From NCBI RefSeq assembly GCF_040954645.1, contig NC_092807.1:50352991-50416990 (forward strand): 64,000 nt of DNA. Reading direction: 5' to 3'. The translations under genes and the position numbers were made by a program. Each line of letters begins with the position of its first letter. Position 1 is the stretch's first letter. The stretch is from Diabrotica undecimpunctata (taxonomy: Eukaryota; Arthropoda; Insecta; Coleoptera; Chrysomelidae). Shown here piece by piece: positions 1 through 64,000 of the stretch. The notes beneath the pieces are model-generated. The model was not told the origin of the DNA and searched no databases. It saw only the letters and a program-made list of their open reading frames with translations.

Positions 1-1165
1 TATACATCCGTGGAGAGAAACGGTAGTAAAGATGTGTATATCCAACCCCATCAATCTTCAAAGATAGGCTCACTTTATCACAGGAGCCCTGAAAAATGCA
101 GTAACGACATCATTGAAGATTATCACTGGTCTGCTCGAAATGCAACTATACATTTCTGTGGTATCGTTCTAGAAAGCGTTCTTAAGTCCAAAGCTTAAAA
201 ATATAGTGTACAATAGTCACAAAAGGCAATAATTAATTTTGGACATTCCTATTCGTTTTCACAAATGTTTTATTTGACAAGTTTTCTTATAAAAAGCTAG
301 ATTAGCCAAGAAATGCGAAAAATACTTGAGAATCAGTAAAAAAGAATGCGTTATTATACCACACTTAGTTATAGGTTCAATTTTCTGCGGTAAACAATTC
401 TATATTTGAGAAATTCGGCCGAAATCGACGGGCTCTGCTTCTGCCTCTGCGGAGTTGTGCGCAACTTTTCACACGTTACGGCGGTTTTATGCAAATGTTG
501 CAAATCCGATATAGGCCTCGGTTAATGCCGAAATTTCCAAATAAGTATACGACGAAATAGAAACGATCCTAACGAGCGTAGTTATAACTAGGGTAATATT
601 TGTTCTGAATTATTACGCTCGAGGCGAAAACAAAATCATTACGAAAATTTCAACTTCGACGTGGATAGAAACCGAGATTGAATTCGATGTTACGAACTGT
701 TTCTATTTAAAAGTAGTATGGGGGCAAAATGAAAATTGGTCTTTGTTTCAAGTAAAAATCAAATAATATATCATTAAAAATTTAGAACTATCAAGACAAT
801 CCAAATTACTGTATGTTAAATTAAAAAACTAGAATGATGATACAAAATAATTATTCAGAGAGGTTGTTTTTAAATATGCGTTGCATTAAGTTGAATCTGA
901 ATATTTTAAATCAAAAACTGATTTTAAAAATTTTAAGTAATATTTATTGTAATTTATCGTCGTATAATATAATAACGTATTATAATTACTAATTTTCCCT
1001 TTTTATGAAAATTTGTGCAATTACACATCATTGTAAATATATGTTTTAAACTAATATTTAACCTTAATGTAAAAGAGGTTAAAAAGACATCATTATTATC
1101 CGGATTTAGCCATATGACTCACACTCCCTCTAAGGTAAAAATTAACTAATCCCAGATACAAATGA
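1..1165. other. Non-genic sequence with one CpG-containing block
   Basis: No gene is recognised. The 62-residue open frame near the left edge resembles nothing I know. Positions about 410-700 are visibly richer in G, C and CpG than the AT-rich surroundings and may be a fragment of something functional, such as an exon, a 5' UTR or an LTR, but no frame or splice pair supports a specific call. Confidence 0.4.
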
Positions 1166-1179
1166 TTGAGCTCTGGTCA

Positions 1180-2330
1180 GACTATTTCCGTGTTATCGAG
1201 TCCTAGGTGGTACCAATTCAATGTACCAATCCACAAAAAAGGAGACCAAAAGCAATCTATTAACTACCGGGGAATAACGTTCCTAAATACCACTACCACA
1301 GTCCTTGCAAAAATCCTGCTAGAAAGGACCAAATCATACACAGAAGAAATTGTTGCGAATTAGTAATGCGGATTTAGACCGGACCGCTCTACTATTGATC
1401 AGATATTAACAATAAAACAGATAATTAGAAAATGCTGGGAGTTTGATCAAGAGCTTCATCATCAGATGTTCACAGATTTTAAACAGACATTTGATAGAGT
1501 ATACAGGGTTGGACTTTGGACAGCGATGCAAGAACTTAGCTTTCCAAAAAAAACTAGACAATTTGATACGGATGTGTATGGAAGAGTTGCGATGTAAGGT
1601 AAGAGATGGACAGTAATACTCGAGATATTTGAAATAAACAGTGGACTAAAACACCACAACTCTTCAACTTACTTCTGGAATACATAATCAGAAGTGCATA
1701 AATCGAAAAACAAACTACGATTATCCATCGAAAAGTAACAAACTTGCTGTTGGTATTTGCAGACGGTATCGATCAAATAGAAAACATCAAATTAAGGAGA
1801 CTTTTGACAGGTTCCAGAAGGAAGCGGAGAAGATGGGGCACCTAATTAATGAAAATAAAACTAAATATATGTATATGAGCAGCAATAACCGAGACAGGGA
1901 TAGAATCGGACGGAACACCACCACCGACGACATTAATTTTAAGTGCGCCAGAGATTTTAAGTATCTTGGAACAACAACTGAAGACAATAACGAATTATAA
2001 GAAATAAACAATAGGATACAAGCCGGCAACAGATGTCTTTATGCCCTTAAAATTGAAACAACGAACAAGACATACAAAGATACAACTCTATAAAACAGTC
2101 ATAAGTAGTGTATGATAGCGAAACGTGGACGATAACAAAGGCAAACGAACAGCGATTACGTGAAAAGTGCTAAGGAAGATTTTTGGGCCTGTACTTGATG
2201 GAAGAGTAGGATAAGAACTAACAAAGATCTCAAAAAACAACTATATCTAGAAGCCAATATAAGAAAAAAATGGAGTCCAGAAGACTTCGGTGGGCAGGAC
2301 CTCAGAAGACATTCTGACGAAAGAATAATA
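1180..2330 (+). mobile_element. Degraded RTE-type LINE, reverse transcriptase to C-terminus
   Basis: Conceptual translation across several frameshifts and stops gives LINE reverse transcriptase blocks in order: HKKGDQ then NYRGITFLN at about 1225-1290, CGFRPDRSTIDQI at about 1368-1410, FTDFKQTFDRV at about 1470-1500, a decayed FADGI (from FADD) near 1755, and a C-terminal LRWAG-like block near 2285. Stops interrupt every block, so this is a dead copy. The block spelling fits the RTE-like endonuclease/reverse transcriptase group common in insects. The 5' endonuclease is missing. Confidence 0.75.
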
Positions 2331-2580
2331 ATGGTATAGTTGAGTTTTAAGAATTTGCAGAGTTTTGGAATTTGGTTGAATGAAATGAAAGAATATTTTG
2401 TGTGGTTACAAGAAAAATTGGCACTATTAAAAGAAAAGGTAATGTTTTTGAACTCAATTAAGAACCCTGAAATGAAAAAAAAAAATACATATATTTAATA
2501 ATCTAGCGTCTTCATTAAAATTCATCAAATAAATTTTTTGTATTAATTTGCTAATTAGATCATAATTAATTTGATTTGTG

Positions 2581-2655
<75 letters not shown>

Positions 2656-3640
2656 GGTATGACAATATTCTCACTAAGCTATTATTTGATATTGATAAAA
2701 AGGTTGAAAATTGATATCTAAAGGCCGGACTATAGAATGAAAGTTTGCAGTTGCTGGATTTGATGTATCGAGTATTACACATTCATCTACATCTATACGA
2801 TGTAGAAGTTTATTTTCAATAGGAATGGAAAATATAAAGTGGAAAATTAGCTATCACGGACAGTGAGTTTCAGGTAGCGAGAGTCTAACTATACCGTAAA
2901 AACAAACAAAAGTAACCTTAAGAGCGTAAAACGAGAGCAAAAAATCAATGCCAAATCATGAACATTCTTTTTAAAACCCTCTTTTTAGATATTTATATAG
3001 AGTTCTCTTATCATGGCGACTTTTTAATTAGATAAAGTTTCTTGATGTAGAAAACAAAGCTTTTGTTTCCTTTAAAGCAACTTTATTTAAAATGCTTTTG
3101 AGGATTGTTACAAAAACATAAATATATCTGAGATGCATTAACCTTCATTAAATTTCGAAGGATTTATTACTATTACCTAACAAAAACAAAGCGATGATTT
3201 CTATGATTTTCTTTCAACAAAAATAATCTACTTGAGCTTATGAAGTTTATTTAAATCTGTTTAAAAAATTTAGGAAATAGAATTGAAGAATTTTCCTTAT
3301 TCAATATTTATATAAAAATATATAATATTCATGACAAACTATTCGAACGCACTGCTTAATTAAATAAGACATGTTCTAAGTTAAAAAAAATAGTGTTATC
3401 ATCCGTATAATATGTTAAAGATAGTGAATATTTAAACATTAAATACTTTTTTTTTTGACTCAACGTTCGAAAATTGGCGCAGTTAGACGGATTGAGATGC
3501 AGTTTGGTGCATTCGATCCGTGAGAGTATCAGGAAATTTTGTGAACTAATGCGATCATGAAGAAATAAAAAATTGCATTTGGGATGCATTTTCCAGAGTT
3601 GCAAATTAAAAAAAAATTAACTCAATAATTTTTGTTATTT
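2331..3640. other. Non-genic AT-rich sequence
   Basis: Apart from the (TA)n array inside it, I see no gene, RNA or transposon protein signature here. Short open frames are spread over all frames and have no recognisable motif. Confidence 0.4.
2585..2652. repeat. (TA)n microsatellite
   Basis: Uninterrupted TA dinucleotide array of about 34 units. Several similar arrays occur in the window and some flank Penelope-like insertions, but no element is recognised beside this one. Confidence 0.97.
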
Positions 3641-3647
3641 TACTACT

Positions 3648-3845
3648 CGGGGGTTTTGTGGGTCGCTGAGCACGAATATCATCGTCGGTGAAGGTCTCCT
3701 ATGGATCTGGTGCCCAGGGCGGACGGTACCTACCTCTTTTCCGGGAGTTTTCTGCAGATTCCATATAAAATCATTCGAAACTTGTTTCGCGGGGGATTTT
3801 TGAGGTCTCTGAACACAAATATGTCGTATATACCCCAAAGGGTTT
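3648..3845. repeat. Two diverged copies of a ~143-bp repeat
   Basis: The segment at about 3648-3680 (five G, a T run, then CTGAGCACGAATAT) reappears at about 3791-3823 as five G, a T run, then CTGAACACAAATAT. The offset is about 143 bp. It may be a remnant of a tandem satellite or a duplicated piece of a transposon. A 5-8 bp iteration (TTTCAAGG-like) follows at 3848-3875. No coding function is supported. Confidence 0.5.
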
Positions 3846-3879
3846 TTAAGGTTTCAAGGTTTCAAGGTTTTCAAGGTGA

Positions 3880-5314
3880 GGAATGCAATAAAAATTTGAT
3901 AAATATATGGTAAACAATTTTAAAAAAAGTTATTTAAAAAAGGGATAAAAATAACAACCATTCATTATTTATCGAATCATAGTAGAATGTTCTGTCGGTA
4001 ATCAAGAACACAAGTAGAAAATTCGAATATATTATTTATATTTCACGTAATAAGTTTAATATAAAAAAAGAATTTAATTATATGGGGAGCATCCTTGTCG
4101 GACACCTTATTCTGGATTGAATTCGTTTGAGAGTGTGTCAAGCACTTTAACTGTTTAAAGCCAAATTAAATAAAGTGTTGTGCTACGCCTACTTCTGTTA
4201 GTATCTGCCATAAGTGCTTGATAATATATCAAACAAATATATAGTGGGATATGTGGATGTTTTACTGACATTCAGTTTATGTATGCAGTACGTCATAGGA
4301 TTCGCTTTAGAGACTGTAGATCTGATTCGTGCTAGATCTAATCGAGAACGCGTCCTTGATTATGATTGGGAAAAACTCTTTTCATATGGCCGGAAGAACC
4401 CTTACGCTGACACAACGCAGTAGCAGTGTTATAAGATTTCTTAACAATTGGTAACATTACATTTTTACTGGGGACCGTCTTGTTATACACATCGATACTT
4501 TTCAGGCAATTTCAGGCGGTACTGTTTATTTTGGCAAATACTGTATATGTGAAACACAATTTTGGGGAAATATCTAGAAAAAAGCGTCGGGATATCCTGA
4601 TATAATTTATAAGACATCTAATATAATGTAAGACAGAGATCTTATTCCTTGAAGTAAACGGCCAATTCAACAAAAAAATTTCAGTTTTACCCTTTTCTTA
4701 GCAAAAACTATCCGGTCGTAAAAAATCAAGTGATTGTTTAATGTAAGGCAAATTAGCCCTTACTTTCCCCATAACAATGAAGTGATGAAAATATCCAGCA
4801 AAAAAGGAACTCGACGAACTCTGATGGCAAAACGAAAAACAATTAGCCTCGAGAGGCAAAAATTGGAAGGAAAAAAAGGCTGCAGGCGGAACTACAGCAA
4901 AAACTTATAATTAATACGGGTTAGGGATAAAAGTAATCCGATACGGAGGCTGATTATAAAATTTTCGAGAATAATTTCCCGGAGAAATATTTCTACCAGA
5001 TAGTATATCACAAACTTAGAAGTAATAATCCGAAAGCTTTTAATTACTCTCAAGGTGGTTTCGTTATTAATCGTTTATTAACGGCGATATTTTGTGACAG
5101 GATCGGCTTTTTCAACGCTAAGAGGATGTCGTTGGCTTAAGATGTAAACTGCAGAACTAGTAATTTTACAGAATATAAAAAAGCAAATAAGAGAATAACG
5201 CTGTTACGTAAAATAAATTTGATTAAAAGGTTTTGACACACTATGAGAGATTAAAAGTAAAAAATATTTATTGAATAAAAGGTATTTAAAGACTGAAACG
5301 AAGCAATAATGCTA
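3880..5314. other. Non-genic sequence
   Basis: I see no gene or recognisable transposon domain in this stretch. Short frames such as the 69-residue one near 4214 do not resemble a known family. Confidence 0.35.
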
Positions 5315-5333
5315 TTAACCCATTAATTGATAA

Positions 5334-6210
5334 TGTATCTTTAACGATACATATCTATTGTATGTATGTATTAACGTATTTTCTTCAAAATTATGCCAGT
5401 TTTGTCGTCTCCGGTGTAATTAATAAACGTATGAAAAGTCGATAGCATCTTGGTGCAAGTTTCCATGTTTATTAATGTCAATGCGCAATATGTTGCAATA
5501 TTGCGTAGTTAGCCGGTACGCTCTTATTGTGGCATTGTCTTGAAAAAGACAATGCCTTTATGGTTTATTTACTTTTGTAGAAATAAAACACAGGTTTTCT
5601 AAGAAGAAAAAAACTCAGCTGCAGAGTCTTAGAAAATTCGCAGAGCCCTTCGAGCAAAGTGCTCTAGGGAGCTACCCTAGACGGGTAAAACCATACTGAC
5701 TTGAGATCCGAAAATGTCCCATATTTAAACATAAATTAACGTTTATATCAAACTTTTTCATTTCTCAACCAATTAAATTTAATTATAAGTTCCAGAAGGA
5801 AGGGCGATGCACATCGAGGTGCGTGATTGGTGGCACCTGATAACAGTTTTTGGTAATGTATCTTTAAATACACTCTTCCTTTATAACTCGTTGCGAGTCG
5901 CCATCTATAAGGTCTATTGCAAACTTTCTACAGGTGACGTAAATCTAGCATGTTGCAATTTTTAGGTTAGTGAACTAACTGATCACATGTAAACAGTGTT
6001 TATTGAAAAGTTTTTAGAGATTTAGTATGCTGATACCTGTATATATTGGTAAAGGTAAGTCTACTGAGATATAATATTAAGTTGTTTGTTCCATATATTC
6101 TATAATAATTTTTGTATGAAGTCTCATTTAAAACTATGTATCTTAAGAGACACATTGCCGGGTTCTCAGTTATAACCAAATTTTAGTGGTATCTTAAAAT
6201 ATACATTGCC
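5334..6210. promoter_or_regulatory. Four TGTATC(T)TTAA palindromic subterminal motifs
   Basis: Related short palindromes lie at 5334-5351 (perfect 6-bp arms TGTATC/GATACA), 5858-5874, 6137-6154 and 6189-6204. The last two are followed by ATTGCC. All lie between the TTAA end and the first coding exon. By analogy with piggyBac internal repeats they could be transposase-binding sites. This is inference. Confidence 0.45.
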
Positions 6211-6564
6211 TAACAAAGTGGTATGAATAAATGGATAAATTAACTTTTTATCTTTTGTTTTCAGATGGCAAGTCGCGAATTAGGAATGTATTCCAAACGA
6301 ACAATGAATATAAACGCAATGTTACCACCAATAGACCGACGATTCCGATACTTCAGATACAGAGGATGTTTTGGAAAAAAAATGATGACCAAAACAATAT
6401 GGAAATTAAAACGATATTTGATAATAATATGTATTTATAAGAGCTTATTCTAAGAGCTTTAAACAATTCTTTGACTTCATTAGAACCAAATATGCCGGAT
6501 CCGTTACCACCTGTATCTAAGAAGGTTAAAATTAAACGACAGAAAATGGATTTTAATTTTAACT

Positions 6565-6576
6565 CTCCAGAGTTTT
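6565..6576. repeat. Target-site duplication, left copy (12 bp)
   Basis: CTCCAGAGTTTT here is repeated exactly at 7036-7047 and brackets the ribozyme-bearing insertion. Joining the flanks restores one continuous piggyBac-like frame (…FNSPEF then SYPVEI…), which supports a genuine insertion duplication. Confidence 0.85.
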
Positions 6577-6629
6577 GAAATGAAAAAAATGAAAAAGACG
6601 GTAAAGATTCCATTTCATGTACAAATCGT

Positions 6630-6689
6630 CTATGTATCTGTTTATACGTATTTCGCTTTAATAAAGCTCATCAGAACAGTTATTCATAG
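6630..6689 (-). ncRNA. Type I hammerhead ribozyme (minus-strand copy)
   Basis: Read on the minus strand this is identical over 60 nt to the plus-strand copy at 6824-6883. It has outer stem I CTATG/CATAG, inner stem I CTGTT/AACAG, core CTGATGA, stem II GCTTT/AAAGC, GAAA, the self-complementary TACGTA of a minimal stem III, and the cleavage dinucleotide TA. Activity is inferred from structure only. Confidence 0.8.
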
Positions 6690-6823
6690 GCGTTCTCAAC
6701 GTGAAAAATAGATCTTTCCTGTCTTAAGAAGCAACAATAAAATGGCTTCGAAATGGACGCAATAGCGACATCTGATATTAAATCTTAAGATCAGGAAAGA
6801 TCTATTTTTCACGTTGAGAACGC

Positions 6824-6883
6824 CTATGAATAACTGTTCTGATGAGCTTTATTAAAGCGAAATACGTATAAACAGATACATAG
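6824..6883 (+). ncRNA. Type I hammerhead ribozyme
   Basis: In order: outer stem I 6824-6828 (CTATG) pairs with 6879-6883 (CATAG); inner stem I 6834-6838 (CTGTT) pairs with 6871-6875 (AACAG); core CTGATGA 6839-6845; stem II 6846-6858 (GCTTT, 3-nt loop, AAAGC) directly abutting the core; GAAA 6859-6862; palindromic TACGTA 6863-6868, a minimal stem III that would pair best in a dimer; then T and A at 6869-6870, giving an NUH (AUA) cleavage triplet. All invariant hammerhead core positions are present. Compared with the copies at 24033, stems I and II carry compensatory changes. Confidence 0.87.
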
Positions 6884-7035
6884 ACGAAATGGAATCTTTA
6901 CTGTCTTTTTCATTTTATTAGGATCTACTCTGTGTGAGTACAAGAAACCAATTCGCTAACGATTTCTGCTTGCAATTTATAGAAGGCTCAGATTAAGGCA
7001 GTTATCTGAATTGTGTTTCGAAACTATTTTACGGG

Positions 7036-7047
7036 CTCCAGAGTTTT
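7036..7047. repeat. Target-site duplication, right copy (12 bp)
   Basis: Exact repeat of 6565-6576 flanking the retrozyme-like insertion. Confidence 0.85.
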
Positions 7048-7359
7048 CTTATCCAGTTGAAATTCCAGAACCTATTTGCAGTAATGTAACTGATATTTCG
7101 TCACCATTGACTTATGTCCAAATGTTTTTCAAGGAGGATCTATTTTCGATAATTGCAGAAAAAACAAATTTCTCAAACAATGAAGATGAGAACCTGTGCA
7201 TTGTGCAATTCTTAGTAAAACTACGAATTGAAGAAAGCTATCAGTACTATGTATCCCTGTCCACGCCATCATAGACTTTGGGAGAAGCTTTGATAGTCTA
7301 GAACATTTTAATAAAAATATTTCGATAAGATGTACAATAATTTGTTTAACCTCATTTAT

Positions 7360-7745
7360 TTATTGTAACCTACCCAGGGAGAGCTATACCCAGTAGTGAG
7401 TAACTTAATGATATGAGTCTTCTAATATATGGATAAAAAGATAATCGCTGGCTAAATGATTACGATGAGTCTCTAGTCTGTTCTAGGAGTTCGGACACAG
7501 AGTATACCTAATTGTTGCCATTTGTACCAGAAATGTTTTTCCATTGTAGACGCATGTCTACGTGAATACCTAGAATTTGACCAGATTTAGCCGATAATGT
7601 GTGTCGTCTTTATAACTGTTTAATATAAATGTTATATAGATCGATTTAGTGCTATTTACCTTAAACTGCCATCGTCTTGGCCAATTTTCCAGATTGTTTA
7701 GATGGTATCCTGATTTTGGATTTATGTGGAAAGCTATTAGACCGT
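7360..7745 (-). mobile_element. Jockey-type LINE fragment (RT C-terminal part)
   Basis: Minus-strand translation gives, with stops, HLNNLENWPRRWQFKVNSTK, then a strand matching the Jockey-clade block that normally reads VKYLGIHLDRRLTWKKH, then KWQQLG and RTLCPNS-like pieces. In intact Jockey-clade elements this order lies just after the reverse transcriptase palm. It is heavily degraded, with no start or end preserved. Confidence 0.65.
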
Positions 7746-7989
7746 ATTATAATATACATACGTTGCAGTCATTATCATGCGTATGACTAACGAAGTGGAC
7801 ATCCCCAGAAAATACTTCTAAATGCGTAAGTAGAAATAAATAAATAACAAAATAAGCAAATGTAAGTGCTCTGAAACACGCTGTAGAAATTGTAGAATAG
7901 TCGTTGTAATAAATAAACGTCTGATAGAATGAATTCACACACAAAAGAATTTATTGAAAAATGAAGACGAATCTAACAGAAATATATAT
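7746..7989. other. Non-genic spacer
   Basis: Nothing recognisable between the Jockey fragment and the next LINE. Confidence 0.35.
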
Positions 7990-8620
7990 TAGACTACAAA
8001 CGAATAAGCACAGAAATATCAAACATCATAAAACGAAAAAATAAGGCAAATAATTAAAGATTTTTATAGTATGCTATATAAAAAACACAGCACCAATGAA
8101 GTAACAAATATTCGAATAGTTGCAATGAGGACTCGCAAGATATACCGGAAATGACGTAATCAGAAATTTAAAAGGAATTAGAGAAATAAAAAACAACATA
8201 GCCCAGGGAAGATGGCATTGTGATTGAAAGTATTAAAGCAGGAGAAAGAAAATTAATTAACATTATTAAAGTCCTATTTAATAGATGTTTAGAAACTAGA
8301 AGAATCCCAACGTCATGGAACAATACCATCATTCTAATCATACATAAGAAAGACGACCCCACAGATCCTAAAACCTACTGTCCGATCAGTCTTCTCTCCT
8401 ACGTATACAAATTATTCATAAGATAATAACAAGACACCCAAACTAGATTTCTATTAACTGAAAAACAAGAAGGTTTCAGTTTCAGATACAGTAATGGTAG
8501 AAACGATCACTTACTACTTACGCAAACACATAAAAGTGAAATACAACAACCAACTGGTCTTAATATTTGAAGACTAAGAAAAAGAGTTTAATTTGGTAGA
8601 TCAAAACAAAATAATTATGT
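7990..8620 (+). mobile_element. LINE reverse transcriptase fragment
   Basis: In one frame 8220-8424 encodes ESIKAGERKLINIIKVLFN, then TRRIPTSWNNTIILIIHKKD and KTYCPISLLSYVYKLF, matching the fingers of LINE reverse transcriptases (consensus …IPxxWN…IxLIHKKGDPxxxxNYRPISLL). Upstream and downstream stops break the frame, with later blocks decayed near 8470-8600. It is 5'- and 3'-incomplete. Confidence 0.75.
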
Positions 8621-8684
8621 ACTATCTAATTGTAGAACAGACGACAGGAATCGGTACTATTTCCACGAAACTATTTCCAATAAG

Positions 8685-8696
8685 AACTACTTCCAC
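8685..8696. repeat. Target-site duplication, left (12 bp)
   Basis: AACTACTTCCAC is repeated exactly at 9143-9154 around the GAA-tailed LINE. Confidence 0.8.
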
Positions 8697-9142
8697 TTCT
8701 TCTTCTTCATGTGCCGAGCTCAATTATCGAGCGTTGGCTATCAAATTGGCTATAGTAATTTTGTTGACGGCAGCTCGGAAAAGAGATGCAGAGGATCTGT
8801 TAAACCAATCTATCAGGTTTCTAAGCCATGACGTTCTTCTTCGACCTGGCCCTCTTCTTCACCTTGCCTTGTATTATTAAATGGAGTATATTATATCTTT
8901 CTGGGTGGCGCATAACATAGCCAAAATATTCAAGTTTGCGATTTTTAACTGTTTTGACGACTTCCGTAACTTTTCCCATCCGATGCAAAACAACTTCGTT
9001 ACGAACTCTATCCACCCAACTTATTCGTAGGATTCTCCGATACACCCAGATTTCAAAGGCTTTCAGTGTCTTGAGAAGTGTATCCGTCAAAGTCCAACCT
9101 TCGACACCATACAAAAGAGTAGAGAACACATAACATCTCACT
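8697..9142 (-). mobile_element. GAA-tailed LINE, 5'-truncated copy
   Basis: On the minus strand this encodes the C-terminal tail of a LINE polyprotein: MRCYVFSTLLYGVEGWTL, AFEIWVYRRILRISWVDRV, RKLEYFGYVMRHPERYNIL, then LIIQGKVKKRA. It continues after a frameshift into a GTARKRDAEDL-like region and ends in a (GAA)n-like tail (read TTCTTCTTC on plus at 8697). An exact 12-bp duplication flanks it. This family recurs at 10367, 21631, 30768, 44119 and 55210. Confidence 0.85.
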
Positions 9143-9154
9143 AACTACTTCCAC
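9143..9154. repeat. Target-site duplication, right (12 bp)
   Basis: Exact repeat of 8685-8696. Confidence 0.8.
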
Positions 9155-9345
9155 GAAAAACAATTTCCTCGAAAACTTTAACTTAGGTCAAAAAATCACC
9201 GAAAACTGATAGATACACTAATGAACCTTTGCCGAAGAGCTGACAGCGAAGTCAATCAGTTTTCCCTGTGTTTATTCGCTAATGTAACCTCTAATAATAA
9301 TCTTTTGTTCGTTTTTCCTCTTTTCTATTTACTGAATTTTTCGTA

Positions 9346-9515
9346 GTTTATTTGACATTTCGATTTCTACTTCGGAGATCGTTCTCAAAATTTTCGAAGT
9401 GGAAATCGAAACATCAAATAAACTTAACTTTAAAGTAACATTGTGGCTTATTCCCACTAAAAATAGTAAATTGCATTAAGATACCAAGACAACAGCTTCA
9501 GAACAATATTAAGAA
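9346..9515. mobile_element. Penelope-like 3' UTR fragments, inverted pair
   Basis: 9346-9390 is the reverse complement of, and 9391-9515 is in the same orientation as, the 3' UTR seen at 20700-20890 after a PLE coding frame. The shared signatures are TTTTGAGAACGAT, GTGGAAATCGAAAC, ATTGTGGCTTATTCCCA and the CAGCTTCAGAACAATATTA end. The two parts meet at 9390/9391 with 3' ends pointing outward. No coding sequence remains. Confidence 0.65.
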
Positions 9516-9524
9516 ACTCTTTTT

Positions 9525-10355
9525 CTATTGTATCAGGTTTGTGTTCAGGACACTATTGCTCGTACTAAAAGCCCTGTGAATCTGCTTATGCGTAGAGGGT
9601 CATTTTGTGCGACAATGAGGACGACTCTAACTATCCTCATTTTTGGGACTGGGGACAACCTCAAAAGGCTCTCAAAGTCGAAGAATTGGTTCATGGAGGG
9701 ATGTTTTAAGTCCTGTCTGCTCTAAACGATTCATGAGCTCAAGGAGGATATGTCGTGTCTCTAGTATGTGCTCTCCTCCCCAACAAGAAGGCAAAGACCT
9801 AGAGCACGATCTGGAAGAAAGTCAAGAAGGTTCAACCAGACTTTTTGTCTGAGTTAGTTCCCGTAGACTTTAAAAAGGCGGGTAACGCCACCGTCATAAA
9901 GCAGGTCATCGCTGATGTCGCTCTCCGTAAATCCTAGTTCCACTTTTATCAAGAATCGCCGGGGCGTCTATCTTCCTCACAATGCTATTGCTGATTGGAA
10001 ACAGCATCAAGCGCTACTAGCAAGTTTTCTCGCTCTAACAACACCATAGAAAACACAATGATCTTTGTTTTCGTCTAGGATGCAATAAGCCGAGATTCTG
10101 AAGGTTTGTTGAGCAGCTCATCGCTGTAGAGAACTTAATTTGTTTCAAGTTAACAGTGCATTTGAGCTCTTGAAGATGGAAAAAGCCTAATCGGAGATTA
10201 CCACGAGCCCTGTGAATGCACGAACCAACTTTGAGGACAAGTTTCAAGGCCTCACTGTGGATTAGTAGGACTATCTTCGTAGACTGAGAAGTAACTGCCT
10301 CTACTATGCTAATAAAACTGAAGATTCGGATGATGCTGATGAATAACTTTTTCAT
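9525..10355. other. Higher-GC, coding-like stretch of unknown identity
   Basis: The stretch is clearly richer in G+C than its surroundings and keeps sizeable frames on both strands. On plus, pieces such as RSGRKSRRFNQ and the later clean run SELVPVDFKKAGNATVIKQ at about 9848-9905 look protein-like but need frame changes to join. I do not recognise the family. It could be a broken gag-like or host-derived exon cluster. No splice sites or termini were found. Confidence 0.3.
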
Positions 10356-10366
10356 TTATTAGTTAT

Positions 10367-10661
10367 GTTCTTCTTCTTCACGTGTCATATCATAATTATT
10401 AGACGTAGGCGATCACTATTGTGAATCGTTCTCGATCGTCTGGTACATCTGGTAATATGACATTTTCCAGTGTTTAATAGTATTTAGCAATTTTCTATCT
10501 TTGTTGACCCTCCTTAGTACTTTCTCATTAGTTTTTCATGCTGTCTATTGGAATCCACATTTTCAATGCTTCAATTCTGTTTATGCTTGATACTTCCAGT
10601 GTCCACACGTCTGCTCCATACAAAAGTACAGACAAAATATAACATTTAACCATTCTTTTTC
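10367..10661 (-). mobile_element. GAA-tailed LINE, short 5'-truncated copy
   Basis: Minus-strand translation starts VKCYILSVLLYGADVWTL and continues to EALKMWIP and a decayed C-terminus, ending in a (GAA)n-like tail at 10367-10379. TTAGTTAT occurs at both ends (10359-10366 and 10662-10669) as a possible 8-bp target duplication. The 5' truncation point is close to that of the 8697-9142 copy. Confidence 0.7.
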
Positions 10662-10764
10662 TTAGTTATAAATTCTTAGTTCTTTATTTTAAGTAATTTG
10701 AACTTAAACTGTAAAATTTGTGCGTAATATAGTTCGTACGCGAAATAAATAATGCCAAATATAC

Positions 10765-10930
10765 ATATGTTTAAGAAGCTTGAAGGAATCAATATCGCTG
10801 ATGAAAAATTAAGCCACATACGCTTCGTTAACGATATCCTGCTAATATCAGAGTCTAAAAGAAGCCTAATAGTTGTCAAGTATATTAAACTCTGTGTCAA
10901 CCAAGGTAGGTTGAAAAATTAATGTTTAAA
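10765..10930 (+). mobile_element. LINE RT palm fragment
   Basis: The plus frame reads MFKKLEGINIADEKLSHIRF, VNDILLISE, then KYIKLCVNQGRLK. This corresponds to the LxHLRFADDIVLIS region of RTE-like reverse transcriptases, with the catalytic ADD changed to VND. It is a short, dead fragment. Confidence 0.6.
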
Positions 10931-11328
10931 AGATCCAGTATATGATAAACTCCAGATACAAAATTGATCTAAAGGAAAATTATTAAGAGAGAAGTATATC
11001 TTAAAGTGCTACGAGCTATTCTTTCCGCTAACAAAATAACTAATAAAATTGTTGGTAGATTCACAACTGTAGAATTTATACATTTTAATACTATATTTGG
11101 CTATATACTAACTTGGGACTTAAATTACAGTTTTAATAAAAGTGGGGTTGGTATCTCAGAATAAAGATTAAACTCTTACCAATCTATCGATATCCGTATT
11201 TACCCCTGAAACTGTTGTTCAATATAGATAATATAAATTGTATTTGACAGCAACGGATTTAGCCGAGAATACATCGAAAATATTTATTATATTACAATAA
11301 TATACAGTAATACTTTTTAATTATATAT
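10931..11328. other. Non-genic AT-rich sequence
   Basis: Nothing recognisable before the (TA)n array. Confidence 0.35.
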
Positions 11329-11329
11329 A

Positions 11330-11394
<65 letters not shown>
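11329..11394. repeat. (TA)n array, left of a PLE palindrome
   Basis: Slightly impure TA array that directly abuts the palindromic PLE fragment at 11395. A matching array lies on the other side (11891-11938), so the element appears inserted into a TA microsatellite. Confidence 0.95.
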
Positions 11395-11398
<4 letters not shown>

Positions 11399-11888
11399 AA
11401 CACAGTTTATTAGGGCTGCAGTCAGTAGGTTTGGCCGGGATGTTATAGAAACACTCTGTTGACTTTTGGTCGAGCTTTCGGAATTCTTTTATACCTTCTT
11501 CAAGACACTGTAATTAGAAGAAAGTGTAAATATTTACAACATATCTCAAATTGTCATGACAACTTACTAGTCGTTGAGATTATTTGTGTAAAGCTACGAC
11601 ACTCAACATTAAAAAATGTTTTTAAAATTTTTTTTTTAATGTTGAGTGTCGTAGGTTTACACAAATAATCTCAACGACTAGTAAGTTGTAATGACAATTT
11701 GAGATATGTTGTAAATATTTACACTTTCTTCTAATTACAGTGTCTTAAAGAAGGAATAAAAGAATTCCGAAAGCTCGACCAAAAGTAAAAAGAGTGTTTC
11801 TATAACATCCCGGCCAAACCTACTGACTGCAACCCTAATAAAACTGTGTTGTTTGTTTATATCGACAGTCAATAATATCCAGTATTTG

Positions 11889-11890
<2 letters not shown>
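11395..11890. mobile_element. Penelope-like 3' end as a palindrome
   Basis: Arms at 11395-11613 and 11636-11854 are reverse complements of each other around an A/T-rich 22-bp centre. The sequence is the same family as the 711-bp arms at 23259-25642, sharing AACAACACAGTTTATTAGGG, TTGGCCGGGATGTTA and CTAGTCGTTGAGATTATTT. The right arm continues 36 bp further (CGACAGTCAATAATATCCAG) into (TA)n, as it does at 25643-25677, so this is the true 3' end. No coding sequence is left. Both 3' ends face outward. Confidence 0.75.

Positions 11891-11938
<48 letters not shown>
11891..11938. repeat. (TA)n array, right of a PLE palindrome
   Basis: A run of 24 AT dinucleotides immediately after the PLE 3' end. 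Confidence 0.97.
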
Positions 11939-11941
<3 letters not shown>

Positions 11942-11989
11942 AATGAACATTTAAAAGAACTTTCAAATGATATGTAGCAACACCTAAAT

Positions 11990-13590
11990 TTCGATTTAAA
12001 AATTATCATGAAAGTCTAGCCAAACTATTCCAGAACTGCATTAATGGACAAGAAATCCTAGACGAGTGGCAGACATCCTACATAAACTATACATAAGAAA
12101 AAGCAGAAGTGATGAATGTGATAACTATAGGGGCACTGCTGTTACAAACTGGGTTAAAAGAAAATATTATGGAAAACTGATAAAGAATAGAAAACGAATA
12201 TTTAGATATTAAACTCAAATTGTAGTTGTAAATATAGAGTAAGTATTTCTTTGTAATTTGTTAGAATATATAAAAAAAAAATAAAAAAAAAAGGAACTTG
12301 GATAGTACACCGTAAAGTAGCTATTGAATTAAGTTGATAGCTGTAGACGAGTTTGCTGTGGAACTCTGAGGACCTCATCACCTATTTTATATATAAATAA
12401 CTAAAAAGCACCTAATAGAAAACAAAAACTAGAAACAAATTACCAAAAAAAAAGACTATGTATTAGAGATCAATACTACTTAGTAATAGACTTAGGATAA
12501 GATTGTATAAGAAACAATGACTAATGAAAAAATGAGTAAAAATTGTAAGATTGACGAATGGATTTAGTGTCCGCAGTCATATAAACTCAAACAAACAACA
12601 ACAACAAAGATGTGAAAACTGAAGTTGGATTCAGAGTAGTATAATCAACAGTTAATCACCTGTTCTACATTACACAACATATGGAAAAGAAAATGGTCGT
12701 CAACCAAGGGATACATCTATAATATGTAGATGTAGACCTACTAAAAGTTTATGACAGCATACTCCAAAATAGACTATGGGAAGCATTGGAAAAAACCACC
12801 TTAAGTATAACTTAATAAAAGCGATAAAACAACTGTATGGTGAATTCAAAGCAAGAGTAAATACTAGAAATTCCGTACCGAATGGTCTATCATCCGTCAC
12901 CATCCGTATTTAAAATATATTTGGAACAAACCTTCAAAAATTTTCAATGCATATGCAAAACATGGGAGAGCGATTAATACAATAATGGGATAGTAATACC
13001 AATACAAAATATACAATCTCATTTGCAGATGACTAACTTGTAATTTCACAAGATTATGAGGTTATGGAATTATAATGAGGAAAACAACCAAGGAAGAAAA
13101 GCAGTCACCTGCTCAAAGATATTCTTTGGGATCAATCGATTTCAAATAGCAATAAACACAAAATATAGAACACAATCGTCAGAAGCGAAGGCAGTAGCGC
13201 AATTTGATCGCTAAAATAAAGGCATAAGGGACAACTCGAGGTAACAGAAATAAATTTCTAGAAAAATGCAGCAGGAAAATCTAGATTAGATAAAGTAACT
13301 AACAAAAAATATGAAGAAAAAATCGTGATGATACAACTCACAATAATAGTAGATGGTATAGTAACTTATTAACTTAGATGATACGGAGATGTTCAAAGAA
13401 TGAACAAAAATTGACTTTCCAAGCAGATCGTAATGTGGACTCCACACGGAAGAAGAAAAAGGGGAGCACCTCGTTTGAGCTGAAGAGAAGGCATTAACCG
13501 GGAAATAAAAGATCGAGAACCAGAAGAAACTCTTTGGACCGGATCAAGATAGATGGCGACTAGGTATCGGAAGACGTAGGATAACGTTGT
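11990..13590 (+). mobile_element. Degraded LINE, interrupted by a ~400-bp insertion
   Basis: Plus-strand fragments in order: ESLAKLFQNCI and EWQTSY at about 12010-12080, EVGFRVV and VNHLFYITQHMEKKM at about 12625-12690, a decayed palm (DSILQNRLWEALEK) near 12760, IKAIKQLYGEFKARVN near 12820, and the C-terminal YGDVQRMNKN, WTPHGRRKRGAPRLS and REPEETLW blocks at about 13385-13550. This is the usual order of RTE-like LINEs ending in a GRRKRG-type basic motif. Stops are frequent. About 12213-12608 does not belong and splits the fingers from the rest. Confidence 0.7.
12213..12608. mobile_element. Unidentified ~395-bp insertion with (CAA)n tail
   Basis: It separates two adjacent blocks of the surrounding LINE (…ENEYLDI and EVGFR…) and ends in CAAACAACAACAACAAAG. 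It contains A-rich runs but no recognised frame. It may be a short non-autonomous element. Target duplications could not be defined. Confidence 0.4.
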
Positions 13591-15010
13591 AAGTAGATTT
13601 ATATATAATCTATTAAAATTTGTAACATTGAAGACTTCTCATTAAAAAAATCAAACGTGTATGCTTTTTGTGTAAGATATTTTGAAAAGTTTATAAACTT
13701 ACCACTTAGAAGAAATATTGTACGAACCTGAAAATAAAAAAGCAAATGTTATTATAAGAAAATCCACTAAGTACATATTATATATGTTACAGTTAAAACG
13801 CGAATATCGGATAGTACTAGAATTACCCGGATAGAGTTAGAATTAATTATCCAAGCATAGTGGATAAAGCTTCATATTTGTGAATATTTCATTATATTCT
13901 GGATTTATCTGGCTAATACTATATTATCCTGTTCAAATAAATAACCTTTTCTAATTTGGAGTAAAAACGAATGTGATTTTTATGGCTGTTATATCAAGTT
14001 CTTAATGCTTAGTTATATCTTTTGATCAATAATTCTGTAGTAGATTCTTAATAAACGAAAGAAAGCAAATAAAATGTACACGTAAGTAGTGTTATTTATA
14101 CCAAAGGACTGCTTTATCCATTTGATACTGGATATATCTAGAATAACTCGGATAAGTCAAGATATCAAGAAGTTATCAATCTGCTTTGCTTTCTATCCAG
14201 CAAATTTGAATAATACGCAAAGTATCCGGGTAAAACTAGTTTTACCCAATGTCGGGGTTTACCCATAACATTTATATACTACAGTTACTAAACACAATTC
14301 TAGAGATAGTTTTATACATATCTATTACAAAAAATTTCATAAATGTTGTGACCAATGAGTTTTTTCTGAAATATAGTTCATGCGATGTATATTAGGTATA
14401 GAATCATAGAGAAATCTTAGATATTGTGTAAAAATGGTTAAAATACTACAAAAGATATATTCAGCTTATTCTCCTTAAAACTATACTTAGTAGCAAGATA
14501 AAAAGGAAATTTTGCTCCGAGACACGTGGTACGGTAGTCCCTTAAATGTTTTCCGATAAATTTTAATGTTTTCAGATAACACTGCAAAGATTTTTGATGT
14601 CTAAAAACAAAACTGTTTTTCTACTGTATTTTTGGGCGCTGAATCCAAATCCGTTGAGTTTTTTTTTCCTATCACGTATAGCTTTTTTTGCTAAACAGAT
14701 TGCATAAATGCCGAATTGACCGAAGGTTTGATCATCGAGTAATGAAATTGTTGTAACTTGTTTAGAAATGTAAATGTAGATGAGTGTAAAAAGTAATTAT
14801 TTCAAAGTAATGATAAAGTACTTACTCGGCGACAAAGTTTATCTGGATATATTTGGCAACCCTACTAATTATGACGGAAAGTATTCGTATACTGATGATA
14901 AGCTTAGTCGACACTGAAGGTACAGAAAGCGTGTCAGTTGTCACGTTTTAATTCTACTGTCGTGTTGTATGAAAAGATAAATTTTTTTTTATTATTTGTT
15001 CTAAAATGAA
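13591..15010. other. Non-genic AT-rich sequence
   Basis: No gene or transposon domain is recognised. Variants of an ATCCGG/ATCCGAGT-like word recur at 13800-14250 without a regular period. Confidence 0.35.
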
Positions 15011-15019
15011 TCAAATGTG

Positions 15020-15690
15020 TTTTGTTATATTTGTGATTGTAAAACAGAGCCAACATATTACCGAATTTGTAGAAAATGTGTACTTTTCATATGTTGTACT
15101 GTTTGTCGAACTTGTGTCGATGCATTGCGACTTGGTTAACAGGTAAAAAGAAAGCAATATCCTTTGGAATACCGATGGTCCGGAGAGAACCATCAAATCA
15201 TGTGGATGATGGTTAGTTACTTTTGTCTGAATAATATATGTGGCTACTCAGTTAAGAACAAGAAATCAATTGTTTATCCTAACTTACCTTCTGGTATTAG
15301 ACTAGTAGCACATACTATGGTAGCCCAGTCTGGATACTGGACTTATTGGGCACACACAAAACGTACTAAAAATGACGAAAGAAAAGTGTCCAACGCTACT
15401 TCGTAAACAAAGCGGCTTCACCATAACGAAGTAACAACTGAGAGTACCTCTTTCTCCAAGATAAAAGGGTTTGCAAGGGGTGGTGAAGTGCTTGGAGATT
15501 GAAGGTGACTGTACTACAGCACGCGACCTTGAGAGAATACTTCGGGGTACTGGACTATTGGGCAGAGTTTATTTCACTCCTAGATGTATGGGTTCGCAAT
15601 AATTCTTGATAAGGCTGCGTTGCATGTATATCTACGAAGTCTATTGCTATTTTTGTTAGTCTCTAGGACTCGTATAATGGTAAATGCCCA
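15020..15690 (+). pseudogene. Broken copy of a dispersed arthropod hypothetical protein
   Basis: A cysteine-rich start (FCYICDCKTEPTYYRIC at about 15022-15080) is followed by SKKKAISFGIPMV-like residues, REPSNHVDD near 15200 and, after frameshifts, GYSVKNKKSIVYPNLPSGIR at about 15245-15300. From memory, the KAxxFGIPMxWREPxNHxDDCYFC and SAIRPVPH spelling belongs to an uncharacterised protein family present in many copies in insects and other invertebrates. Several stops and at least two frameshifts break it. The function is unknown, and its multicopy nature suggests spread with a mobile element. Confidence 0.5.
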
Positions 15691-15799
15691 AAAAATGATT
15701 AAAAATATTAAATAAAATTTATGAGTTACAGCTACTCACTAATTGCAACATTGTCATACAAGAACAACCGATGATATTGTTATGAAGTTTTGGGGACTT

Positions 15800-16900
15800 T
15801 TGATCTTCCTAAATCAACACTATATTTTCCAGAAACAACTACTTTATTATTCATTTACTATTCTAGTAGACAATTTTCTTGGAACACTTCATTATTAGAC
15901 TCGAAACTTACTTGGAACCAGCAATTAAAAAAAAATAACAATCAGTGCAGTTACAATACTTATGAGGGTCAGGCGTATGTATGGGAAGAAATGGAGATTA
16001 AAACTGAACATGGTGCACTGTATGGAGAAATGTATGGAGAAACAAGATACTATAACCAAAAATACACTCCAAAAATCCAATAACTAGCAAAAGCTTTCCC
16101 TTGGGGAGGAACTACACCATTTTTAAAGTGGATATATATGAGATACTGCAACGCGCAAAAATAAATCATGAGAAAGCTCTGGAAAAAGAGCAGAACCATA
16201 TATTTTATGAGAGTCAAGCGGCACTGAAGTCACTGGCGTGTCAGATAGTGGCGTCTAGACTGGTGTGGGACTGCATCAAAGAACTGAATGAACTGGGAGA
16301 CCGGAACAAGATTGAGCTTGTTTGGGTACCAGAACATTAAGGCGTCAAAGGCAACGAAAAAGCTGCTTAACTTGCAAAAAGAGCATCGAGCAAATCAAAC
16401 GAACCGGCTGTAACTCTGGGAATACCAAAGGCTGTTGTTCGCAGGGCTATAAAGAACTGGATCAAAGAGAGTTTAAAGCGATATTGGGAGAGAATCCCAA
16501 AATAAACACATGGAAAAATCTTCATTGGTGGACCATGTAGAAAAAGAAAAGAGGAACTGCTTTATATTGGCAGGAACAAACTGAAAAAGTAACAGGAATG
16601 TTTAATGCACCAATAAGTGAATTCCTGAATAAAATAGCCATTTACAATAGAGACCTTAACTGCAGACTCTGTGATAAGGAACTAGAAACTGTAAAACATG
16701 TATTATGCGACTGCGAGACGCTGGACCATAAAAGACAAAAACTGTATGGGCAACCAAGAGGAGACCCTGGTGTATTTAGAACACACCAATCAAAAGACCT
16801 GTACAAACTTCCACAGAGTACAAAAATTCTAGAATGGGTGTAGGAAACAACAATGACCACCAAACACAATAAGCTTTAGCTCCAGTGATAACAGAGATCA
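15800..16900 (+). mobile_element. LINE with RNase H domain, 3' part
   Basis: Fragments in order: LGVILDSKLTWNQQL-like and MYGKKWRLKPNMVH-like blocks at about 15885-16020 across frames, ESQAALKSLA and ELVWVPEHxGVKGNEKAA at about 16210-16370 (the RNase H core with its VPGHxGVxGNExAD motif decayed), AIKNWIKESLKRYW at about 16445, and the C-terminal CRLCDKELETVKHVLCDC zinc-like motif at about 16660-16715. RNase H plus a C-terminal CCHC-like motif is typical of I-like and related LINEs. Stops and one or two frameshifts make it dead. Confidence 0.75.
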
Positions 16901-18804
16901 GAGATCAGACGGGCCCAGGGAGAAAAAAATACATATATATTTAATGCACTTTATTGTGATCCCATTTAAAATAATATATATTAAAAATACTGTATGCTCA
17001 GCAATTCTACTATTTTACAGAAATGTAGGATCTTCAAATTAACAAATATATATGAAAGATAACAGTTAAATTTTCATATTTATTAAAGTCCTGTCAGTAA
17101 CATAATACAAAAATGCTGAAAAGTATTTTATTTTGAACACTTCTAACTTTTATCAAATATCTGGTTTGGAATAAACCACAATTATTAAATAAAAGCTTTA
17201 CTGACATTTAGGACTCCAGATCAGATCCAATTTTCAAAATAAACTTTTTTAATTAAAGAAATATTGTGTTTTGTTAATTTAGAAAGATCCAAGTTTTCAA
17301 TATATTGAATACAATTTGGGTTAATTCAAGAAGGATGATATTAGTTAAAACATTTTCAGAGAAACATAATCAGATTCTTATTTTTTAAAAGTATATACTA
17401 GTAGGTATTGAAAAACTCAAAGTTGCGAGTCAAAGAATTTTATGATTCAACAGACTCTTCTCCTAATTGGATACATTTATACAAACCTACAATGACCCTA
17501 GACCTTTAAAACATTTTTTTCTTCTTCTCTTCTCTGTCTTGCTGTGCAAAATAGACCTACACAGCTTCTATCAACTCTTCGCTGGAAGAACATTTACGAG
17601 CCAGATTTCATGAATAGATAATTGGGTTATCGAGTAGTTCGAACCACAGTTTTTCAATTTTCACAATTTCAGTAGACATTTTTTTTGAGACAGCGGGAAA
17701 GGCATATGAATAGATTCTGGGCTATAGATAGATAAATAGATACTTTTTTCAAATTTTACTGCGCAATAAGTCTATTTTATTTGTTTCTCTTAGCTCACTT
17801 ATTTTTCGCGTGTCCTAACAAATTTCACTATCTACCCTTGAAGTTCGAAGAAGTCAGCTTAAATTCTTGAAGAAAAAAGGGGCCAGTAATCATCTTTTAT
17901 TTTTGTGCTTCATTCCATTTCTTTTTTTGTAGTTATTGTAAGTTTCTGGTGTTTTTTTTATGCTCCACATGCTGCTGATATGTTAATTCCTAGTTTTTTC
18001 TGTCACATGGTTCTGTCGTCTTCTTCAAGAATGTAATTTGTTCTTTCAGTTCTTCCAGACTTTCAGTTTTTCGTATTTGCTATTTGCGATTTCTTGCGAT
18101 ATTAAATTAGTAAACCTTACAAAGAATCTCTGTCTCCGAATATTAAAGAAGTCTACTACATATACAGTTTGTAGAAAAACTATCAAGTGGCTAATATCTA
18201 ATATTAATTCGAGTTTCATATATTTTTTGGAGTTTTGGGCACTAATAAAACAGTAAAGCAAATAATGTTTAGCATAAAACTTTTATTTTGTGTCATTTAT
18301 ATTCCAGCGTTCAAGAAACAAACTCTGAAAAAGTTATCAAGCATATGTGTTAATATTCTCAATCGAGTGTTTCAATCTAATTAATGCCAAAGGGACTAAG
18401 CGCATAAGAAATATTTATCGAGTCTTGGAATATACCGATTTTAGTTGAAAATAGCCGCTCTAATGAGATCAAAACTCAAACTAAATCATTTAGATTATTT
18501 AATTATGCCTACGATCAGTAACCTTTACCAATTTAAAGCTATTACACATGAAAATATTCTAATGTGCCCTAATCCCTGTAAAGTATTAAATTATCTATAA
18601 CGAAATTGAACTGAATTAAACAGATTTCAACTCTTATGCCAACTGACTGGGATTTCACCAAACTAAATTTTTCAATGGTAAACCACAGTCGACTATAAAT
18701 AATAACAATCGAATGATATCGATTTCTACATTCAATAATACATCGTAACAGGCATTATATGCACAGGTTAATGTAGCGGAATCTGTACTTAAAACAGCAA
18801 AAAA

Positions 18805-18805
<1 letters not shown>
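16901..18805. other. Non-genic AT-rich sequence
   Basis: No supported gene. Around 17530-17620 the minus strand weakly resembles the end of a mariner transposase but is too short to claim. Confidence 0.35.

Positions 18806-18879
<74 letters not shown>
18806..18879. repeat. (TA)n microsatellite
   Basis: About 37 TA units, uninterrupted. Confidence 0.97.
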
Positions 18880-18882
<3 letters not shown>

Positions 18883-19079
18883 AGAAAATCGTATGTGGCA
18901 GTTCAAATTATCGTATTTTATAGTACGGATCATTGTACTTACTTATATTCCATTGAACAAAAAATTGACAAAGTAGAAAAAATATTCACTATTCAGTGAA
19001 TGTGAACTCAACTTCTTGCAGTTCATCATCAGCTTCTTTATTGTAAAATTGTGTTGCATTCATAGTTTTAATCATTATT

Positions 19080-19485
19080 TCCTTTTTTTTTTTAACAATG
19101 TATTCTATAAGTTAATGTGATGAGTTTAGGTCCTGTCCCTTGGTTCTGGCGTGATGTGGTCCCCTCCAGTGAGAGAATCACGGGTCTTCTGACAACTCGA
19201 TGTTATGGTATTGCGGAAATTAATGGATTGGAGTGTGTGTTCACTTTTTGAATGTATTGTAATTTCTTTTGCTGGTATACTTCTTTCACTGTTGAGATGT
19301 TGAGATCCTCATAGATTCTTTGGTTGGTTACGTACCAGGGTGCATCAACAATTGCTCTTATGATTTTTGATTGGCATCTTTCCATAATAGCAATATTAGA
19401 TTTACTACTACAGCCCCACAGCTCTATGCCATATGTCCATATTGGTTTGATAACTGTTTGTTGACAGTGTAAAATTGACACAACC
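19080..19485 (-). mobile_element. Jockey-type LINE 3' end with poly(A)
   Basis: The minus strand encodes, in one open frame, TVIKPIWTYGIELWGCSS, SNIAIMERCQSKIIRAIVD, APWYVTNQRIYEDL and STVKEVYQQ, the standard C-terminus of Jockey-clade polyproteins. It is followed by a 3' UTR and an A-run (read as T at 19081-19093). The 93-residue open frame has no internal stop, so this end is fairly well preserved. The 5' end is truncated near 19485. No target duplication was found. Confidence 0.85.
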
Positions 19486-19529
19486 CTTTTGACGATTTAA
19501 GAAACTGATTGGCATGAATTCATACTGCC

Positions 19530-20900
19530 ATACACAGGGTCGGTTACCAAATGGTTTCTGCAATTCTTCTTTATTAAATTACAAATCAAATCAGAGCATT
19601 AATATTAAAAAGGGAATCATTAAAACCTTATACGATAGGGCCAAAATTACTTGTTCTAACGAAAATTAGAGGAGAAACATTTTTTAACATCTGTTTTATT
19701 AAAAAATGATAATCCTTTATCGTTTACAAATGAGGAATTTTCAACAATTGAGCGAATAGAACAGAACAACTTAGACCGAGATCCTACAGCATACACAAGG
19801 AATAATAAGAGGAAAATGGTATACCATACATAAAAGAATTATCAGAAAACTTAAAAAGATAGAAAATAAATTCAAACACATTAAGATATATTTTATCCTA
19901 TATATATCCTATATTATAACTAAACCTAACAATGAAAAAGAAAGAACAAAGAATTTTATTTATAAAATACCTTGTGAATGCGAGAATTTTTATTTAGGTG
20001 AAACATCAAGACCAGTAAATGTTAGAATAAGTGAACATCAGTCTTATATTAAAAATCGAGAATTTGATAGATCTCAAATATGTAAACAAGCATGGGAAAT
20101 GAACATAGGGTTCAATGGAACGATTCAAGTATAGTCCTAAAAGAAACAGATGGTAAAAAGAGAAAAATCAAAGAAGCGGCTCCAATTATTCTAAATGAGA
20201 CCAATTGCGTCGCAAATTTCTCGTCAGAAAGCAGTAGGATCTGGTTACCCATATTAAAAGAGGAAGTTAATAAAAGGAAAATACCTCTATTAATAAGTCA
20301 TTAACATATCGAGCATACATAATTTATGTTTTTATATAACAGATTAATAACATAAACATGGTCAGAGTTTGGTATTTATTGAGAGTAAACTGAGTGTAAG
20401 ACCAAATACTTACCATGTCGGGAAAGTATTATGAGGTTTTTTCCATGGTTTTTCCTCATGATTTACTATGGATTCACTAACAGGAGAATTTTACGGCATG
20501 TGATTGTCTTTTTAAAGGCAAATCACATGCTATGATTTTTCTGACGGGAATTCTCGAGTTAAAGTTGATTTCATGTAATCGAATAAACTATTTTAAAATA
20601 AAGTCGTCTCAGGAACGCAACTCAGCAATATTGGCAATATCATTTTAAAGTCGTCAATATAAATAAGTCAAGTAAAATTAAATTATTAGATGAATTTTTC
20701 ACCAAGTAACAAGAAACAAAATTTGTTTAATATATTAATGTTTGTAATTTGAGAACGATTTCTGAAGTGGAAATTGAAACGTCAATAAACTTATTTTAAA
20801 CTTCAATTGTGGCTTATTCCCATTAAAATCGTAATTGCTTTAACATGCCACAAGAAAATAGCTTCAGAAAAATATTATTAAATTTACTTTTAAAAATTGT
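19530..20900 (+). mobile_element. Penelope-like element, RT C-terminus, GIY-YIG and 3' UTR
   Basis: Plus-strand blocks in order: KKGIIKTLYDRAKITCS near 19600, NDNPLSFTNEEFSTIERIEQ near 19710-19770, DPTAYTRNNKRKMVYHT near 19780, then FIYKIPCECENFYLGETSRP and VRISEHQSYIKNREFD at about 19955-20060. The last is a GIY-YIG-type endonuclease with Y and ET(S)R spacing. The C-terminal NEHRVQWNDSS, KRKIKEAAPI and ESSRIWLPILKEEVNKRKI follow at 20100-20300 in a shifted frame. Frameshifts are few. The 3' UTR runs to about 20900 and ends near ATTGTGGCTTATTCCCA. The RT fingers and palm are missing. Confidence 0.88.
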
Positions 20901-21460
20901 CTTTCACAACTTGCATTTGAACGAGGTAAAGTTAACACAGACAATGCAAAGTCGCTCAAATTAGCAAATAGTATATTTGTCTCACTTTAAAATATAATTC
21001 ATCCAGATTTTCGAATTCAATTGGAATATACTGATATTGTTGAAGTTTCCTCCATTCGTCATAGATCTTTGGCATTGTTTGTAGGTCTTGAGGATCACAA
21101 ATTCGGGGAAACAGACATTCTCGGTAAAATACTTTGGCAACTGTTAAAGCTACTTTTATTTAGAAGGTGTATCTTGCCCATGACTGGATCTGCAAAATCA
21201 TTTCTTTTTTATTTCCATACAAGCTGTAGTCAAGAAACGCATATGCATCTTTCGTAAAAATCCTGTTTTAATTAATCGCATCGCCTAAATCATTAATATT
21301 TTGCGTCAACCCAATTTCTAGATACATGTTGTTAACGTTGGCAAATTTTGTAATATCTTGAGGATCAATTGTTTCAACATTAGATTGTCCCATATACCGT
21401 AAGTTCATGTAAGTAAGCAATAGATCTTTATCCATTTCTATGATCTATCTTTCTATCTTT
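20901..21460. other. Non-genic sequence
   Basis: The 78-residue frame at 21021-21257 is not recognised. No other signal was found. Confidence 0.35.
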
Positions 21461-21464
21461 ATAC

Positions 21465-22260
21465 ATGTGCAAATTTGTAATTACTGTCATAAAAGAAAGA
21501 AGTACGCATGCAAAACAAGCCATCTCTGTGCTTAATAGTATCTTTTGGGACCAGAACATTTCAGAAGGAAATAGTATAATAACATACGCAAGAACAGAAC
21601 AGATAATTACAGCTACAGAGATGGATTTCTATACACTTCGAATATCTACTCCGAATTTATTTTCAAAGAAGCCTTAGCTGAAGATGCTGGCATTAAAATA
21701 ATGGAAATTAGTGTCAACAATCTCAGATACGCAGTCGACACGATTTTAGTTACATCCAATGAAAAATAGTTGCAAATGCTTATAAACAGGGTCACTGAAA
21801 CATGTGTTTCATAAATATATTACATTAAACCTTAAAATACGCTGTTACATATTCTCCATATTGCTGTATGCCATGTAGAGCTGAACTCTTACAGGAACAA
21901 ATGAAATAGTTTTAAACCGAATGAAAACGAGCACAGAAACAACAAAAACAATAAAAATTCGAAAGTTACAATATTTCGTCCATGTAATAAGACATCCAAA
22001 GGTATAACCTTCTACACCTCATAATACAGGGCACGATCACCAGATCTTGCCCTGTATTATGGGAAGAAGAGGCCAAAGAATATCCTGGAAATCTCCAAGA
22101 GTGGTATCAAAAGACAATCGCTAATCCTTTTCGAGTTGCCCTAAATAAAGTTATTATTGCAAATATGATCGCCAACGTTCGGTAATCTGACAGGGTACTA
22201 AAAGAAGATGGATTTCTGGAAAAGAGCAGCAGAAAGATCGAGAATAGAGAAGGTGACAAA
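21465..22260 (+). mobile_element. LINE C-terminal fragment split by another LINE
   Basis: 21465-21630 reads AKQAISVLNSIFWDQNIS, then IITATEMDF. The same protein resumes at 22209 as MDFWKRAAERSRIEKVTNE. Together these form the RxAIxxLNSILWDK…ATEMDFWRRAAGRSRxEKVTNE region of a LINE. The interruption (21631-22205) is flanked by an exact 12-bp repeat, AGATGGATTTCT, at 21619-21630 and 22206-22217. Confidence 0.8.
21631..22205 (+). mobile_element. GAA-tailed LINE nested in another LINE
   Basis: Translation across frameshifts gives LFSKKP, LAEDAGIKIMEISVNNLRYA (the palm, with ADD decayed to VDT), then after an internal deletion RCYIFSILLYAM, IKIRKLQYFVHVIRHP, a GRRGQRISW-like block and the C-terminal IANVR, followed by a short GAAG tail. 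This matches the family at 44119-45257. An exact 12-bp target duplication brackets it. Confidence 0.82.
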
Positions 22261-22261
22261 C

Positions 22262-22935
22262 GAAATAATTTTCCCTGCTGATTATGAGCGACGGATAGTG
22301 TTTTGTGAGGACATGATGGATGACGCACTAATCGTGACGAAGATTTCATGAAAAAAATCTTGTTTACAGACGAATCTTTTTTTCTTTAACTGGCTATCAC
22401 AATCCGTCTGTTACCGTAGGGCCCTCTACAGAAAATATGCACATGTGTTCCTTACAAAACACAATACCGTCAAAAAGTCAACGTCTGGGCTGGTATATTA
22501 GGTGACAACGTAATTGGCCCTTTTTTAATTGTAGGCACTTTGTATCATCGTAAATACCTAGATCTCTTAAAAAATCACGTAATTCTAGCAGTTCGAGCAT
22601 TGCCTATTATTATGGATGAAATTTGGTTGCCGCAAGCTGGCTGTCCAGCTCACAATGCACGGGAGGTGTTAGATGTTTTAAACATTACGTTTCCAGAGAC
22701 AGATATTAGTACAAAAGGTACCATAAAAATGCCACCTCGCTCTTCCGATCTTGCACCTTTGGAATTTTTCGTATGGGGTTATGTGAAGCTACAAATTTAC
22801 CGGCATGAGGATGAACGTACCGGAAATTTAGACGAATTACGTTAAAAAATCATTCAGCTTTTAAAGCATAACACCACAAAGGTTGCAGCCACAGAAGGCT
22901 GATGTTGTCTTAATGCCTTATGGTCAGATATTTTT
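22262..22935 (+). pseudogene. Tc1/mariner-like (DD34E-type) transposase pseudogene
   Basis: Plus-strand pieces: DYERRIVFCEDMMDD near 22280, the SCLQTNLFF region where a FTDES catalytic block is decayed (near 22360), KVNVWAGILGDNVIGP at about 22465-22520, LYHRKYLDLLKNHVI at 22540, DEIWLPQAGCPAHNAREVLD at about 22610-22670 (the second catalytic D, from QDGAPAH, replaced), and PPRSSDLAPLEFFVWGYVK at about 22730-22790 (the W-P-xRSPDLTPLDFFLWG block, with the final acidic residue at L-E). Several stops lie upstream. From memory this is the insect group with the DUF4817 helix-turn-helix. Terminal repeats were not found. Confidence 0.8.
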
Positions 22936-22941
22936 CCATAC

Positions 22942-22944
<3 letters not shown>

Positions 22945-22992
<48 letters not shown>
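22945..22992. repeat. (TA)n microsatellite
   Basis: 24 TA units; about 260 bp of unrecognised sequence separates it from the PLE pair starting at 23259, which itself abuts a short TA run (23245-23257). Confidence 0.97.
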
Positions 22993-22994
<2 letters not shown>

Positions 22995-23782
22995 GTCATG
23001 GACTAAATAACTAAATAACGCGGGAAAGCGATGACGAACAGTTCAAGACAGGAAGAAAAAAATTGGGTTAAGTAAAGGGCAGCAAAATTCCTAATTTTGT
23101 TCATTTCGAAACTATTAAGCAACTAGTGATAAATCTTTGTAAGTATATGGGTGTCTTTAATCCAACCCTGTACCTAATCATGGATACGAGAAATTAGTCT
23201 TGGCAGGCCACCCGTTAATATATATTCAATACTTGCACTATAACATATATATATATACAAACAACACAGTTTATTAGGGTTGCAGTCAGAAAATTGGCCG
23301 GGATGTTAATGAAACACTCTTATGACTTTTCGTCTAGCTTTCGGAATCGTTTTGTTCCTTTTTCAAGACACTATAATAAGAAAAAAGTGTAAATATTTAT
23401 AAAATATCACAAATCTTCAGTGCAACTTACTAGTCGTTGAGATTATTTACAAAAGCATAGACACTCAACATTAATATCAACACACATAAAATATAAAATA
23501 GTGGACAAAATACATTTAAAATTCTTTAAAATTTAGGTACAAGTAGTAAAAATTTTGTTGTCATCTTTTACTAGTGTGTTTTAACTCTGGCACATAGAGA
23601 ACAAAAAGAAAAAATCCTATGATTAAAAAGTAATTAGGTGTATTTAATATCATGTTTCTTTTTAAGAAATACTAGAGGCCCATCTTAGGTGATTTTAATT
23701 TTTAAACCTGTCTTAATGGTATGCAACATGTTATGCATATAACTGTAATTTGTGTGGGTATGGGTACAGGTAGATATTAATT

Positions 23783-23986
23783 TTATTTTGGATGTTTTTC
23801 CAGTAAGTAACAATAAATGTTGCTCAGTTTATCTATGTCTGACTTTTTATTGATGCAAGATGTACTTGATTTTATGGAACACATTTCCAAGAAACCACGT
23901 TTTGAATGGTTCTTTTCCTTTGCCAAAATACAGGAATCCTCGAAATTAAATTCATGTTTCAACGTTAATGCATGTTCTGTCAACAT
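23783..23986 (-). pseudogene. Penelope-like protein C-terminus
   Basis: A 67-residue open frame on the minus strand. It contains TEHALTLKHEFNFED, ILAKEKNHSKRGFLEM and NKKSDIDKLSNIYCYLLEKH, matching the conserved tail of PLE proteins (…HxxxxxHxxxWxxxxILxxExxxxxRxxLExxxIxxxxxxxNxxxDxxxLSxxY…). Its reverse-complement partner lies in the right arm. The GIY-YIG core and reverse transcriptase are absent in both arms. Confidence 0.7.
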
Positions 23987-23990
23987 GAAT

Positions 23991-24000
23991 TTAATTATTA
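23991..24000. repeat. Target-site duplication, left (10 bp)
   Basis: TTAATTATTA, repeated at 24926-24935, brackets the tandem hammerhead array. Removing the array rejoins the two PLE arms through a short loop. Confidence 0.7.
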
Positions 24001-24032
24001 GAGACAGAGAAGAATTGTTTCACGTTCAGAGC

Positions 24033-24095
24033 GCTTGCGAAAGCCGTTCTGATGATGCCTATTGGGCTGAAATACGTATAAACGGATGCGCAAGC
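24033..24095 (+). ncRNA. Type I hammerhead ribozyme, unit 1
   Basis: Outer stem I 24033-24039 (GCTTGCG) pairs with 24089-24095 (CGCAAGC); internal loop AAAG/ATG; inner stem I 24044-24048 (CCGTT) pairs with 24081-24085 (AACGG); core CTGATGA 24049-24055; stem II 24056-24068 (GCC, loop, GGC inside a U-U closing mismatch); GAAA 24069-24072; self-complementary TACGTA 24073-24078; T and A at 24079-24080 give an AUA cleavage triplet. Three stem II pairs and 12 stem I pairs are perfect. Confidence 0.87.
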
Positions 24096-24430
24096 TCCCT
24101 ATACGTGAAATAAAATCTTAACTGTCTTTTCCTTGTTATTTCGATATACTCTGTACGAGTACTAGAAACCAATTCGCTAAGAATTTTGCTTAGTTGAAAA
24201 GATATGTTGTGGAATGCAAGTTTTAGATTCCCCATGTCTCTCTTAACACCTTTATCAACGTCTGTTTTTGCCTTGCAATTCTTAGAAGGCACAGATTAAA
24301 GCGGAATTCTTGAATTTGGTTTCGAAAATTAGTCTACGATTTTATTATCAGATGTCGCTACATTGCGTCTATACGAAGCCATGTTATAGTTGCTTCCTAA
24401 GACAGAGAAGAATTGTTTCACGTTCAGAGC

Positions 24431-24493
24431 GCTTGCGAAAGCCGTTCTGATGATGCCTATTGGGCTGAAATACGTATAAACGGATGCGCAAGC
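24431..24493 (+). ncRNA. Type I hammerhead ribozyme, unit 2
   Basis: Same 63-nt ribozyme as unit 1, offset by 398 bp; all core residues and stems are preserved. Confidence 0.87.
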
Positions 24494-24828
24494 TCCCTAT
24501 ACGTTAAATAAAATCTTGACTGTCTTTTCCTTGTTATTTCGATATACTCTGTACGAGTACTAGAAACCAATTCGCTAAGAATTTTGCTTAGTTGAAAAGA
24601 TATGTTGTGGAATGCAAGTTTTAGATTCCCCATGTCTCTCTTAACACCTTTATCAACGTCTGTTTTTGCCTTGCAATTCTTAGAAGGCACAGATTAAAGC
24701 GGAATTCTTGAATTTGGTTTCGAAAATTAGTCTACGATTTTATTATCAGATGTCGCTACATTGCGTCTATACGAAGCCATGTTATAGTTGCTTCCTAAGA
24801 CAGAGAAGAATTGTTTCACGTTCAGAGC

Positions 24829-24891
24829 GCTTGCGAAAGCCGTTCTGATGATGCCTATTGGGCTGAAATACGTATAAACGGATGCGCAAGC
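24829..24891 (+). ncRNA. Type I hammerhead ribozyme, unit 3
   Basis: Same ribozyme, a further 398 bp downstream; the unit is truncated about 34 bp after the ribozyme. Cleavage at units 1-2 and 2-3 would release a 398-nt monomer. Confidence 0.87.
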
Positions 24892-24925
24892 TCCCTATAC
24901 GTGAAATAAAACTGTCTTTTCCTTG

Positions 24926-24935
24926 TTAATTATTA
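24926..24935. repeat. Target-site duplication, right (10 bp)
   Basis: TTAATTATTA, identical to 23991-24000. Confidence 0.7.
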
Positions 24936-25675
24936 ACGTTGAAACATGAATTTAATTTCGAGGATTCCTGTATTTTGGCAAAGGAAAAGAACCATTCAAA
25001 ACGTGTTTTCTTGGAAATGTGTTCCATAAAATCAAGTACATCTTGCATCAATAAAAAGTCAGACATAGATAAACTGAGCAACATTTATTGTTACTTACTG
25101 GAAAAACATCCAAAATAAAATTAATATCTACCTGTACCCGTACCCACACAAATTACAGTTATATGCATAACATGTTGCATACCATTAAGACAGGTTTAAA
25201 AATTAAAATCACCTAAGATGGGCCTCTAGTATTTCTTAAAAAGAAACATGATATTAAATACACCTAATTACTTTTTAATCATAGGATTTTTTCTTTTTGT
25301 TCTCTATGTGCCAGAGTTAAAACACACTAGTAAAAGATGACAACAAAATTTTTACTACTTGTACCTAAATTTTAAAGAATTTTAAATGTATTTTGTCCAC
25401 TATTTTATATTTTATGTGTGTTGTTATTAATGTTGAGTGTCTATGCTTTTGTAAATAATCTCAACGACTAGTAAGTTGCACTGAAGATTTGTGATATTTT
25501 ATAAATATTTACACTTTTTTCTTATTATAGTGTCTTGAAAAAGGAACAAAACGATTCCGAAAGCTAGACGAAAAGTCATAAGAGTGTTTCATTAACATCC
25601 CGGCCAATTTTCTGAATGCAACCCTAATAAACTGTGTTGTTTGTTTATATTGACAGTCACTAATATCCAGTAATT

Positions 25676-25677
<2 letters not shown>

Positions 25678-25733
<56 letters not shown>
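25678..25733. repeat. (TA)n array, right of the PLE pair
   Basis: 28 TA units directly following the PLE 3' end. Confidence 0.97.
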
Positions 25734-25736
<3 letters not shown>

Positions 25737-26570
25737 TTCTGCACAGAAAATAATTAATTTCTTCTTCTCATATGCTTGTATTATAGACCTCGAAAGGTTC
25801 CTAATTCAACTCTAAATGCACTTTTCTTATGCTTTACGGTCCTTCAACAATTATTTAATTTCTCCTAAACTTTATTTCTTTTTGCTTCCACTTATTTTAT
25901 TCTATTTTCTGAACTTTTCGTTGGCCTGTATTATCTTCTTTTGCCTCGTCTGTTTGTCTTTATGAGTTTCATCCCAACATCAATTTTTCCCTAACATAAC
26001 GTACATAACATAATTATTGATAGTTCTATCGCTTATTATATTCTCAATTTAGTTTTCAGGTGTATTTGTTTTTTGTCTAGAATGGTTTTATTGATCGCAC
26101 AGCTTTCTTTTTACTATTTCTAAATAAATTTTTTCGTCATACGCTATTATGCTTCCTACTTATGAGGTAAGTTACTTTTTTAATTACCTATCCATTAATT
26201 TCTATTGGAATATTGTCATAATTATAACGTTTAGTTGCTTCTATCATTGTTTGACTTTTCTTAGAGCTTCTTCTGTCTATACTGTACTCATTCGTCTTTG
26301 ATTTTGAATTTGCTACTAAGATTAAATTATTTGTCTTCTTTTAGATTGTTCTTTTTAGATTTGTTCTTTTAGATATTTAGATTTAAACTCACGCTTTGAA
26401 AATAAAAGTTAACAGATATATCTTTTTCACATTTTGAGTACTATAAACCGCAAAAACTCAAATTAAACAAATACAAAACAACTATTTCTAAGAAACTAAA
26501 CAAAGACTAAATAAAAAACAAATGTTTGAGATGCGCAAAGTAGAGACATGAATAAACAGAAATAAGTCAA
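25734..26570. other. Non-genic sequence, possibly piggyBac 3' flank
   Basis: No coding signal. The region lies downstream of the minus-strand piggyBac transposase, so its 3' terminal repeat may be near 26400, but I could not identify it. Confidence 0.35.
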
Positions 26571-26579
26571 TCTTCGCTG

Positions 26580-27384
26580 CTATCTTCGGAAATACCATAT
26601 TGTAGGCAGTCGGAGCAAATACACTTTTGCGTGTTCTAAGCATACAAATTTGTGGCATTTTTGACAGATATATCTGGTTGGCCTATTTTTTTGTCTACTA
26701 CAGTAAAAACAACGACCGCGACGATTAGGTTGTGGATTTGGGGCTGAACCAATTCCTTCTTCAATATGGCAAATTTCTTTTATTCTTGACCTAATTGATC
26801 TAGAAATACGTTTATTCAAAAAACGACGTTGCAGATGATCGTTTACTAGTTCCATACCAAAAGCTTCTAGAAAATGTCTTCTAGGCATTTTATCTATCTC
26901 ATTAGATTTATATTTGTTTATTACAAATGAATTAATAGCAGCTACATTCATTGCAGAATAAAAGGCGAGTGGCTCGAGCGCAATTGTAGGCGCCACACAT
27001 TTTATCAACTAGATCTACTCCTCCTTTGGATACATTTTTCTCTAAAAGCAAACATACTTTTTTCTGGTCTCTTAGGATCAGTATATTGAAGTGGAAGCTC
27101 TCTTTTGTTTTTTCTGATAGTGCCTATCATAGTCAGATGACGTTCGTTCAAAAGAAGATCGGGCAAGCGAAGGCTCATAAAAAAATTGTCCATTGTTACA
27201 TTTCTGTGAGAACCAGATATAGGACTGCAGAGGCGAGGAACGAGGGAAATATTGCTCGTATTAACTTTATATGGGCCAGGTGGCTGTTGTCCAATGTACA
27301 CCTTTAGATTTGCGGTATAAAGAAACGGAAGCTTTTCAAGATATGCTTGTTGTTTTTCAAAACTCATATTCAAAAAATCTGTAA
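26580..27384 (-). pseudogene. piggyBac-like transposase, C-terminal half
   Basis: Minus strand. A TTTTTTACAG acceptor ends about 27385. Then: YLEKLPFLYTANLKVYIGQQ; GSHRNVTMDNFFMSLRLPDL, with the D of MDN equivalent to the second catalytic Asp of piggyBac; LTMIGTIRKNKRELPLQYTD; SMFAF, followed by an internal deletion; SKGGVDLVDKM (third catalytic Asp) read in a different frame near 27000; FYSAMNVAAINSFVI; EAFGMELVNDHLQRR. It ends with the Cys-rich GRCFYCSRQKNRPTRYICQK…CLEH zinc-binding domain. At least two frameshifts and the deletion make it non-functional. The N-terminal half is missing, and the 5315-7330 fragment is a separate copy. Confidence 0.9.
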
Positions 27385-27421
27385 AAAATAAGTTTATATC
27401 AATCAAATATACAGAAAACAT

Positions 27422-27689
27422 AATTAGTAGATCACTCCCAATTATAAATTACATCAATATTTTAAAACTGAATCTAACCTGAAGATTTGTGACAACTTAC
27501 GTGTGGACTCACGTTTCGCAATTCAATATTGTACCAGAACCAAATGTACTAGACAACTCTCACAACTGTACTGAATAGAGTATCCCTTCGCTTGAAGCTA
27601 GCGAGCACGCCACGACCGAAATCATAATGATTAGTCAGAAATTGACAAATAATGCGACAAGCGGATAAAAAAGGTCTCGAATTCATTCT
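27422..27689. other. Non-genic spacer
   Basis: Upstream of the piggyBac exon on the minus strand; it could hold its intron or 5' part, but nothing is recognisable. Confidence 0.35.
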
Positions 27690-28135
27690 TTATAAGACCA
27701 GTTGATAAATCTAAAATAATCCACAATGAATAGTTTTTAGAGCAAATTTTCCTGTAGTGATGATGATGAAGAACTATCCATAAATTTTTTTCAAATCTAC
27801 CAAAAATGTGTTGGAAGTCCTGGTCTCACTAATTAATGATTCTTTTGTAAAAAGTATATTTCCAGAGTGTGTAAAGACAGCCATTATCATTCCTCTTCAT
27901 AAGAGTAGTAAAAAATCGAATGGCTGCAACTATAGACCTACTGTCTTACTACCAGACTATCCAAAATTATTAAGAGACCTATAAAAGCCCGACTTCTGTC
28001 CTTTCTCATGGAAAACAACATTGCTGCCATTACTGCCACTGTTTTTATGACTATGCCAAAGTTTTTGATTGTGTAAATCACGACATTTTGATAAAATTAA
28101 ATTTCTACAGAATTCGAGGTAGGTACTTCTTTAAA
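27690..28135 (+). mobile_element. CR1/Jockey-like LINE fragment
   Basis: A diverged and internally deleted copy of the LINE at 50690-52612. Nucleotide similarity is obvious around AGTCCTGGTCTCACTAA, TATTTCCAGAGTG, ATTCCTCTTCATAAG and CGAATG-CTGCAA. The implied protein includes the IFPECxKTAIIIPLHK fingers block and DYAKVFDCVNHDILIKLNFY near 28050-28115. The palm is lost and the 3' side runs into a PLE fragment. Confidence 0.7.
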
Positions 28136-28139
28136 TTGG

Positions 28140-28640
28140 TAGCAATCATAAAAAGCCATGATAGAGTCAAAATAAAAAGCACTTGCACAGTGGTGTATAC
28201 AAACTTAATTGTGGCGACTGCCCAAAAACTTACATCGGTCAAACTGGTAGAACTTTTAACAAACGTATAAGAGAACATAAAAGGGCTTTCAATAATAGAA
28301 AAACAGATTCTACATACGCACTTCACCTTCTAGATCATAATCATTCTTTTAATTTCTTCACATCCTAAATAAAGGCCTTAAGCTATCTTTATTAGAATCT
28401 ATGGAAATTAACAAATTAAAAAATACAGACGATTCTGAATGATCAACTTACAAACAATTCTCCCCTCCTCAACCTATTCAATTAAAGACTACAAAGTGTA
28501 AACACATACCAAAAATGGATCACTTGAGAAAGGCACTCTGCCGAAACAGCTGTAGTGATAAGATATTATAATAAATTTTGTATTTATTTTATGAAGTTTT
28601 GAAAACAAAGTTTTCAGTGTTTTATTGTTATATTCTGTAA
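28140..28640 (+). mobile_element. Penelope-like element GIY-YIG domain and 3' UTR
   Basis: The frame at 28183-28368 encodes SGVYKLNCGDCPKTYIGQTG, then RTFNKRIREHKRAFNNRKTD and YALHLLDHNHSFN, a clear GIY-YIG endonuclease (VYKLxC…YIGQTGR…RxxEH). After frameshifts, LKLSLLESMEINKLKN-like residues follow. The 3' part at 28505-28580 has CTTGAGAAAGGCAC, GCCGAAACAGCTGTAGTGAT and an AT-rich end, the usual PLE tail. This is a different subfamily from the copy at 19530. Confidence 0.85.
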
Positions 28641-29794
28641 ATATTTGTATCATAATTATTTAAACATATTTCTTTGGCGTTACTAAATATTACATCTTCA
28701 AACATTTCTCATTTTTGTCTAGTGTTTTTCCTGTTTGTTTTTGAAATTCTTCTTTAAAAATAATATAAAAAATTAAAATACATACATCTTAAATAAATGA
28801 TGGATACCTTTTTTGTAATTTTTAGTGATATAATATAAATGTACACCTCAAAGTAATTAAATATTTTTTCTAAGACTTTCAGGATATCCAGTATTATAGT
28901 ATCTTACTAGAAAAATAAACAAGTAACGTATGTTTAAAACGCAAAACGTAAAAGTATATACCCTAAGGGCCAGGATGTAGCACGAGGTACAGATTTTACA
29001 CTGTATCTGGTTATTGACACTTGCATAAGACCATATACTAGGAACTAATTTTAACATTATATACACAACGGGACTCGGAACATATGTTTTCACGTGACAA
29101 ACTCAAATTAAACGGCTTCAGTGAAGTAATTTAAACAAAAGATACGTTTTAACATAACATTGGACTGGAAACTTGCTCTCACCGCTTTAACGTTAAAATT
29201 ACTATTTCTTGTGATCTCGAAAGGTTGCCTTGTGGTAATATGCAACTCTTAATACCATTATTACCAACAAACCGTGTCATAGATTTTTATTTCGCCGTAT
29301 TTTTAGAAGTGCCCGAAGCTCTTAACCCCATATAATTTTTTTGAGTATGCTGATAATGTTATCGAATATAATCTGGAATTTGATATTATAGTCCCAGCAA
29401 AATATGACAATTATTAGTTAAAATGATACTACAACATATTAATTTGAGTTTGATAAATAGTTAAATACAATATTAATAATTGACTTGTTCATCATCATCG
29501 TCAATATCATCATTATAATTTCTTCAGTTTCGATGTCCCTAAATTATATTTCTTCTGTTATAGACTTTGCCCGTCTAACTGTCTTTCGCCACGTCTTCCT
29601 GGCTTTCGCATTCTAATCATTTCATAAAATTGACATTCAGTGATTTTTTTCTTTTTGTATACTAAAAATTACATTTGCCGATCATCTTGCATGTAAACAA
29701 ACTGATTTTCGGATATTTCCGTTTTTTTTAAATATTTCTAGCAAATACTAATAAGTATTTACTATAAATTATACATTGTTAAACGTTTCATTTT
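28641..29794. other. Non-genic AT-rich sequence
   Basis: No supported gene or domain. The 78-residue minus frame at 28857 is not recognised. Confidence 0.35.
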
Positions 29795-30446
29795 ATTATT
29801 TTTATTGGGAATAAGCCACAATTTAAGTTTAAAATAATTTTTTTTAACGTTTCGGTTTCCAGTTAGAAAATCGTTCTCAAAATACAAAACATTAACAAAT
29901 TAAACAAATTTTATTTTTTGTTACTTGGTGAAAAATTCTTCTAATAATTTAATTTTATCTGACTCATTCATATTGGCAATTCAGACATATATTATAAATT
30001 TTAAAGTAGACAACTTTAAAACGATATTGCCAATATTGTTGAGTTGCGTTCCTGGGGCGACTTTATTGTAAGATAGTTCATTCAATTACATCCTCAAGAA
30101 ATCAACTTTCTTGAACTCAAACTCTGATTTTACATCTATGTTATTTAAAAACATAAATGATATATCCTCGATGTTATTGACTTATTAATAGTGATATTTT
30201 CTTTTTATTGATTTCCTCCTTTTTTATAGGTAAATAGATCCTACTGCATATTGCCGACGAATTTGCGACGCAATTGCTCTCATTTAGCATAATTAGAGCC
30301 GCGTCTTTTATTTTTGTCTTTTTACCATCAGTTTGTTTTAGGGCTCTGCTTGAATCGTTCCATTAAACCCTATGTTCATTTTTCCATAAGTGTTAACATA
30401 TTTGAGATCTATCAAATTCTCTATTTTTAATATTATTAATTACTTG
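29795..30446 (-). mobile_element. Penelope-like element 3' part (left half of an inverted pair)
   Basis: The minus strand matches the 19530-20900 element from YIKNREFD through WNDSS, KKTKIKDAALIMLNESNCVA and KEEINKKKISLLISQ, then the 3' UTR with GAACGCAACTCAACAATATT and ATTGTGGCTTATTCCCA at its outer end. A few substitutions and frameshifts are present. It abuts a plus-oriented copy at 30447. Confidence 0.82.
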
Positions 30447-30724
30447 GCAGAAGGCAGGAGGATCTGGTTACCCATATTAAAGTAGGAAATCGATAAAAAG
30501 AAAATACCACTATTTTCACCATGATTTACTATGGAATCACTAACAGAAGAATTTTACAGTCATCATTGCATGTGGTTGTCTTTTTAAAGACGAATCACAT
30601 GCTATGATTTTTCTGACGGGTATTCTCAAGTTAATTTCATGTAATTAAATGAATCTTACAATAAAGTCGTCCCAGGAATGCAATTCAGCCATATTGGCAA
30701 TACCATTTTAAAGTCGTCTACTTT
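30447..30724 (+). mobile_element. Penelope-like element 3' part (right half, first segment)
   Basis: It begins inside the last coding residues (RRIWLPILK, then EIDKKKIPL) and runs through the 3' UTR (CACATGCTATGATTTTTCTG, CCATATTGGCAATACC) to AAAGTCGTCTACTTT. There the copy is split by a LINE insertion and continues at 32923. It is the inverted partner of 29795-30446. Confidence 0.8.
30712..30724. repeat. Target-site duplication of the outer LINE (13 bp, left)
   Basis: AGTCGTCTACTTT, repeated exactly at 32923-32935. The uninterrupted PLE copy on the minus strand (29990-30020) has the same sequence running through this point, confirming the pre-insertion structure. Confidence 0.9.
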
Positions 30725-30753
30725 TTTTATTGTGTTTTTTAATGTTCATGCTT

Positions 30754-30767
30754 TTTCCTAAGGCTTC
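30754..30767. repeat. Target-site duplication of the inner LINE (14 bp, left)
   Basis: TTTCCTAAGGCTTC, repeated exactly at 31160-31173. Confidence 0.9.
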
Positions 30768-31159
30768 TTCTTCTTCTCGTGCCACTCCTAGCGGAGATTG
30801 GAAATCATCATGGCCACTGCGACTTTGTTAGCAGCGCGCCTAAAATGTTCAATCGAACTACACCCGAACCATGCACGTAGATTACGAAGCCACGATATTT
30901 TTCTTCTTCCCACACTTCTTTTGCCCTTAATTTTGCCCTGCATGATATTTCTTAAAAGTTCGTACTTTTCACCTCTCACAATGTGCCCCAAGTATTCCAT
31001 CTTTCTAGTTTTTATCTCATTTAGAATTTCGCATCTTTTGTCTAAAGTTTGGAGTACTTGCGTGTTAGTGACGCGGTCCATCCATGATATTCTGAGAATG
31101 CGCCTATAGCACCACATCTCGAAAGCTTCGATGTTTTTTGTGGTCAACTGTTTTAACTA
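30768..31159 (-). mobile_element. GAA-tailed LINE, innermost of the nest
   Basis: A 119-residue open minus-strand frame: IEAFEMWCYRRILRISWMD, RKMEYLGHIVRGEKYELLR, GKRSVGRRKISWLRNLRAWF and the final ANKVAVAMMISNLR, then a GAAGAAGAAG tail. The frame has no internal stop. The copy is 5'-truncated and flanked by an exact 14-bp duplication. Confidence 0.9.
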
Positions 31160-31173
31160 TTTCCTAAGGCTTC
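31160..31173. repeat. Target-site duplication of the inner LINE (14 bp, right)
   Basis: Identical to 30754-30767. Confidence 0.9.
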
Positions 31174-32922
31174 CTTTATATTATTTGGGATAATGTACAC
31201 AGTCCGCGCAAGGAGGCGTTTATGTGTCAAATCACTGTGTCCCAGCCGCAAACGCGCTATTCTCACTTGGTCGGGTCTATTCGCTGTGGGTTGGAGCCAC
31301 GGTTTCAGAAATTGTTCGATTTCCTTGAGTTTACCTTGCGATGCTTATTCTTATCCGCCACACTTATTCCGCCACGTACTCAACACTTTATATTTTATTT
31401 CTGACTTGAAGTCACCAGAAGAAACCTTATTAATAAGAATGGAGTCCTATTTAAAGGATGCTAACCGGGTTAGTTCATTTGCTTCTTCATTTCCTTGTAT
31501 ACCTGAATGTGATGGAACAAACATGAAGTCAACAGTGATCTTATTATTCTTTAGAGGAATTATTTACCTATGGGTCAGATTCTTCTTCCGACAATGTTGC
31601 ATGTCACTGCAGGGAGTAAACCTATGTATTTGCTGTTTCGTATTAATTTGGTGCTTTTGGTTTTCATTCTTTTGTCGATGTAGTATGGATGTAATTCCGT
31701 TAGAAACTTTTTAAGTGCGTGAGAGTCTTCTGGTCTTCTCTAACTGGTTCTAGTAATGATTGGAGATTTGGTATCTCATCTCTTAAGTTTTTGTCATCAG
31801 TTTTGGTTTTTTTCTTTAATTAAAGCTTAGGTTTTGCAAAGTTTTCTTCGGTGGGTGGCGTGATTGCATCTTCTAGGGTTCTTCTTTTTCCGATTGCTTT
31901 GTTCGAAGTTATCTGGGGTTCGTGGGAATTCATATATGTATTTTTATTTGGAGGTAAGTGTTCACTTTTTCGGGTGAGGTTGATTTATGTTTTTGGGTAT
32001 TAGAGGATGACTCAGACGATGTAGGTGTTGCGATTGTCGTGTTAACTGAAGAAGTGGTCAAATGTATAGATGTATTTTGTAGTGAGCATTGTTGGGTTTG
32101 GTTTATTTATAAATTTGGGATTGCTACTGTTTGTAATGTGATTTGAGAAGACGTAGTAAGTGTGGAGGGAGTGGTATTTGTGATTGTGGGAGTATTTTGT
32201 AGATTATCTTGTTGAGTATGATTTATTGATGAATTTTGTCTTATTTCTGTTTGCATTGCACTATCATTGTGAGGATGGTTAGAAGGTGAAATATTTGGAC
32301 AATTAGCTGCCTGGTATCCAGTTCATTTGCATTTGAAACATGTTTCGTTTTGGGCTATAAATATGCGGTTTGTTCCAATTCGATGATAAAAGATTCAGGT
32401 AGTACAAAGTTGTCTGGAAAAGGTGAAACGAAAATCTGTCTTGGGAAGCTTAGAATATGACTGAAGGCAGGATTGGTTGTTCCTATCTGTAGGTATGATA
32501 TGTCTGAGAGAGAATTTAAACCTAGTTTTATTAATTCGTCCATTATTAAGGTAAGAGGTATGCTTGGACATGCATTGGACAGAATTAAGCGGACTGATGG
32601 AGTTATTAATCTTCTCGCTTCTAGTATATTTCTGTTTACTATTATCTTTTTTGTTTCTGTTATGACTTTATCTACTAGGTTTTTAGATGATATAATATAT
32701 GCATATTCTACCGTTTGATATACGGGATGCGAAAATTATATTTTTTTGGTTCTATATGCTGACTCAATCCTTCAAGATAGTCATTAATTGTACAATTCTC
32801 TAGAGTGTTAAATAGAATAGTTTGATATCTGCTTGGGATTAATATACTACGTGGTTGACTAACTACTTGTTGAGTGTGATGCATTTTGTGGTAGCTGACT
32901 GGAAGATGACATCTTTTAAATG

Positions 32923-33195
32923 AGTCGTCTACTTTAAAATATATAATATATGTCTGAATATTTAATAGAAGTGAGTCACATAAAATTCAATTATTTGAGG
33001 TATTTTTTACCATGTAACAAAAAACAAAATTCGTTCAATTTATTAATGTTTTGTATTTTGAGAACGATTTCTGAAATGGAAATCAAAATGTCAAAAATAA
33101 ACTATTTTAAACTTGAATTTGTGGTATATTTTCAATAAAAATAACAAATGCATTAACATTCCACAAAAACATAGCTTTAGAACAATGTTTCCTTT
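32923..33195 (+). mobile_element. Penelope-like element 3' UTR (right half, second segment)
   Basis: Continuation of 30447-30724 after the LINE nest: the AGTCGTCTACTTT duplication, then TAATATATGTCTGAAT, CATGTAACAAAAAACAAAAT, TTTGAGAACGATTTCTGAA and the end near ACATAGCTTTAGAACAATG. No coding sequence. Confidence 0.8.
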
Positions 33196-34098
33196 GCTTT
33201 TGTACTCTTCATTTGACATTTGTTCCACTTCCCATAATTTCATTAAACAAACCTCTTAGGCGACGTGTTGTTCATATTAATCTATAAGATCTAAACTTTC
33301 CTTCAGTATGTTTTTTTTCTAATTAAATGAAAATTAAATTAATTTTCTAAAACAATGTAAATATAAAATACCCACCACCAAACTTCTGCTTATAAAATGT
33401 GGTAGTATTTTCCTTGAAATTTTTATCAGCCCTGGTCACTTCTTGGATGTCTATACCGATATAATTTACTCTACGCGACATGCAAAATTTTAAAATGGAA
33501 TCGAATCATTTTGAGAATATTCATTCCTGCGCACTTTGTTTTCAGTATTAAATACGATTTATTTTAACAGGGTCATATGTATATAATTTTCTATAACAAT
33601 CATGTAAAAAAGGTATACTTCTATAGACATGTTTTCAAACTAATATCTAAAAAAGAGATTAATTTACTATACCATCTAATTTTGATAAAGATTTCAGAAT
33701 TCTCCAAATTTACATTTTCTGCAAGCTACAACGAAAAAAAGGACCTAACTACAAAAATACTGGTTATTCAACAAAGTAAGCAGGTAAGACGAAATTGTGC
33801 ATCATCGGTTGTACAAGATTTCAAGTCAGTCGATCTTGGTAGATATCAAATATCGTGTTTGATGTAAAATTTGTCGCCTCACATCCACTGATGTAGAAAA
33901 GTGCAACTAAACAGCTATCTCGTATTACTTGTTTGTTTCTCGAGAAAGCAAGTGGTTCTGTCAAAATGTTGCGATTTTAGATGAGAATAAAGATTTAAAA
34001 AATTTATGGATAAGGCATTCCTCTGATTTCTAAAGAGTTAAGTTTAAGACCAAACTAAGCATGTAAACCTAAGAAATACTATTTTCATGAGTTAGAAA
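33196..34098. other. Non-genic AT-rich sequence
   Basis: The 96-residue plus frame at 33577 is low-complexity in look and unrecognised. No other signal. Confidence 0.35.
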
Positions 34099-35060
34099 TA
34101 AACACATCAAAAATGGCCAAAGAACATAGTTTTTTCTCATATATACATGAATTTTGATTGGATTTTAAACAGTGACATACCGTTATAATGCCTGAAATAA
34201 TGAAAGAACAGTTAAAAAGTGCACTAATTTAATAGAAATTGTTAACATAAAAGTCAATAAACACAAAAATCTAACAAAATGTGTTTATTAATCTGTGATT
34301 CCTTTAGCAGCATTAATAACAGCTTTACACCTCCTTGGAATGCTTACAATTAAATTATCAATTTCGTTTTGAGGCAGTAGGATCCATTCCTGTTTAAAAA
34401 GATCTTAAAGACCTTGTCTAGTATAAATGCAGATGAGGAGCAATCGGTCTCTGAAGCATATCCCATACATGATCAATGGAATTGTCCTGGCTAGGATACT
34501 TGTATACTATCCTCATTATGAAACCAATCTCTTACTGTTGCTGCAATATATTTCCTTGTATTATCCTGCATGTAACACAGATCAAGATCTACAGCACTGA
34601 CAAAGAACAGGGTCTAAGATACGATTAATACATTGAAATTGATTAAAAGTGCCTTCTACAAAAACCGGAACAATTTGATGAGAAATTATTCCAGCCCACA
34701 TCATAACTCTCACTGCACATGTTCTTGTACCCACCTTAATCTGAGTCCACGATTTCCATGAAGTAACATAGAAAGCCTCAATAGACTTCTGACGTGCAGT
34801 TCAGTTTCATTTAATCTATTCCTTAAAGTTTGGTCACATACAGTAATGTTGTGAGTATTTTCGAAGGCCCCATAGAGTTCATGTGCAGTTATATCCACAT
34901 TTCAACGAGCTAATCCTACCACATACCGATCCTGCTGAGGAATTGTAGAGAACAAGTTTTCAAATGGAATGGTATGTATTAACAAAAAAGTTTTTAAGTT
35001 TTTATTGAAAAAAGTGGAATAATAATGGTGTTCCTTAGACATTTTTGATGTGTGTTGATT
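34099..35060 (-). mobile_element. Tc1-like transposon remnant
   Basis: Terminal inverted repeats match imperfectly: 34101-34127 (ACACATCAAAAATGGCCAAA) against the reverse complement of 35029-35056 (ACACATCAAAAATGTCTAAG). A TA precedes the left one. Between them the minus strand encodes RYVVGLARxNVDITAHELY, TLRNRLNETELHVR and NRGLRLRWVQEHVQ, the second helix-turn-helix and linker of a Tc1 transposase (usual end KARLxWCQEH). Later come a decayed catalytic region (VSAVDLDLCYMQDN, with the QDN Asp present; SWPGQFH) and a RNGSYCLK tail. The N-terminal part is missing and stops are frequent. Confidence 0.75.
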
Positions 35061-36955
35061 AGGTATTGCCAGCTCAGAATAACCCAGTTCTCAAAAGAAA
35101 TTTCGTTAAAAATAAAATCTCCAATAAAAGTAAAGTGTTTTAGCGTGATGTGTATTATGTTTAAATAAAAGTAAGTAACAATGAACTAATGTTTTATGGA
35201 TTATTAGAAAAGTATACTAAGAATAAGGAAGGTAATCTACACTACATTAACATTGCAAGAGTTTAAATGAATGAGAAATTTGATTTTAATGTACCTATTT
35301 TAAATTGATATTTGTTAAATGTTTCATTTATCTACCATTACTTAACACATAAAAGAATAACTAAAAAGCAAATAACTCGAATTGTTCTTTTGAATCATCT
35401 AAAATATATGAAATGGGAGAAAAAGATATCTATATAGTACAAGACCTTCAAACAGAAAAATTAGAAAAAAAAATTATCCAAAATAATTATTAAAATTTGG
35501 ATAATTTTTGTGATGGTTTAATATAAAGTATTTACAGAGGATAACAAAAGAGACAAAATCTTAGATAAACAGAATTACAGTTTATTAAAAACTTTAATGA
35601 ATCACTGGACCATAGCCAAAAGTGTTTAGGGTACTAAAAGAATAAAAACGTCCATAAGAATAAAGAATTTATCGCCAAATGAAGAAACGATAATAGGAAT
35701 CCGGATAAAATAGGCTAAATTACACAAACGGATGCCATAATAACAAGGGCGATAGTTTAATCTTAAAATAATAGAAGGGATAGGACAGAGTATAATCAAA
35801 TTATTATTTTAATTGTAAATTACAGATAATTTTATATATAAATGTTTTCAATCTACCACATTAACATACCATATTAAAAATAGTTTTTGTTATCAGTAAA
35901 TAAAAAACAATAACAACAATTACAAATATAATAATTATTCTTATCAAATCGATTGTGGACAAACACGCAATCCTTTAAAATTGGTACCACAATCAGGGTG
36001 AGTCAAAGTATTTAATGATGTGTCATAGGTGATAATAAACTATTGACTATTGGTGATGTTGACTGTATATTCCATTGTCTATTTCTCATCATAGTGGCAT
36101 TTCATGATAAAGTATTATATTAAATGCAGTTTTAATATTAAATAATAAGATATCTAATGCTCCTCTATCTTATTTATTTATTACTATAAAATATTTGTTT
36201 ACTTGAAAATAAAAATGACGCTTTATGTGTGTCATGAAGTATTTCATATGCTATTTTACTTATGTTTTCCTTTGATTTAACCGAATTATTGCGAATCATT
36301 GTCGTTACTTTCTCTTTGTACCTGTTAAAAATCATAGATTGTTAACCAAGTATGGGAATTTTTTAGGTCTATCGTATATTCCGGCCTTCTCTTTTTTGTC
36401 TATAATTTCAAATTTTTATTTGTATGATGATCTATAGTAAACCAGTGTGTTTTAATACCAAATTCAAGTATTCTAATTTGATTATTTTCAGATTGTGTTT
36501 ATTATTCCCTATGTATTTATTTTATAAAACAAATACGTTCTTAAAGTGGTTCATGTGCGTGGTTGAAGTGGTTCACTAGCGTCTCAACACCTTCCGATAA
36601 GGATCGATAAAATGGGCGACAGTGAGCCGTAAGTTCTCATTTCTCACCGCACTATTCATCCCTCAACATACCCAATCCACTGGGGTATTCTAATTTAATT
36701 CTAATTTTAATTAGAACAAATATGCAGGCACACTGATTTTGAAAATAGATTAGAGGAAGTATTTTTCACATATAGAATATATAAGAGTGTATACAATAGT
36801 GAACTACATAAAGTGTATACAAAACAATAATGTTTAAAGTAACACAAAAACAGTCCTACCTAAAAAAGATGCAATGCATCTATTAACCTAATAATTTAGA
36901 TTAACGACAAATATTAAAGAAGTAATAAAATGGAGATAAATTAAAATGTATAGAA
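35061..36955. other. Non-genic AT-rich sequence
   Basis: About 1.9 kb with no supported gene, RNA or transposon domain. A short 13-14 bp inverted repeat around 35463-35506 (AAAATTATCCAAA…TTTGGATAATTTT) is present. 36540-36680 is somewhat less AT-rich. Confidence 0.4.
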
Positions 36956-36959
36956 CAGA

Positions 36960-38715
36960 GCTATAAAAATAGAGAAATTAGAAACTTATATCAAGGGGTG
37001 AAAAATGAGAAAAAGGGGTACCAAGGAAAACCTGTACACTACAAAAACAAAAGTAGAAGAAATTTAGTAAGTGACGAAAAAATATTGAGCAGATGGAAAG
37101 AATACTTTGAAGAACTTTTAAATGAAATTCCCACAACAGAATATGAAGAGGAAAAAGAAGTGAAGGGAAATGTCGATCAAGAACGAATAGAGGAAAGACC
37201 GCCTAACGAAAAAGAAATAAAAGAAATAATAGAGAAACTAAAGAATAATAAGAGACCAGGAAGAGATGAAGTAACAGCTGAAATGTTTAAATATTGAGGA
37301 CCAGTACTAATTAAGCATTTGGAAAAGTTGCTAAAAGACATATGGGAACAAGAAAAATTACCGAAGGAATGGACCGAAGCGACACTGTGCCCTTTTCACA
37401 AAAAAGGCGACAAAAGTTTATGCCACAATTACAGGGGAATAGCCCTACTAAATGTTGCATATAAAATACTTGCAGTATATAGAAAATATAAGCTACCTCA
37501 AAATATAGATAATGACATAGGGGAATATCAATGTGGATTCAGAAGGAATGTGGATCAAATTTTCCTACTGCGCGAAATACAGGCAGAAAGCTACGAATAT
37601 GGAAAACCTATTCATCGACTTTAAACAAGCGTTCGATAGGATAAAACGCAAAGAAATATACAAAGCACTACGTGAAATGGGAATTAGTGAAAAACTGATA
37701 AGAATGGTAAAAGTGACACTCCGAAAAACAGAGAATAGGGTTAAAATAAATGGCGAAGAAACAGATAAGTTTGAGGTCAGTGAGGGGGTGCTACAAGGAG
37801 ACCCACTGTCATCGCTGTTGTTCAGTATCGTCCTCGAAGTTACCATCAGAGAAGCTGGAATCAACAGGTCAGGACTTATATATCAAAGAAAACACCAATG
37901 ATTAGCATTCGCTGACGACATTGTACTGATAGCCAGAAGTAAGCAAGAATTAAAAGAAATAATAAAAAGATTAGAAATGAAAGCGAGAAAGAAAGGGATG
38001 TACATAAATGAAGAAAAGACCAAATATATGGAATGGACAGAAACAGATTACCTACAAGAACAATATCTGACAGTAATAACAGATGAAAAAACATATAAAT
38101 TCGAAGAAGTAGAAATATTCCAGTATTTAGGAGCGACATTGACGAGAAGACCAAATATGAAGGAAGAAATCCAAGTGAGAATTATGGCCGGTAACCGTTG
38201 TATTTTTGCACTAAACAATTTATTAAGAAGCAAAAACATATCTAGAAGGGCTAAGATAAGAATATATAAGACAGTAATAAGACCTATTGTATTATATGCC
38301 AGTGAAACATGGACAATGAACAAATCCGAACAAGTCTTGCTGCAAGTCTGGGAAAGAAAAGTCCTCAGGAAAATATTTGGAGGTAAATTATGGAATGGTA
38401 TATGGATAAAAAGACTAAATATGGAATTTGAGGAGATGTATGGAGAACCGAATATCGTATGGATCATAAAGTCAAAAAGACTGAGATGGTTGGGACACAT
38501 CCAAAGGATGGAAAACACGAGACTGTCAAAAAGAATGCTAATGGGAGGAATAGGAGGGAAAATGAAGAAAGGCAGACCAAAAACCAGGTGGAAGAAGGAT
38601 GTTGAAAAAGACATAGAAAAACTTAAAATACCAAACTGGAAAAATAAAGCAACAAACAGAAAAGAATGGAAAAGAATAGTAACCCAAGTCATGGGCCTTC
38701 TAGGCCTGGAGAGCT

Positions 38716-38717
<2 letters not shown>
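36960..38717 (+). mobile_element. RTE-type LINE, RT to C-terminus, nearly continuous
   Basis: Blocks in order: a linker (LSRWKEYFEELLNE at about 37085); thumb-fingers (KEIIEKLKNNKRPGRDEV, FHKKGDKSLCHNYRGIALLN at about 37390-37450); YQCGFRRN; LFIDFKQAFDRIKRKEIY at about 37610; EGVLQGDPLSSLLFSIVLE at about 37785; LAFADDIVLIAR, with the catalytic FADD at about 37905-37940; then TKYMEW, FQYLGATLTRR, LYASETWTM, LRWLGHIQRM and GRPKTRWKKDVE. It ends with TAA at 38715-38717. Defects: stop at 37295, frameshifts near 37480 and 37600, stop at 37899. The last 816 bp are open. The endonuclease is missing. The (TA)n directly after the stop may be its microsatellite-like 3' tail. Confidence 0.9.

Positions 38718-38719
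<2 letters not shown>

Positions 38720-38779
<60 letters not shown>
38720..38779. repeat. (TA)n array after the RTE stop codon
   Basis: About 30 TA units starting 3 bp after the LINE stop. RTE-type LINEs often end in short tandem repeats, so the array may have grown from the element's own tail. Confidence 0.97.
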
Positions 38780-38782
<3 letters not shown>

Positions 38783-38899
38783 AAAAATAACTGTATGGTT
38801 TGAAATTAAAAATAAAAACACGAAAGAAATGGGCAACCACATACTCAAAATAATCAACATTTGTGTATACTGCAAACAGAATTCGTACGTGAATTATTT

Positions 38900-39700
38900 A
38901 AACTGTTTTAATCATCTTTCCAAGAGTAAGATAAGAGATCTGGTAATTTAATTTTCTGGTATTCTGTCGGAGTCGGAATAAGTTATGAATTCTCGCTCAG
39001 GTACTTATGCCTCTTCAAGGTATGGGTTCCTTTCGAGATTGGGTTTGGTTTGTAAACTCCAGCTATGCTTGCTTGGGTTGATCTTCTAGATCCAAATCTG
39101 CCACCAAACCACAAGCTCCATGGACAACAAACGATTCCTTCCAGAATGTTGGGCTATATTAACTAGACGACTGGAAGTTCGCTGAGGCTCGGTTCACATG
39201 ATAATGGGATGAAGTGGATTAGGGATTTTATATCTCAGGTGAGTTCATGGGAGGGGATTTGTTTAGGGGTGGTAACAGGTTGGGTTTGCTTTGGATTGGT
39301 TGGTAGAGCTTTGCTTATGGAACATCTGGGGTAGAAGGCAGGCTGGTTACCTTGGCAGTTGGGACATTTAGGAGCATTTGCTGTGGGACAGGCTAGCGAT
39401 TTGTGTTGTTCGCAGTTGAGACAAATTATAAATTTTTTAGAGCATTATATGCTGATTATGTCCAGTTTTGCAACATATCGTGTAATACTTTAGACAAACG
39501 GGGATAGCGTTGTTTGATCTTGGGATCTTACAATTTAATCTCTCCCCGTCAATTTTGATACCAGTCGAGAGGGAGAAAGCATCAGCGAACTATCTTCGAT
39601 GTCTTGTGGAGCGAATTTTGTCAATGACTAGATGGAAGTTATTATGTTGATGGTTATGAACCGGATTCGGGTTGTTTATTGCTGAATGAGGGAGTCCATT
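38900..39700 (-). mobile_element. Jockey-like LINE ORF1 (gag) fragment
   Basis: The minus strand encodes three zinc-knuckle-like blocks at about 39350-39500: VCLKYYTICCKTGHNQH, then CLNCEQHKSLACPTANAPKC and CPNCQGNQPAFYPRC. A Pro/Thr/Gln-rich tail follows (PTNPKQTQPVTTPKQIP). Multiple CCHC-type knuckles followed by a proline-rich tail are typical of Jockey-clade ORF1. Stops are frequent, and neither ORF2 nor a poly(A) tail is attached. Confidence 0.65.
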
Positions 39701-40410
39701 GGAAGTTTATTATTGTAATTGTTTCGTAGTAGTATAATATTTATTATATCTGATGCTCCATTATATTGTTTGCTTGCTTAAACTAATTAAATTATTATTG
39801 ATCCTTATGTATTTATTGAGTCTTAAGGGGTCACTTTTGTATAACTCGTTCAGTAATTTTATTCTCATGTTAACAAAAACATAGATTGTTGACTTTCTCA
39901 TTTAGATTCCTTCAGAAACAGAGGTTGACTGACGATCACTTTTTGCAAGATTCTTTATCTTCACAATAGAAAAGTTCTTAATGTTATTGTTTAAGTATCT
40001 AGTCTAAAAGTTTCTCATACTTAAGTATTTTCCGATTCCGTTTTTCCTTTGGCATTGTGTTACCCGATGGCAATCTGTCTCCACAGAGCCATAGTATCAT
40101 CGAAATTTGACGCTACCCTTCGAATGTATCAACCTCTCTTGTGATGTTGGCAGTGGTGCCTCGAACCCCGATCGCCGGCATTCAAGAGGAAAAATCGGTC
40201 GGTTCGGTCGGTGGTTATTTCGCTTCGACGAGTATGGTGCGAATCGGTATGCGATTTTTATCACACCTACCGGTCCCGAAGAAATGAGAAAAAAATATAT
40301 GGAAAGGTCTTCCTTTCGCTAGCTCTCGACGTTAGAGCCGATACACGACTCACACATGATTATTTTCAGTAAAAAAGAGCTGCGACTTTAGAGATGTAAC
40401 ATTTTTTAAG
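39701..40410. other. Unassigned sequence with a GC-richer block
   Basis: 40040-40340 is GC- and CpG-richer than its neighbours and holds a 71-residue plus frame (40107-40322) with an Arg-rich stretch (RRHSRGKIGRFGRW). A TTATTTTCAG acceptor-like site ends it at about 40369. It could be an exon remnant or an LTR or UTR piece. Nothing is recognised. Confidence 0.3.
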
Positions 40411-40419
40411 CAGTTATTG

Positions 40420-40760
40420 AAACCGTTGCGAATAAGAAATATTATACATATTTTTAATATTAGCCATGTCGATAATAAGTCAATAGGGAATGCCACAAAA
40501 CGAATGAATGTAGAACACATAGATACAAGCAGTGGAATAAGACACAGGGAGTCATTAAGCCCTATTCTACTTAATCTAATCATGGATAAAGTTATAAAGA
40601 GCGTCAATAAGAGGATAGGCAGAGGACAGATCAAAATGAAGATAGCCGTCAAAGACTAGTTCCCAGATTTAATACAAGAGCCAGATAATTTAACATGAAG
40701 ATTTCAATTCAGAAAACTAAATCATGAAAACTTTGGTATCAAAAATTCAAGAGGAATATT
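40420..40760 (+). mobile_element. LINE RT palm fragment
   Basis: Plus frame: GIRHRESLSPILLNLIMDKV, IKSVNKRIGRGQIKMKIA, equivalent to the GVRQGDSLSPxLFNxIMDEII…GYxMGxxEIKIxCYADD block. After a frameshift, FNMKISIQKTKS near 40690 follows. The catalytic ADD is lost. Dead fragment. Confidence 0.65.
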
Positions 40761-41760
40761 TGACTGCTCAGAACCATTCTGTTGCATTACGAAATATGTT
40801 GTTAGAAATGTCAAAGACGTAGCGACTGAATACCGTCAACTGAGGAAACAACTCTTAAACACATGTAGAGTGAATGAACCATGGTGTAGGAAAAGCGAAA
40901 AAGAGGAAGAAATTGGAAGAGAGGAAAAAATTCGTTCACGTGTGAACGTGAACGAGACTCACGATAATTCGCAATTGGACGTTCCCCCGCCCATTGCATT
41001 AGTTGCAGCGGTTGACGTTACAAGATTAATCTTAGTAATCTCATTATGCGAACACGATTACAGTATATGCATGTTTAACGTTTTAACTTTCGACAGTTTG
41101 CATTAGAGTTTTGGGAATGAAATCGAAGCGGAAATTTAAAATAAAATCTTTGTGACGAAAGATTGGCAAAAATGCAAAAAATGGTAAATTTTGAATCAAT
41201 AGAGTTTAAAGAAGTTATTCAAAATTTTGCACTGTGTATTCACTGTACAAAATTACTGCGATATTATTCAAAATGTATACATGTAGAAATTTTGAATATA
41301 CTAATTAAAAGGGACGAAATCAGGAGACTAGTTGGGTTAAATCTTGCCGTACTGAACTAATTTGTAGATCTGTGTGGATAATGTTATGAAAATTTAAGTT
41401 CAGATTTACAGTCCACCTTAAACAGACCCGTATTATGGCACAAAAAGCTTCACAAGCAATGCCAAGCGAAGCCTGAAGATTCAGATTTGGTTAAGGAATT
41501 GAAAATACAAAAAATGCATTAAAAAAGAGATTTCGACCCCAAGATTAACATTATGTGGCTTTAATCTTGGATAAAAACCTAAGAAACTATTTTAGAATTC
41601 CAATCTACGAACAAATATTGTCTGGATCAAAACTGACCAAGAAAACGTCGGCGAACTGACGAACCCTTTGCCTCCACAACTTCATATCCACATCATCTTC
41701 AACAATACAGTCTAATAGTTTGGACAAATTGTTATTTTTTAATACCAATTACGATTTGGG
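40761..41760. other. Non-genic sequence
   Basis: No supported domain. A CpG-containing segment at 40930-41020 (palindromic CACGTGTGAACGTGAACG) lies in otherwise AT-rich DNA. Confidence 0.35.
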
Positions 41761-41773
41761 TATGTAGTTTTAC
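41761..41773. repeat. Target-site duplication, left (13 bp, 1 mismatch)
   Basis: TATGTAGTTTTAC here versus TATGTAGTTCTAC at 42705-42717, flanking the deleted LINE. Confidence 0.7.
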
Positions 41774-42704
41774 TTCTTCTTCTTCGGCTTTTTCCATTAT
41801 GAGTTCGCCGTTTTCGTCCTCCACAGCACTCTATTCTCCCAGTCACCTTCTCTGAGGTCTCTATCTATCATAGCATTTCCGACGTATGTTTTTCATCTTG
41901 TAGCAGGTCTTCCTCTCCGTCTTCTTCCCGGCGGGTCCCAGTTTAATATTCTTTTCGGCCACCTATGCTCTGGCATTCTTTGTACATGCCCGTACCACTG
42001 CAGGGCTTTGTTTTCCAACTTTTTTGTAATTGAGAATTTTACTTCCATTCTGTTCCATATTTCCTTCGTTCTTATTCTATCCGCTCTTGTTATTTGTAGA
42101 CATATTCTCATAAAGTCCAGTTCAACTGTTCTTATTTTATTTCGTATTGTTGTTGTCATTGGCCATACTTCCGCTCCATATAGGGTAATATTCATCACTA
42201 TGCTTTGAAAGATCCTCTTTTTGTTTTCTTTGGTTAGAGTGTTGTTCCATATCACTCCATGAAGTGCTCTTGTGGCTTGTTTTCCCCGTGGTATTTTCAT
42301 TTCTATATCTTTCATACAAGTACCATCTCGGCTAATCATAGACCCTAAATACTTAAAAGCCTTTTCCGTCCAAAATCCGAGGCTGTGTTGGATTGGTTTT
42401 TGCATAATGACTTTTTCCGAGTGTCGGGTAGCAGGCCCGGCGCCTCAACCCCCTATTCTTCGGAGGACCATCTTCCTATTCGTTAATCAAAAATCATTTC
42501 CATATTCAATCTATGGTCGTTATCGGTAGATTCATCCAGGGTACTGGGAGAGAAAAGGTAGGTTTGGATATGGACTGAGGGTAGGACAATGGTTTCCCCT
42601 GTATGGTATTAGGAGATAAACCAAGGCTCGCGTGAGCAGGGGCGCATCCCTGAAGTAGATCTGTCACCTATCGGGATCATAGATGAGTATCTACCCGCTA
42701 CCCC
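41774..42704 (-). mobile_element. Internally deleted LINE retaining both ends
   Basis: On the minus strand about 42704-42415 is a non-coding, GC-richer leader (starting GGGGTAGCGGGTAGATACTC) of the kind that precedes the ORF in insect LINEs. It is joined directly to the C-terminal coding region, an open frame at 42405-41893: KAFKYLGSMISRDGTC, LYGAEVWPM, VELDFMRICLQITRADRIRT, LQWYGHVQRMPEHRWPKRIL, PPGRRRRGRPATR. A short tail and (GAA)n follow. The endonuclease and most of the RT are deleted. Both ends plus a 13-bp near-perfect duplication show it inserted as this short form, a possible non-autonomous derivative. Confidence 0.8.
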
Positions 42705-42717
42705 TATGTAGTTCTAC

Positions 42718-44107
42718 TAAAAATAGTTTTTTAAGAGATTTCATTTTTTTATCGGTATTATTTCTATGTTTAATTTTAGACTAAAATTAATTTATGCCTT
42801 TTATATGACGTGGCTCGTGACTCACGCGTGAAACACATGTTCGTGAGCGGGACTTAATTTAGGAACTCAGGTGCGTGAGAGGGTAAGTACCTCAACGAAC
42901 AATTTCCAGTGAGAACACCCGTGATTACCCCCAGTTCGGTCTTCTGAAGATCGAAAAGTATATATTTAACAGAGCAAGTAGAGTAAGAGTAATATTTTGG
43001 CTGAATTTAGGCGTTTTTGGGCACTCTTGAGTATAAAAATCGATGGCTAACAGTTATGCTTGAAATATTGTATAAGTATTTCCGAGAGTCATTGATAGTC
43101 TGATGTTAGGAACAGTAACCTCTATTCCTACTACCTCTTGTGTTTTGACCCATTAATATAAAACTCATACTCGTGTGTAATAATATTTAGTTTGATTTCG
43201 AAATCTTGATTTACATCATATTGTCGTGGGCACGCACATTTGTAATATCCCGGCCTAAAGAGGCATGTTCCATCGTAAATAACAATCGGACATCCATCCT
43301 TGAGGTGGGGATGATTGACATGCTCTATGCTCTCCAGACATCCCCCCTCCCCACATACGTATTGTTATGTCGAATGGGGTTACACTTCTCTGTGTATAGG
43401 AGAAAGAAAGGTTAAGAATTATGATATGATGAAAGAGAGAGATATTTATGACATATTCAAATAAATAAATATCTACATAAAAACATAACATAATGCCATA
43501 AATGTTTGTAATTTGTAATTTGATATTAATTTGTAATTAATATTTATCTTAATTAATTAATATCTACGTCTAAATAAAAACATTAATTAATAAGTTCCAA
43601 TCAGCAGATTTCGGAATAGAGGATAAAATATTCTAAGAGTCTGAATGTCCCGTAGTCAATTGCACAGAAATAGCAAAAGATATCGTTGGATATGACGATA
43701 ATTCTAAACAAGCTTGTAAGGATTAGTTTAAAATAGGTTTAAGCTTGGCTAAAGAATGCTGACCCATCTGAACCTTAGGCTGTTATACACGGTACCAATC
43801 ATTTTTTACGAGTGGTACGCGGCCATATCGTGTAAACAAGTACGCATAGCGAACCAAACAGGTAAAGCTAGAGGAAGTAAGGTGTATATGTATTTAGTCT
43901 CGTAGAAATAGGTCCCAATTGCATAAAAAACCGTTGATACCTTGTGGTAATTACGAATAATAAATTTTCCTGAAAATATAAAGATATTTATGAGGTAATA
44001 AATATAAAACTCATGAAATTAGCTACATTCTCATTATTAGCGGTCTCTTTAGGATTAAAATTAGTTTTCCTTTTACTTTTAATGGCAATTTTTTGTGAAA
44101 GCCATTT
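42718..44107. other. Non-genic sequence
   Basis: 42790-42960 has several GTGAG/CACGCGTGA-like words and is GC-richer. 43240-43400 likewise. No gene or transposon protein is recognised. Confidence 0.35.
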
Positions 44108-44118
44108 AGTTCGTACAT
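44108..44118. repeat. Target-site duplication, left (11 bp)
   Basis: AGTTCGTACAT, repeated exactly at 45258-45268. Confidence 0.85.
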
Positions 44119-45257
44119 CTTCTTCTTCTTCAAGTGCCCTGTCCGTTGCGAACGTTGGCTATTAACATGGCAATTCTGATCTTATTTGCGGCGCTTCTGA
44201 ATAGTTCGACCGATGTGAGCCCGAACCACTTCCTCAGATTCTGGAGCCACGAGTGTCTTCTCCTGCCTGGCCCTCGCTTACTGTCTATTTTTCCCTGGAC
44301 AATCAATTGCAGTAGACGGTACTTATCGTGTCTCAATATGTGGCCTAGATATTCAAGCTTTCTTTGTTTAATTGTGTTCACGATTTCTTTCTCCTTTCCG
44401 ATTCTTTGGATTACCTCTGTGTTGGTGACATGTTCGGTCCAGGATATACGAAGAATGCGTCGGTACACCCACATTTCGAATGCTTCTAGTTTTCTCGTGA
44501 GCGTCTCCGTCAGCGTCCAGGCCTCCACACCATACAGTAAGATCGGAAAAATGTAGCATTTAACTAGACGTAGTTTTAGGGGAAGAGACAAATCCCTGCT
44601 TATGAGGAGCTTTTTCATATTGCTAAATGCTGCTCTAGCTCGTTCTATTCTCGCCTTAATTTCTGTGGCCTGTTCCCATTTTGCATTTACGTTGGTGCCA
44701 AGGTACACATAAGATTCTACATGGTCAATTAGTATGTTACTTATCCGTAACTGTCGAGCAGGCTGTTGCTTCCTGCTTATCAGCATCCACTTTGTCTTCT
44801 TGAAGTTGAGGCTCAGGCCGTATTCCTCACTAACTGAATAAAGTCTTTCCATTACCTGCTGTAATTCGTCTATGGTACTGGCAAGGATCACCGTGTCGTC
44901 GGCATATCTTATATTGTTTGTTAACTCGCCGTTTATTTTTATGCCCTCATTTGCATTTTCCATACATTTATTAAATATTTCTTCGGAATAAATATTGAAT
45001 AGGAGTGGGGATAATATACAACCCTGACGGACACCTCTTTTGATCTGCACACTTTTAGTGAGTTCGTTGCCAATTTTTGCTCTTGCTGTTTGACCCCAGT
45101 ATAGGTTTGCCACAATTCGAATGTCCTTGTCGTCAATACCTGTCTTTCGCAGAATATCTATCAATTGTTCATGATTGACATTGTCAAATGCTTTTCTAAA
45201 ATCCACAAAGCACATCAAATGCTTTTCTAAAATCCACAAAGCACATGCAAAGCACAA
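44119..45257 (-). mobile_element. GAA-tailed LINE, best-preserved copy
   Basis: A 5'-truncated insertion with an exact 11-bp duplication and a (GAAG)n tail at its 3' end (44119-44131 on plus). It encodes an uninterrupted reverse transcriptase part (see the CDS entry). At its 5' junction, 31 bp are tandemly duplicated (45185-45215 and 45216-45246, from AAATCCACAAAGCACAT to CAAATGCTTTTCT), and AAAGCACA is reused again before the flank. Such junction duplications can arise when reverse transcription restarts during 5' end joining. Confidence 0.9.
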
Positions 45258-45272
45258 AGTTCGTACATGCAC
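44130..45272 (-). CDS. LINE reverse transcriptase, partial but open (380 aa)
   Basis: Open reading frame with no internal stop. Residues about 21-30 (CFVDFRKAFD) are palm motif A; 79-93 (RGVRQGCILSPLLFN) motif B; 121-130 (IRYADDTVIL), with YADD at 123-126, motif C; about 145-170 motif D/E (LSLNFKKTKWMLISR). The C-terminal region has LLYGVEAWTL, AFEMWVYRRILRISW, RKLEYLGHILRHDKY, QGKIDSKRGPGRRRHSWL and AANKIRIAMLIANVRN. The N-terminal 20 or so residues come from the junction duplication and flank, so the start codon is fortuitous. The endonuclease and fingers are absent. The element probably inserted recently. Confidence 0.88.
   Translation of the reverse strand: MHVRTLCFACALWILEKHLMCFVDFRKAFDNVNHEQLIDILRKTGIDDKDIRIVANLYWGQTARAKIGNELTKSVQIKRGVRQGCILSPLLFNIYSEEIFNKCMENANEGIKINGELTNNIRYADDTVILASTIDELQQVMERLYSVSEEYGLSLNFKKTKWMLISRKQQPARQLRISNILIDHVESYVYLGTNVNAKWEQATEIKARIERARAAFSNMKKLLISRDLSLPLKLRLVKCYIFPILLYGVEAWTLTETLTRKLEAFEMWVYRRILRISWTEHVTNTEVIQRIGKEKEIVNTIKQRKLEYLGHILRHDKYRLLQLIVQGKIDSKRGPGRRRHSWLQNLRKWFGLTSVELFRSAANKIRIAMLIANVRNGQGT
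45258..45268. repeat. Target-site duplication, right (11 bp)
   Basis: Identical to 44108-44118. Confidence 0.85.
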
Positions 45273-45504
45273 GATATTATTGAAAAAAATTAAATTTGAC
45301 TTTCATTTTAACTTTATAGAAACTGACTTCATTTGCGGTAAAATACAACAATTCCATTCAAAGAGCTGCACTTTTCACCTTTAAAAACTGACATTTAAAA
45401 TCGCCGGTCGTTTCCAGCCATATTTTTGTCGATATTTTGTAAAATTGATTATAAATTAGTTTTATCGTTTCTTATTATATTCCATTTAACTTTAACTGGA
45501 ATTC

Positions 45505-46220
45505 TTCGAACGAAGAGACGAATCGAATGAAGAACAAACGATCAAACATATTACAGAAATAGTGCAAAATGTAAAGGATAAACACTTAAAGACAGATAGA
45601 TTATTGAAAAAAAATCATGGATGACAGATGAGATCCTAAAACTAAGAGAAGCCAAAAATGACCCAGACAAATATAAAACCACAAATATATTAATAAGAAC
45701 GAAAATCAGAGAAGCGAAAGAAAAAAAGCAAGGGAAAGATGCGAAGAAATTGAGACTCTGCAGTCAAAGTACGATAGTCACAATGTACATAGGAAAGTTA
45801 AAGAACTCACAGGGGGACTAAAACAAAGTCAGAAAGAAAATATAACTGATTCTGACGGAAAAATCATCTTGAAAAAACAGAGTAAAATAAGAACATGGAA
45901 GGAATATCTAGAAAAACTATTTAAAGACCAAAGAGATAACACCTTTGAGCTACAAGAAGAGATAAATGATGGACCAAGAATATTACAGCAGGAAGTTTAT
46001 TCCGCAATAACACAGTTAAAGGATGGCAAAGCGGCAGGCCCTAATAATATACAAGCAGAACTAGTTAAACTAATGGACAACGAATCAATAGCAATAATCG
46101 CAAAGATATTCAACAACATATACAACTCTGGAGAAATACCAACAGAATGGCTGACATCTGAGTTTATTGCACTTCCAAAAAAACCAGGAGCCAAAAAATG
46201 CGAAGATTACCGTACTATAA
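45505..46220 (+). mobile_element. LINE fragment (linker and RT fingers), 5' portion
   Basis: Frames encode SWMTDEILKLREAKNDPDKY and RTKIREAKEKK near 45615-45730, KIRTWKEYLEKLFKD near 45890, VYSAITQLKDGKAAGPNNIQ at about 45998, ELVKLMD, IYNSGEIPTEWLTSEFIALP at about 46120 and KKCEDYRTISLMGH at about 46195. This is the endonuclease-RT linker and RT fingers of an insect LINE. The frame is broken by stops near 45650-45840 and is interrupted at about 46215 by a piggyBac piece. The C-terminal part resumes at 46715. Confidence 0.8.
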
Positions 46221-46714
46221 GCCTCATGGGTCATCTTAATGAGCCTCTGGCACATAACTGGAGTTATAAATGGAAGCAACTAAGTATCCCAGTGATAAAA
46301 AAAATACATCGGACATAATATTATTGTATTGCTCGAAAAAAAAAATTTGGTGACTCTGCTTAGCATACTCCACCCGACGAACACTGTGACAGAGACAAAT
46401 AAAAAACCGAATGTCATTGAAACGCTGCTAACTAATCTGTCAAAAGGAAAAGCCGACGTTAACCCATGGTCGTATTTTTATTTTGGTCGATGCCAGTGCC
46501 CTGAACGCCTTTATCATTCTTCTACATTGCAATCCCAATAAGCTTTGCACAAGAAGTGAAAAAATAATACAGGTTTTAATTGAGCTGGGCAAACAGCTGG
46601 AAGGAGTAGGCATAACGGATGAGGAGACCAATCAACAGTAAGGAACCCCGGTCTGCTGGTCCATCAATATCAGCAAGAAGAAAGGCTGGCCTAGATATTA
46701 ACCTCGCGAAACAG
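46215..46714 (+). mobile_element. piggyBac-like fragment inside a LINE
   Basis: Plus-strand pieces: PTNTVTETNKKPNVIETLL near 46370-46430, GKADVNPWSYF near 46450, then in another frame VDASALNAFIILLHCNPNKL near 46490-46545 and IIQVLIELGKQLEGVGITDE near 46570-46625. These match the piggyBac region from the KxxVI-xYN-x-KGGVD block through ALNAFI and ELGKQL. The third catalytic Asp block is degraded. TTAA occurs at both edges (about 46232 and 46700), but ends could not be proven. Confidence 0.65.
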
Positions 46715-47369
46715 AGTACCTATCTACAAGTGAAGAAGACATAGAAGATCTACAGATTGATGACAACGTAATAATCAAAGGAAAGGATAAATTCAAATAC
46801 TTGAATATATCCTTTATAATACGTTTATAATCACGAAAAAGGCAACAACAGAGGAAGAAATTACACAAAGATTAGGACAAACAAGAACAACAATCCGACA
46901 TTTTAACTCGGTATGGTGGGATAGACACCTAAATATGAAGACAAAAACACAGATTTATAAAACATTAGTGCGAAGTATTATGACATATGGGGCTGAAAAT
47001 TGGATCATAAACAAGATAAACAGTAGTAAGATAGTAGCAACAGAGATGGAATGCCTCCGAAGATGCTGCAGAGTAACAAGAATGGATAGGAGTAATGGCG
47101 AAATAAAGCAAAGAACATCAATAGAAACAGACATACTAACATATATAGAACAAAAAAGACTAAAGTGGTATGGACATGTAAAAAGAACTAGCGACAGCAG
47201 ATGGATAAAGAAAATAACCGAATGGAGCCCCATAGGAAGGAGGAAAAGAGGACGACCCCGAAAATCCTGGAGGAACGAAGTAGACGACGCCATGAGTAAG
47301 AGAGGCCTAAACGATGGAGAATGGGACAACAGAGAGAAATGGAAACGGTTGAGCGAGGGAAGGCAGTGA
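46715..47369 (+). mobile_element. LINE fragment, C-terminal portion
   Basis: It resumes the LINE of 45505-46220: LDINLAKTEYLST, EEDIEDLQIDD and KDKFKYL at about 46690-46800, then an open frame 46935-47369 with TLVRSIMTYGAENWIINK, VATEMECLRRCCRVTRMDR, LKWYGHVKRTSDSRWIKKI, WSPIGRRKRGRPRKSWRNEV and REKWKRLSEGRQ. The 145-residue end is intact; upstream has frameshifts. Confidence 0.85.
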
Positions 47370-48695
47370 ATACTGTAGAATCTCTGAATATATACAGAAA
47401 GAGATTTTACGCTTGTGCCCCAAAAATTAACAAAAAAACCAAAAGTATTCGCTCCAAATCGAAAAAAAACTTTTGCAATGAACACAAATTTTTGATTAGT
47501 AGCTATATTTGTTTGTATTTATAATATAAATAAAAATCTATTACACAAATATATTAATGTGTACCTTTTTATAATATAAAATGTCAACAAAAGATGGTCA
47601 GGTCGAAAAAACCAGAGCCGTCGTTAACATACACTGGAATTCATCGTCCGCATAGTGTAAAATGTAATTCTACTGGAGTACCCCGCTTCAAAGTGTTGGC
47701 ATAAAAATTGGGAGGTCATGAGTTCGTCTCTAAGCACCTTCTTCGCCTTCCGCTCGGTCTAATACCAACGTAATTGGAAGGTGGAAAATTAATTTTATTG
47801 CAACGAGGTATACTTTATTATGTGCAGAAAAATTAGAGAATTTGTTATGGTATCACAACTTTTGCAAAAAAATGTCAAATGAGTTATGCACACGTATCAA
47901 AGTATTTGTACAATAGCAATGTCATCCTAAAATTAATTTTTTTTCGTCGTCATTTTTTATGCCTATTCTCATACATTTTGTAAAACATTTGAAGGGGTTC
48001 AAGTAACCTAAAATTAATTATGTGCAGATTTGGGTAGTTAAAATCCCAAATTATATAGTGGCATAAGGATCCAAATGAATTTAATACCTATGGTACCATC
48101 TAATAGCTAGTGAAAGTTACACAGAAATAAAAATGTAGAAAACGATAGCGGCAAATGTAAATGTTATGTTTTAAGTTATGTACTTCTGTTTTAGTTTTAT
48201 ATTGCTAATACCCGTTCTCGTGTAAATTTAATTTTGTTAATTTTAAAATGAGTAAACACAATAGCAGTGATAAACGTAGATGTGGTAAAATCAGATAAAT
48301 CAGTTAATTTGTTAAAATTAACCCATACAATGTTTTTATATTTTGCAGAATTCCGAACCTATAAACCTGATAAACATGATTCTTCTAAAGCAAACCTAAA
48401 CCAACTTCAGAATCTTTATACGAGGAGGAAGGTGGCTATAATCTCAATCCTAACATATTGGTATCAAATAGTCGCTTTGGGGTGACATCAGCTCCGGCTC
48501 ATTGGAAAGTTTTTATACCGCACGGTGCATTACTTCACGGTGCATAAAATAACACAGTTATTAGTTCGCCCAAGAGAACACGAAAAAGGCAAATAAAAGA
48601 AGAAGTATGGAAAAAAATGAAGACAAACAAAACACGAACATCAAAAAATGGGAAATGGAATTTTAAAAGCACGATTGACGGTACGACTGCATGCA
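47370..48695. other. Non-genic sequence
   Basis: No supported gene. 47690-47750 contains a B-box-like GAGTTCGTCTC but no A box at the right distance. 48500-48545 has a duplicated CACGGTGCAT (48518 and 48537). Confidence 0.35.
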
Positions 48696-48699
48696 AATA

Positions 48700-49640
48700 T
48701 CAAAAAATGATGCAATAAATATTGTTACAAAGTTTTATGAACTTCAGACAAATTACTTACAAACAAATTACATTGGTTCCTGTATTAAGCAGGTCCCTCC
48801 CAAGAGAGTAAAAGCTGAGGCACGCTACACACAAAGAATTTGTCACCCATAATCTCTTGATGGGCTTTAGAGTCTGAAAGACTCTTTTTGACACTTTTAG
48901 GACTAACTAATCGCAGATTTAATACGGTGTGTAATAAACTATCCAAGGAAGGATTTCTGTAAGCCGATCAACGTGGCAAACGTTCACCATAGCACAAAAT
49001 AAGTAAAGAGAGACGTGATGACGTTATAACACACATCAAAATGTTTCCGAGATATAAGAGCCATTATTCTCGATTACAAAATTCTGCCTCCAGATATCTA
49101 GCAACTGCACCAAATATCAAAACATGTAGGTACACCCTCTATCTTGAATGGAGCTCAGAATTGAACAAATTACCAGTACAGGTAACATATTTTTTGTATC
49201 GAGTTCAAGTTGGAAGTTTCATAAGCCTCATTCAGATACATGCGATCGGTTGAACAATTAAATAAAAAATGGGCCTCAGTATCAAAGTAATTACACAAAG
49301 TAAAACACAGCTGGAGGTACATCATAGAGTTGTAGACAGTGTCCTAGCTGCCAAGAAAAAAGACATTAGGTAAATATTGTACAGAACACTTTCTCTCAAC
49401 TTACTTAATATGCTTTGACTTAGAAAAAACGCTAGCCACGCTCCTGCTCACTACTACTAAGGTACATTACCTCATACAGCGTTGACATATAATTTTTTCA
49501 TAAATGAAGTAATTTCTAAATAGTAGACCATTTAGCTGAGCAATATGGACACAAAGTGTTACGTCTTACTATCTATCATTGCATGTTTGATTCAATTGAA
49601 CTGATTTGGGGTATTTCCAACTAATATTACAATAGTGGCA
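48700..49640 (+). pseudogene. Broken copy of a multicopy insect hypothetical protein
   Basis: Pieces in order: RLFLTLLGLTNRRFNTVCNK near 48880-48940, SKERRDDVITHIKMFPRYKS and HYSRLQNSASRYLA at about 48995-49100, LYLEWSSELNKLPVQ at about 49140, CFDLEKTLAT near 49410, and a transposase-like YGHKVLRLTIYHCMFDSIEL near 49545-49605. From memory, the xxFPxYxSHYxRxxxxxRYL block and FDxEKxL…P block mark an uncharacterised insect protein found in many copies. The last block is a separate DDE_3-like C-terminus (LPPYHCxxNPIELIW). Many frameshifts. The function is unknown and mobile-element spread is likely. Confidence 0.5.
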
Positions 49641-50689
49641 GAGATTGCAAGACATTATTGAAAAGTGAAAAAAATTTTGAAAATATGATTATTTTCTTCA
49701 TTTTAAAAATCCAATTGACTAGCGTATTCCTAAATATTAGTTTACATTTTGAACATTCCTCAAATTTATTAACTATTCCGATGTTTTGGCAACGCTCTGA
49801 GGTTCTGACGTCATAAATCCTGATTGCGTAAACTTAAACTTGTATTGACCCTTTATAGGTCTGTGGTTATCGCATCATATCGTAATAACTGTTAGATTTA
49901 ACTATAGGAAGTAGTTAACAAAACTTAAAGAACAATTAAAGTTCTTTCTAATAACGTCATAATATACACGGTGATCCATTTAAGAAAGTTCTATCAACAA
50001 AATGTTAAAGTTTCATTAGAATAGACAATATTAAAAAAATTGTATTCGCTTAGCTCGGGCATATTTTGACAGATTCATTGTCGGAAACCTACAACACAAC
50101 AATTCCTACTTCTCAGTATTAATTGCTCAAGTATACTACTATTACAGACTTCTTTCTTTGAAAAAAGAAGAATTATTCTAAATAGTGGAAGTGCATCCTA
50201 AACCCATAACATTTTGGGTAGTATATATTTAAGATATATTTTAGTTGTTATATAAAGATAAAAGATATAATTTAACATAACTATTTATTATATGGTGCAA
50301 ATAAATAAATATTGATTGTCGGTAATTTGTAAAGTTCTATTTTATATACTATTTAGTTTGTTTACTATTAATATTGGCTATAAATACGTGTGCTTGGTTG
50401 TATAGTAATTTCCAGCCACTTCGAGTCTGTCAAAAAGTAACTAACTTCGCAAAAAAATAATTACTAAATTCACTAGACAGTTCGGACTGGAGATAGCGAA
50501 CCGAGTATACTAAACAAAATGCTTACAATTTTATTCTTTATACAGATACAGGGTGTTAAATCGGACATTGTTTTAAAATAAAGTTGGTCATATCTCGTAA
50601 AACGCTCGATTTAAGGTAATATAATCTGATATTGAGAGAATTATCAAGAACTGTTCTATCGAAATCCATAATAATATACAGGACATTAT
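49641..50689. other. Non-genic AT-rich sequence
   Basis: No recognised domain. An ACAGGGTGTTAAA word near 50547, of the kind found at the ends of insect transposons, is noted without a partner. Confidence 0.35.
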
Positions 50690-52612
50690 ATTTAAAATAA
50701 GAAGTCAAAATCAGAAGATCAACTATACTGACACAATAAGATCCCATTTCCAATCTCCCCAATTCAAAAAAGGTCTAAAATTCATTCTTCATAAGACCAG
50801 TTCATAAATCTGAACTGATCTAATCAATGGTATCAAAAGCAAATATTCCTTTAGTACTGATGGACTATTCATAAATATTTTCTCAAATCTCCCAAAAAAC
50901 GCGTTGAAAGTCCTGGTCTCACTAAATAATGATTCCTTTGAAAAAAGTATATTTCCAGAGTGCCTAAAAACAGCCATTATTATTCCTCTTCATAAGGGTG
51001 GTGCAAAATCGAATGCCTGCAAATGTACACTTATTGCCTCACTAGCGGTATTATCCAAAATTCTTGAGAGACTTATAAAAGCCTGACTTATGTCCTTTCG
51101 CATTGAGAACAACATTTTATCACAAAATCAGTTCGGCTTTTTATTTAATAAATATACCAGAAATGCTCTGTTTTCTGTACTACATGATGTTTACTAAGCA
51201 CTAAACAATTATCTTTACACTGGCACTGTTTTTGTGGCTATGTCAAAGCTTTTGATCATGATTTGAAATCACAACATGTAAAAAAAAAACTAAATTTTTA
51301 CGGAATTCGAGGTACTTCTTTGAATTGGAATACTTCTTACTTGGGGAATAGGAAAAAACTGGTTAGAGTAAATATTACTGACTCTAGTCACAAAAGCATT
51401 ACATGTGGAGTACCACAAGATTCAGTGTCGGGTCCCCTAATTTTCTTTATCTTCATAAATGATATCAGTAATATTTAAAAATCCATGAAAAAATTTTTCT
51501 GTTTGCTGATGATAGCAGCATCATCTGGAGAAACTCTAATATTGCAACTCCTCATACAACTATAACTTCTGATTTAGTTAAACTATAAATAAAAATCTGG
51601 TCAGATTCTAATTTACTCTATTTTAACGTAAGTAAGACAGTAGCATTATCCTATAAAGGAGCTCTTCAAGCCTTGCTTCTTAATAACAGCCAGATCAGTG
51701 TCGTTGATTCTGTAAATTTGTTTTTTATTTTTATAGACAGCAACCTTAAATGGTCCCTTAATATCGATGTGTTAAGTAAGAAACTTGCCTCAGCTTGCTA
51801 TGCAATAAGATCTGTTTCAAAGGAAATAAATTTAACATCTTCCAAAATAACATATTTTTCTTTGTTCGAGTCTCATCTTCGATATGGTCTTCCTTTTTGG
51901 GTTTTAAGTACAGCTGCTCAATCTGATGTTATTCTAAAATTACAAAAGGGGGCGAAACGGTATCTTCTGCCTTAAAAGAACAACCCATCGCAGAAGATAC
52001 TTCAAAAAGCACGGGATTTTAACGCTTCTCTCTTTATATATTTTAGAAACTGTTTGCTTAATTCGTAAACACCTACATGTTTTTCCAGCAAGACCTAATC
52101 ATGACTACTCCACCAGAATTCAAGCTTTGATGTGTATTTACCAATCCCGTCCACTGAGTTAGTAAAGAAATCTATATTATATTCGGCAAAAAAAAATTTA
52201 CAACCATCTCCCTTTACAACTTAAATCTACTCAAGTCTTAATCTACTCATATTTCCCAAGTTCCGTAAAATGACAAAAGTCCATCTATGAAACTGCATGA
52301 AAAATAACCTCATATCCTAAATTTTCATATATTATGTGAAGTTTCTCTAAAATAGAACTCACAAAGAATCACCCTGTATAACTGTGACCAATGTTATATT
52401 AAGTAGCATTGTTATCTACATTTGAAATTCAAACTGTTACATATGGGATTTACATGATAAAAAAAATTATAATGTTTTTTTAATGTATAATAATTGACAA
52501 TTTATGTATTTTCAGTAAATTTTAATAGTTATTGTTATTTTCTGAATTTTTGTAAGCTTTGTCCATAACATTGTACAATGTTTAGTGACCATAAAGCATA
52601 TTTCTATTCTAC
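50690..52612 (+). mobile_element. CR1/Jockey-like LINE, RT and 3' UTR
   Basis: Blocks in order: FINIFSNLPKNALKVLVSLN at about 50865-50925, SIFPECLKTAIIIPLHKGGA at about 50948-51005, LSKILERLIKA at about 51052, NNILSQNQFGFL at about 51105, the palm with VAMSKLLIMI decayed, KLNFYGIRGTSLNWNTSYLG at about 51285-51345, CGVPQDSVSGPLIFFIFIND at about 51400-51465, FLFADDSSIIW at about 51493-51530 (FADD intact in a shifted frame), LFFIFIDSNLKWSLNIDVLS at about 51720-51780, and LFESHLRYGLPFW at about 51865. A 3' UTR ends near 52612. Stops and frameshifts are frequent. A diverged copy is at 27690-28135. Confidence 0.85.
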
Positions 52613-52886
52613 AACTCAACTTGCGTTATAACCGAAAGTGGTATGAGGCTGTAAAACTCTAAACATATTTTAGAATAATTGGGCATATCCAAAACCCTCA
52701 TGAAAAAACTGCACGAAAAATAACGCCATATCCTAAATTTTCCAATATTAAGTTTCTCTAAAATGTCTAATTGGAACACATAAACAATCACCCTGTATTA
52801 CTGCGACCAACGTTATATTGAGTAGCATTGTTAAACACATTTGAAATTCAAACTGCTACATATGGGATTTACATGATAAAAATTAT
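52293..52886. repeat. Duplicated LINE 3' UTR segment (~409-bp offset)
   Basis: 52293-52468 and 52702-52885 are about 80-90% alike by eye, sharing AATAACxxCATATCCTAAATT, AATCACCCTGTAT, GTTATATTxAGTAGCATTGTT and ACATATGGGATTTACATGAT. The second copy is interrupted immediately afterwards by the Tc1-like element; its next bases reappear at 54419. Confidence 0.75.
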
Positions 52887-54418
52887 ACACTCGCGATCAT
52901 AAAATCCGGGTCACCTTGAAAATCACAGATATTTCATTTTTAACGAGCTTTATCGTAAATAATAATAACACAAATACAAACTAATGCATGTTTCTGAGAA
53001 TTGTTGCGGTTTCCCTTGTAACAAAGAATTCCAATAGTGCCAATTTCGCGGTAAAGTGCACACTTCCCAAAATGAACGCTACCTGTAACTCCGCTTGTTT
53101 TAAATGTCTCGTTTGTGCTTCGACTTTCTGTTAAAATGCAACGGACAAACGTTTATTATTGCCACCATTAGTGTTTATTAGTGCCATTATTAGTGTTTTT
53201 TTTTTTGACAAAAATGCCTTTGACTGTTGAAACGGCACAAATTGTTGCACTTGTGGAAGACGGTCACACTCAACGGCAAGTCGCAAGAACTGTTGGCGTA
53301 AGCCTTTCTACGGTTTAACGAGTGCTTCAACGCTTTCAGGAGGCAAGTTTGCTAACCAGGCGACCTGGCTCTGGACGAAGAACAACGACCACGGCACTAG
53401 ATGAATGTTTCCTTGTGTTTCAGTCTTTACGAAACCGGACCTCAACAGCGGTTCTTCTTGACTATTTTCTCGGGTAATGTCTAGAGGACCGCCACTTCGC
53501 CGGGTGCCTCGAGTTGCACGACTAGCTTTTGCTCGACAATACGCACGTTAGGGAATTAACGATTGTAGCAAAGTGTTATTCTCAGATGAATCCCGTTTCT
53601 GACTAACTGGATCCGATAGACGTGTAAGAGTTTGGAGGAGAACCGGTGAACGATTTTCACAAGCTTGCATTGCTCCAAGAATGCCATTTGGTGGAGGCTC
53701 GGTCATGGCTTGGGGAGGTATATCTTCCGACTTCCACACAGAATTACCTTCATCGAAAATGGGTCCCTAATTGCACGAAGGTACATTACGGAGATTCCGG
53801 AAGAAGAAGGGGATTCCCCAACATGGCAGGGCGTGGAGAAAACGCCGGTTTTATGCAGGACAACGTGCGATCGCACGTTGCCAGGATCAGTATGTAATGC
53901 TTGGATGAAGTTGTAATTACGAGGGTAGCCTGGCCAGCTAGGTCTCCGGACCTGAATCCCATCGAACATCTCTGAGACGATTTGAAAAAACGTATTCAAA
54001 CCCATACACCTCCTCCTAACAACGCACAGGAGCTTAAGGATCTGTTAGTGAGTGAGTGGAATAACATACCACAACATGTAATCCGGAGAAAAATTGAGAG
54101 TATGCCCCGTCGTCTGCAAGAGGTTATTAGAGCAAGGGGAGGCAATACACAATATTGGTCATTGAAATTTCACTGATTTTTTACCACGTTCTGTATTTTC
54201 CATATTTTTTCGTATGTCTGTTTTATCAACAACTTGATTTGTTTTCTGTTTTTTTCAATAAAAACAATAAAAAACCATTTTTTTTTCTTTCATAACAAAC
54301 AATGATGACAAATAAAAAATACGTTAGCCAAAAAAAAGGTTATTATTGCACCAGAGGCAAAAATATTGAAGAAACTTGAAATTTTCAAGATGACCCGGAT
54401 TTTATGATCGCGAGTGTA
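52886..54418 (+). mobile_element. Tc1-like transposon with both ends and TA duplication
   Basis: Terminal inverted repeats of about 36 bp start CACTCGCGATCATAAAATCC at 52888 and end with its reverse complement at 54416; one mismatch was seen (C/T after GGGTCA). TA dinucleotides flank it at 52886-52887 and 54417-54418. Left and right flanks rejoin to a sequence like the uninterrupted 3' UTR copy at 52465-52490, confirming insertion. Length 1,529 bp, normal for Tc1-like elements. It carries one transposase gene, which is broken. Confidence 0.93.
53214..54174 (+). pseudogene. Tc1-like transposase, disabled
   Basis: ATG at 53214 opens TVETAQIVALVEDGHTQRQV and ARTVGVSLSTV, the first helix-turn-helix; an in-frame TAA follows at 53316 (codon 35). 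Then RVLQRF and TRRPGSGRRTTTT, the GRPR-like hinge. The catalytic region is spread over frames: a decayed SDES block near 53580, a VMAWGG-like block near 53700, GFMQDNVRSHVARI at about 53847-53890 (QDNARPH block with its Asp present), RVAWPARSPDLNPIEHLWDD at about 53922-53975 (third acidic residue, the E of PIEHLWD), then LLVSEWNNIPQHVIRR and SMPRRLQEVIRARGG to the end. At least three stops or frameshifts. Expected length about 340 aa. Confidence 0.9.
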
Positions 54419-54955
54419 TGTTTTTTTAGTGTATAATATTATATCAACCCTTTGTATTAGTTTGATTGTATTCTTATAAATCCACAAAAGTTATAGGTCT
54501 TCTTTCAATATCGCCCTCAAACTTCGTAACTAATGAACGTTTTGTTTGCATCAAGGAATTACTTCATGACGATGAGTACCTACCCACTTTAATTGAAACA
54601 TTTTTCGCAACCAGATGATTGATTATCATATAGCTAAGTCTGAGGAGGAAAAAAGCAATAGCTGCTGCTGTCGTTGCTGATGAAAAATGAATCAAACGCT
54701 GCTCGCAAAAGATGTACTTTATAATATAGAAAAGTTCATCTACGCGGATAGTTTTTTTGTAACATTTTAATTCCGTTTTTTTTTCTTAATCGTATTTAGA
54801 ATGTTATTGATGATAAAATCTGTAATATGAACGACTAATGATCAAGAAAGCAATTAGTTTTAGGAAATGTTAAATTATATATTGAAGCAAAACGTTTAGA
54901 TGTAAGTTACGATTCATTTTTTTCCACAAGGAAACTGAATTCCTGTAGTTAACTG
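54419..54955. other. Non-genic sequence
   Basis: No gene. The first about 30 bp continue the LINE 3' UTR copy broken by the Tc1-like insertion. Confidence 0.4.
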
Positions 54956-54959
54956 TATA

Positions 54960-55203
54960 CCATAAATCACAAAAATTTTTATTTCTTTATAAAAGGTATA
55001 AAATATAAGAAACCCTATCGGGCTACATCACAGAACATTTTCGGAATAACTATTCCATCATCAGTGCTATCGGGATTTACATGTTTGAAGCCACTAAATA
55101 CATCGGTAAAAATACTTTAAATGTAATTAAATTAACTTCAAAATGCATCTTTACTGTTAAAAAACTAGAATGTTTAAGTTATAAACGGAATTAGCTACAT
55201 GGT
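54960..55203 (-). mobile_element. Penelope-like 3' end (left, minus orientation)
   Basis: The minus strand reads ACCATGTAGCTAATTCCG, GTGGCTTCAAACATG, AATCCCGATAGCACTGATGA, then a stem-loop (GGAATA-GT-TATTCC) followed by GAAAATGTTCTGTGATGTAG and an AT-rich end. A diverged plus-oriented counterpart lies at 56490-56600. The pair flanks a GAA-tailed LINE. Assignment to PLEs is by resemblance of the stem-loop and tail layout, with no protein present. Confidence 0.4.
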
Positions 55204-55209
55204 AACGTA

Positions 55210-56422
55210 TGGGTTTTAGGTTTTAGAAAGGGTCTAGGAACTAGAGAAGCATTATTCGGAGTCAATGTTCTGACACAACGATGTCTGGATATGACAGGAC
55301 ATATATGCTTGCTTCATAGATTTTAAAAAAGCTTTTGACTTTTGAGTTCAACATGAAAAGCTTTTAAGTATTCTTAAGACCAAAAACATATATAGTAGAG
55401 ATCTACAAATTATATCGAATTTGTATCAAAATCAGAAAGCAAGAATAAGAGTCGAAGGAGAACTGACAGAGGAAGTAAGTATACTTAGAGGAGTTCGACA
55501 AGGGTGCATACTTTCACCACTCTTATTCAACGTCTACAGTGAAGTGATATTTCAAGAAGCTTTATTGCATATTGTGGAAGGTATTTTGGTTAACGGAAAT
55601 AGCATTAATAATATTAGATATGCGGACGATACGGTCATATTTGCAAGTGACATGGGAGATATACATTACATAATACAACATGTATACAATGCATGTGAAA
55701 GGTACGGACTGCAAATAAATCTCAAGAAAACGAAATCAATGATATTCTCAAAAAAACCACAAAATGTAGATAACCTGATCGTCAATAATACAACGATCGA
55801 AAGAGTACACAAGAGTAAACAACATATAAATATTTAGGAACGTGGCTAACCGAAGATGGAGATCAAACAAAAGAAATCAGAACTAGAATAGAAATGGCAA
55901 GAACACGTTTTATGAACACGTTCATAAAATTGAAGAACTTACTTTGCAACCGTAACCTTAATCTAGAGATCCGCACAAGAATGCTACGTTGTTGCGTTTT
56001 TTCTACTTTACTATACGGCATAGAAGCGTGGACAATAAAACAGTGTGAAATCAAAAAATTAAACTCCTTTGAGATGTGGTGCAGGAGAATCCACAGAATA
56101 TCGTGGACTGAAAAAGTAACTAATATAGAGGTGTTACAAAGAATGAAGAAATAATGTGAAGTCATAAAAACTGTTAAAATTAGAAAGATTCAATATCTGG
56201 GTCATATAATGAGGGGAGAGAAGTACGTATTACTTAGATTAATTATGCAAGGGAAGATACAAGGGAACAGAAACCCAGGACGACGCAAAATATCCTGGCT
56301 AAGAAATTTAAGAGAGTGGTTCGGTTGCAGCTCATTAGAATTATTCAGAAGCACGGCCAATAAAATTAAAATAGCGATGATGATTTCCAACCTCCGATAG
56401 GAGAAGGAACCCGAAGAAGAAG
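55210..56422 (+). mobile_element. GAA-tailed LINE, RT to C-terminus
   Basis: Plus strand: GFRKGLGTREALFGVNVLTQ at about 55218-55280, FIDFKKAFD at about 55315, then an open frame 55421-55837 with RGVRQGCILSPLLFN, NNIRYADDTVIFA (catalytic YADD at about 55618-55630) and RYGLQINLKKTKSMIFS. After frameshifts come LLYGIEAWTI, EMWCRRIHRISWTEKV, RGEKYVLLRLIMQGKIQG and RRKISWLRNLREWF, ending KIAMMISNLR, then a GAACCCGAAGAAGAAGAA tail (56404-56424). A possible 6-bp flank repeat AACGTA (55204 and 56423) is too short to be firm. Confidence 0.87.
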
Positions 56423-56489
56423 AACGTAGGACTCTACTGGAGTTGCTATCCCTTAGACGAAGTGTCTGTGAGGACTTGTTAATAGCAAC

Positions 56490-56600
56490 TGTAAATCCAG
56501 ATAGCACCAATGATGGAATAGTTATTTCAAAAACGTTTTTATACGAATATACCTTTTATAACGAAATTTCTTTAAATTTTTTGTTAATTATTTTTTTATC
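56490..56600 (+). mobile_element. Penelope-like 3' end (right, plus orientation)
   Basis: AAATCCAGATAGCACCAATGATGG, AATAGTTATT, then AAACGTTTTTATACG and ATACCTTTTATAACGAAAT parallel the reverse complement of 54960-55090. Together they form an outward-facing pair around the LINE. Confidence 0.4.
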
Positions 56601-56734
56601 AAAAATTTGTGCAATTTTACAATGTTAATTGGTATTAAATTAATCTTATTTGTTTTTAAATATTTTGATTGTTGCTTGCTAATGATTAATAAACATATAG
56701 TATAAGTTTACATGATCGGTCTTGGTCGCTAATT

Positions 56735-56830
56735 CTGTGAAGTGAGGACGGCCGAGTGGAAGATAGAGAAGGCTTAGCCCCATTACATTAGCGTTCGTCT
56801 TGCAAGCGGACTCTCCCATAACTGACCACA
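56735..56830 (+). other. Possible tRNA-derived (SINE-like) segment
   Basis: GACGGCCGAGTGG at about 56747-56759 is a perfect Ser/Leu-type tRNA A box (GGCCGAGTGG). A degenerate B-box-like GCGTTCGTCTT follows about 45 bp later. No tRNA fold could be drawn with confidence and no tail or flanking duplication was found. Confidence 0.3.
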
Positions 56831-57489
56831 TTTCGTTAGTTTTCAAATTTCAATTTGGTTTCGAGGGTTAGTTCCGATGAATATGGTAGGTGATTCTGTA
56901 GTACAACCTTTCTTTTTAAGATTTCTTTATAGAGGCATATGAATCTAAATTAGACAACAAGAATTTGATGTACAAAAATTAATATTACATTTAGGTCAGC
57001 ATATGTATATTTTGTTTATACATGAGTACCGTTCCTTACAATAGCACTTTGAAAATTTATTACCTCGAGCAGTGACAGATTTAACGGTGGTAATAATTAT
57101 GCCGTTGATTTACTTCCAATCTGTCTCCACTCAGTAGCATATCACTTTCTTTTGAATAATTATAAACTGGAGGTGTCGAATGGGTTCGTCCCCTCCTCCT
57201 CATCATCATTGATCACAAAGAAGCGCTCCTCGATTTCCTCATACAAAAACCTATTCCGATAAAACACTCGAAAAAAGGGGTTATCGCCGTGAGGCGCGAG
57301 AAAAAAAAATGACAAGACAAAGACATTGAGTGTGGAACTGCTTACTGCGAGTGGCGTATCGTGAGTGAGGAAAAGGAACGCCTCATGGGCAATATTTGCT
57401 TTGTAGTGTTTTTTAAATTTATTTAATTCAGTTGAGAGGTAACTAGTGAATATCAAAATACAAAACGATAACACTGGGAGATACCTTTT
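56831..57489. other. Unassigned sequence
   Basis: 57160-57420 is GC-richer and the minus strand keeps a 104-residue frame with an acidic end (INDDEEEGTNPFD). It has no recognised domain or splice pair; it may be an exon remnant. Confidence 0.25.
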
Positions 57490-57640
57490 ATTTCAGTAAG
57501 GAAGCAAATAAAACTCGGGTGCTTCGTAGTAAGTGCCTTTTTATTAAAAGTCTAAGCTTTCATCTATGTTTATAGACTTCATCAGAGTTTAAACTACAAA
57601 AACAAAGAACAGATTATGACAATTGGAGCTTACTAACCTA
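57490..57640 (-). mobile_element. Penelope-like 3' end signature
   Basis: The minus strand reads CTGATGAAGTCTATAAACA, TAGATGAAAGCTTAGACTTT, then AAAAAGGCACTTACTACGAA and GCACCCGAGTTTTATTTGC. The same GAAAGCT-x-GAC word follows a hairpin in the PLE arms at 11395-11854 and 23259-25642. The hairpin TCTAT/ATAGA sits between CTGATGA and GAAA. No protein is attached, so the call rests on the shared signature. Confidence 0.4.
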
Positions 57641-58465
57641 TTACAATCTTACCCAAATATTAGCACAAAAACTCAACGTGATGTGGATGGTATGTAAGAT
57701 GTAAGAATGACTATGTAAGGGAGGCTGCACCATAATCGATAGAATATGCTGAGAATGATGAATGATATATTGATACATTGTTAATATAATATATAATCGC
57801 AATAATTAGAAATGCCAATAATACTGAACAATTTTTTTGGTAACTAGTTAAATCGTGTGGATAAAAGGATAAAATACAAAACAAGAACCACAACAAACCG
57901 ATGGATCGAAGTATCCTTCCTTAACAGAATTCCTAAACCGAACAAATACTTTTGCCGAAATACTAACGATGTGGTTAAGAACGTTCCAATTTAACCATAA
58001 TTTCGCATAATTATAATAAATAAAATACACTATACCAATAGTTTTATTTATTAGCTTCAATTGCTAGCTAAAGGAACTATATACCAAGCTTCAAAACTAT
58101 ATCCGTATATCCTCTCTATCACTATTTATCTGTAAAGTTAGTGACTTTTGACCTTTTCAGCACACAATAGGCCTCATTCTTGAGCCTGCAGAAATTTATG
58201 TACCAAATTTAGAGTTTTTGTACCAACAAACAGATAGCCAACAACATGCTTTCAAAAAGGAGATATCGGGTTCTTAGTAATAACTACAAAAGAGCAATCG
58301 AAAGGTAGACTTAACATATAATATGTTCAAGAGACGAGCGATAATTCAGAGACCCATGAGTATAGACGAGGTAAAGAAAATCCATAAATATGGTGATAAT
58401 GCAACACAAACTGGCATCGCCTATTCCAAGAAAAAAATATTAAAAAGCGAAGATGAGATCTACTT
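57641..58465. other. Non-genic sequence
   Basis: No recognised gene or transposon domain. Confidence 0.35.
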
Positions 58466-58469
58466 ACTC

Positions 58470-58602
58470 TTCCTTTTCCTTTGAAAATATTCCCGTATTT
58501 TGCCGCCACTGCCTCCGGAGTATATCGCGATTGTATGCAGGCGAGAGTTTTTATTTTTACGATGCTTGTCCTCACATAGAAACGCTGTAAGCAATACGCC
58601 AT
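58470..58602 (-). other. Candidate protein-coding exon with splice donor
   Basis: On the minus strand an ATG at 58602 opens MAYCLQRFYVRTSIVKIKTL, ACIQSRYTPEAVAAKYGNIF and KGKGR, after which GTAAGTAGATC is a strong splice donor (58468-58463). Base composition is higher in GC than the flanks. The residues do not look like any transposon family I know. No acceptor exon was found within the window, and the reading frame continues to a stop shortly after if unspliced. Confidence 0.3.
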
Positions 58603-59248
58603 CTGGCCATATTATTTTTCACACATTACATACGAATGAACACAATCGAAAACCCGTCCTCAGCCCTATTATTGGCGAGGATTATGCATGGAAATACGAA
58701 CAATTCTCAACCACCTCTAATTAGTGTATTAATTTTTTGTTGTAGGTAATCTAATTATGAAACTTTAATTGCATTTTTATCAACTTGTTTTCGGAAGCAG
58801 AATATGTATTTAACTCTTGTAATACTAATATTGATGCTATGTTATAAAATGCACATTTTTCGTTAACACTTGTTAATGAGAACTAAAAATGCGGAAGATT
58901 AGAATACAATGCCCAACGGACAATCTTCTAAATTTTGTATCATTACAAGAGTGAGCCAAAAAAAAATTATTTTCGTATATAATATCATAAGAGAGAAAAT
59001 TTTGCCGGCAATATTTTCGACTGGTATGAAAATTTGTTGCCTGGCAATTTTCGCGAATTAAATTTTGACAGTTAAATCACGATACGTCAGTCGAGCGATT
59101 TTGTCAAAATTCCATAACAAACCTGAATAAATCCAGAAGAAAATTTTGCCAGTAAATAATTTTCTCTAGAATGATATTCGACAAGACTATTTCACGAGAC
59201 AATTAATGCACCATATCAACGACACATAATTTTTATTTATTTGTTAAC
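58603..59248. other. Non-genic sequence
   Basis: No recognised gene. 58960-59170 repeats words such as AAAATTTTGCCxG and AATTTTCGCGAA without a fixed period. Confidence 0.35.
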
Positions 59249-59261
59249 AATATTAAATGTA
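59249..59261. repeat. Target-site duplication, left (13 bp)
   Basis: AATATTAAATGTA, repeated exactly at 59855-59867. Confidence 0.85.
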
Positions 59262-59854
59262 AATGAAAAGTACATATATCTTGGTCATGAAATCAGAATA
59301 GGCAAGGACAACCAGACCTGCGAATTTCAACGACGAATAACACTTGCTTGGGCGGCGTATGGTTCACTAAGAGACATCTTTAAGAGCAACATCCCGATAG
59401 CTATGAAACGGAAGACATTTGACCAATGCGTTCTTTCTATTATGACATACGGAGCAGAAACTCTCACGCTCACAAAAACAACAGCACTAAAAATGCGAGT
59501 GGCACAAAGGCGCATGGAAAGATCAATTCTCAGCGTGACAAAAAAAGACAAAATAAGGAATCAAGACTTAAGGAAAAGAACAGGTATCAGTGATATCGTC
59601 GAACGTATAGCCAAGCTGAAATGGAATTGGGCAGGTCACATAGCGAGACTGAAAGACACAAGATGGACCAGAAAACTAATTGACTGGCGCCCAAGAGAAG
59701 ACAAACGCAGCAGAAGATGACCACCAACACGCTGGATGGACGACATTGGACGAATATCCAAGAAATGGCAACAAGAAGCACAGAACCGTGAAGAGTGGCG
59801 AAAAATGGGAGAGACCTATGTCCAGCAGTGGACAGAAGAGGTTGCATGATGATG
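59262..59854 (+). mobile_element. 5'-truncated RTE-type LINE copy
   Basis: The open frame runs from the 5' junction to a TGA at 59718: EKYIYLGHEIRIGKDNQTCE, RRITLAWAAYGSLRDIF, SIMTYGAETLTLTK, AQRRMERSILSVT, LKWNWAGHIARLKDTRW and TRKLIDWRPREDK. After the stop the same protein continues as PTRWMDDIGRISKKWQQEAQ, NREEWRKMGETYVQQWTEEV. A premature stop (or one frameshift) is therefore the only clear defect. It ends in a short TGATGATGA tail. The exact 13-bp duplication defines both ends. Confidence 0.9.
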
Positions 59855-59867
59855 AATATTAAATGTA
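59855..59867. repeat. Target-site duplication, right (13 bp)
   Basis: Identical to 59249-59261. Confidence 0.85.
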
Positions 59868-61530
59868 CAATTATTATAAGCTTTAGTAGTTTGCCCATTC
59901 TTTTCTACCAAAGCATGACTTTGTGTTTTATTGACCTGTAGCATTAGGGAACTCAAAGGTCCAGCTTCATTTGTTGTTCTGAGATTTTCGATCAACTTGT
60001 GGTCACTGGTGGTGACTGGAATCCAGCAGCAGATATTGTTTTAGAGAGCTTGCATTTGTGACCCGTTAATTTAATTAACTCCTATTCAGAAACAACTTGT
60101 TTAAACAAGGCTGAAAATATTTTAACACAACTAATCCATTTCAACAAATTAATTGCTATTTAAAGCTTATTAGTGCATTGCAATTAAATGAATCTGTTTT
60201 TTCTGGAATGTGTATTATTCCAAACTTTTTAGATTTGTCATGCATTTTTAAAATGTTAATTTATTTTCCAATGTACCTTCCTAAAATTCACTGTGGGAAC
60301 ATTTTTTAGTTTTAGTTTTATGGCTGTTTAAAAAAATTATATATTTTCTAGTTCTAAGTTCTTTTCTAAGTTTCTAAGTTTCTATTTATCCATGGAAGTA
60401 CTGATTACATCGTTTTTATTATTTTTATCTTAGACCCAATTCTCTATGCCGTCTCTTCATACATTTGTACTATGTACTTTTATTATTATTTCTAAATTGT
60501 CTAACAGTAAATAACCAAAACTGTAGTTTTATATCTAATTAGTTTTATGCAGATATTTCAAATAAATATTTCGAAAGCACCAACCTTGATGTAATAAAAT
60601 TAACTGGAACATTTATCAGATTCCACATAATATTGATTATATTAAGCTAAACCCGTTCTTAATGGTAAAAAGTATCATTGACAGTTACCTTCAATTATTT
60701 CTCTATCTATTGTTTGAACAGTTATTGAATCTATTTAAAACTGATACCTGGTTCCTTTCGTACTTATCGCTATCGATATAATTAATTATTCTCTATAGTA
60801 ATGGCAAGAACATGTTTCATATATTTAATGACGAGGTAAATATTTTTTTCTCAACACCGGCAACATTACAAGACTACAGATAAAGTGTATAGAATTTTAT
60901 GATTGGACAGACAATGGGCATCACTAAGTTTGTTCTACCTAAGACACATCCGCTAAAAGACATTAAACTTGAGGTGATTTGACATAATGGTCATTTAATC
61001 TAATATAAATTAAATCTCTTTCCAAAAGTTGATGCTAGATCAGCTTCTGAAGATTTCATCTAGATGACGTCGATATTTTGCTTCCCTGATGATAACAATG
61101 GAATTCCTTCTCTGTTTTAAATGTCTCCAAACATGTGGCTCGAGGGAGAATGTCTGTAATTGACACGCTGACTACGTTTTATCAATCAGCTTTTTTTTTC
61201 AAAAAAGTAACATTAGATTTTGAAGACATCAATTAATATTTCTTAAACGGGAAAATGAAATTGAAACTGAATTTTGACACAGGAAGAGAAAGAGAGAAAG
61301 CTTAAAAGATTTAAATACCATGGGAATACAATATTAGAGAGAAGATATATGATGAACGGAACCAGATGGAGGCAAATCGTACAGGCAGCGAAGTTTTTCG
61401 AACTGTTGTCAAACTGCAGAGAGAGAATATTAAAAGATGATGCCGGTCGAATTAACCGCCACGCTAATTTGATACTTATTTTGTTAAAACAGGACCATAT
61501 ATTTCTACTAACCTTTTTCTTATATAATTA
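59868..61530. other. Non-genic AT-rich sequence
   Basis: No supported gene. The 85-residue frame at 61274-61531 (charged, EEKERKLKRFKYHG) is unrecognised. Confidence 0.35.
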
Positions 61531-61531
61531 G

Positions 61532-62326
61532 TGTTGCAGTTTCGCAACGATATGTAAACATTTCTAAAAGATTAACAGACTTTTTGTTAGTTTTGATTCT
61601 CCCCGTAGTATATTTAAACGAGAAGGGCACAGCGGTTTTAAGAACTAATTTACAAGACGAGCCATCTGTGAAATAACACCAGACGTGTGTGTGAGATAGG
61701 GGACGAATTCCATCTGCAAAATGATAGTCGAGTTTTGTCTCCCAAACGACAGACACGTGGGTTTAGGTTGAGGGTGGTGCATCCTACCACACAAACTTCG
61801 CTTGAGTCTTGTGAAAAAGGCTAGTTTTGATTCCTGAATTTTCATCGAACCAGAGGGTTCGCATCGTGGCTAAAATCATTTCATTGGGTAAGGTACAATA
61901 CACCATTTATCATGTTGCTGTATATTGTTGCAGTTTCGCAACTGTTAATAAACATTTATTAAATATTAAGACTTTATGGTAGTTTTGATTCTCCCCGTAT
62001 ATCAAGATTTCATGTATAAGGGTGCATCTGGGTTAAAAACTACATGCTACGAGACGGGCCATCTGCAAAATGACACACATTTGAGATAAGAATAGGGAGA
62101 GTCGAGTTTTATCTCTCAAACCACACACATGTGTGTGCGTTTGGGTTAAGAGTACCTTAAGACACTTTTGCATCGGTCCTTTGACCGAGGAAGTCGGTTT
62201 GATGCAGAAAAGTTGCATGAAATTTTGTGGTTCCTGGTGTACGTCGATGAAGACGTTGGTAATAGCGGTTGGTGCTGTGATTTATGGGGTAAGCTACAAT
62301 ACACCATAATTTTGTTGCTGCATATA
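61532..62326. repeat. Diverged direct repeats, ~394-bp period
   Basis: GTTGCAGTTTCGCAAC recurs at 61532 and 61926, GTTTTGATTCTCCCCGTA at about 61590 and 61985, GCCATCTG followed by AAATGA/AAATAACAC and then GTCGAGTTTT-TCTC at 61660-61745 and 62057-62120, and GGTAAG-TACAATACACCAT at 61889 and 62286. The period is about 394 bp with two full units and part of a third. It is non-coding, possibly a satellite remnant. Confidence 0.6.
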
Positions 62327-63065
62327 TCAAGTACGTTTACTTGGTATATAGATGTCATATTTGCTTCGAACTTTTTATCAGTTGTGCCGCGATCGCGATT
62401 GAACTTGATTGAGAACATTTTATTACCTTTATGTAGATTTGTATATTTTTCATATTATAATAATTTCACTATTCGTTTTGTATATATATCACAGTGTTGT
62501 GTATTTTATTACCTAATATTAACTCATAATGTGTATTATGAGTATACTTTTGCATTGATTTTAATAATTTGTTTTTATATGACATATATATTCATATTTT
62601 TTTATTTTTTGTATATTATTTCTATCTATAACGTGGTATATATACAATCGACAGTTTTGTTTTGTTTATGGTTCTCTTTTTGTGTGTAAGTTTGTACTAC
62701 ATATATTCCTCTTCTTTTAAGTTTATATCCTTCTTTATTTATAATTGTATATTGGGTTATGTATATTTATGTTTAATTTCACCTCTTTTTAAAATAGAGT
62801 TTTATACAGTCCACTGGTTTTCATTTCTTTTCTTTATTTGAATATACATACCCAATCCGAAAGGGGGAAACCAGCGAGTTCTAGATTGAACAAAATATCT
62901 TCTCTCCCCCTTCAGGATGACCAAAATTGTTATATTGAGGTCATCGTATGTGCAGAACGCAACACATATATCAAGTACGTTACTTGGTATATAGATTTCA
63001 TATTTGTTCAGAACTTAACTCAGTTGTGCCGCGATCGCGATTGAACATTGTCAATTGAACATTTT
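62320..63065. repeat. Direct repeat pair with hairpin, ~637-bp apart
   Basis: About 62322-62420 and 62965-63060 share ATATCAAGTACG(T)TTACTTGG, TATATAGATxTCATATTTG and AGTTGTGCCGCGATCGCGAT. The first word is an imperfect hairpin and the last contains CGATCG. Two copies 637 bp apart could be ends of a small element, but internal coding is lacking. Confidence 0.5.
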
Positions 63066-63189
63066 GCATTTGTTTTGTTTACTGTATTCTATATTTGTAT
63101 TTTGTTAACACCGATTATATTTCATGTGTGTTTTGTATTAATAATTGTATTAATTATTGTATGCACCACATTATTAATTTCTTTTTACA

Positions 63190-63450
63190 AAGTTGACATA
63201 TGTACCCGTAATTAGGTTTTTGACGTGACAACGTCTTAAATTAGGTTGTGGCTCGGAGTCATTCATGAAAAAGTGTAACGCCCGCTCACGTCTGTTACAG
63301 TGAGTCACCGAACGAGAGAGAGGCCCGCCGGACCGGCGAATGCCTTGCGTCTCTCTCCCACTCAAACATGATCGGTCCGCTGCGCGCGCAACACTAGAGA
63401 ATTAGGCGCGTTGAATCGGTGCGTGCTTCCGTGCTTGTGTCTCTGTCAGT
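63190..63450. other. GC-rich island
   Basis: Clearly the most GC- and CpG-rich stretch of the window (for example GAGAGGCCCGCCGGACCGGC, CTGCGCGCGCAACAC). It starts with the partial palindrome GACGTGACAACGTC. It looks conserved but encodes no convincing protein. It may be an LTR, UTR or promoter fragment of a dispersed element. Confidence 0.35.
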
Positions 63451-63454
63451 GTTG

Positions 63455-63535
63455 TTCCGTCTACCGATTTTTCGGTAGATCTACCGAATTTGATTCCTAT
63501 CTACCGAACTGCCCCTTGAATCTACCTAATTTTAA
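63455..63535. repeat. CTACCGA-rich hairpin cluster
   Basis: CTACCGA-TTTT-TCGGTAG at about 63461-63478 is a perfect 7-bp hairpin. It is followed by three further copies or near-copies (ATCTACCGA at 63480 and 63501, ATCTACCTA at 63521) spaced about 20 bp apart. Confidence 0.5.
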
Positions 63536-64000
63536 AACAAATATCACAATGACTTGAAAATAAATTCGGATAATACAATTTATCTTTTTATTTCTGTTAC
63601 CATCAAAAAACTTTTCAGTGTAAGCTAATACTTGGTATTTTTAATACGTTTGTATTAAAATTCATTTGATACTTCCCTATAGTGTTTAAAAATATATTTG
63701 CAAAGATGCAAAGAAAGCGAAATACCCCGAGATTCAAGTTCGTAATTTTATACCTAATAATAACATATTGTATAAACATCATTCCGTAATCATAATCATT
63801 CACACACGTCTCTTCAATTCTCAAAGAATCTCAAGTATCAAGTGATAAATTATTAGCTAAATGACGGTGTGTGTGCTGTCGGTTTTCTTTGACTGCCGAC
63901 TTAATCCATTAGCAGATAATGGTTGTTACATCTATTTGAACCAGAACGTTTTAACTTTCTGTAAATATTATGACCTATAACTATTTCTCAAAATATTATT
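63536..64000. other. Non-genic sequence
   Basis: No gene or element recognised to the end of the window. Confidence 0.35.

Follow-up and report, generated by a model that had tools for sequence, protein, structure and literature searches.

The tandem 398-bp repeat analysed here is a metazoan retrozyme, and its array in the window (the whole stretch of 64,000 nucleotides of Diabrotica undecimpunctata DNA that was analysed) is one insertion of a non-autonomous family. It bears on which enzyme moves animal retrozymes. Copying by an enzyme of the Penelope-like element (PLE) type, from RNA circles onto both strands of the cut target, was found to be a fairly probable answer, supported and not proven. 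The support comes from the signature left by the insertions and not from the nesting of the window array in a PLE. The family is young and has left dozens of clean insertions, which makes the proposal testable: it has two RNA start points, a 12-bp symmetric target and a rule for the pairing of ends that is echoed by PLE pairs of the same genome.

Tandem Repeats Finder gave a period of 398, 2.3 copies and 99% matches at 24002-24911. In the alignment a third, partial unit runs on to 24928 with a 6-base deletion, and the window array was therefore taken as 24002-24928. Its features are as follows.

23991..24000, no strand: target duplication TTAATTATTA, left copy
24002..24399, + strand: retrozyme unit 1, 398 bp (Tandem Repeats Finder, alignment)
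24400..24797, + strand: retrozyme unit 2, 398 bp, differing from unit 1 at two positions
24798..24928, + strand: partial unit 3, the hammerhead hairpin alone with a 6-base deletion, stopping at the family 3' point A (unit nt ~137)
24049..24080, + strand: type I hammerhead core 1, predicted cleavage after 24080 (motif scan)
24447..24478, + strand: type I hammerhead core 2, predicted cleavage after 24478 (motif scan)
24845..24876, + strand: type I hammerhead core 3, predicted cleavage after 24876 (motif scan)
24926..24935, no strand: target duplication TTAATTATTA, right copy, its first 3 bases overlapping the unit end

The original prediction of three ribozymes exactly 398 bp apart agrees with the cores at 24049, 24447 and 24845, and the 10-bp direct repeat said to bracket the array was present as TTAATTATTA at 23991-24000 and 24926-24935. 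CTGATGA, a stem I of 5 inner and 7 outer bp, a palindromic stem III and the AUA triplet, all part of the same prediction, were observed in each of the three copies. Outside stem I lie two extra pairing segments of 8 bp (one mismatch in copy 2) and 6 bp, and the arms reach outwards to AGACAG...CTGTCT. Stem III has 2 bp with an ACGU loop, forming the palindrome AUACGUAU, which would permit pairing of the hammerheads as dimers. Stem II had been described as short; its 3 bp are present, but the closing pair 10.1/11.1, which that description glossed over, is U-U. The rest of the core is standard. The predicted cut lies between nt 79 and 80 of the unit. The array has the order ribozyme-spacer-ribozyme-spacer-ribozyme, and the unit is noncoding, with a longest open frame of 78 codons and a GC content of 0.377.

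A minimal type I hammerhead, as first proposed, fits less well than a canonical type I ribozyme similar to HHR_Amex2 of the axolotl, in which, according to PMC7229834, helix II has a U-U at its base and helix III consists of 2 bp closed by a tetraloop. The same source reports that monomers of an axolotl repeat with HHR_Amex2 were cleaved to 22% within an hour, and that cleavage of dimers was much better. For PLEs the ribozymes are described as minimal, whereas the retrozyme ribozyme is canonical type I with an extended stem I.

The covariance-model search of 23900-25000, named in the original prediction as a check whose failure would refute it, came out negative, with no hammerhead at E≤10, and Rfam over the whole window gave no match at gathering thresholds. 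After negatives at both thresholds Rfam was dropped, and a motif scan with a control, together with covariation, was used instead. The full type I motif was found at 5 distinct sites in the window, compared to 1 site in 100 simulated windows of the same dinucleotide frequencies. The remaining two sites belong to a diverged relative.

6577..7035, no strand: second, diverged retrozyme, a head-to-head palindrome with a canonical (perfect) stem II, blocks about 70-85% identical
6565-6576 and 7036-7047: 12-bp duplication CTCCAGAGTTTT of the diverged retrozyme

The units examined are all nearly identical, so conservation within the family was useless as evidence. Between the window unit and the diverged relative, seven pairs are altered on both sides with pairing kept, three pairs are broken (33/93 in stem I; 2/125 and 3/124 in the outermost segment) and four pairs of the 8-bp segment have lost one side. 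Two other old copies (L048 and L034) have more broken pairs. Covariation thus supports the predicted ribozyme stems. In Rfam the diverged relative gave a sub-threshold Hammerhead_3 match of 17.8 bits (gathering 48.5), and the palindrome scored higher with hairpin models of other families. Minimum-energy folding did not give a three-way junction: the best fold has -48.0 kcal/mol and the hammerhead fold -42.4 kcal/mol. The folding program ignores the tertiary contacts or dimers by which short stems II and III are stabilised, and the folding energy was therefore counted neither for nor against the ribozyme. Two viral contigs (L068, L069) also match CTGATGA N8-18 GAAATACGTATA.

The search of the 1.74-Gb genome that the original prediction had proposed gave at least 227 matches to the 398-bp unit, and flanking duplications of at least 9 nt were found at 31 of the 39 arrays studied. 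These 39 comprise the two window arrays and 37 further stretches, which represent 36 places among the best-scoring entries of the match list and total 181 kb, with 186 to 4766 bases of flank; the cluster C1:59680168-59686701 was left out. Sampling from the best-scoring matches favours recent copies. The longest arms reach up to ~14.8 units (L031). The copies are dispersed, with target duplications longer than 4 bp, and the tandem, noncoding, low-GC unit with a type I hammerhead lies within the 150-450 bp range of metazoan non-LTR retrozymes. As described in PMC7229834, such retrozymes share with the present family tandem noncoding low-GC units of ~170-400 bp, type I hammerheads, target duplications of more than 4 bp and the presence of PLEs in the same genome; HHR_Amex2 also shares the U-U at helix II and the 2-bp helix III. 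The animal-retrozyme organisation assigned to the window array at the outset thus holds, since a tandem unit, type I hammerheads and a target duplication were found, inside a PLE-derived palindrome.

The consensus was matched exactly by 51 of the 97 full units (31 loci). Recurrent variants occur at four unit positions, and at three of them the variant is shared by every full unit of the arrays concerned: position 16 in 4/4, 3/3, 2/2 and 2/2 units, position 140 in 4/4 and A at position 8 in 2/2. The variants are thus specific to arrays. The exception is a C-to-T change at unit nt 37 in five consecutive units of nine in one arm (L044, units at 3927-5519), which is not explained by simple copying of one circle. 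When locus labels were shuffled, 58 of 1000 shuffles gave a value as low, so that overall support for likeness within loci is weak; with units that are mostly identical or almost identical, this is to be expected. Satellite-like DNA spread by recombination, with the hammerhead as a passive relic, would also consist of tandem, noncoding units (longest open frame here 78 codons). Such an origin is highly improbable, given the compensatory changes in the ribozyme stems and the short, dispersed arrays, which in most cases have a target duplication of their own and end at a fixed 3' point.

Duplications of the target are a regular feature of the insertions. In a comparison of 34 arrays, duplications of at least 10 nt were found at 25, compared to 18 of 1122 re-paired flanks used as control. 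That count includes an old 75% fragment in L034, dropped from the duplication and end counts of the 39 arrays, and a shortened L057, complete in the count of 39. Among the 31 duplications of at least 9 nt, 17 are exactly 12 bp; eight of the 39 arrays are without a duplication of this length. The target was found to be AA(C/A)^N12^(A/G)TT and is two-fold symmetric. AA precedes the duplication at -3,-2 in 27 of 31 arrays (control mean 4.3, maximum 9, from positions 8-49 further out), and TT follows it at +2,+3 in 18 of 31 (mean 4.5, maximum 8, from the same positions). In the duplication and flank-base counts the row of the window array uses a wrong repeat, the 15-nt AACATGAATTTAATT instead of TTAATTATTA. 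An earlier flank-base tally omits L040, L041 and L050, by hand; L040 and L050 are included in the set of 39. Because the two sides of the target are reverse complementary, its geometry suggests that each strand is cut just 5' of (A/G)TT, leaving 3' overhangs of ~12 nt that would both be able to prime.

The ends of the arrays were found to be fixed as well. The 39 arrays consist of 26 that run in one direction and 13 head-to-head palindromes. The 3' end lies at unit nt 133-140 (point A) in 24 of the 26 one-direction arrays, the exceptions being L045 (nt 26) and L065 (nt 93); none ends at the second point, B. Ten of the 13 palindromes have one end at A (129-147) and the other at B (326-347), and neither A/A nor B/B was observed. 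The remaining three are L032 (A, 305), L034 (A, 391) and L057 (83, B). The chance of ten palindromes all being A/B is ~0.001 if ends are drawn independently at the pooled frequencies. The ends of WIN2 were counted at 129 and 326 as given by the BLAST alignment; by eye they lie some bases further on. The ribozyme does not produce these ends, since its cut lies at 79/80 and the ends at A and B, which are ~207 nt apart. Both points lie in largely unpaired AU-rich stretches of the predicted fold of the circle, ranking 0.94 and 0.86 among the 398 positions. TTTT lies a few bases upstream of A, and no poly(A) was found at A.

LINEs also show variable 5' ends, target duplications and inverted copies, and several window ORFs resemble LINE reverse transcriptases by eye. 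A LINE-type enzyme would act by ordinary target-primed reverse transcription, with the inversions made by L1-like twin priming. A fixed internal start at A without poly(A), a second start mostly within 326-347 and not scattered, and specific bases placed symmetrically around the two cuts all speak against it, and a LINE-type enzyme is regarded as quite unlikely.

Copying by a PLE-type enzyme would proceed as follows. Tandem units would be transcribed, and the hammerheads, probably paired as dimers via the palindromic stem III, would cut at unit nt 79/80. A host ligase would close the 398-nt monomer to a circle, by analogy with other animals. A PLE-type reverse transcriptase-endonuclease would cut both strands of the AT-rich AA(C/A)^N12^(A/G)TT, leaving two 3' overhangs of ~12 nt. 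One 3'-OH would prime at the internal point A (nt ~137) of the circle and be extended round it several times. The other 3'-OH, when priming too, would start at B (nt ~326-347), and the two cDNAs would be joined head to head; repair would leave the 12-bp duplication. The window copy would be a case of synthesis in one direction, inserted close to the centre of a PLE palindrome that was already there. We infer the circularity of the template, the PLE identity of the enzyme and the order of the steps; internal initiation, priming on both strands and an AT-rich target, as features of PLE-type mobilisation, were read from genomic ends alone.

The template might instead have been a linear multimeric transcript, A and B being RNA 3' ends from cleavage or termination, with no circle involved. 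The TTTT upstream of A would fit such an origin; arms of up to ~14.8 units could derive from long transcripts, and a multimer of mixed units would agree with the L044 variant in five of nine units. Within arrays, however, the other recurrent variants are fixed, and free RNA ends would not readily give two ends that are never combined as A/A or B/B. A linear template is therefore considered rather unlikely, and circles remain the preferred template.

The DNA on both sides of the window array had been predicted to encode a PLE C-terminus, and this was borne out: a PLE-like ...LTLKHEFNFED...LSNIYCYLLEKHPK* is read outwards on both sides. The arms, and a second pair in the window, are as follows.

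23251..23969, - strand: left arm, PLE-like 3' part with putative C-terminal GIY-YIG-region codons, outer end without tail
24932..25650, + strand: right arm, matching PLE-like 3' part
25645..25679, + strand: 35-nt 'tail', right arm only, ahead of a (TA)n run
11395..11891, no strand: second, related PLE-like head-to-head palindrome, tail (from 11857) on the right end only, (TA)n flanks

The arms of 719 nt are 99% complementary and form an inverted repeat with the array at its centre. They are 5'-truncated and too short for a reverse transcriptase domain, and searches with the arm peptides gave no Pfam family and nothing relevant in NCBIfam and PDB. In longer genomic copies the stretch immediately upstream of the arm reads ...NKIYIGESSRNF...ALTEHALTLKHEFN, also ...NKIYIGESSRNF...KINACALTEHALTLKHEFN. 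From one of these copies, a 101-aa piece matched Pfam GIY-YIG with E 3.1e-4 and 21.4 bits, just below the cut-off of 22.6.

The nesting of the retrozyme in a PLE, which the original prediction took as a physical link between the two, is real; as proof of a link it was rejected. A PLE arm was found at none of the 36 other array places (best BLASTN E 0.032; many flanks just 0.2-0.5 kb), and the centres of two other PLE pairs contained no retrozyme (best E 0.029). The nesting is thus probably incidental. The window array carries the ordinary features of the family and is most likely a separate insertion. The 15-nt AACATGAATTTAATT occurs on both sides of it, within 23970-24001 and 24932-24957. The left arm departs from the PLE sequence at TTGACAG, and the AACATGAATTTAATT that comes next (+ strand) is filler copied from the right arm and does not occur in native PLE copies. 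Once joined, the flanks give AAT^TTAATTATTAAC^GTT and by eye fit the 12-bp family target with 2 bases trimmed on the left; together with TTAATTATTA around the array, this points to a later insertion near the centre of the PLE palindrome as the most likely history.

The main rival for this locus is a composite event, in which a PLE cDNA jumped onto retrozyme RNA, so that arms and array entered the site as one. A distance of no more than ~32 bases between the array and the PLE-PLE junction is in its favour. Foreign sequence can also join retrozyme insertions, as seen at L047:2260-2914 (-), where two retrozyme arms enclose a death-domain reading frame (Pfam E 1.6e-5) together with some sequence ahead of its first ATG; this is probably a host mRNA copied by template jumping. 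A composite event is nonetheless unlikely, since TTAATTATTA flanks the array itself, the joined flanks fit the family target in spite of the trimmed bases, and the combination was seen neither at the 36 other places nor in the two other PLE centres. For the preferred separate insertion one may speculate that a cruciform or AT-rich tip at the PLE junction draws the enzyme.

The PLE pairs themselves show an asymmetry. For each of the two window pairs, the left end breaks off at ...TTGTTT(GT), whereas ~35 nt more are present on the right, followed by (TA)n. A search of the genome with the arm gave 47 matches (40 candidates scored) and ten further places with adjacent matches arranged (-,+), head to head; one listed place, C5:63055445-63056740, is arranged (+,-). 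When the ten (-,+) pairs were fetched, the tail was found on exactly one end in nine, on both ends in one and on neither end in none. As in the window pairs, (TA)n adjoins every outer end. In eight of the nine fetched one-tail pairs (L070-L089) and in both window pairs the tail is on the right end, though left and right should be arbitrary.

PMC3846280 describes head-to-head PLE copies in which a tail is optional on one inverted pLTR; duplications of 8-10 bp accompany some copies, and other copies have none. The explanation favoured there is self-priming on an antisense template. Priming from two sides at different fixed starts is a simpler fit to the pairs described here. According to PMC11167929, a purified PLE protein starts reverse transcription at two internal RNA sites without homology to the target; it cuts both strands, extends both, and prefers AT-rich DNA with an ATT motif. 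By these two sources, PLEs share several traits with the retrozyme: reverse transcription starts internally, targets are AT-rich, both strands are cut and extended, copies may stand head to head, one inverted end can carry extra sequence, and some copies have short target duplications. The difference in coding is plain: PLEs encode a reverse transcriptase and a GIY-YIG endonuclease, and the retrozyme unit encodes nothing. Compared to the passages of PMC11167929 consulted, the retrozyme scars have the same features and an extra rule, the two strands of a palindrome starting at different points.

The one-tail asymmetry of the PLE pairs matches the A/B pairing of the retrozyme palindromes and supports PLE-type copying. 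Several observations count against it. The in vitro results of PMC11167929 show no difference in start site between top and bottom strand, and the PLE start sites are ~35 nt apart, compared to ~207 nt from A to B. Five arrays have an end elsewhere (L045, L065, L032, L034, L057), and the L044 variant in five of nine units, the weak shuffle test and the eight of 39 arrays lacking a duplication of 9 nt or more also fit poorly. Since the arms belong to a PLE family that sits in (TA)n and not at the retrozyme target, this family may not supply the helper enzyme; another PLE family may serve instead. A bolder and tentative reading, held at somewhat less than even chances, is that the circular retrozyme RNA is taken up by a PLE particle that is a dimer, and that synthesis on the two strands begins at different fixed points of the circle, invariably at A for the first strand and at B for the second. 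Palindromes would then be finished two-sided products, the tail on one end of the PLE pairs would reflect the same rule, and among RNAs that PLEs can mobilise the retrozyme would be the smallest.

PLEs were proposed as movers of retrozymes in PMC7229834 because both have hammerheads, occur in tandem and share genomes. In contrast to the metazoan non-LTR retrozymes described there, 13 of the 39 arrays are head-to-head palindromes, with two fixed internal ends and a two-fold symmetric target. Among the passages of PMC7229834 consulted and the titles and beginnings of abstracts searched, mostly of open-access literature, no earlier report was found of retrozymes in head-to-head arrays, with fixed internal ends or with a symmetric target. 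Plant LTR retrozymes, as described in PMC7761336, also have a noncoding hammerhead-flanked unit thought to move as circular RNA; they differ in their type III hammerheads, LTRs, PBS/PPT and 4-bp duplications, compared to type I hammerheads and duplications of mostly 12 bp.

Other remnants of mobile elements were observed in the window. A further PLE-like fragment at 28189-28362 matches GIY-YIG with E 4.1e-5 and has a relative at L050:5370-5552 (-). A decayed fragment at 843-956 resembles the C-terminus of the PLE of the arms (45% over 38 aa, E 6e-6). The ORFs at 22420-22845 and 26580-27448 resemble, by eye, remnants of mariner-type and piggyBac-type transposases.
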